The translations under genes and the position numbers were made by a program. Shown here piece after piece: positions 1 through 33,513 of a stretch of DNA of 33,513 nucleotides. Position 1 is the first letter of the stretch; each line of letters opens with the position of its first letter. This stretch comes from a candidate division WS1 bacterium (lineage in GTDB: Bacteria > Armatimonadota > Zipacnadia > Zipacnadales > Zipacnadaceae), in assembly GCA_012523355.1 (NCBI GenBank), contig JAAYIR010000142.1, positions 1 to 33,513 of the forward strand. Reading direction: 5' to 3'. The notes beneath the pieces are model-generated. The model was not told where the DNA came from and ran no database searches. It saw only the letters and a program-made list of their open reading frames with translations.

Positions 1-2
1 CC

Positions 3-638
3 AAGAGCGCAAGTATCACGGTGACCGTGGAGAGCACGGGCATAACGGTAGCGCTGACCGTGAACAAGAGCACCCCCAAGGTGGGGGAGACCGTCACCTG
101 CACGGCGACGGCGAGCGCGCCAGCCGGGATCCAGCGGGTGGTCTTCTACGTGAACGGCGCCAATCCGTTTGTCGACAGCGCCTCGCCCTACGTCTTTCAA
201 TGGAGCACGGCCGGACTGACGCCGGGCGCCTATGTCATCAAGGCCCTGGCCTATGACAAATCCACCCCGGCGCTGGTGGACGGGGCGGTAAGAACGGTCC
301 AGCTCCAGCCCGCTGATACGCAGCCGCCGACGGTCGAGATCACCTCTCCGGCCAACGGTGGTGTGGCGGTGGGGACTTGCGAAGTGCGCTTCACGGCCAC
401 GGCACAAGCCGGCGCCACTATCACCAAGGTTGACGTCACCTTCGGCACTGCCACCCAGACCGTCATGGGGGGATCGCAGACCTTGACGGGGTCCACCACC
501 TTTAACACCATAGCCATGGACGATGTCAGTTATCCGGTGACGGCGCAGGCCACGGACAGCAACGGACGTCTGGGGTCGGCGACCATCACGGTGAACGTGA
601 TGAATTCGGTCGCCCCGCCGCCTCCGCCTGTCTTCTGA
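3..638 (+). CDS. C-terminal part of a secreted/surface protein with bacterial Ig-like domains (truncated by window start)
   Basis: Open frame runs to the window edge upstream of the listed start (KSASITVTVESTG...). Two Ig-like beta-sandwich repeats (KSTPKVGETVTCTATASAPAGIQRVVFYVNG; PPTVEITSPANGGVAVGTCEVRFTATA) and a Pro-rich C-terminus. Confidence 0.75.
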   Translation, partial: KSASITVTVESTGITVALTVNKSTPKVGETVTCTATASAPAGIQRVVFYVNGANPFVDSASPYVFQWSTAGLTPGAYVIKALAYDKSTPALVDGAVRTVQLQPADTQPPTVEITSPANGGVAVGTCEVRFTATAQAGATITKVDVTFGTATQTVMGGSQTLTGSTTFNTIAMDDVSYPVTAQATDSNGRLGSATITVNVMNSVAPPPPPVF

Positions 639-822
639 TGCGGCGGGGGGCAGAGAGTGCGGTGTCCGCGGCAGGCTGGTCGTGGTCGGCCGGTAACCGC
701 CGCAGGTTGAGAATGGCTGGGTCCGGGGCGTCGAGAGGCTGAAAATCGGTCTATACCAGCCGGACGCATTCTCTGTCCGTGGCTGCCCATTTGCAGGCAA
801 TCTCCCGTCGCGCCAATGCCTT

Positions 823-852
823 TTGCCCCTGTCTCCTCGATTCTGCTATAAT
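823..852 (+). promoter_or_regulatory. Sigma70-type promoter TTGCCC-18-TATAAT upstream of the IPMDH/IDH-family gene
   Basis: TTGCCC at 823-828 and TATAAT at 847-852, about 45 nt before the ATG at 897. Confidence 0.6.
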
Positions 853-896
853 GCGGTGCTCGACTGGGACACTCAAGAAACGGAGATATCGATTTC

Positions 897-1949
897 ATGT
901 ACAAGATAGCAGTTCTTCCCTGTGACGGTATTGGACCCGAGGTCATTCGTGAAGGTCTGAAAGTTCTAGCCGTGGCCGCCGAGAAGTATGGCATCAAGTA
1001 TGAGACCACGGATTATGATATCGGTGGCGATCGTTACCTGCGCACGGGCGAGATTCTCCCCGAATCGGTCATGGCTGAGCTGGCGGAGATGGATGCCATC
1101 TACCTGGGCTCGGTGGGGCATCCCGACGTCACTCCGGGGATCCTGGAGAAGGGGATTCTGCTCAAGATTCGCTTCGAGTTCGACCAGTATGTGAACCTAC
1201 GGCCCATCAAGCTGTATCCCGGAGTCTGGACCCCGATCAAGGACAAGGGCCCCGAGGACATTGACTTCATGGTGGTGCGCGAGAACACCGAGGACATGTA
1301 CGTGGGCATCGGCGGGACCATGAAGCAGGATACCCCCGATGAGGTCGCGCTGCAGACCGCGGTCTACACCCGCAAAGGGACCGAGCGCATCATCCGCTAC
1401 GCCTTCGAGCTGTGTCGCAAGCGCGCGCGCAAGCATACGCTGCACATGGTGGACAAGGCTAACGTGCTCACGTACGGGCATGGGTTGTGGACACGCACTT
1501 ACGCCGAAGTGGGCAAGGAATACCCCGACATCAAGCAGGAGCACGCTTTTGTGGATGCGTGCTGCATGTGGTTCGTGAAGAATCCCGAGTGGTTTGACAC
1601 GGTCGTGACCACCAATATGTTCGGGGACATCATCACCGATCTGGGAGCGATGATTCAAGGCGGCATGGGAGTCGCCGCCTCCGGAAATGTCAATCCGGAG
1701 GGCGTCTCCATGTTTGAGCCGATTCACGGTTCGGCACCGAAGTATACGGGCCAGAACGTAATCTGCCCGATCGCCACCATCGCGGCGGCCTCCATGATGC
1801 TGGATCATCTGGGCGAGACCGAAGCCGCTGCAGCGATTGAGCGGGCCATTAGTGAGGCGCTCTCCTCGGGCAAGCTGGGCGATCTCTCGACCAAAAGCGG
1901 CATCAGTACCACGGAGCAGGGAGACCTCGTCGCCAGCCTGGTGCGTTAG
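897..1949 (+). CDS. Isocitrate/isopropylmalate dehydrogenase family protein (3-isopropylmalate dehydrogenase-like)
   Basis: GDGIGPEV start, [62 protein letters not shown]. Substrate specificity is not certain. Confidence 0.88.
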
Positions 1950-1982
1950 TCACACCACCTGCGCCGGATTCGGTGAGACAAG

Positions 1983-3746
1983 TTGATCCCGACGCGCATT
2001 GCCCCGGTAGTCATAGCGGTGCTGCTGGCAGCCTTGTTCGCGGTGGCTGAGCGGGCCCGGCTCAGGCAGGACAAGCGGGAGGCCGCGCGTCTGGACGCGT
2101 CGGGGCTGCTGGTCCTGTGGCCGCTGATCTTTGGCGTGTTCTTCGGTATCTCCTGCGCCGAGGGCTTGCCGGTCTTCTTTCTGCTGATGGGAGGAGTTGT
2201 CGTCTGGCTCCTCACTACGCTCTGTGATTTCCTCAACTGGCGTCTGCTGACCGCGCTGCCGGGTCTGATTCTGGGGGCTGTGGTGGCCGTCCAGGGCGGA
2301 GTGGGCATCAGTTCGGTCAAACTCCCCTTCATGACCGATTTCGTTGCGTTGGGCTGGGCAGGGCCTCTGGTGACGGTAGTCTGGCTAGCGACGTGCGCCA
2401 TGGTTTTCGGCTGGAACGCTGGTCTGCTCGAAATCCCCCTGGGAGTGGCTGGCCTGGCAGGGCTCACGATGTACGGGATTTCGCTGCTACAGCCGGAGAT
2501 GGTAGGGCCGGGCGCACAGTACTTGGCCGGTATGCTCGGCGTGTTGGGGCTGGTGCTGGTCCCCTTCGCACGCTATCTCTCGCGGCACACGGCCCGTGCG
2601 GGTGCAGTGACCGTGGGGTTTGTGTTAGGGGGCCTGTCGGTCCTCGGCGCGCTCAAGCACACCGCCTTCCTGGTCGCGCTGCTCCCACTGCTGGTGATTG
2701 GCGTACCCATCTTTTCCGTGGGTTATGCCTACATCCAGAACCTGCGCCATGGTGGGCGGTCCCTGACCATGGGGGAGCGTCGACAAAACGTGGATATGCT
2801 GCTCCTGACGCAGGGCTATACGCGCCGGCAGGTGGTGGTTCTGGCTCTGGCGGGCACCGCGTACCTCTGTGCCTTAGCGTTGTTGCTGGTGTGGCTAATT
2901 GAGGTGTCTTTCTTGGTGAAGGCCCTCCTCCTGGCCGCCGCCTTGGTCCTGGGCCTGGCGACGTCCTATGTGATCTTGCGCCTGTTGCCGCGGCCCCTGC
3001 GAGTGGAAAGATCCGGGGACCGGGCGATAAGCTTGCTGGGGGTGCGGGTGCACACGGTAGGCTGGGAAGCAGCCCTGGCGCAGGTGGAGGAATTCCTAGG
3101 CGAGGACCACCCGCATATGATCGTGACCTCCGACTCCTCCACCGTCATGCGGGCGCAGGAGGACCAGGAACTGCGGGAGATCATGAACCAGGCAGACCTG
3201 GTGACGGCCGACGGTGCAGGGGTCGTGCTGGCGGCGCGGCTGCTGAATCTGCCGCTGGAGGAGCGGGTGTCTGGCTGTGACCTGGTGGGCAGACTGTGCG
3301 AGGCGGCGGCCCGTCAACACCGCAGCGTATACCTGCTGGGTGGAGAGCCGGGCGTGGCGCAGGAGGCGGCCGCCGTCCTGCAGCGACAGGTACCGGGGCT
3401 GTGTGTCGCGGGCACACACCACGGCTACTTCAACCTGGAGGAGGAAGCATTGCTCGTCAGGGAGATCGCCGCAGCGGGGCCCGGCGTATTGTTCGTAGCG
3501 CTAGGTATCCCCCGGCAGGAGAAGTGGATCAAGCAGCATCTCGAGGAGTTGGGTACCCCGGTGTGCATCGGTGTCGGCGGGAGCTTTGATGTCATCTCCG
3601 GACGGAAGAAGCGCGCGCCGGTGTGGATGCAGCGCTGTGGCCTGGAATGGGCCTACCGTACCTGGAAGGAGCCCTGGCGTCTGCCGCGGCTGGCGGCGCT
3701 GCCGCGGATTGTGTGGCTGACTTTCCGCGAACTCCTGAGGAGATAG
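1983..3746 (+). CDS. Fusion: WecA/MraY-like multi-TM domain (apparently lacking catalytic motifs) + WecG/TagA/CpsF (GT26) glycosyltransferase
   Basis: About 330 aa hydrophobic N-terminal half, then a full GT26 domain (MIVTSDSSTVMRAQEDQELREIMNQADLVTADGAGVV...RVSGCDL...VFVALGIPRQEKWI...GVGGSFDVISGRKKRAPVWMQRCGLEWAYRTWKEPWRLPR). Confidence 0.85.
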   Translation: MIPTRIAPVVIAVLLAALFAVAERARLRQDKREAARLDASGLLVLWPLIFGVFFGISCAEGLPVFFLLMGGVVVWLLTTLCDFLNWRLLTALPGLILGAVVAVQGGVGISSVKLPFMTDFVALGWAGPLVTVVWLATCAMVFGWNAGLLEIPLGVAGLAGLTMYGISLLQPEMVGPGAQYLAGMLGVLGLVLVPFARYLSRHTARAGAVTVGFVLGGLSVLGALKHTAFLVALLPLLVIGVPIFSVGYAYIQNLRHGGRSLTMGERRQNVDMLLLTQGYTRRQVVVLALAGTAYLCALALLLVWLIEVSFLVKALLLAAALVLGLATSYVILRLLPRPLRVERSGDRAISLLGVRVHTVGWEAALAQVEEFLGEDHPHMIVTSDSSTVMRAQEDQELREIMNQADLVTADGAGVVLAARLLNLPLEERVSGCDLVGRLCEAAARQHRSVYLLGGEPGVAQEAAAVLQRQVPGLCVAGTHHGYFNLEEEALLVREIAAAGPGVLFVALGIPRQEKWIKQHLEELGTPVCIGVGGSFDVISGRKKRAPVWMQRCGLEWAYRTWKEPWRLPRLAALPRIVWLTFRELLRR

Positions 3747-3750
3747 GTAG

Positions 3751-4875
3751 ATGACTATTGACGCGGACTTTCCGGGCGGGAACATCATATTCCAGAGTCA
3801 GGAGGGCGATGCGGTATATCTGCGGCAAGACCCGCGGGATACTGAGGGCTGGTGGTTCTATTGGTATTTTCGGGTGCGTGGTGCGGAGGGTCGGGAACTT
3901 CGTTTCCAATTTACCGACGGTAACGTCGTGGGGGCACGGGGGCCAGCCGTTAGCCTGGATAAGGGGCTCACGTGGGAGTGGCTGGGCCTCGAGGATGACA
4001 CGCATGACGCGTTCACCTATGCCTTCCCCCCGGAAGGCGAGGAAGTGCGATTCTGCCTGGGCATGGCCTATCTGCAGCAGGAGCTGGACAAGTTCCTGGC
4101 CGCTCATGAGAATGACCCGGCGCTGCGCCGAGACGTGCTCTGCAAGAGCAGGAAGGGCCGGGAGGTGGAGCTGCTTCGCCTCGGGCGGATGGACGGTGGG
4201 GAGGAGTATCGTTGGCTGCTGGTAGCGCGGCACCACGCCTGTGAGATGATGGCCAACTACGTGCTGGAAGGGATAATGGAGAGCGCGCTGGCGCAGGACG
4301 AGCTGGGGGCATGGCTGCGAGAGAAGGTGTATTGTCTGGTGGTGCCTTTCATGGACAAGGACGGAGTGGAGGAAGGCGACCAGGGGAAGAACCGGCGCCC
4401 CTGGGATCACAATCGGGACTACGGCGGGCGCAGCCTCTACCCCGAGGTGCGTGCCGTCAAACGGAGGTTCATGGCGCGGGGGGTGCAGCGTCCCGATGTG
4501 CTGCTCGACTTCCACTGTCCCTGGATCTACGGACCGCAAGACGAGGCCATTTTCTGGGTGGCCAACGATACCAACCAGGAGAAGATTGATCGCCTTTCGG
4601 CAATCTTGCAGCGTGTGCGCACGGGCCCGCTTCCCTTTGACCCTAACGATAATGTGCCCTTTGGAGAGAAGGGCAACGGCTGGAACTGCTGGGAAGGCTA
4701 CGGCGGCAAGGAGACTTTCGCGCTCGCGCCCTCTCACTGGCGGAATGTCAAGCTGGTGGGGTCTCTGGAGGTTGCCTATGCCAATGCGCATGGGGTGCCG
4801 GTCACGGCGGAGAGTGCACGAGCGCTGGGCCGGGACCTGGCTCTGACTCTACGGGAGTTCCTGGAGAGTGGATGA
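3751..4875 (+). CDS. M14-family zinc carboxypeptidase of the cytosolic carboxypeptidase-like type with N-terminal beta domain
   Basis: HxxE zinc motif in ARHHACEMMANYVLEG, second His in LLDFHCPWIYG, candidate catalytic Glu in GSLEVAYAN. N-terminal GWWFYWYFRVRG region resembles the M14 N-terminal beta-sandwich domain. Confidence 0.78.
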   Translation: MTIDADFPGGNIIFQSQEGDAVYLRQDPRDTEGWWFYWYFRVRGAEGRELRFQFTDGNVVGARGPAVSLDKGLTWEWLGLEDDTHDAFTYAFPPEGEEVRFCLGMAYLQQELDKFLAAHENDPALRRDVLCKSRKGREVELLRLGRMDGGEEYRWLLVARHHACEMMANYVLEGIMESALAQDELGAWLREKVYCLVVPFMDKDGVEEGDQGKNRRPWDHNRDYGGRSLYPEVRAVKRRFMARGVQRPDVLLDFHCPWIYGPQDEAIFWVANDTNQEKIDRLSAILQRVRTGPLPFDPNDNVPFGEKGNGWNCWEGYGGKETFALAPSHWRNVKLVGSLEVAYANAHGVPVTAESARALGRDLALTLREFLESG

Positions 4876-4891
4876 CGCTCCGGTGGCGAGC

Positions 4892-4920
4892 TTGCCGTCC
4901 ACTGAGGGGTGGGGTATAAT
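4892..4920 (+). promoter_or_regulatory. Sigma70-type promoter TTGCCG-17-TATAAT for tRNA-Met
   Basis: TTGCCG at 4892-4897, 17-nt spacer, TATAAT at 4915-4920, about 20 nt upstream of the tRNA. Confidence 0.7.
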
Positions 4921-4940
4921 ACCTGCTAGCCTGAACATGC

Positions 4941-5015
4941 GGGCCCGTAGCTCAGCGGCAGAGCGGTCGGCTCATAACCGATTGGTCGCTGGTTCGAACC
5001 CAGCCGGGCCCACCA
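4941..5015 (+). tRNA. tRNA-Met (CAT), elongator-type, CCA encoded
   Basis: Acceptor GGGCCCG/CGGGCCC, anticodon stem-loop GTCGG-CTCATAA-CCGAT, T-loop GGTTCGAACCC, terminal ACCA. The G1-C72 pair argues against initiator tRNA. Confidence 0.93.
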
Positions 5016-5141
5016 GAAACAACTGCAGCACGTAGACAGAACAGAGGCAGCACAACAGCAGCTTCAGAAACGGCGCGGAAGCGGCAGGAGACACTCTAGT
5101 TTCGTCTCTCGCTCGTCGCTTCTCGTCTCCAAGGAAGTACC

Positions 5142-7964
5142 ATGCTCGGTGTAGTGGCAGATTATCTAAAGGCGGGACGTCATCGGCGTGGGCGTCACGT
5201 ATTCTTCCTCGGCAGCGGTGCCAAGCTCCCTCCGCAAGAGAAGACCCTCGCAAGCTTTCTTCAGGACGTCGCCGCGAAAACGGTCAAAGATAGCTTCGAG
5301 CGGCTCCCGGCGGAGCGGAGGCCTGTGGCCCAACTGGAGGAGTACGCGCGCCTCGTCCCCGACCACGGCGAACGTTGCCGGAGCTTGCGCGCCTTGCTGA
5401 GCGCCAGCCGCCCGGCAGAGGGGCATGTGCGCCTGGCCACTCTCATCAAGGACGGGTACTTCCCCTCCGTCTTCACCATGGAGCCCCATGCGCTGCTGGA
5501 ACAGGCCCTGCGCAACAACTTCATGGAGCCGGGCTCGGACTACAACCTGCTCGTACTGGGCGTGGACGAGCCGGAGGCGGTGGTCTCTGCGCTGCATCAC
5601 TCCACCCGGGTTACGGTAGTCAAGTGTGGGGGCGATCTGGAACGCCGGTCCCTTCCCCTGACGGAGGCCGAACTGACCGAGATGTTGCAGCCCTATGCCA
5701 AGGTCATCGGGGAGGCCTTCCGTCTGGTGTCGCTGTTCATCGGGTATACGGATCGGGACCTGCCTTTCCTGCGGCTGGTGCCGCACGAGGGGGGGAAAGT
5801 CTTCTGGATCAACCCGACGATCCCCCTCAGCGATCAGAGCGCCTTCCATGAGCTGCGCACTGACGAGCCGGAGGTCGCGGAGTATCACAAGCTGCAGTTG
5901 GAGGTCACCTCTCTCCTGGAGAGCCGGCAGTCGCAGCGCCATATCGTGGCCCGGGAGGCGGGCAGCTTCAACGAGTTCTTCTCGGCCCTGGGTACGCAGC
6001 TCAAGCACCATTCACGACGGCGGGGGCTGCGGCGCAGGGAGCTCAGCGTGCTTCGGGGCGGCCCGTATCGCTTTCTGGACTACTTCGACGTGGAGGACTC
6101 CGAGTTCTTCTTCGGACGCGAACCGGATGTCGAGAGGCTGCTCAAGCTGACGGCAGAGAACCAGCTCGCGGTGTTGTTCGGCCGTCCCGCCATCGGCAAG
6201 ACCTCCGTGCTGCGGGCCGGGCTCATGGCCACCTTGCGCCGACGAGATGAGGAGTACAGGGAGGGCCAGGGCGAGCGGCCACTCCTGCCGGTGTTCACCG
6301 CCTGCGGGGAGGACACGGATGCCGCGCTGCGCCGCGCGATCCTCGCCCGGGCGGAGACGGAGGGGTTCCCCCTGCCGCCGGAAGCGGAGCAGGCCGGCTG
6401 GGTGGAGATGGCGCTGGCGCTGGCGGAGGTTACCGGGCGAAGGCTGTTGATCATCCTCGACCAGTTCGCCAACATCTTCGTCAAGGTCGGCGCGCCCGTG
6501 CGGAAGCAGTTTCTCGAACAGATCCGGCGGATGGTGGAGGATGAGCGGGTGCACGTCCTGATTTCCATCCGTGAGGACTACCTGGGGGAGCTGCTGGAAC
6601 AGCGTGAGCACTTGCCGGGTATCATGGACCATTTTCACCGGTTGCATCGCCTCACCTGGGAGCAGGCCGAGGCCGCGACCACTAAGCCAGCGGCCAATTT
6701 CAGCCTCACCATCGAGCGGGACCTCGTCCAGCGTCTGCTGGAGGACCTCTCCCGGGAGGGGGTCGAGCCCGCGCAGTTACAGATTGTGCTCTACCGGCTG
6801 TATGAGGCGTTGGAGCCTCCCTCGCGCGTTATCTCGCAGCGGATGTACGACCAGCAAGGCGGGGCGCTCAAGATACTCGCCACGTACATGGACCAGGCGC
6901 TGGCCCAGCTGCCGCTGGCGGAGCGTCCCATGGCGCGGCTGATCCTCAAGCAGATGGTGGCCTCTAGCGAGCTGCGCGGGCGGCGCATTCTGGACCGGAT
7001 CGTTCAGGAGGTGGCTCCAGAGCGCGAAACCGTGGAGCGGGTACTGGCCCACCTGGTGGATCACCGCCTGGTGCGCATGAATGAGGAAGAGCATGCTCGC
7101 AGCTATGAGTTGGTGCATGAGTACCTGGCCGAGGAGATCAAGGACTGGCTGGGTGAGGAAGGCAGTCAGCGGCGAGACGTTCAGGACTTGCTGACGCGGG
7201 AATACACCAACTACGAGAAGTTTGGCCTACTAATTGACGTAAGCATCATGCGTACGCTCACCGAGTACGCACGGGAGCTGAGCATCTCCGCAGGTGAATT
7301 GGAGCTCATTCTGAAGAGTGCCGCGGTGACCGGAGTGGGGGTGGAGTACTGGTTCGGACGGCTCAACGAGCTGGGGGGGGGAAGAAATCGGACCTTGCTC
7401 TCTCTCCTGCAGGACGAACGGGCGGAGATCCGCGCGGCGGCGGCACAGCACTTGCCAGCGGACCTGCCGGGCAGCTTCTTGCCCGCACTCGCCGAGGGGC
7501 TGGAAGACGAGGTAGAGGAAGTGCGCGCAAACGTTGCCCGCGCCTTGCGCGGCCTCGAACGGGAGATCGTGGCTTTGCTGAAGTCAGATCGGCCTGAGCA
7601 CAAGCGGCTGGCAGCGACGGCCATAGGGCGTCTAGGATTGCGGCGGCACGCGGCGAAGATCACTGAGGCCCTGACCGATGAAGACCCCGAATTCGCGGCA
7701 GTGGCGGCGGAAACACTCCACTCGCTGGGGCCGGGCAGGCTGACGCGCCATCTGCTGCGGCGGGTGATTGGCAATGAGGTCCCCTGGGCCTATGCGGAGG
7801 TGCTAGGACGGCTGTCGCACACCGAGCGCGGCCTGGCTCAGCTCAAGCGCGCCGTGGAGCAGCACCCGAAGCACCTGAAGCTAGCCTACGCCTTGAGCCA
7901 GGCGGAGATACAGGCGCGACATTACGACGAAGCAACGCGGGTGCTACGGGAAGCCTATGACTAG
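5142..7964 (+). CDS. SIR2-like + nSTAND1 NTPase + HEAT/TPR repeat protein (upstream half of a TAG-interrupted ORF)
   Basis: N-terminal SIR2-like fold signatures (VFFLGSGAKLPP, VFTMEPHALLEQAL, VVKCGGDLE, LFIGYTDRDL). nSTAND1 signature PYRFLDYFDVEDSEFFFGREPDVERLLKL...VLFGRPAIGKTSVLRAGL and LLIILDQFANIF. HEAT-like LLQDERAEIRAAAAQHL... and TPR-like PKHLKLAYALSQAEIQARHYDEATRVLREAYD. RBS AAGGAAG before the ATG. Confidence 0.85.
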   Translation: MLGVVADYLKAGRHRRGRHVFFLGSGAKLPPQEKTLASFLQDVAAKTVKDSFERLPAERRPVAQLEEYARLVPDHGERCRSLRALLSASRPAEGHVRLATLIKDGYFPSVFTMEPHALLEQALRNNFMEPGSDYNLLVLGVDEPEAVVSALHHSTRVTVVKCGGDLERRSLPLTEAELTEMLQPYAKVIGEAFRLVSLFIGYTDRDLPFLRLVPHEGGKVFWINPTIPLSDQSAFHELRTDEPEVAEYHKLQLEVTSLLESRQSQRHIVAREAGSFNEFFSALGTQLKHHSRRRGLRRRELSVLRGGPYRFLDYFDVEDSEFFFGREPDVERLLKLTAENQLAVLFGRPAIGKTSVLRAGLMATLRRRDEEYREGQGERPLLPVFTACGEDTDAALRRAILARAETEGFPLPPEAEQAGWVEMALALAEVTGRRLLIILDQFANIFVKVGAPVRKQFLEQIRRMVEDERVHVLISIREDYLGELLEQREHLPGIMDHFHRLHRLTWEQAEAATTKPAANFSLTIERDLVQRLLEDLSREGVEPAQLQIVLYRLYEALEPPSRVISQRMYDQQGGALKILATYMDQALAQLPLAERPMARLILKQMVASSELRGRRILDRIVQEVAPERETVERVLAHLVDHRLVRMNEEEHARSYELVHEYLAEEIKDWLGEEGSQRRDVQDLLTREYTNYEKFGLLIDVSIMRTLTEYARELSISAGELELILKSAAVTGVGVEYWFGRLNELGGGRNRTLLSLLQDERAEIRAAAAQHLPADLPGSFLPALAEGLEDEVEEVRANVARALRGLEREIVALLKSDRPEHKRLAATAIGRLGLRRHAAKITEALTDEDPEFAAVAAETLHSLGPGRLTRHLLRRVIGNEVPWAYAEVLGRLSHTERGLAQLKRAVEQHPKHLKLAYALSQAEIQARHYDEATRVLREAYD

Positions 7965-7979
7965 GCTGCCGAGCCGGCG

Positions 7980-9080
7980 GTGCGGGAACTCCTCGAGTCC
8001 CGTCTGGCCGCGGTTGAGGCGGCGGGGCTGAGGGCAGTAGCCGGAGCTAGCCAGTGGCCCTCCTTCGGCGGTAACGCGCGCCACGAGAGTTATTCACCCA
8101 CCGCGCTGGGCCCGGGCCTGCGGCAGGTTTGGGCCGTGCGTACCAACGGACCGGTAGTGGCCTCGCCGGTGGTGGGAAAGGCGACAGTTTATGTGGGCAG
8201 CCGCGACGGAATCTTCTATGCGGTGGACAGCGCGCGGGGCGAGGTCCGCTGGACCTTTCATACCGGAGCACGGATAGAAGGCACCGCCGCGCTGGCCGAT
8301 GATAGCGTGCTCTTTGGCTCCACCGACAAACATCTTTACAGCCTGGAGGCGCTACGCGGACGTGAGCAGTGGCGACTGCTGCTGCCGGGGCCGGTACGTT
8401 CGCCCTGTACCATCGCGGGTGATCTGGTGGTGGTAGGGGATGTGGCCGGAAATCTGACCGCGGTGGAAGTCCACACAGGGAAGATGCGGTGGCGTTTCGC
8501 CACGGAAGGCGAGATTCTCTCGGCCCCGGCATACGCTAAGGGCCGCCTGTATTTCGGTTCCTGGGACGCGCATTTGTATGCTCTCGATGCCGAGAGCGGC
8601 GAGCAGATCTGGCGCACCTCCACCGGAGGACCGATCGCGGCCTCCCCAACCATTGGCGAGCATCTCATGTGGTGCGGCTCCGAGGATGGGGACCTTTACG
8701 CGCTGGATCTGGAGGATGGCGAGATGGCCTGGATCGCCGACTTGGGCGGGCGCATTCGGGGCTTCCCCGCCATCGTTGGCGACATGCTTCTCCTGGGCTC
8801 CGGCACGGGGAAGGTGCACGCACTGAAGCAACTGACCGGGGAGCGCTGCTGGCAGACCCGGACCGGGGACGAGGTGCTGGCCTCCGCCGCGGTGGCCGGG
8901 CCGGTTGCCTATCTGGGCTCCAAGGACGGCTCTCTGTATGCCTTTGACTGCCAGACCGGTGAGGTGCTGTGGAAGCACTCGACGGTCTACGGTATCTATT
9001 CCTCGCCCGCTTTGGCCGAGGAGGCCTTGTTCATTGGAGTGTCTTACTACTATGTGGCGGCTTTTCGGCCGTTGGACTAG
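7980..9080 (+). CDS. PQQ-type beta-propeller repeat protein, likely the C-terminal part of the upstream STAND protein
   Basis: Repeated blades of the form xLYALDxxxGExxWxxxTGGPIxASPxIxGxxxxxGSxDGxLYALD. In frame with 5142-7964, separated by a single TAG. Listed start is a GTG with no clear RBS or signal peptide. Confidence 0.85.
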   Translation: MRELLESRLAAVEAAGLRAVAGASQWPSFGGNARHESYSPTALGPGLRQVWAVRTNGPVVASPVVGKATVYVGSRDGIFYAVDSARGEVRWTFHTGARIEGTAALADDSVLFGSTDKHLYSLEALRGREQWRLLLPGPVRSPCTIAGDLVVVGDVAGNLTAVEVHTGKMRWRFATEGEILSAPAYAKGRLYFGSWDAHLYALDAESGEQIWRTSTGGPIAASPTIGEHLMWCGSEDGDLYALDLEDGEMAWIADLGGRIRGFPAIVGDMLLLGSGTGKVHALKQLTGERCWQTRTGDEVLASAAVAGPVAYLGSKDGSLYAFDCQTGEVLWKHSTVYGIYSSPALAEEALFIGVSYYYVAAFRPLD

Positions 9081-9888
9081 CTCCCGGACAGCTTTGGTCC
9101 TGCTCCCGCTGGCGCTCCTGACGAGCGCCGGTTGCGGTCTCGCGCCCCAGCTTGACCGGCTGCGCAAGGACTACGTCGCTCAGGCGCAGATCGGTCAGGC
9201 CAAGGCACAGGTCGCGGCCGGGGGCGACTTTCAGCGGGCCCACAAGCTAGCGGAGCGGGCGCTGCAACTGACGCCTGACAGCTTGCCCGTGATCAGGACC
9301 GCGGCGGCGGTGTTCCTGCGAACGGGAGCCTGGGAGCAGGGTCTGCAGACACTGGAGGAGTACGAGTCCCGGGCGGGGGCGGTGAGCCTCTACGAGAAGG
9401 GGATGGCATGCCTGTATACCGGACGGGAGGCGGAGGGGACGCGTTTATTGGAGAGCTATCTTGCCGATCAACGATCGCTGCGTGCGGTAGGCCAGATTGA
9501 CGATGAGAGCCTGGCCTGGACTCTAAACAACGTGGGTTACGTTTATGCCGACGCCGGCGTGCACCTGACGCGGGCTCTTGAGCTTACCCGGGCGGCCCTC
9601 CGGCTGCGTTGGGGTAGCCCGGCCATCGCCGACAGCGTGGCCTGGGCGTACTACCGGCTGGCACGCTACGACGAGGCCGCCTTCCATGTGGAGCAGGCGG
9701 TGCGGCTGATGCGCCCCCCGGACGCAGTCCTTCTCTACCATGCAGGGGCCGTGCATGCCAGGCAGGGCCGACTCATTCTGGCGGAGAATGAACTGAGACG
9801 GGCGCTGAAATTGCAGCGGCACTTCCCGGAGGCCCGCTACGAATTGGAGCGGCTGCACTGGCAGTTGCCGCCGCCTCAGAGAGTCTAG
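9052..9888 (+). CDS. TPR-repeat lipoprotein
   Basis: ATG at 9052 gives MWRLFGRWTSSRTALVLLPLALLTSAGC with lipobox LTSAGC, followed by TPR-like helices. Overlaps the 3' end of the propeller ORF by 29 nt. Confidence 0.75.
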   Translation: MWRLFGRWTSSRTALVLLPLALLTSAGCGLAPQLDRLRKDYVAQAQIGQAKAQVAAGGDFQRAHKLAERALQLTPDSLPVIRTAAAVFLRTGAWEQGLQTLEEYESRAGAVSLYEKGMACLYTGREAEGTRLLESYLADQRSLRAVGQIDDESLAWTLNNVGYVYADAGVHLTRALELTRAALRLRWGSPAIADSVAWAYYRLARYDEAAFHVEQAVRLMRPPDAVLLYHAGAVHARQGRLILAENELRRALKLQRHFPEARYELERLHWQLPPPQRV

Positions 9889-9932
9889 CCCGCAATGTGG
9901 TGACCGATAACTCGCTTGGTGGAGGTACAGGT

Positions 9933-11117
9933 ATGAAAATATCTCAACGCGCGCGGGAGCTTACTCCCTCGCCGACGCTGGCCATGGATAGCCGGGCCAA
10001 GGCACTGGCAGCCGAAGGAGTGGACATTATCTCCTTCGCCGTAGGTGAGCCAGACTTCCCGACACCACCGAACGTGGTGGAGGCGGCCTGCACAGCGATT
10101 CATGCCGGACAGACCAAGTATACGCCTGCCTCCGGCATTCCTCAGCTCAAGCAGGCCATTGTGGCAGCGACCGAGCGGGATCTGGGGTTGCAGTACGACC
10201 CCGCGCAGGTCTGCGTCTGCAACGGTGGCAAGCACGCGCTAATGAACATCTGGCAGAGCCTCGTGGATCCGGGCGATGAGGTCATCGTCTTTGCGCCCTA
10301 CTGGGTAAGCTATCCACCCCAGATTGAACTCTGCGGAGGCCGGGTAGTAGTCATCGCCACCGGTGCCGAGAGTGACTTCCAGCCGGATCTGGAGGGGGTG
10401 CGTGCCGCAGTCACCGACCGGACCATCGCCATCCTGATCAATAGCCCCTCCAATCCGGCAGGGGCCATCTTCACTCGCGCCACGTTGCGGGGGCTGGTGG
10501 ACCTGGCGGAGGAGCGGAACTTGCTGATCATCTCTGACGAGATCTACAAGCACATCCTCTTTGACGGGCGAGAACACCTGAGCCCGGCGCAACTGGGTGC
10601 GGACGCACAGGCGCGCACCATCCTGGCCGATGGCGTGGCCAAGACCTACGCCATGACCGGCTGGCGGATCGGGTGGCTCATCGCGCCGCCGGAGATCGCC
10701 AAGCGGGCCGGAGACATCCAGAGTCAAGAGACCTCCAATCCCTGCACGCCCGCCCAGTACGCCGCGTTGGAGGCGCTCAGCGGACCGCAGGAGTCGGTAG
10801 AGGAGATGCGGGCGGAGTTTGAGCGGCGGCGTGACTATCTCGTCCCTGCGCTGAACGAAATCCCGGGTGTGACGTGTAATACTCCTGGTGGGGCTTTCTA
10901 TGTGTATCCGGATATCACCGCACACCTGGGCCGCAAGCTAGATGGCGAAGTGATCGGCGGCTCCCTCGAGCTCTGTGAGTACCTGCTCGATACGGCGCAC
11001 ATCAGCACTGTCCCGGGCTCTGCCTTCGGCACCGAGGGCTATCTGCGCATCAGCTTCGCTACCTCTATGGAGAAGCTGCAGGAGGGTGTGAGGAGGCTTA
11101 CCGAGGCCCTGAAGTAA
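9933..11117 (+). CDS. aspC: Pyridoxal phosphate-dependent aminotransferase, aspartate aminotransferase-like
   Basis: MKISQRARELTPSPTLAMDSRAKALAAEGVDIISFAVGEPDFPTP; INSPSNPAGAIF; SDEIYKHILFDG; VAKTYAMTGWRIGW. RBS GGAGG at 9921. Confidence 0.88.
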   Translation: MKISQRARELTPSPTLAMDSRAKALAAEGVDIISFAVGEPDFPTPPNVVEAACTAIHAGQTKYTPASGIPQLKQAIVAATERDLGLQYDPAQVCVCNGGKHALMNIWQSLVDPGDEVIVFAPYWVSYPPQIELCGGRVVVIATGAESDFQPDLEGVRAAVTDRTIAILINSPSNPAGAIFTRATLRGLVDLAEERNLLIISDEIYKHILFDGREHLSPAQLGADAQARTILADGVAKTYAMTGWRIGWLIAPPEIAKRAGDIQSQETSNPCTPAQYAALEALSGPQESVEEMRAEFERRRDYLVPALNEIPGVTCNTPGGAFYVYPDITAHLGRKLDGEVIGGSLELCEYLLDTAHISTVPGSAFGTEGYLRISFATSMEKLQEGVRRLTEALK

Positions 11118-11140
11118 AGGTGACTTGTCATCACTCCACT

Positions 11141-11809
11141 CTAGAACCCTCGCCACCACAGGCCGTAAGTCAGCGGAGGTTCGCCGGTGGGCCCGTAGGG
11201 CCAGAAGCCCCAGTGAGCGCCGGCGAAGGCCTTGAGGACGAGCAGAACAATCAGGAGGGCCACCCAGCCGGCGAATTCCCCGGCATTGTTCTCCGCGGCG
11301 CGTTGCCGGGTGAAGCGGGTGCTGTCACCAGGCATGCAGCGGCCGCGCCAGGGAATCAGGCGGGGCGTTCGACGGCAGTACTCCACATAGTCGTCACCAA
11401 ACTCCTGGGTGAGCACGGTTTCCTCGTAGCGCACGGTCAACGGATAGACGATAATCAGGGCGGCAACGGCCACCACGGTGAGCGGGAAACTGTTGGCGAT
11501 CACACAGAGTCCAACGAGGACAAACACACTGCCCGCATACAGCGGATTGCGGGTGTAGGCGTAAGGCCCGGCGGTGCAGAGGGTCCGGTCCTTGAGGAGA
11601 TAGCCTGAAGCCCACGTGCGAATGGCCAACCCGACTAACACCAGCGGAACGCCGGCCAGGAGGTAGGGCCAGCGAGGCGCCGCCACGAGCAGGGACAGGA
11701 TATAGGCGCTCGTGTGTAGGGTGACGCGGTGGCGGGCCCAGAAGCTGCGGTTATGCTCTGTTGTTGTATCTGTGCCGGGCCTGGCTGTGGCTGGTGGTTG
11801 TGAGTCCAA
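11141..11809 (-). CDS. Isoprenylcysteine carboxyl methyltransferase (ICMT)-family membrane protein
   Basis: GPYAYTRNPLYAGSVFVLVG and RYEETVLTQEFGDDYVEYCRRTPRLIPW signatures. TTG start preceded by GAGG. Confidence 0.82.
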   Translation of the reverse strand: MDSQPPATARPGTDTTTEHNRSFWARHRVTLHTSAYILSLLVAAPRWPYLLAGVPLVLVGLAIRTWASGYLLKDRTLCTAGPYAYTRNPLYAGSVFVLVGLCVIANSFPLTVVAVAALIIVYPLTVRYEETVLTQEFGDDYVEYCRRTPRLIPWRGRCMPGDSTRFTRQRAAENNAGEFAGWVALLIVLLVLKAFAGAHWGFWPYGPTGEPPLTYGLWWRGF

Positions 11810-11938
11810 AATCCTACCTCATCGCAAGGTCGGCGATCGTCAACAGTCAATTGCCAGAGGGCTGCCCTGGCGCTGAGATCACGCTCCACTTTAGACCGCA
11901 AGTGGGGACCTGTCAACTATCTCGAGGAGTGATTCTGA

Positions 11939-13018
11939 ATGCATCGAGTTACCTTCATCCCCGGCGATGGGACCGGGCCGGAAGTGGCCTGGGCCATGCG
12001 CCGCTGCGTCGAGGCCACCGGAGTTGAGATTGAATGGGAGGAGCAGCATGCCGGTCTCGACGTCATGGAGGAGAAAGGCACGCCCTTGCCTCCGGAAGTG
12101 CTGGAGTCCATTCGCCGCAACCGTGTCGCCATCAAGGGGCCGATCACCACACCGGTGGGCAGCGGCTTCCGCAGTGTCAATGTCGCCCTGCGCAAGGAGC
12201 TGGATCTGTACGCCTGCCTGCGTCCCTGCAAGTATTATCCGGGGGTCCGTAGCCACTATGACAATGTGGACCTGGTTATCGTGCGTGAGAATACCGAGGA
12301 CCTCTATGCGGGTATTGAGTTCGAGCGCGGCACCCCGGAATGTGCGGAGGTTACGGAGATCATCGAGAGGCTGGGCGGCAAGCGGGTCTGGCCGGGATCC
12401 TCGCTGAGCCTCAAGCCGATTTCCGAGTTCGCCACCGAGCGGATCGTGCGCTTTGCCTTTGAGTACGCGGTGGCGCATGGGCGGCGCAAAGTGACGGCGG
12501 TCCATAAGGCCAACATCATGAAGTTCACCGACGGGCTGTTCCTGGAGGTGGCACGAGCGGTCGCCAAGAACTATGCTAATATCGAGTTTGAGGACCGCAT
12601 CGTGGACAACATGTGCATGCAGCTAGTGCAGAAGCCGGAGCTATATGATGTGCTGGTGCTGCCCAATCTATATGGCGATATCCTGAGCGACCTGGCCTGT
12701 GGTCTGGTCGGGGGCCTGGGGGTGGCGCCGGGAGCCAATCTTGGCGAGGGCCTGGCAGTTTTCGAGCCTACCCACGGCTCGGCCCCCAAGTACGCCGGGC
12801 AGAACAAGGTCAACCCCATCGCCACCATCCTGTCGGGCATGCTCATGCTGGACCATTTGGGTGAAGACAAGGCGGCACGCAAGCTCGAGAACGCGGTGGC
12901 GGCGGTGATCCGCGAGGGTCGGGACGTCACTTACGACATGAAGCCTCAGCGGGAGGATCCCACTGCGGTGGGCACGAGCGAGGTCGCGGACGCGATTGTC
13001 CGGGCTCTGCAGGCCTGA
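11939..13018 (+). CDS. NAD-type isocitrate dehydrogenase (isocitrate/isopropylmalate dehydrogenase family)
   Basis: [108 protein letters not shown]. Confidence 0.9.
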
Positions 13019-13065
13019 CGACGGGGTGTTGTTCGAGGTGGGGGTCAGCAGGCCTGTGCCGACCG

Positions 13066-13845
13066 CTAGCCGCGCGCGGCGCGGATTAAGGCCGCGGGCA
13101 GGAAGGTTAGCGCCGTGACCAGTCCCGTGGTCACCAGGGCGATTCCCAGCAGCCGGGCCAGAGCCGTAAGCCCCTGGTAGGCATTGGTCAGGACCACGAC
13201 CCGGAAGGGGGCCTCGGGATCGAGTTGGTAGGTGGCCAGCAAGAACAGCGTGGTGGCCAGGCCCAGTGCCAGCAGCGCCGGAATGCCCAGCGCCAGGTCC
13301 GTGCGGCTGGGCGCCAGTTCCGCGCCGATAGTGAAAGCCAGGTACAGGAACAGCCACGTGCGCCAGGAGCTGTAATCCAGCAGCAGCAGGCTGCCGTAGA
13401 TGCTATGCAGAACCGAACGGCCGGGTTCGCGCAACGACAAATGTGCTTCCAGCGGTACGTCCAGCAGGTGGGCCACGGCGTACAGCGCGACAGCCCCGGT
13501 GAAGAGCGGAGCCAGGGCGGCCAGTCCCGTAGCCAGCCAGGGGACCGCGATCGGCGACCAGGGACGGCCCGGCTGGCAGACCCCGGCTCCGGATCGATCC
13601 CACAGACAGGGCACCACGCGTTTGACGGTGTAGCCGGTTACCAGGAAGGCCAGGGCATGGCTCAGCTCGTGCACGAGGTTTCCAGGGAGACGGATGAGCT
13701 GCAAGAGCCATCCCCCGCGGCGGCGTGAGTTGCGGCTGGCAAAGGCCTGGAGTACCCACCCGAATAGGGCGCGGGAGAGCACGAACAGGAGCAGGCCTTC
13801 GGCGGCGACCAGAGCGACTTGGAGGAGCATCTGCGGTGGCGACAT
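13066..13845 (-). CDS. M50-like membrane zinc metalloprotease
   Basis: HExxH motif in LPGNLVHELSHALAFLVTGYTVKRV. Multiple TM segments. Confidence 0.65.
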   Translation of the reverse strand: MSPPQMLLQVALVAAEGLLLFVLSRALFGWVLQAFASRNSRRRGGWLLQLIRLPGNLVHELSHALAFLVTGYTVKRVVPCLWDRSGAGVCQPGRPWSPIAVPWLATGLAALAPLFTGAVALYAVAHLLDVPLEAHLSLREPGRSVLHSIYGSLLLLDYSSWRTWLFLYLAFTIGAELAPSRTDLALGIPALLALGLATTLFLLATYQLDPEAPFRVVVLTNAYQGLTALARLLGIALVTTGLVTALTFLPAALIRAARG

Positions 13846-13852
13846 CGGAGCG

Positions 13853-13861
13853 ATTATAGCA
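13853..13861 (-). promoter_or_regulatory. Extended -10 promoter (TGCTATAAT) 7 nt before the start codon; predicted leaderless transcript
   Basis: Minus-strand sequence CTGCTATAATCGCTCCGATGTCGCC: TGC-TATAAT, 7 nt, then ATG. Confidence 0.5.
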
Positions 13862-13908
13862 GATTAGGCGACGGTTGGGAGCACGGAATTCAGAGTGGGA
13901 GGTTACTG

Positions 13909-14838
13909 ATGAAAGTCACTGTGGTTGGTGCCGGAAATGTGGGGGCTACCTGCGCCCAGCGGCTGGTGGAGGGCAATCTTGCGGATGTGTATCTGGTCGA
14001 CGTGGTGGAGGGCCTGGCGCAGGGCAAAGCCCTGGACCTTGCCCAGGCTGCACCGCTGGCACGACATGCCCGGACCATCGAAGGCGGCGTGAGCTACGAG
14101 GGCGCCCAGGGCTCGGACGTGGTCGTCATTACCGCGGGGGTAGCGCGCAAGCCTGGCATGTCTCGAGACGACTTGCTGAAGATCAACGGCGGTATCGTCA
14201 CTGAGGTCTGCGAGAACCTTAAGGCGGTCGCCCCGGAGGCCATGGTGATCATGGTCTCCAACCCCCTGGACGTAACCACCCACCTGGCCGCGCAGGTCCT
14301 GCAGGCGCCACGGGAGCGCGTCATGGGGATGGCGGGCGCGCTGGACACCGCGCGCTATCAGACTTTCATCGCCTGGGAGGTGGGCTGCGCCCCCTATGAG
14401 ATCGAGGCTATGGTACTGGGCGGGCATGGGGACAGCATGGTGCCCCTCCCGCGCCTGACGGCGGTCAACGGTGTGCCACTCAACGAGCTACTGCCACCCG
14501 AGAGAATTGAGGCCATCGTGGAGCGGACTCGTCAGGGCGGCGCGGAGATTGTTGGCTACCTCAAGACGGGCAGCGCCTTCTATGCGCCGGCCGCAGCGGT
14601 GGCGGACATGGTGGCGGCCATCGCGTGTGACCAGCACCGAATTATCCCCTGCTCGGTACGCCTGGAGGGAGAATACGGTCTGCGAGACGTATTCCTGGGT
14701 GTGCCTTGTCGGCTGGGGAGTGGTGGGGTAGAGGAGATCGTCGAGATCTATCTGACCGAGGAAGAGAGCGCGGCCGTGCACGCCGCAGCTGAGCATGTAG
14801 CGCGGACCGTGGCGGAGTGGGAAAAGCTCGCAGGCTAG
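13909..14838 (+). CDS. mdh: Malate dehydrogenase
   Basis: MKVTVVGAGNVGATCAQRL, VVITAGVARKPGMSRDDLLKINGGIV, VSNPLDVTTHLAAQV, VLGGHGDSMVPLPR. GGGAGG RBS before the ATG at 13909, internal to the listed ORF. Confidence 0.93.
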   Translation: MKVTVVGAGNVGATCAQRLVEGNLADVYLVDVVEGLAQGKALDLAQAAPLARHARTIEGGVSYEGAQGSDVVVITAGVARKPGMSRDDLLKINGGIVTEVCENLKAVAPEAMVIMVSNPLDVTTHLAAQVLQAPRERVMGMAGALDTARYQTFIAWEVGCAPYEIEAMVLGGHGDSMVPLPRLTAVNGVPLNELLPPERIEAIVERTRQGGAEIVGYLKTGSAFYAPAAAVADMVAAIACDQHRIIPCSVRLEGEYGLRDVFLGVPCRLGSGGVEEIVEIYLTEEESAAVHAAAEHVARTVAEWEKLAG

Positions 14839-14906
14839 GCTCAGATAAACAAAGGTCCGCGGCACAACGTCAGAGAGGCCAGGACAGTCGTGAGGGAGGA
14901 TTGTGA

Positions 14907-15572
14907 ATGGCTACTATCAAGTACTGGGGACATGCCTGCTTCGCTATCACCAGTCTCGACGGGCCCCGGATTCTGGTGGACCCCTATCTGCCTGGCGGCC
15001 TCAGAGGCGCCTTCAAATATGAGCCCATCACGGATGAGGTAGAGGTGGTGCTGGTCACTCACGAGCACAGCGACCACAACTCCGTGGAGGGACTGTCGGG
15101 TCAGCCCCTGGTGCTGCGGACCAGCGGCGTCGTCCAGGGGGTGAGCTTTGTGGCCATCCCGGCCAAGCACGACCCTCTGGAGGGGCGCGAGCGCGGTGAC
15201 ATTAACCTCTTCGTCTGGGAGACTGACGGGTTGCGCTTCTGCCACCTGGGGGACCTGGGACACCCGCTGACGCCCGAGCAGGCAGAGCTAGTCGGATCGC
15301 CCGATGTGCTCTTCATCCCGACCGGCGGGCACTTCACGATTGACCCGCCCACCGCACGACGGGTCGTGACCCAGCTTCAGGCTCGTGTTACCATCCCCAT
15401 GCACTATCTCACGCCGCGCCTGAAGTTTCCTCCCCAGTACCGGCTCGCCCCCGTAGAGGCCTTTACCGAGGGGCTTACCCGTGTCGTGCGGGTGGGGGGA
15501 CCGGTGTGGGAGGTCAGCCCACATACCTTGCCTGCCGAACCCACGGTCGTGGTCCTGGAGGCCGTCGAGTAG
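14907..15572 (+). CDS. Metal-dependent hydrolase, beta-lactamase superfamily (UPF0173/YtkL-like)
   Basis: IKYWGHACFAI, LVTHEHSDHNSVEGL, HLGDLGHPLTPEQ, DVLFIPTGGHFTID, IPMHY. Confidence 0.85.
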   Translation: MATIKYWGHACFAITSLDGPRILVDPYLPGGLRGAFKYEPITDEVEVVLVTHEHSDHNSVEGLSGQPLVLRTSGVVQGVSFVAIPAKHDPLEGRERGDINLFVWETDGLRFCHLGDLGHPLTPEQAELVGSPDVLFIPTGGHFTIDPPTARRVVTQLQARVTIPMHYLTPRLKFPPQYRLAPVEAFTEGLTRVVRVGGPVWEVSPHTLPAEPTVVVLEAVE

Positions 15573-15587
15573 AGAGAAGTTGCGCGG

Positions 15588-18065
15588 CTAGCCCCCCTCC
15601 GCCGTAGGCAGGGTGGACCACATCAGCCCACACTCACGTAGTGAGGCGATGAATCCCTGCGCGGCTTCCAGATACGTCCCCTCAAATTGACCAGCGGTGA
15701 GGGCCAGGCCACGTTCCCGGAGCGTTGCCAACTCCGCCTCCGACAGCCCGAGAAGCTGTGCGGACTCTACCCGCCAGGTCGGCATCCCAGCCTGACGGAG
15801 GGCGTCTTGCCGGACTTGGAGCTCCTCCGCCGAGACGATCATCTGCGCGAAGGTCTCCTCCGGCGTGAGCGCAATCAGGGCCTCCATCCGATCTGCCAGC
15901 ACGAGCATGGCTTGCCCGACCTGGCGCTTCAGGTTAATGAGCGCCGCAGCCTGGCGTTCGATCCCGGGTTCGTCGTTTGCCAGGTATGCGCCACCCAGTC
16001 GATCGCGCGTGATTTGCGCGGCTCGCAGCTTGCTCCACAGGTCCGTACTCGCCGCGAGCATCGAGTTGTAGGCCTGAAGCTTCTCGGGCGGCAAGCCGGC
16101 TCCCTCGGGCAAGGGCTCGTAGACAACGGGCTGCGGCGTCGCCACCTGGTCGAAGTCCGGACGCGGCGGGTCACCCCCGAGAGCCTGGCTGATGTCCCCG
16201 GCCATCGAGAAGATGCCGTCGGTGATCCCGCCCAGCAGATGGCCCCGCGGGTCGGCCACTCCCCCGATCTGACCTGCGATCCACATCGCCGGCCCGCCGG
16301 TGAGCAGGTCACAGAAGCTTGTGAACTTGGAGAACATGTCCATCGCCTTCTTGCTGCGTTCCAGGACCTCCTTGCTGGCATGATTCTCCTGATGATTGGG
16401 AGTGGATTCGTTGCGTTTGGGACGGGGTCGAGGCTTGAACCATGGAAGCCCACGGCCTGAGGGGGAGAGTCGCTGGCGCCCGGTACTCCCCGGCGTCGCG
16501 ACACCCCTGGAGGGGCGGTAGGGGCGCAGCTCGCGTCTACCGTACACCGCCATCGGTACCGTGGAAATCGCGCCTGGCATGCCGTTTCCGAAGAAGCCGA
16601 GGCAGAGTCTGAAGGGGGAGGTCGGCGCGGAACTGCGCAGCCCCTCGCCGGGAGCGGTGGCCTCGATCTCTCCTTGCGCGTATTGAATCAGCAAGGCTTG
16701 CCAGGCCTCGTAGGCAGGATTGGCCAGCAGAAGATCAACCTGGTCGTTCTCTTCCGCGGCAGCGGAGAGTACTTGCCACAGGGCTTGGGCATAGTTGCCC
16801 AGGTCCGACAACTGTCCCAGCGTGGCCTTATGCACGGGTTCGGGAACTTGCGCGGGGGCTGAGGCGGCCGCCGTCTTGAGGAGCTGCTCCACCTCCGCGC
16901 GGTGGGCTACGGCCCAGGCGTAGCGGTCGGGTAGGTTGACTGCGGCGCTGCTGAGCACAGGCGTGCCCCTACCTGAGGGCAGGCCCAGAAGCGTGTAACC
17001 CGTGTTTGCGGCGTCGAAAGTACTAACCCCAGCGGGATGCAGGCGATCCGTAGCCGAGAGATGGATGGCGCGGAAAGGGCAGATCTGTACTCCGTCGTCG
17101 CCGGGTACTGTGGTCGAAATCCCTCCGGCGTACTCGGTAGTAATCCTCTCGCCGCGCGGCCCGGTAATGGACGTGAGGCGTCCGAGTTGGTCGCGCTCAA
17201 CGATTAGCCCGCCGGGTTGCGACACCTGCAGTGCGGTCTCCGGGTAGCTCACCGGCACGTAGGCCACAAAATAGCCTGCGGGGTCAAAGGACCAGCGCCC
17301 CTCAGGGATCTCACGGTCCTCCTTGGAGGGGGGAGGGTCTCCGGTCTGAACTGCCACCCCCGCGATTTCCGTGTAGTCGGTGATCTTGTTGGTAAACATC
17401 GTGCGCAGGTCATTCTCGATCTCCAGTGCCCGCTGCACGGGCTCAGGAAGATCGGCGAAAGACACGTTGACGAGGTCGGTCGGGATAATGGCGGCGGCGC
17501 CGCGCTGAAGTTGACGCAGGTCCTCTCTGCTTAGCAGGGCCTGGGCGGCTTCCTGCAGCGAGGGGGCCATCTTATCTACCGGAGTGCGAGCCAACAAAGC
17601 CCAGATCAGCAACTGCACCTCCTGCTGGGGGATCTCGGGATGGGCCACGGAGTTCTGCAGCAGGTTATCCAGAATCTGGGCCCCGGGACCCTTGAGCGGC
17701 GCGAGAACATACCCGTTGCCGTGTGCGCCGGGAGCATACGCACCGGCATGCAGGCAGTAACTCTGGCAGAAGAAGTCATAGGCGCCGGGCGCCAGCAGGA
17801 ACTCTCCGGTTGGACTGCAGGGCATCTCGCCCAGCGGGGTCAGAACCCGCGGGTCATAGTGGTCGAGGAAGGGCACCTCAGTCAGCACATCAGCCAGACT
17901 GGTGGTAATCCAGGGACCCTCGCTCCGCAGGCGGTCTAGCCCGGGAATGGGCACCTGGATGGTCGGTTTCGGAATCGGGGGCTTGGGTACCGGAATCGGT
18001 AGATCAAGAGCAGAGGCAGCCACACACGCCAGCGCGAGACAGACGGCCAGGAGCATTCGGTACAT
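15588..18065 (-). CDS. Large secreted protein of unknown function
   Basis: ATG at 18065 with GGAGGA RBS. Signal peptide MYRMLLAVCLALACVAASALD, Pro-rich linker PIPVPKPPIPKPTIQVPIPG. Contains SYCLHAGAYAPGAHGNGYVLAPLKGP and a single YD/RHS-like stretch VERDQLGRLTSITGPRGERITTEYAGG. Confidence 0.7.
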   Translation of the reverse strand: MYRMLLAVCLALACVAASALDLPIPVPKPPIPKPTIQVPIPGLDRLRSEGPWITTSLADVLTEVPFLDHYDPRVLTPLGEMPCSPTGEFLLAPGAYDFFCQSYCLHAGAYAPGAHGNGYVLAPLKGPGAQILDNLLQNSVAHPEIPQQEVQLLIWALLARTPVDKMAPSLQEAAQALLSREDLRQLQRGAAAIIPTDLVNVSFADLPEPVQRALEIENDLRTMFTNKITDYTEIAGVAVQTGDPPPSKEDREIPEGRWSFDPAGYFVAYVPVSYPETALQVSQPGGLIVERDQLGRLTSITGPRGERITTEYAGGISTTVPGDDGVQICPFRAIHLSATDRLHPAGVSTFDAANTGYTLLGLPSGRGTPVLSSAAVNLPDRYAWAVAHRAEVEQLLKTAAASAPAQVPEPVHKATLGQLSDLGNYAQALWQVLSAAAEENDQVDLLLANPAYEAWQALLIQYAQGEIEATAPGEGLRSSAPTSPFRLCLGFFGNGMPGAISTVPMAVYGRRELRPYRPSRGVATPGSTGRQRLSPSGRGLPWFKPRPRPKRNESTPNHQENHASKEVLERSKKAMDMFSKFTSFCDLLTGGPAMWIAGQIGGVADPRGHLLGGITDGIFSMAGDISQALGGDPPRPDFDQVATPQPVVYEPLPEGAGLPPEKLQAYNSMLAASTDLWSKLRAAQITRDRLGGAYLANDEPGIERQAAALINLKRQVGQAMLVLADRMEALIALTPEETFAQMIVSAEELQVRQDALRQAGMPTWRVESAQLLGLSEAELATLRERGLALTAGQFEGTYLEAAQGFIASLRECGLMWSTLPTAEGG

Positions 18066-18144
18066 AGCCACTCCTCCTTGTCGTGGATTGAGCGCTACTG
18101 CTTAATTCGCCGCCGCAGAGGTAATACCCTGCGAAAATTGGGTC

Positions 18145-18173
18145 TTGACCTGCCGGAAGAAATCTGGTACGGT
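18145..18173 (+). promoter_or_regulatory. Putative promoter TTGACC-17-TACGGT for the riboswitch/btu operon
   Basis: TTGACC at 18145-18150 and TACGGT at 18168-18173, immediately upstream of the riboswitch. Confidence 0.45.
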
Positions 18174-18189
18174 ACTCGCACACAACTGA

Positions 18190-18358
18190 ATACGGTTCGC
18201 TTGCGCAGGGCGCGAGAGTCTAACGCGCCAAGGAAGACGGTGAGAATCCGTCACTGCCCCGCAACTGTGAGCGGCGACGAAATCCGCATCAGGCCACCCT
18301 CCGGGGGAAGGCGCGGAGAGTAGGATGACCCGCAAGTCAGGAGACTGCTGCGCAGGTG
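18190..18358 (+). promoter_or_regulatory. Cobalamin (AdoCbl-type) riboswitch aptamer
   Basis: Conserved core AAGGAAGACGGTGAGAATCCGTCACTGCCCCGCAACTGTGAGCGG...GCAAGTCAGGAGACTGCT. Flanking TGCGCAG (18202) / CTGCGCA (18347) can pair. Boundaries approximate. Confidence 0.93.
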
Positions 18359-18408
18359 TGCCTTGATCCTTTCGATGGGCGAAGGATGGGGCTGTCTCTG
18401 TTAAAAGA

Positions 18409-18439
18409 CCGCTGCTTCCCCTCGAAGCGGCGGTTTTTT
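18409..18439 (+). terminator. Rho-independent terminator forming the riboswitch expression platform
   Basis: CCGCTGCTTC-CCCTC-GAAGCGGCGG stem (one G-T wobble) followed by TTTTTT at 18434-18439. Confidence 0.88.
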
Positions 18440-18486
18440 GTGTTCCGCGCCGGCGAACCGCAGACTAATCTTACAGGAGGCAGGAA

Positions 18487-19242
18487 ATGTATTCTCGCTC
18501 GTACAACTCACGCCGGGGCTTCACCCTCATTGAGCTGTTGGTGGTGATCGCGATAATCGCGATTCTGGCCGCTATCCTGTTCCCGGTCTTCGCCCGGGCC
18601 CGGGAGAAGGCGACGCAAACTAGCTGCCTGGCCAATGTCAAGCAGCTTGGCCTGGCTATGCTGATGTACGCCCACGACTACGACGACATGCTACCGCCCG
18701 GGGACTACTACACGGGCGCGGCCTGGGATCAGGAATGGGCCTGGGACTTCTTCGTGGATTACTCCGTGTACCCGGCCACCTGGAAGCTGGGGTTCATCGG
18801 CCCCTACACCCAGAACGAGCAACTGGCGGTTTGCCCGTCGCTGATTGGCGCGAACGCCTTCGGGCGTCCCAGCTCGGGCTATGCCTACAACGCCTATCTG
18901 GCGGGAATGGGTAAGGATGCGGGGGGCGCTTATACCCCACCCACCTGCATGCTCGACCGCATCAACCATCCGGCCGAAACGGTCCTGCTGGCAGACAGCG
19001 CCGCCTGGTCAAGCTGGACCAGTGAGTTGATCCAGAACAACATCCTCCGCGCCCCCAACGATCCCATGCGGGCGGCCTGGGGCACTGGGCCCAACGTGCA
19101 TTTCCGTCACAACGGCAGCGCCAACATCTGTTACACTGATGGACACGCCAAGGCGATAGCCACGAAGTTCAACGTCAGTCCGAACGATCCGCTGCTCGCC
19201 GATCTTTCCGCGGACGATTCGGCGTACCATCCGGACGCCTGA
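18487..19242 (+). CDS. Type IV prepilin-like protein with DUF1559 / H-X9-DG C-terminus
   Basis: Prepilin motif [61 protein letters not shown]9-DG in [12 protein letters not shown]. Strong RBS AGGAGG. Confidence 0.92.
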
Positions 19243-19267
19243 CCGAGATTTGAGGCAGGGGGTCGCG

Positions 19268-20284
19268 GTGCGACGCATGCAGTTCATAATCGGTGTGATC
19301 CTGGCTCTGCTCCTGCTGGCAGGAGCGGTGCTAATGTGGAGTCCGCGCGTTATGCCCCCGCCCGGACCCCGGGCCACCGCGCCCGGGCCCCCTGCCTCTG
19401 CCTTTCCTCTGAGTTTCACTGACGCGTTGGGCCGCGAGATCACACTGGCCCGGCCTGCGAACAGGATCATAACCCTCTCACCGAATCTCGCTGAGACCGT
19501 CTGCGCGGTGGGCGCTGCCGACCAGCTGGTGGGCGTGGATGAGTATACCCGTTATCCCCCCGCGGCCGCTGCCAAGACGAAAGTCGGAGGCATCATCAAT
19601 CCCGACCTGGAGAAGATTCTGGCCCTGCAGCCGGACCTGATCCTGGTGGCTCGCGGACTGGACAAGCAGCTCATCACCCGCCTGCAGGAACTCGCCTGTC
19701 CGGTGGCGGCCTTCGACCCGCAATCCGTGGAAGAAGTCCTGGAGCTTGTCGAGGATGTCGGCCAGCTCAGCGGGCGGCAGGAGCAGGCACGGAAGCTGGT
19801 ATCCGGCCTGCGTGCGCGGCTAGACCGGGTGCGGGCCGCGGCTCAGGCTGGCAGCCACAGCCCACGTGTGCTGCTGATCATCACCTGGGACGGTTTGTTT
19901 GTGGGCGGGGTCGGTGGCTATGCCCATGACCTGATTGCCACCGCGGGTGGGCTGAACGCGGTGACGTTGATGAAAGGCATATCGCCGCACCAGCCTTGGC
20001 CCACTGTAACACGTGAGCTGGTGGTAGCGAGCGACCCGGAGGTCATCGTGTTCGCCGGCGGCATGGGCGTGGTACCCGGAGGCCAGACACCAGCGGAGAC
20101 GCTGGCCGTGCTGCGCAAGGACCCTGCCTGGGCACGTCTGAGCGCGGTCCGTACGGGACGGGTGGTGCGGATTGAGGACGACGTGCTGACCATCCCTGGC
20201 CCACGGCTCTTCGACGGGCTGGAAGCTCTGCAGAAGGCGCTGGGCTGCTGCCCGCCAGGAGGAAGTCATGCCGAAACCGGGTGA
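19268..20284 (+). CDS. btuF: ABC transporter substrate-binding protein, vitamin B12 type
   Basis: FTDALGREITLARPANRIITLSPNLAETVCAVGAADQLVGVDEYTRYPP...VGGIINPDLEKILALQPDLIL. GTG start after GGGGG. N-terminal signal/TM helix. Located downstream of a cobalamin riboswitch. Confidence 0.85.
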   Translation: MRRMQFIIGVILALLLLAGAVLMWSPRVMPPPGPRATAPGPPASAFPLSFTDALGREITLARPANRIITLSPNLAETVCAVGAADQLVGVDEYTRYPPAAAAKTKVGGIINPDLEKILALQPDLILVARGLDKQLITRLQELACPVAAFDPQSVEEVLELVEDVGQLSGRQEQARKLVSGLRARLDRVRAAAQAGSHSPRVLLIITWDGLFVGGVGGYAHDLIATAGGLNAVTLMKGISPHQPWPTVTRELVVASDPEVIVFAGGMGVVPGGQTPAETLAVLRKDPAWARLSAVRTGRVVRIEDDVLTIPGPRLFDGLEALQKALGCCPPGGSHAETG

Positions 20285-21080
20285 AGCGGCGCTGGAGCTA
20301 CGCCACGCGATATGCGCGTATGACCGCCAGCCGGCGCTTAGCGGCGTGGACCTGCGCATTGAGCCCGGAGAGTTCCTGGGCGTGATTGGCCCCAACGGGG
20401 CGGGCAAGAGCACCTTGCTGCGTGCCATGAGCGGGACCCTGCCCCTGAGTGGGGGAGAGGCGCGACTCTACGGACGCAGGCTGGGCGAGTACCGGCGGCG
20501 GGAAATCGCTCGCCTGCTCGCCGTAGTGCCGGCGCCGGGTATGCCAGTGTTTGCCTTCACGGCCCGGGAGCATGTGGCCATGGGGCGCACGCCCTATCTC
20601 GGGCACCTGCAGCCCGATCGTCCACAGGATGCGGAGGCTGTGGAACGTGCGCTAGCAGCGATGGATGCCACCCACCTCGCCGAGCGGATGGTCACCGAAC
20701 TTTCTGCTGGAGAGTGGCAACGAGTGAGCATTGCGCAATCCCTGGCGCAGGAAGCCCATATCCTGCTTCTGGATGAACCTACGGCCTTCCTGGACTTGCG
20801 CCATCAGCGGGAGATCTCCGAGCTTCTGGCGCGTCTCAATGCGGAGCAGGATCTGACCCTGGTCTGGGTCTCGCACGACCTGAACTTGGCCGCGGAGTAC
20901 TGCGCCCGTCTGGTGGTGCTGGCTGAAGGTCGCGTACGCGCCACAGGGCCGCCCGAGGCCGTGCTGACCGAACCGCTGATTGCGGAGGTCTATGGCGCTC
21001 CCGTTCAGGTAGACCAGGGGCCCGGGGGCAGGCCACGGGTCACGCTTCTCTCAGAGCGAGCACTGGAGGCGCAGTCGTGA
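20268..21080 (+). CDS. btuD: ABC transporter ATP-binding protein, B12/heme/siderophore type
   Basis: Walker A GPNGAGKSTLL, signature LSAGEWQRVSIAQSLAQ, Walker B ILLLDEPTAFLDLRHQ. Overlaps btuF and btuC. Confidence 0.9.
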   Translation: MPKPGEAALELRHAICAYDRQPALSGVDLRIEPGEFLGVIGPNGAGKSTLLRAMSGTLPLSGGEARLYGRRLGEYRRREIARLLAVVPAPGMPVFAFTAREHVAMGRTPYLGHLQPDRPQDAEAVERALAAMDATHLAERMVTELSAGEWQRVSIAQSLAQEAHILLLDEPTAFLDLRHQREISELLARLNAEQDLTLVWVSHDLNLAAEYCARLVVLAEGRVRATGPPEAVLTEPLIAEVYGAPVQVDQGPGGRPRVTLLSERALEAQS

Positions 21081-22105
21081 GCCGCTGGCGGAAGATGGCC
21101 GTGATGCTGGCGCTCCTGGCGCTGCTGATTGAGGCAACCGCGCTTTCGCTGGCCACCGGACCTGCTCCTCTCCCCGCCGGACGTGCTCTCCGGATTTTGC
21201 TCTCCCCGCTGCCCGGCCTGCAAGATCTGGGGGCCGACGCCTCGCCGACGGATCGCGACATTGTCCTCCAGGTGCGTCTACCGCGGCTGCTGTTGGGGTT
21301 TCTGGTGGGCGCTGCCCTGGCGGTCGCGGGCGTGTTGATGCAGGCGCTGTTTCAGAACCCCATGGCGGAGCCCTCTATCATTGGGGTGTCCTCTGGGGCG
21401 GCGCTGGGGGCCACCATAGCGCTGGTACTGGGGCAGACCTACCAGGCGGTGAGTGGTGTGCCGCTGCCGCTATTTGCCTTCACCGGGGCGTTGGGGGTGA
21501 GCGGGCTTGTGTACCTGCTGTCAAGACGGGGCGGGCGCACGCCCGTCGGTCTGCTCCTGCTCACCGGCATTGCGGTGGGCTCACTCTGTTCTGCGCTGGC
21601 TTCGCTCATCCTGGTGCGCGGCAATAACGGGCAGGTGACCGACGTGGTGTTCTGGATGATGGGCAGCGTCGCCTATCAGGGCTGGGGCCACGTGCGCATG
21701 CTGTTGCCATATGCGTTAGCTGGAGCCTGCGTGGCGTTCGCCTACTCAAGGGACCTCAATGCGCTGCTCCTGGGGGATGAGCAGGCCGCACACCTGGGAA
21801 TTGCCGTCGAGCGGGTCAAGCTACTGCTGCTGGCGTGTGGGGCCTTGCTGGCGGGGGCTGCGGTCGCGGTGGCCGGGATTGTGGGCTTCGTGGGGTTGGT
21901 GGTCCCTCACGTGATGCGGCTGTTGTTGGGACCGGACCATCGCCTACTCACCCCGGCCAGCTTCCTCGGCGGCGGGCTGGTGGTGATTGTCGCCGCCCTG
22001 GTAGCCACGATGCTGGGAGCGGTCCCGCTGGGGATCATTACCTCGCTCTTGGGCGCGCCTTTCTTCCTCTACCTGCTGCACCGGCAGGGCAAGTACCGCT
22101 TCTGA
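21077..22105 (+). CDS. btuC: FecCD/BtuC-family ABC transporter permease
   Basis: RLPRLLLGFLVGAALAVAGVLMQALFQNPMAEPSIIGVSSGAALGA...GIVGFVGLVVPHVMRLLLGPDHRLLTPASFLGG. Confidence 0.92.
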   Translation: MSRWRKMAVMLALLALLIEATALSLATGPAPLPAGRALRILLSPLPGLQDLGADASPTDRDIVLQVRLPRLLLGFLVGAALAVAGVLMQALFQNPMAEPSIIGVSSGAALGATIALVLGQTYQAVSGVPLPLFAFTGALGVSGLVYLLSRRGGRTPVGLLLLTGIAVGSLCSALASLILVRGNNGQVTDVVFWMMGSVAYQGWGHVRMLLPYALAGACVAFAYSRDLNALLLGDEQAAHLGIAVERVKLLLLACGALLAGAAVAVAGIVGFVGLVVPHVMRLLLGPDHRLLTPASFLGGGLVVIVAALVATMLGAVPLGIITSLLGAPFFLYLLHRQGKYRF

Positions 22106-22141
22106 CCGCTCCTGCGAACCACGGGCCACTCCCGTCACGGA

Positions 22142-24241
22142 CTATTCGTCCTTGACTCCGCCCTGTTCCGGGGTCTTTCCGGCGTTGTCAGAGGCGGCGG
22201 ATGCGGCCTTTTTGGATCGGCCTCGCCCGCGACTCCCTCGACGACGCTTTTTCTTCGGGGGGCTATCTGCCGGTGTCTCAGCGGAAGTTTCTGCCGCCTT
22301 AGGTTGCGAAGTAGGAGGAGGCTCCGTCGGCACTTCTGCCTCGGTCTTCTTTCTCCTTGTGAGAGTGAGCAAGCGCTTCAGCGGAGAGACCGGTTGGGGT
22401 TTCCCCTGGGATTCGGTCGCGGGTTTGTCCGGGGAAGCCGTGGTGGGCTGAGCTTCTGCAGAGGAGTCTCTGCCCTCCTGCTGGGCGGTGCTCTTGCTGC
22501 TGCGGCGTCGGCGTCTCTTGGCAGGGGCCTTGGTCCCGGCCTCTGCGGCGGAAGAAGTCTCATGCCCCAGCGGGGTGCCGCGCAGGTAGGAGTTGCTGAC
22601 CTTGGTGAGCCGCACCTGAACCGGCTCTGAGACGGACGAGGACAGCTCGGGCACCTCCAAGACACAGCCCTCCACCAGCGCACGCAGGTCCGGGTGCTGC
22701 TGTCCGCGCAAGATCTGCTCTGGCGTGACCTCCAGCACGGCCTCGGCTCGGAAGGACATGAAGCGCTTGCGGAACTCCTCCTGTGGTCCCTGCTCAATCT
22801 CGTACGATTCCGGGTGGATTGCACGTGTGGCCCGAACGTACACCGGGACGCCCACTTCGTTCTCCAGCGCCTCGGCTTCCTCACCCTGGGGCCCAATCAG
22901 TGCCAGGGCACACAGGGGGTCCAGGAGGACATGTATGGCTTGTTTGGGCTTTTCCAGGGCGTACTGACGAATCTCGTTGAGCGCGCGCCGGGCTACCGTC
23001 TCGGCGTCGAGAATCTTTCCGCTGCCCGCGCAGCATGGGCACGGAGTAAGCAGCCGCTCCGTAAGACTGACTCCGGTGCGCTTGCGAGTCATCTCCACCA
23101 GCCCCAGCCGGGTGATGTGCATGATCCGCGTCCGCATCCGATCCTCAGCAAAGGCCTGGCGCAGGGCGGTCATCACTTGCTTCCGGTGGGTGGCGTTGTC
23201 CATGTCAATGAAGTCAATCACGATGATGCCGCCGATGTCGCGGAGCCGAAGCTGCCGAGCGATCTCCTGACAGGCGTCCAGGTTGGTGACCAGAACAGTC
23301 TTCTCGAGGCTGGAGGTGCCCGTGAACTTGCCGGTGTTGACATCAATGGTGGTCAAGGCGGTGGTGCCCTCGATGTTCAGGTGCCCACCGTGGGGGAGCA
23401 TGATCTTGGAGCGCAGTGCGCGGGCAATCTCCTCATCCACCCCGAAATGCGCGAAGATAGGCTCCGGTTCGCGGTAGAGCTTGATCTTGCCGCGCAGCGG
23501 GGGGGCCGTGTTCCCCACCAGGTTGAGAGCCTGGTCATAGGTGACCTTGTCGTCTATGTAGAAGTTGTCTATGTCTTCGGAGAAGATGTCGCGGACGACT
23601 TCGAAGACCAGGCTAAGGTCGGCGTGGATCAAGGCCGGGGCCTTGCTCTGTGCGGCCTTGCTTTCGATGGAGCGCCAGACCTTGGTGAGGAATCTGATGT
23701 CGCGCTCGAAGTCCTCGGCACGGGCCTCCTCAGCACGGGTGCGGACAATCAGGCCGAAGCCCTCGGGTCGCAGCTTCGCCGCCAGATCACGCAGGCGCTT
23801 GCGTTCGGCGTCATCCTCAATTTTCTTGGAGACGCCAACCTTGTTGTCCTGGGTGGTCAGCACCAGGTAACGGCCCGGGAGGGAGATGTGGCGGGTGGCG
23901 CGGGCGCCCTTGGTCTCCAGTGGCCCCTTGGTCACTTGAACCAGGAAGACATCCCCCTTCTTCACCACGTCCTGAATGCGGGGGAGGTTTCCGCTGTGGC
24001 GTGCACCGCGTGGCGGCTCTTCGGGGAGCGCATCAGAGACATGCATGAAGGCGTTGCGCTCAATGCCGGCATCTACGAAACAAGCATCCAACCCCGCAAC
24101 TGCGTCCGTGACCCTCGCCAGGTAGATGTTTCCGACTACGTCCTCTTCTCCCTCATACTTCAGTTCCAGCAGCTTCCCGTCCTGCATGATCGCGATTCGC
24201 GTTTGCAGACGGTCAACGTTGGCAATGATGTCCAGCGACAT
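22142..24241 (-). CDS. rng: Ribonuclease E/G family protein with basic low-complexity C-terminal tail
   Basis: NIYLARVTDAVAGLDACFVDAGIERNAFMHVSD, DIGGIIVIDFIDMDN, Zn-link LLTPCPCCAGSGKIL. Arg/Lys clusters in the tail (KRRRRRSSK, KKKRRRGSRGRGRSKK). Confidence 0.92.
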   Translation of the reverse strand: MSLDIIANVDRLQTRIAIMQDGKLLELKYEGEEDVVGNIYLARVTDAVAGLDACFVDAGIERNAFMHVSDALPEEPPRGARHSGNLPRIQDVVKKGDVFLVQVTKGPLETKGARATRHISLPGRYLVLTTQDNKVGVSKKIEDDAERKRLRDLAAKLRPEGFGLIVRTRAEEARAEDFERDIRFLTKVWRSIESKAAQSKAPALIHADLSLVFEVVRDIFSEDIDNFYIDDKVTYDQALNLVGNTAPPLRGKIKLYREPEPIFAHFGVDEEIARALRSKIMLPHGGHLNIEGTTALTTIDVNTGKFTGTSSLEKTVLVTNLDACQEIARQLRLRDIGGIIVIDFIDMDNATHRKQVMTALRQAFAEDRMRTRIMHITRLGLVEMTRKRTGVSLTERLLTPCPCCAGSGKILDAETVARRALNEIRQYALEKPKQAIHVLLDPLCALALIGPQGEEAEALENEVGVPVYVRATRAIHPESYEIEQGPQEEFRKRFMSFRAEAVLEVTPEQILRGQQHPDLRALVEGCVLEVPELSSSVSEPVQVRLTKVSNSYLRGTPLGHETSSAAEAGTKAPAKRRRRRSSKSTAQQEGRDSSAEAQPTTASPDKPATESQGKPQPVSPLKRLLTLTRRKKTEAEVPTEPPPTSQPKAAETSAETPADSPPKKKRRRGSRGRGRSKKAASAASDNAGKTPEQGGVKDE

Positions 24242-24322
24242 TTGTCAAACCTCTCTGGTCGGGGGACAGGCACAGAAGCACAGACTCCCGTAACCATCCA
24301 GACGACCCAAAAATGTGAAGCG

Positions 24323-24991
24323 TCAGCGCAGGTATGCGCGCGCGGTGCGACCCACAGGGAGGCGGGGCCAGCCGGCAAGATCCGCCAGCGCCTGCGCCAC
24401 CTCCTCGGGTTTCGCGAGCGTCTCCGGCGCCAGGGACAATTCCATCACCACACGCGGAGGGTCGGCTCGCAGCTCCAGTTCCAGCAGGCCGGGTCGCAGG
24501 TCCACCTCGGAAACCTTCGTCTTTGTCGGCCGCGCGATTTTCCATTCGCGCGCAGCCCAATACTGTTCCATGGCCGCGACGAGATCAGAAAGCTGGCCCG
24601 TAGCGGTCAACTCCATCTCATAGCCTGCGACCAGTAAATCAGCGAGTGGCGAACGGCGCCCTCGCGTACTAAGCTCAACAGACACCAGCTCCATGCCCGG
24701 GGGCAGATGCCGGCCCACAGCACGGGCTATCTCGGCCGCAGAAATCGGACGCGCCAGCTCTATCAGACACGGTTCCCGCCAGCCCTCCATGCCGAGAGGC
24801 AGAGGGGACGCGAAACTGAGCCGGGCGTGCGGGTGAAAGCCTTCAGAGTACAGGACCGGGAGCTTGGCCCGACGCACTAGCCGGTCCATGGCTCGCACCA
24901 GGTCCAGATGCGACAAGAAGCGCAAAGGCCCACGCTTGGCAAAATACATTATAGCACATTGACGACGCTGCCCGGGGAATTGCCTAGACAT
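24323..24991 (-). CDS. TIGR03936/DUF2344 family radical SAM-associated protein
   Basis: MYFAKRGPLRFLSHLDLVRAMDRLVRRAKLPVLYSEGFHPHARLSFASPLPLGMEG. RBS GGGAGGGGAG before the ATG at 24991; overlaps the upstream SAM gene. Confidence 0.85.
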   Translation of the reverse strand: MSRQFPGQRRQCAIMYFAKRGPLRFLSHLDLVRAMDRLVRRAKLPVLYSEGFHPHARLSFASPLPLGMEGWREPCLIELARPISAAEIARAVGRHLPPGMELVSVELSTRGRRSPLADLLVAGYEMELTATGQLSDLVAAMEQYWAAREWKIARPTKTKVSEVDLRPGLLELELRADPPRVVMELSLAPETLAKPEEVAQALADLAGWPRLPVGRTARAYLR

Positions 24992-26807
24992 CTTGCTCCC
25001 CTCCCGGGAGACAAGGCGTAAGCCGTTCCAGCCCACATGCGTGGCAGACTCCCTCCCGGCAGTCTGGTGTGGCTATGCCCTCAGCAGCCAGCTCCCATTC
25101 GCGGCGGAGGAAATTCTGGGTGACACCCCAGTCCAGGTGCGTCCAGGGCAGGCGCTGGCCGGGCTGCCACGGCCGGCTACTCTCCCCCTGCAGGTCCACG
25201 CCGACGGCCGCGCAGGCCTCCTCCCAACGCGCCAGGGAGAAGTGCTCCGACCATGCCTCCAGGTAGCCGCCCTGCCGGTAGACCTTCTCCAGGACCGTGC
25301 CCAAGCGCCGATCGCCCCGTGCGAGCAGCTGTTCCACCACCGCGGTCTCGGCGCTATGCAGGGAGAGCTTGATCCCCTTGCGGGGCATCTCGGCCCGCAG
25401 CAGCTCCTGGCGGCGCTGTAACTCCGCCATGGGTGGGGGGGTAAACCACTGAAAGGGAGTGTGCGGCTTGGGGATGAAGGTGGCCACGCTGACCGCCAGC
25501 TCCATGTGCAGTTCTCGTCTCAGGCGCGCGCACAGGTCCGCGATACCCACCAGGTCCTCGTCCTGCTCGAAGGGCAGGCCCAGCATGAAATAGAGCTTGA
25601 GACGGCGCCAGCCCGCGGAAGCTGCGGCCCCCGCCGCCGCGAACAGGTCCTCTTCGGTTACGCCCTTGTTAATGATGCGGCGTAAGCGTTCCGTCCCGGC
25701 TTCCGGCGCAAAGGTCAGCCCGGTCTTGCGCACGCGCTGCAGCTTCTGCGCCAGGCCGACGCTGAAGGTATCCGTACGCAGTGACGCCAGCCCTATAGCC
25801 ACCGACTCCGCCGAGAAGTCTGCGTGCAGCGCGTCCAGGAGCTCCTCGATCCGTAGGTAGTCGGGGCAGTTCAGCGCGGTGAGGCTGATCTCGTCCCACC
25901 CGGTGGCGTCAATGATGGCGCGGGCCTGGCGGCGCAAGGTCTCTAGGGAGCGCTCACGCACCGGGCGGTACAGCATCCCCGCCGAGCAGAAGCGGCAACC
26001 TCGTGTGCAGCCTCGCGCTATCTCCAGTTGTGCACGATCATGAACCGTCTCCACCCAGGGGACGACCGGGGCCAGCGGGTAGGGCGCGGAGTCAAGATCA
26101 GCCAGCACCCGCCTGCGGACGGACGAGGGCGCCTCTCCGCGTGGGGTGGGGCAGAGCAGCCCCTCGGGGGTTTCCTCGACTGCGTACAGGCAGGGGACGT
26201 ATACCCCCTCCATCTGAGCCAGCCGCCGCAGAAGCGCCGCCCGGTCACTCTCGCTGCGGGTATCGTGCCAGGGCGAACCGGCGATGGCCTCCAAGATCTC
26301 CGGGAGTGCCTCCTCGCCGTCCCCCAGAACAAAGGCCTCGAAGAACTCAGCCAACGGCTCCGGGTTGGCGGTGCCAGGGCCGCCGGCGATTACCAGCGGC
26401 GCTTCGCCACCACGCTGGGAGTACCGCAGCGGGACTCCCCCCAAGTCCAGCATGGCCAGGATGGTGGTGTAGTTGAGCTCATGCTGCAGGGTAAAGCCAA
26501 CCACGTCAAAGGCGGAGAGCGGCAGGCCGCTTTCCAGTGAGGTCAGGGGGAGTTCCCGGCACCGGAGCTCCTCGAGAGCATCTGGCCAGGGGCAGTAGAT
26601 GCGCTCACACGCGAACCCGGGTCTCGAGTTCACGACGTGATAGAGTATCTGGGAGCCGACATGCGACATCCCCACGTCGTAGATATCCGGGAAGCACAAC
26701 GCCAGACGGATGCGTATCTCGCCAGGAGAGCGTGAGACGGCGTTCAACTCTCCGCCCAGGTAGCGCGCCGGCTTCTGAACTGCCAGTAGGGCCTCTTCGG
26801 GTAGCAT
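24984..26807 (-). CDS. TIGR03960-family B12-binding-domain radical SAM protein
   Basis: CFPDIYDVGMSHVGSQILY, EIARGCTRGCRFCSAGMLYRPVRERS (Cx3Cx2C). Start taken at MLPEEALLAVQKPARYLGGELN. Confidence 0.88.
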   Translation of the reverse strand: MLPEEALLAVQKPARYLGGELNAVSRSPGEIRIRLALCFPDIYDVGMSHVGSQILYHVVNSRPGFACERIYCPWPDALEELRCRELPLTSLESGLPLSAFDVVGFTLQHELNYTTILAMLDLGGVPLRYSQRGGEAPLVIAGGPGTANPEPLAEFFEAFVLGDGEEALPEILEAIAGSPWHDTRSESDRAALLRRLAQMEGVYVPCLYAVEETPEGLLCPTPRGEAPSSVRRRVLADLDSAPYPLAPVVPWVETVHDRAQLEIARGCTRGCRFCSAGMLYRPVRERSLETLRRQARAIIDATGWDEISLTALNCPDYLRIEELLDALHADFSAESVAIGLASLRTDTFSVGLAQKLQRVRKTGLTFAPEAGTERLRRIINKGVTEEDLFAAAGAAASAGWRRLKLYFMLGLPFEQDEDLVGIADLCARLRRELHMELAVSVATFIPKPHTPFQWFTPPPMAELQRRQELLRAEMPRKGIKLSLHSAETAVVEQLLARGDRRLGTVLEKVYRQGGYLEAWSEHFSLARWEEACAAVGVDLQGESSRPWQPGQRLPWTHLDWGVTQNFLRREWELAAEGIATPDCREGVCHACGLERLTPCLPGGEQDV

Positions 26808-26820
26808 CAACTGGTGTGAC

Positions 26821-28032
26821 TCATCCCCACAGGTTGGGCAGTTTCTCGCCAATCCGCTCGATGGCGCCCTGGATGGCTCCAAGCTTGTCCGGGTCCTTGA
26901 GAGTCAGCGACATGCGGAACCAGCCCTCGCCGTTTTCACCGTAGGCAGTGCCGGGGATGACCAGTACATGACACTGATCCAGCAGCGCCGCGGCAAACTC
27001 AGCGCTGGTCTCATAGCCCGGCGGCACCGGGGCCCAAACGTAAAAAGTCGCCCGGGGCTTCTGCAGGTTCCAGCCCAGCGAGTTGAGTCCCTCCACCAGG
27101 GCGTCACGACGCGCCTGGTACTCGGCACGCATTGTCGGCGCGAAGTCTTCGTAGTGACCCAGCGCTACGGCGCCGGCCCGCTGGATGGCCATGAAGGTCC
27201 CCGAATCCACGTTGGCCTTCACCTTGGACAGCGCGCTCACATGGGCCGCGCCACCCCAGGCCCAGGCTACGCGCCAGCCGGTCATGTTGAAGGTCTTGGA
27301 GAAGGAATGCATCTCGATGGCGTATTCTCTCGCGCCCTCGACCTGCAACAAGCTGGGCGGCGCAAAGCCGTCAAAGGCCACCTCATTATAAGCGGCATCC
27401 TGGACGATCAGGAGATTATGCTGCTGCGCAAACTCCAGGACCTCGCGGTAGAACTCAAGCGTAGCCACGCCGCCGGTGGGGTTGTTCGGGTAGTTGAGGA
27501 ACAGGACCTTGGCGGCCTTGGCAACGGCGGGAGGAATGCTCTCCAAATCCGGCAGGAAGCCATTTTGTGGGTCCAGCGGCATGGGGAAGGCCGCTCCGCC
27601 CGCCCAGGCGGCCTGCACCTTGTAGACCGAGTACGCCGGGTCGGGGACCAAAACCACGTCCGAAGGGTCTATGTAGGCCCACAGGATATGTACCAGGGCT
27701 TCCTTCGAGCCCAAACAGGACTGGATTTCCCCCTCGACCTGCAGGTCGAGGCCGTAGCGTCGGCGTCCAAACTCCGCGATGGCCGTCAAGTATTCGGGAA
27801 TCCCAAACCCTGTCTCGTCATACGGATGGGTCGCCGGATCCTGCGCGGCCTTGTACAAGGCTTCAATCACGAATTTTGGAGTGGGCATATCAGGGTCCCC
27901 GATGCCGAAGTCAGTCGGCTGAATGCCCTGCGCCTGCAGCTCGCGCTTGATGCGCGCGATCTCGCGGAAGGGATACGGGGGGATGCGCTGCAGTCTCTGT
28001 GCAATCGGTAACTCCACGGAATGAACCTCCAC
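26821..28032 (-). CDS. LL-diaminopimelate aminotransferase-like class I/II aminotransferase
   Basis: IPPYPFREIARIKRELQAQGIQPTDFGIGDPDMPTP, LNYPNNPTGGVAT, MHSFSKTFNMTGWRVAW. Adjacent to dapF. Confidence 0.85.
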   Translation of the reverse strand: MEVHSVELPIAQRLQRIPPYPFREIARIKRELQAQGIQPTDFGIGDPDMPTPKFVIEALYKAAQDPATHPYDETGFGIPEYLTAIAEFGRRRYGLDLQVEGEIQSCLGSKEALVHILWAYIDPSDVVLVPDPAYSVYKVQAAWAGGAAFPMPLDPQNGFLPDLESIPPAVAKAAKVLFLNYPNNPTGGVATLEFYREVLEFAQQHNLLIVQDAAYNEVAFDGFAPPSLLQVEGAREYAIEMHSFSKTFNMTGWRVAWAWGGAAHVSALSKVKANVDSGTFMAIQRAGAVALGHYEDFAPTMRAEYQARRDALVEGLNSLGWNLQKPRATFYVWAPVPPGYETSAEFAAALLDQCHVLVIPGTAYGENGEGWFRMSLTLKDPDKLGAIQGAIERIGEKLPNLWG

Positions 28033-28907
28033 TATTCAGACCCCAGACGGGCTGGGGCGACGATCTCGGGTAGCACCTGGGCGGTGTAGACCTCGGTGGC
28101 GGGCCCAGTGACGAACACATGGTCGTCCTCGGCCCACTCGATCTCGAGGTCGCCGCCTCGCAGGTGCACGGTCGCGCGCCGCTCGGAGCGGCCGGTGAGA
28201 GCGCCGGCGACTACTGTGGCCGCAGCCCCGGTGCCGCAGGCCAGCGTTTCTCCGGACCCGCGCTCCCAGACGCGCATCTCCAAGTGGCGCCGATCAAGGA
28301 CCCGGACGAACTCCACATTCGTCCGCGCGGGGAAGAGCTCATGACACTCAATCTTCGGCCCGATCTCCGCGACTGGAAACTCTGCCACCTCGGGCACGAA
28401 GATGACACAATGCGGGTTCCCCATCGAGACGGCCGCGAAGCTGAAATCCTGCCCCTCGATGGTCAGCGGTTGCTCGATAACCTGCGCCTCCCCCGGCTCG
28501 CCAGTCATGGGAATCTCGTGCCGACGCAGGCGGGGCTGTCCCATGTTCACCCGCGCGGAAATCATCTTGCCTTGCGCGACACTCAAGCGCAGAGTAATCA
28601 ACCCCGCGCCGGTCTCCACCGCGAGTTCAGTCTTATCGGTGAGGCCATGATCATACACGTACTTGGCGAAGGCCCGCACGCCATTGCCGCACATCTCCGC
28701 CTCCGAGCCGTCGGCATTGAAGATGCGCATGCGAAAATCCGCGCTCTCGGAGGGCTGCACTAAAATGATGCCATCCGCCCCGGCGCCGAAATGGCGGTCG
28801 GAAAGCACACGCGCGAGCGTGGGGAGGTCGTACCCGGTAAGGTCTTCCGCCAGCGTGTTGAAATGAAGATAATCGTTTCCCAGTCCGTGTAGCTTGGTGA
28901 ATTCCAT
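28032..28907 (-). CDS. dapF: Diaminopimelate epimerase
   Basis: MEFTKLHGLGNDYLHFN, EAEMCGNGVRAFAKYV, ERGSGETLACGTGAAATV. Confidence 0.95.
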   Translation of the reverse strand: MEFTKLHGLGNDYLHFNTLAEDLTGYDLPTLARVLSDRHFGAGADGIILVQPSESADFRMRIFNADGSEAEMCGNGVRAFAKYVYDHGLTDKTELAVETGAGLITLRLSVAQGKMISARVNMGQPRLRRHEIPMTGEPGEAQVIEQPLTIEGQDFSFAAVSMGNPHCVIFVPEVAEFPVAEIGPKIECHELFPARTNVEFVRVLDRRHLEMRVWERGSGETLACGTGAAATVVAGALTGRSERRATVHLRGGDLEIEWAEDDHVFVTGPATEVYTAQVLPEIVAPARLGSE

Positions 28908-29866
28908 TAACCGCTCCCCAGGAGCTCACGCCCCACGCAGCAGAGGTACCGCGCAAACCGCTCAAACTCCGCTTCGGTGGTCCAGGTCATCCAGCCGAAA
29001 CCGTACTCACGCCGAAACCAAGTGAGTTGGCGCTTGGCGAAGCGTTGCGTCTCTCGACGGATAGACTCCTGGGCCTCAGCCAGCGTCCGACGCCGCTCCA
29101 GTACGGCGAACAACTCTCCATATCCCAAGGCGCGGAGCGCCGGCAAGCCGGGCGTGAGTCCTCTCTCTTTCAGGCAGCGCACTTCCTCTATCCACTCCGA
29201 GGCGAGCATCTGCTCGAGCCGCGCCTCAATGCGCTGCCCCAGTGCCTTTCGCGGGCAAGTCAGCACATAATTCGCGTTATTATACCGAACTGCGGGCTTA
29301 TGGTCAACGCCGGCCAGTTCTGACAGGGGCTTCCCGGTAAGCTCCCACACCTCCAGCGCCCGCACCAGCCGTCGGGCATCGGTGGGGGAGAGGCGGTGTG
29401 CCGAGACGGGGTCCACACGCTGGAGACGCTCGTGCAAGACCTCAGGCCCCTGGCTGGCGGCCTCGGCACGTAGACGCCGTCGCAGAGCCAGACCTTCCGG
29501 GCCGGGAGGCGGCGGGAACTTGTACTGACGGAGCAGCGCCCGGAAGTACAGCCCGGTGCCTCCGCAAAGGATGGGTAGCCGCCCGCGCGAAGCGATGTCG
29601 GCGATCGCCGCCTCCGCGAGCCCCTTGAAATTGGCCACGGTAAACGGCTCGGAGGGCGAAATCTCGCCCACCAAGTGCAGCGGCACGCCCTCGCGCTCCT
29701 CCTCGGTAGGCTGGGCGGTGCCGATAGCCAGTCCCCGATAGATCTGAAAAGCATCCGCGGAGATGACCTCCCCACCGACCTGCCGGGCGACCTGAAAGGC
29801 CATTCGAGTCTTGCCGCTTGCGGTGGGGCCGGCGATCGCTAGGAGGGGGAGCCGAGGCGCACTCAT
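28907..29866 (-). CDS. miaA: tRNA dimethylallyltransferase
   Basis: LLAIAGPTASGKTRMAFQVA, VISADAFQIYRGLAIGTAQPT, PILCGGTGLYFRALL. Start at MSAPRL with ATGA overlap of the mutL stop. Confidence 0.94.
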   Translation of the reverse strand: MSAPRLPLLAIAGPTASGKTRMAFQVARQVGGEVISADAFQIYRGLAIGTAQPTEEEREGVPLHLVGEISPSEPFTVANFKGLAEAAIADIASRGRLPILCGGTGLYFRALLRQYKFPPPPGPEGLALRRRLRAEAASQGPEVLHERLQRVDPVSAHRLSPTDARRLVRALEVWELTGKPLSELAGVDHKPAVRYNNANYVLTCPRKALGQRIEARLEQMLASEWIEEVRCLKERGLTPGLPALRALGYGELFAVLERRRTLAEAQESIRRETQRFAKRQLTWFRREYGFGWMTWTTEAEFERFARYLCCVGRELLGSG

Positions 29867-31689
29867 CGCCTGAACCGCCGGTCGAGCTGTGTCGCGGGGA
29901 AGGACAGGATGATGGGGTCGCCATGCGGGCACACCTCCGGGGCCTGCGTGGCCAGCAGATCCCGCACGAGGGTCTGCATTTCCACTGTGCTCAGATGCTG
30001 GCCGGCCTTGATGGCGGCGTGACAGGAGATGGTGGCCAGCAACTCCTGAGTTTCCTGGTGGCCTGCACCGTGCTCTGCTAGGTCAGCGGCGAGGTCGCGC
30101 AGCGTGTCCAGCGGATTGCCGTGAAGAATCCCCGCCGGCACCCCGCGCACCAGGAAGCTCGTTCCGCCAAACTCTTCCAACAGAAAGCCCAGCGCCGTCA
30201 GTGGTTCCTGATTCTCCTGCAGAGCAGCAAACTCCGGCCCGGTCAATTCCAGCGGCTGCGGAATCGCCAGCAACTGGGACGCCACCTGCCGTTCCGTTGC
30301 CTGGAGGCGCTCGAAGAGGACGCGCTCGGCGGCCCGGTGCTGATCCACCAGCAGGAGATGTGCTTCCGCGCCAACAATCAGATACCGCGCCCAGAGCTGA
30401 CCGTGAACCGTGGGTTCTCCGTACGCAGGGCCTTCTTCGGAGGGACGCCGTTGCTGCGCCTCCGTGACCGAATCGCTGACCAGCGGAGTCTCGTGAACCT
30501 CCAGTCCCACATCCCGCTCATCAACTTCTTCGAAGAAAGGGTTCACCCGCAAGCGCTCGATGCGCCCGTGATGCTCGAAATCCGGCGTCTTCAGCTTCCC
30601 CGCCGGGAGAAAGGCCGGACGACTGTCCGCCCCCGAGGGCTCCGACGAGACCCCGCTGCCCGCGCGGAATTGATGTCCGGTCTGACTCAGGGAGCGGTAG
30701 CCCGCTGCTGCCAGGGCCTCGGTAACCGCGCGTTCGGTTAGGGCGTGCATCTCTCCGGGCCGCTGAAAGCGCACCTCAATCTTGGTGGGGTGCACATTGG
30801 GGTCCACCTCCAGCGGAGACAGATCATACGAGAGCACGCACAAGGGCTGACGGCCCACGGGCAGGAGCATGCCGTACGCCTCGGTGAGGGCATGCCCCAG
30901 ACTGCGGGAGCGCACGTAGCGGCGATTGACGAAGAAGAACTGCTGAGCCCGCGTCGCGCGTAACAAACGTGGGGTGGAGGTAAAGCCTTGCAGGCGGAAG
31001 CCCGGCACCTCGAGATGCACGGGCAGAAGCTCGCGCACCGTGTTGCTCCCGAAAGCCGCGGCCAAGACCTCACTCAACTCCCCCGTGCCGCGCGTACTGA
31101 GGACCTCCGCCTCGTTGTGGAGAACGCGGAAGGAGACTTCAGGGTGCGCCAGGGCCAGCCGCACTACCCAGTCCACGCAATGCCCGCGTTCCGTCGCGCT
31201 GGTAGCCAGGAACTTCAGGCGCGCGGGTGTATTGTAGAACAGATTGGCGACGGTGACGGTTGTCCCGGGAGCGGCGCCCGTCTCCACCAGATTAGTGATC
31301 TCCCCGCCCTCGACCAGAACCGAGGTTGCCGTCTCCTGCTCCGGTGGCCGGGAGGTGATCTTCAGATGCGCGACCGCGCCGATGCTGGGCAGTGCCTCTC
31401 CCCGAAAGCCGAGCGTGGCGATGGCGTGCAGGCTGTCGGCGTCGCTCAACTTGGAGGTGGCAAAGCGCTGTACCGCGAGGACCAGATCCTCCGCGCTCAT
31501 CCCCTGGCCGTCGTCGGTGACCTGAATTAACCGCCTCCCTCCGTCCTGCAGACGCACCTCAATGCGCCGCGCCTCCGCGTCCAGGGCATTCTCCACCAGC
31601 TCCTTGACGATGCTGGCGGGACGCTCCACCACCTCGCCGGCGGCGATGCGATTGGCCAGATTCTCCGGCAAAACATGGATCTTGGGCAT
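29863..31689 (-). CDS. mutL: DNA mismatch repair protein MutL (with C-terminal endonuclease-type motifs)
   Basis: MPKIHVLPENLANRIAAGEVVERPASIVKELVENALDAEA, GFRGEALPSIGAVAHL. C-terminal DQHRAAERVLFE, SCHAAIKAG, CPHGDP motifs. Confidence 0.95.
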   Translation of the reverse strand: MPKIHVLPENLANRIAAGEVVERPASIVKELVENALDAEARRIEVRLQDGGRRLIQVTDDGQGMSAEDLVLAVQRFATSKLSDADSLHAIATLGFRGEALPSIGAVAHLKITSRPPEQETATSVLVEGGEITNLVETGAAPGTTVTVANLFYNTPARLKFLATSATERGHCVDWVVRLALAHPEVSFRVLHNEAEVLSTRGTGELSEVLAAAFGSNTVRELLPVHLEVPGFRLQGFTSTPRLLRATRAQQFFFVNRRYVRSRSLGHALTEAYGMLLPVGRQPLCVLSYDLSPLEVDPNVHPTKIEVRFQRPGEMHALTERAVTEALAAAGYRSLSQTGHQFRAGSGVSSEPSGADSRPAFLPAGKLKTPDFEHHGRIERLRVNPFFEEVDERDVGLEVHETPLVSDSVTEAQQRRPSEEGPAYGEPTVHGQLWARYLIVGAEAHLLLVDQHRAAERVLFERLQATERQVASQLLAIPQPLELTGPEFAALQENQEPLTALGFLLEEFGGTSFLVRGVPAGILHGNPLDTLRDLAADLAEHGAGHQETQELLATISCHAAIKAGQHLSTVEMQTLVRDLLATQAPEVCPHGDPIILSFPATQLDRRFRR

Positions 31690-31695
31690 AGGCCA

Positions 31696-32508
31696 CTAGC
31701 CTGCGAGGGCCTCCTGGATGAAGCCACGCAGCGCCGCTCCCTCTTCGGGGAGAATCACCTCCGGTGGGTCCTGGCTTTCCCACTCCAGTGAAATGGCGAT
31801 GTCTGCCGGCTCCTGCGCCATGAGCCGAATCGCCTCGCGGTGAGGCACCATACCGGTGCCCATCCGGGCAAAGGAGATGGCGTGGACGTTATCCTCCGGC
31901 CAGATCAGATCATGGACATGTGAGTGCAGAATGTGCCCCTGGATATGGCCGTAGGACTCCTCCAGACTCTCGCCCACCCGGAAGCTATGCGCGAAGTCCC
32001 AGTTCACGCCCAGTCGTGGATGGTTGACCTGTCGCACGACTTCGGCCGCCAGCCGGGCCTGACAGAAGGCGTCATGGGTCTCCAGGCACAGGTTCACTTT
32101 GCAGTCCTCCGCCGCCTGAGTGCAACGCGCCAGCGCCTTCGCGACGGTATCCACCCCTTGCTCCGGCGTCATGCCTTCGGGGAGAGTGCCGCCAAAGACG
32201 CGGAGGTTCGGGCTGCCCAGGTCGGAGGCGAGCTGCAGATAGCGTTTCGTCTCCTCGATCCGTTCCTCAGCCTGCGTGGGGTCCGCGTAGGTGAGCGAGG
32301 TCGCCAGGCAGGACATGCGCACACCACAGTCAGAGAAGGCGGCCTTCACCTCGGCGCGCTGGGCCTTGGTTAGCCCCAGTTCTACGCCGTGCCTGTGCCC
32401 AATGGCAGTTCGCGGCTCCACGCCGTCATACCCGTAGCGAATGGCAGCAGTCAGGATCTGAGACAAGGTCCAGTCCGGCGTGGCAAAAGTCATGAAACAC
32501 AAATGCAT
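31696..32508 (-). CDS. Sugar phosphate isomerase/epimerase (xylose isomerase-like TIM barrel)
   Basis: MHLCFMTFATPDWTLSQILTAAIRYGYDGVEPRT, NLCLETHDAF, LGVNWDFAHSF, HSHVHDLI. GGAGG before the ATG at 32508. Confidence 0.8.
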   Translation of the reverse strand: MHLCFMTFATPDWTLSQILTAAIRYGYDGVEPRTAIGHRHGVELGLTKAQRAEVKAAFSDCGVRMSCLATSLTYADPTQAEERIEETKRYLQLASDLGSPNLRVFGGTLPEGMTPEQGVDTVAKALARCTQAAEDCKVNLCLETHDAFCQARLAAEVVRQVNHPRLGVNWDFAHSFRVGESLEESYGHIQGHILHSHVHDLIWPEDNVHAISFARMGTGMVPHREAIRLMAQEPADIAISLEWESQDPPEVILPEEGAALRGFIQEALAG

Positions 32509-32525
32509 GTCGTAGTCCTCCAGAG

Positions 32526-33173
32526 TCAATCGCGGAGACGGCGGGACAGAAACGGGTTAGCGGCGAGGACGAAGCGTAGCGGGGCCTGCGCCCCCTGGTG
32601 CGAACCCAGACCAATGCGGCGGCCTGCCGCAACCTCACCGTCTCTCCTTGCGTCCGAGGCGACCCACAGAGGGGGTCGGGTAGCGTCCCCCCGATTGTGT
32701 GTCAGGTCTATCCCCAGCGCCCCAGTCAGTTTCGCGGGGCCGGAGCACAAGTCCTTCAGAAGTGTACGTCCGCGCCGCCTGCGCATCAACTCCAGACCCG
32801 CAAGCGGCTCCAGCGCCCGGATCAACACAGCCTCGGGCACTCCTTCTGGCTGAGTGACCAGGTTCAGGCAATAGTGCACGCCATAGATCTGATAGACATA
32901 GATGCTTCCTGGCTCGCCAAACATGGGGTCGTTACGCGGCGTCCGTCCCCGGTACGCGTGGCAGCCCGGGTCGTTTGCCAGGTAGGCCTCCGTCTCCACG
33001 ATAAGCCCTGCGGTGAGGCCCAATGGCTGGTGGTGAATCAGAACCCTCCCGAGTAGCTCACGCGCCACCGCTACCGTTGGCTGTAGGTAGAACTTACGGG
33101 GGAGAGGCGGAAGATTCCCCCAGTCCCTTTCGGTGTGGAAAATAGTCTCTCTCGGAGGTTTAGTCTTGCTCAT
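32526..33173 (-). CDS. mpg: DNA-3-methyladenine glycosylase (AAG/MPG family)
   Basis: VARELLGRVLIHHQPLGLTAGLIVETEAYLANDPGCHAYRGRTPRNDPMFGEPGSIYVYQIYGVHYCLNLVT, DLCSGPAKLTGALGI. Confidence 0.93.
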   Translation of the reverse strand: MSKTKPPRETIFHTERDWGNLPPLPRKFYLQPTVAVARELLGRVLIHHQPLGLTAGLIVETEAYLANDPGCHAYRGRTPRNDPMFGEPGSIYVYQIYGVHYCLNLVTQPEGVPEAVLIRALEPLAGLELMRRRRGRTLLKDLCSGPAKLTGALGIDLTHNRGDATRPPLWVASDARRDGEVAAGRRIGLGSHQGAQAPLRFVLAANPFLSRRLRD

Positions 33174-33194
33174 TGGCGGGTATAAGTCTACTAC

Positions 33195-33289
33195 GCAAGG
33201 GTGAGTGTTTGGAGCAGGTCACAACGAGCGATCCCCTAATCCCTCAAGTGCCCCCCTGCGCTACGACCAGCTCCGGAACTCACCCTTGC
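33195..33289. repeat. Long imperfect inverted repeat / potential hairpin
   Basis: GCAAGGGTGAGT (33195-33206) vs ACTCACCCTTGC (33278-33289), 12/12. Nested GGAGCAGGTC (33211-33220) vs GACCAGCTCC (33265-33274), 9/10. AGCG (33227) vs CGCT (33259). Confidence 0.75.
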
Positions 33290-33317
33290 ATTGCGTTCAG
33301 TGGAAGTACTTCTCTTC

Positions 33318-33331
33318 GCACTACGTAGTGC
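33318..33331. repeat. Perfect 14-bp palindrome GCACTACGTAGTGC
   Basis: Direct reading; identical to its reverse complement. Confidence 0.85.
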
Positions 33332-33377
33332 CCCTCCCACCGCAAGCCACCGGTCTTGCCGGTCGTGAAGGGTGCGG

Positions 33378-33406
33378 TTGACACAGACTCCTCCACATGG
33401 CATAAT
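33378..33406 (+). promoter_or_regulatory. Sigma70-type promoter TTGACA-17-CATAAT for tRNA-Gln
   Basis: TTGACA at 33378-33383, 17-nt spacer, CATAAT at 33401-33406, 10 nt upstream of the tRNA. Confidence 0.75.
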
Positions 33407-33415
33407 AATGCCTGC

Positions 33416-33490
33416 TGCCGGGTGGTGTAACGGTAACACGACTGACTCTGGATCAGTTGACTCTAGGTTCGATTCCTAGCCCGGCAGCCA
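33416..33490 (+). tRNA. tRNA-Gln (CTG), CCA encoded
   Basis: Acceptor TGCCGGG/CCCGGCA, anticodon stem-loop ACTGA-CTCTGGA-TCAGT, T-arm CTAGGTTCGATTCCTAG, GCCA end. Confidence 0.93.
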
Positions 33491-33513
33491 GCCTATGAGC
33501 CCGAAGCCGCCTC

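Follow-up and report, generated by a model that had tools for sequence, protein, structure and literature searches.

STAND NTPases headed by a SIR2 domain are known as patchily distributed immune proteins. As PMC12931631 describes them, the SIR2-STAND anti-phage proteins of the Avs5 type combine a SIR2-fold head with a STAND NTPase and have a repeat sensor at the C terminus, and the protein that we describe here is built on the same plan. Its NTPase domain is of the family (PF20703) that is common to the nSTAND1 NTPases of conflict systems (PMC8195603). Compared by architecture alone, it also resembles the SAMD9 family (PMC5445408), in which a variant Sir2-like domain, a STAND-like P-loop NTPase and TPRs are carried on one chain. 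In the draft genome analyzed here, the gene for this protein is interrupted by an in-frame TAG codon. We consider it probable that one core protein of 1,312 residues is encoded here and that the TAG is a single-base nonsense change peculiar to this draft genome, arising either from an error in the consensus or as a nonsense allele of the strain, rather than a site of programmed readthrough or an evolved split.

The locus lies in a stretch of 33,513 nt (the window) on one contig (G000:C338) of a MAG that comprises 3.24 Mb in 345 contigs and is 90% complete. On the forward strand, a first ORF of 940 codons runs from an ATG at 5142 to a TAG at 7962 to 7964, which is present in the assembled consensus. 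The same frame continues beyond this TAG through the codons for AAEPA to a GTG (7980 to 7982), the nominal start of a propeller ORF, and reaches a second TAG at 9078 to 9080, giving 371 further in-frame codons. The second TAG is the genuine terminal stop, as the ORFs of relatives end at the same place, and the read-through product would be 1,312 residues long with the interrupting TAG at residue 941. The initial annotation of this stretch, which read the two ORFs as one protein, gave the coordinates, frame and translation of the split ORF correctly.

Upstream of the stop, Pfam searches matched nSTAND1, HEAT and, weakly, TPR; downstream of it, they identified a PQQ-type beta-propeller. Profiles and the predicted structure assign residues 1 to 300 (5142 to 6041) to a SIR2-fold N-terminal domain. 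This domain is followed by the nSTAND1 NTPase domain (residues 308 to 692; 6063 to 7217; PF20703, E=2e-52), which scored 179.5 bits against a curated cut-off of 27.1 and has a Walker A motif (GRPAIGKTS), and then by HEAT repeats (residues 779 to 872; 7476 to 7757; PF02985 and PF13646). Weak TPR matches and the predicted structure place TPR helices directly 5' of the stop (residues 897 to 940; 7830 to 7961). On the 3' side of the stop lie a TPR capping helix, predicted with a pLDDT of about 90 (residues 945 to 967; 7974 to 8042), and the PQQ-type propeller (from residue 973; 8058 to 9077), which was identified by PF13570 (E=1e-57), PF13360 and the predicted structure. In the model of the read-through C-terminal part, which had a mean pLDDT of 89, the TAG coincides with the final residue of a TPR helix, and the capping helix begins four residues past it, on the downstream side.

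The gene was found in all 41 of the order's genomes, with one strong match per genome save where contigs split the gene. A search of named genomes assigned this group to Ca. Zipacnadia of the Armatimonadota and showed that Ca. Zipacnadum vermilionense, a taxon described in PMC10290634, is a congener. Nearly all of the copies that lie whole on a contig consist of a single open frame of about 1,310 to 1,350 codons, and a few are longer (for example, 1,404 codons in G040 and 1,599 codons in G025). The whole copies that are broken are that of the window, that of G010, which has a different internal TAG, and that of G036, which has a frame break near residue 500. At the site of the window's TAG, all 19 aligned relatives have a sense codon and the residue encoded there varies; the two congeners have GGT and GTC, which does not fit an ancestral CAG (Gln), the codon that the initial annotation noted to be one base from TAG. 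In five class-level genomes from outside the order, the protein is likewise fused. Chance alignment of the two frames was ruled out by the unbroken frame of the relatives, which has the same domain order across the junction, and neither a two-protein arrangement nor a conserved RBS before the propeller was seen in the homologues examined. The single-protein reading of the initial annotation is thus strongly supported, and the gene appears to be core and vertically inherited in the order.

The same comparison bears on the idea that the two halves function as separate chains, the second being made by termination-reinitiation at the GTG at 7980 and then reassociating with the first. The stop and the GTG are only 15 nt apart, and the predicted structure puts the break between two helices, both of which would suit such a fission. 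However, this GTG is the sole canonical start before the propeller, and we found no Shine-Dalgarno sequence upstream of it, bearing out the earlier remark that it has no evident RBS. Moreover, the GTG lies within the capping helix, such that initiation there would remove the first residues of that helix. No relative examined is split at this position or retains a start codon at the propeller junction. We therefore regard a functional fission as having almost no likelihood.

Interruptions were also found in other genes of the same genome, dnaE and bamA among them. The dnaE gene, which served as a long core-gene control, has one internal TAG in the window's own genome (G000:C184:31913-34942; L173:11933, minus strand), at residue 1003 of about 1195, where congeners have Ser. 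The rpoB control showed no internal stop in any genome and one frame break, in G032. We carried out a census in which 1.11 Mb (34% of the genome) was scanned by coding potential and the candidates were inspected by eye, most of them being checked against relatives or Pfam. It yielded a total of nine interruptions, namely, that of the SIR2-nSTAND1 gene and eight others (six TAG and two TAA, with no TGA). Besides the SIR2-nSTAND1 gene and dnaE, TAG codons interrupt genes for a DUF4838 protein (C11; L032:1520), BamA (C34; L221:7823) and TamB (C34; L221:2480), a glutamate-synthase-like gene (C48; L234:1902) and a DUF362 gene (C40; L226:4421). TAA codons interrupt the genes for an ECF sigma factor (L208:7215) and a BNR protein (L212:5188), the latter being the least certain case, with neither a homologue nor a domain spanning the stop.

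These interruptions raise the possibility that UAG is translated at a useful frequency, by near-cognate decoding or by an undetected suppressor, such that the full-length protein is made. Seven of the nine are TAG, several fall in core or essential genes, and all of the genes are otherwise intact; furthermore, the internal stops that our control searches turned up in the order's genomes are mostly TAG. Readthrough had in fact been suggested by the dnaE TAG, but in the 1.11-Mb sample, two TAAs appeared and the spectrum was compatible with random substitution. The observed TAG:TAA:TGA numbers are 7:2:0, whereas random one-base substitution from the genome's codon usage predicts proportions of 0.59:0.20:0.21, and under that model the probability of at least seven TAGs in nine is 0.22. 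What relatives encode in place of these TAGs varies from gene to gene (G/V, S, S/T, Y, F/Y and S/G), which argues against readthrough and also against recoding to one amino acid, for which dnaE and DUF4838 had suggested Ser and BamA had suggested Tyr.

The decoding machinery points the same way. No tRNA with a CUA anticodon was present among the 44 tRNAs detected, a nearly complete set for this MAG, a search for PylS in the MAG gave sub-cut-off matches only, and RF1 is present in the genome, so that none of an amber suppressor tRNA, pyrrolysine and RF1 loss was supported. TAG is the commonest stop codon, terminating 116 of the 263 confident genes, and a check for a stimulatory RNA structure 3' of the interrupting stop revealed nothing beyond chance. 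Same-frame ORF neighbours are split by 31 TAG, 21 TGA and 12 TAA codons, near the usage of terminal stops, which does not support TAG enrichment among such pairs. Those of the scanned TAG-joined pairs with recognisable domains on both sides proved to be separate genes. The TAG cases could all be tolerated amber codons, as an alternative reading. Nonetheless, we think it very unlikely that UAG is read through at this locus, and we find it highly improbable that the lineage as a whole tolerates internal UAG in its core genes (SIR2-nSTAND1, dnaE, bamA and glutamate-synthase-like) through efficient near-cognate readthrough that needs no dedicated tRNA, and at the same time ends more genes with TAG than with any other stop.

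A real nonsense mutation that had become fixed would make this copy a very young pseudogene or would mean that the population produces a truncated SIR2-nSTAND1-HEAT protein lacking the propeller. That the TAG stands in the assembled consensus is consistent with such an event, as is the independent TAG of the G010 homologue (L005, G010:C108), at residue 253, which is mostly Glu or Lys in relatives. Further, at 11 columns upstream of the stop, the window copy alone departs from a residue that is otherwise invariant. Its congeners have fewer such changes, and those of the window copy could reflect some relaxation. They include Glu444 of the Walker B region (6471 to 6473), which is Asn in this copy only and Glu in all of the other aligned homologues. 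However, the presence of the gene in every genome of the order suggests that it is needed, and the region 3' of the stop is as conserved as it is in congeners without the stop, with no decay seen, implying that the stop is very recent, is tolerated or is not real. In addition, dnaE and bamA are essential where studied, so that the stops in these two genes of the same genome cannot plausibly be true nulls, which favors error over a set of pseudogenes. We consider fixation of a real nonsense mutation unlikely.

Internal stops are documented to arise through assembly (PMC11017572), and, like those found here, the spurious stops described there occur singly in draft-genome genes that are intact in all other respects. 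The rate that we observed, approximately one interruption per 36,000 codons (on a rough figure of 326,000 coding codons), plausibly fits consensus error or strain mixture in a fragmented MAG. Judging from the sequence, then, the TAG at 7962 to 7964 most probably represents either an error of assembly or a nonsense base carried by the strain. Among the explanations initially offered for it, assembly error or recent nonsense mutation fits best, whereas programmed amber readthrough or suppression finds no support in the tRNAs, PylS, RF1 or RNA structure, and none of the relatives shows a genuine fission. Reads should be checked before any internal stop in this MAG is given a biological meaning.

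The TAG itself is probably biologically unimportant, and the intact protein is of more interest than the stop; reading through exposes a STAND protein that is core to the whole order. The PADLOC SIR2 models match its N terminus (E=4e-10), and the AlphaFold model of this region (pLDDT 82) has a SIR2 fold, for which the best PDB matches are SPARSA, DSR2, ThsA and KomC. We made a profile alignment of the head with the SIR2_2 proteins of the same order, which occur in 15 of the 41 genomes. In this alignment, TTNYD pairs with TMEPH (TMEPx) and KLHG (KxHG) pairs with KCGG. The catalytic Asn and His motifs of SIR2 are absent from all 20 of the aligned order-level sequences and, by inspection, they are also missing from the class-level homologues. 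The head is thus most likely a scaffold or ligand-binding module and not an NAD-consuming toxin.

In another family of the phylum, represented by L153, L154 and L155 (G059, G072 and G085), the nSTAND1 part has a different N terminus, which reads like an HD-type domain. There, the gene that precedes the nSTAND1 gene has an N terminus that reads like a cold-shock domain.

The gene also has a conserved setting. A tRNA-Met gene (CAU; 4941 to 5015, forward strand), identified with ARAGORN, lies 5' of it in the window, and ARAGORN found a tRNA-Met 105 to 206 nt upstream in 20 of the 20 order-level loci with upstream sequence. On its 3' side, and on the same strand, are an ORF for a TPR protein (8905 to 9888), the true start of which is probably past 9080, an aminotransferase class I/II gene (9897 to 11117) and a gene of the isocitrate/isopropylmalate dehydrogenase family (11939 to 13018). 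Most loci with enough flanking sequence have the same succession of the gene, the TPR protein, the aminotransferase and the dehydrogenase family gene. In many families, an rpoD-like gene precedes the SIR2-nSTAND1 gene.

Separately, we observed a principal-type sigma-70 factor in which regions 1.2 and 2 are separated by an insert of approximately 300 residues that carries two bacterial Ig-like domains of the Big_5 family. It is encoded at L148:5251-7380 (minus strand), L157:3333-5435 (minus strand) and G000:C294:6238-8334. Full-length matches to it were found in most of the genomes of the order and in all five of the class-level genomes searched, and beyond the class, regions 2 to 4 alone match. 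In many families, it is encoded directly 5' of the tRNA-Met and the SIR2-nSTAND1 gene.

Neither a patchy distribution nor a defence-island context was found for the SIR2-nSTAND1 gene, which occurs in every genome of the order with conserved tRNA-Met and metabolic neighbours. Its presence, linkage and single copy form the profile of a housekeeping gene. Since the gene is core, vertically inherited and linked to tRNA-Met, and the SIR2 fold that it encodes has neither the catalytic Asn nor the catalytic His, it does not qualify as a typical mobile defence gene. A role in phage defence may nevertheless exist, although the two features usual for such a role, catalytic residues and patchiness, both came out negative. 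With the gene present in every genome of the order, between tRNA-Met and genes of central metabolism, and with SIR2 catalytic residues lacking throughout, the protein looks like an immune-type sensor turned housekeeping protein. Its mode of action would most likely be STAND-type sensing, in which the propeller, TPR and HEAT parts would form the sensor that binds a signal or a partner, the nSTAND1 domain, which binds ATP, would switch and oligomerise, and the N-terminal SIR2-fold platform would act as a catalytically silent scaffold or ligand-binding module.

These properties set the protein apart from each of the systems that it resembles. Unlike the Avs5-type proteins, as characterized in PMC12931631, it lacks the SIR2 catalytic Asn and His, its sensor is of the HEAT-TPR-propeller type, and its gene is core and single copy with conserved neighbours. 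The SAMD9 family proteins start with an AlbA domain and end with an OB fold (PMC5445408), whereas the present protein has no AlbA domain and has HEAT repeats and a propeller. Finally, the nSTAND1 NTPases of conflict systems are accompanied by effector-associated domains (PMC8195603), whereas the gene described here is found order-wide and sits beside housekeeping genes.
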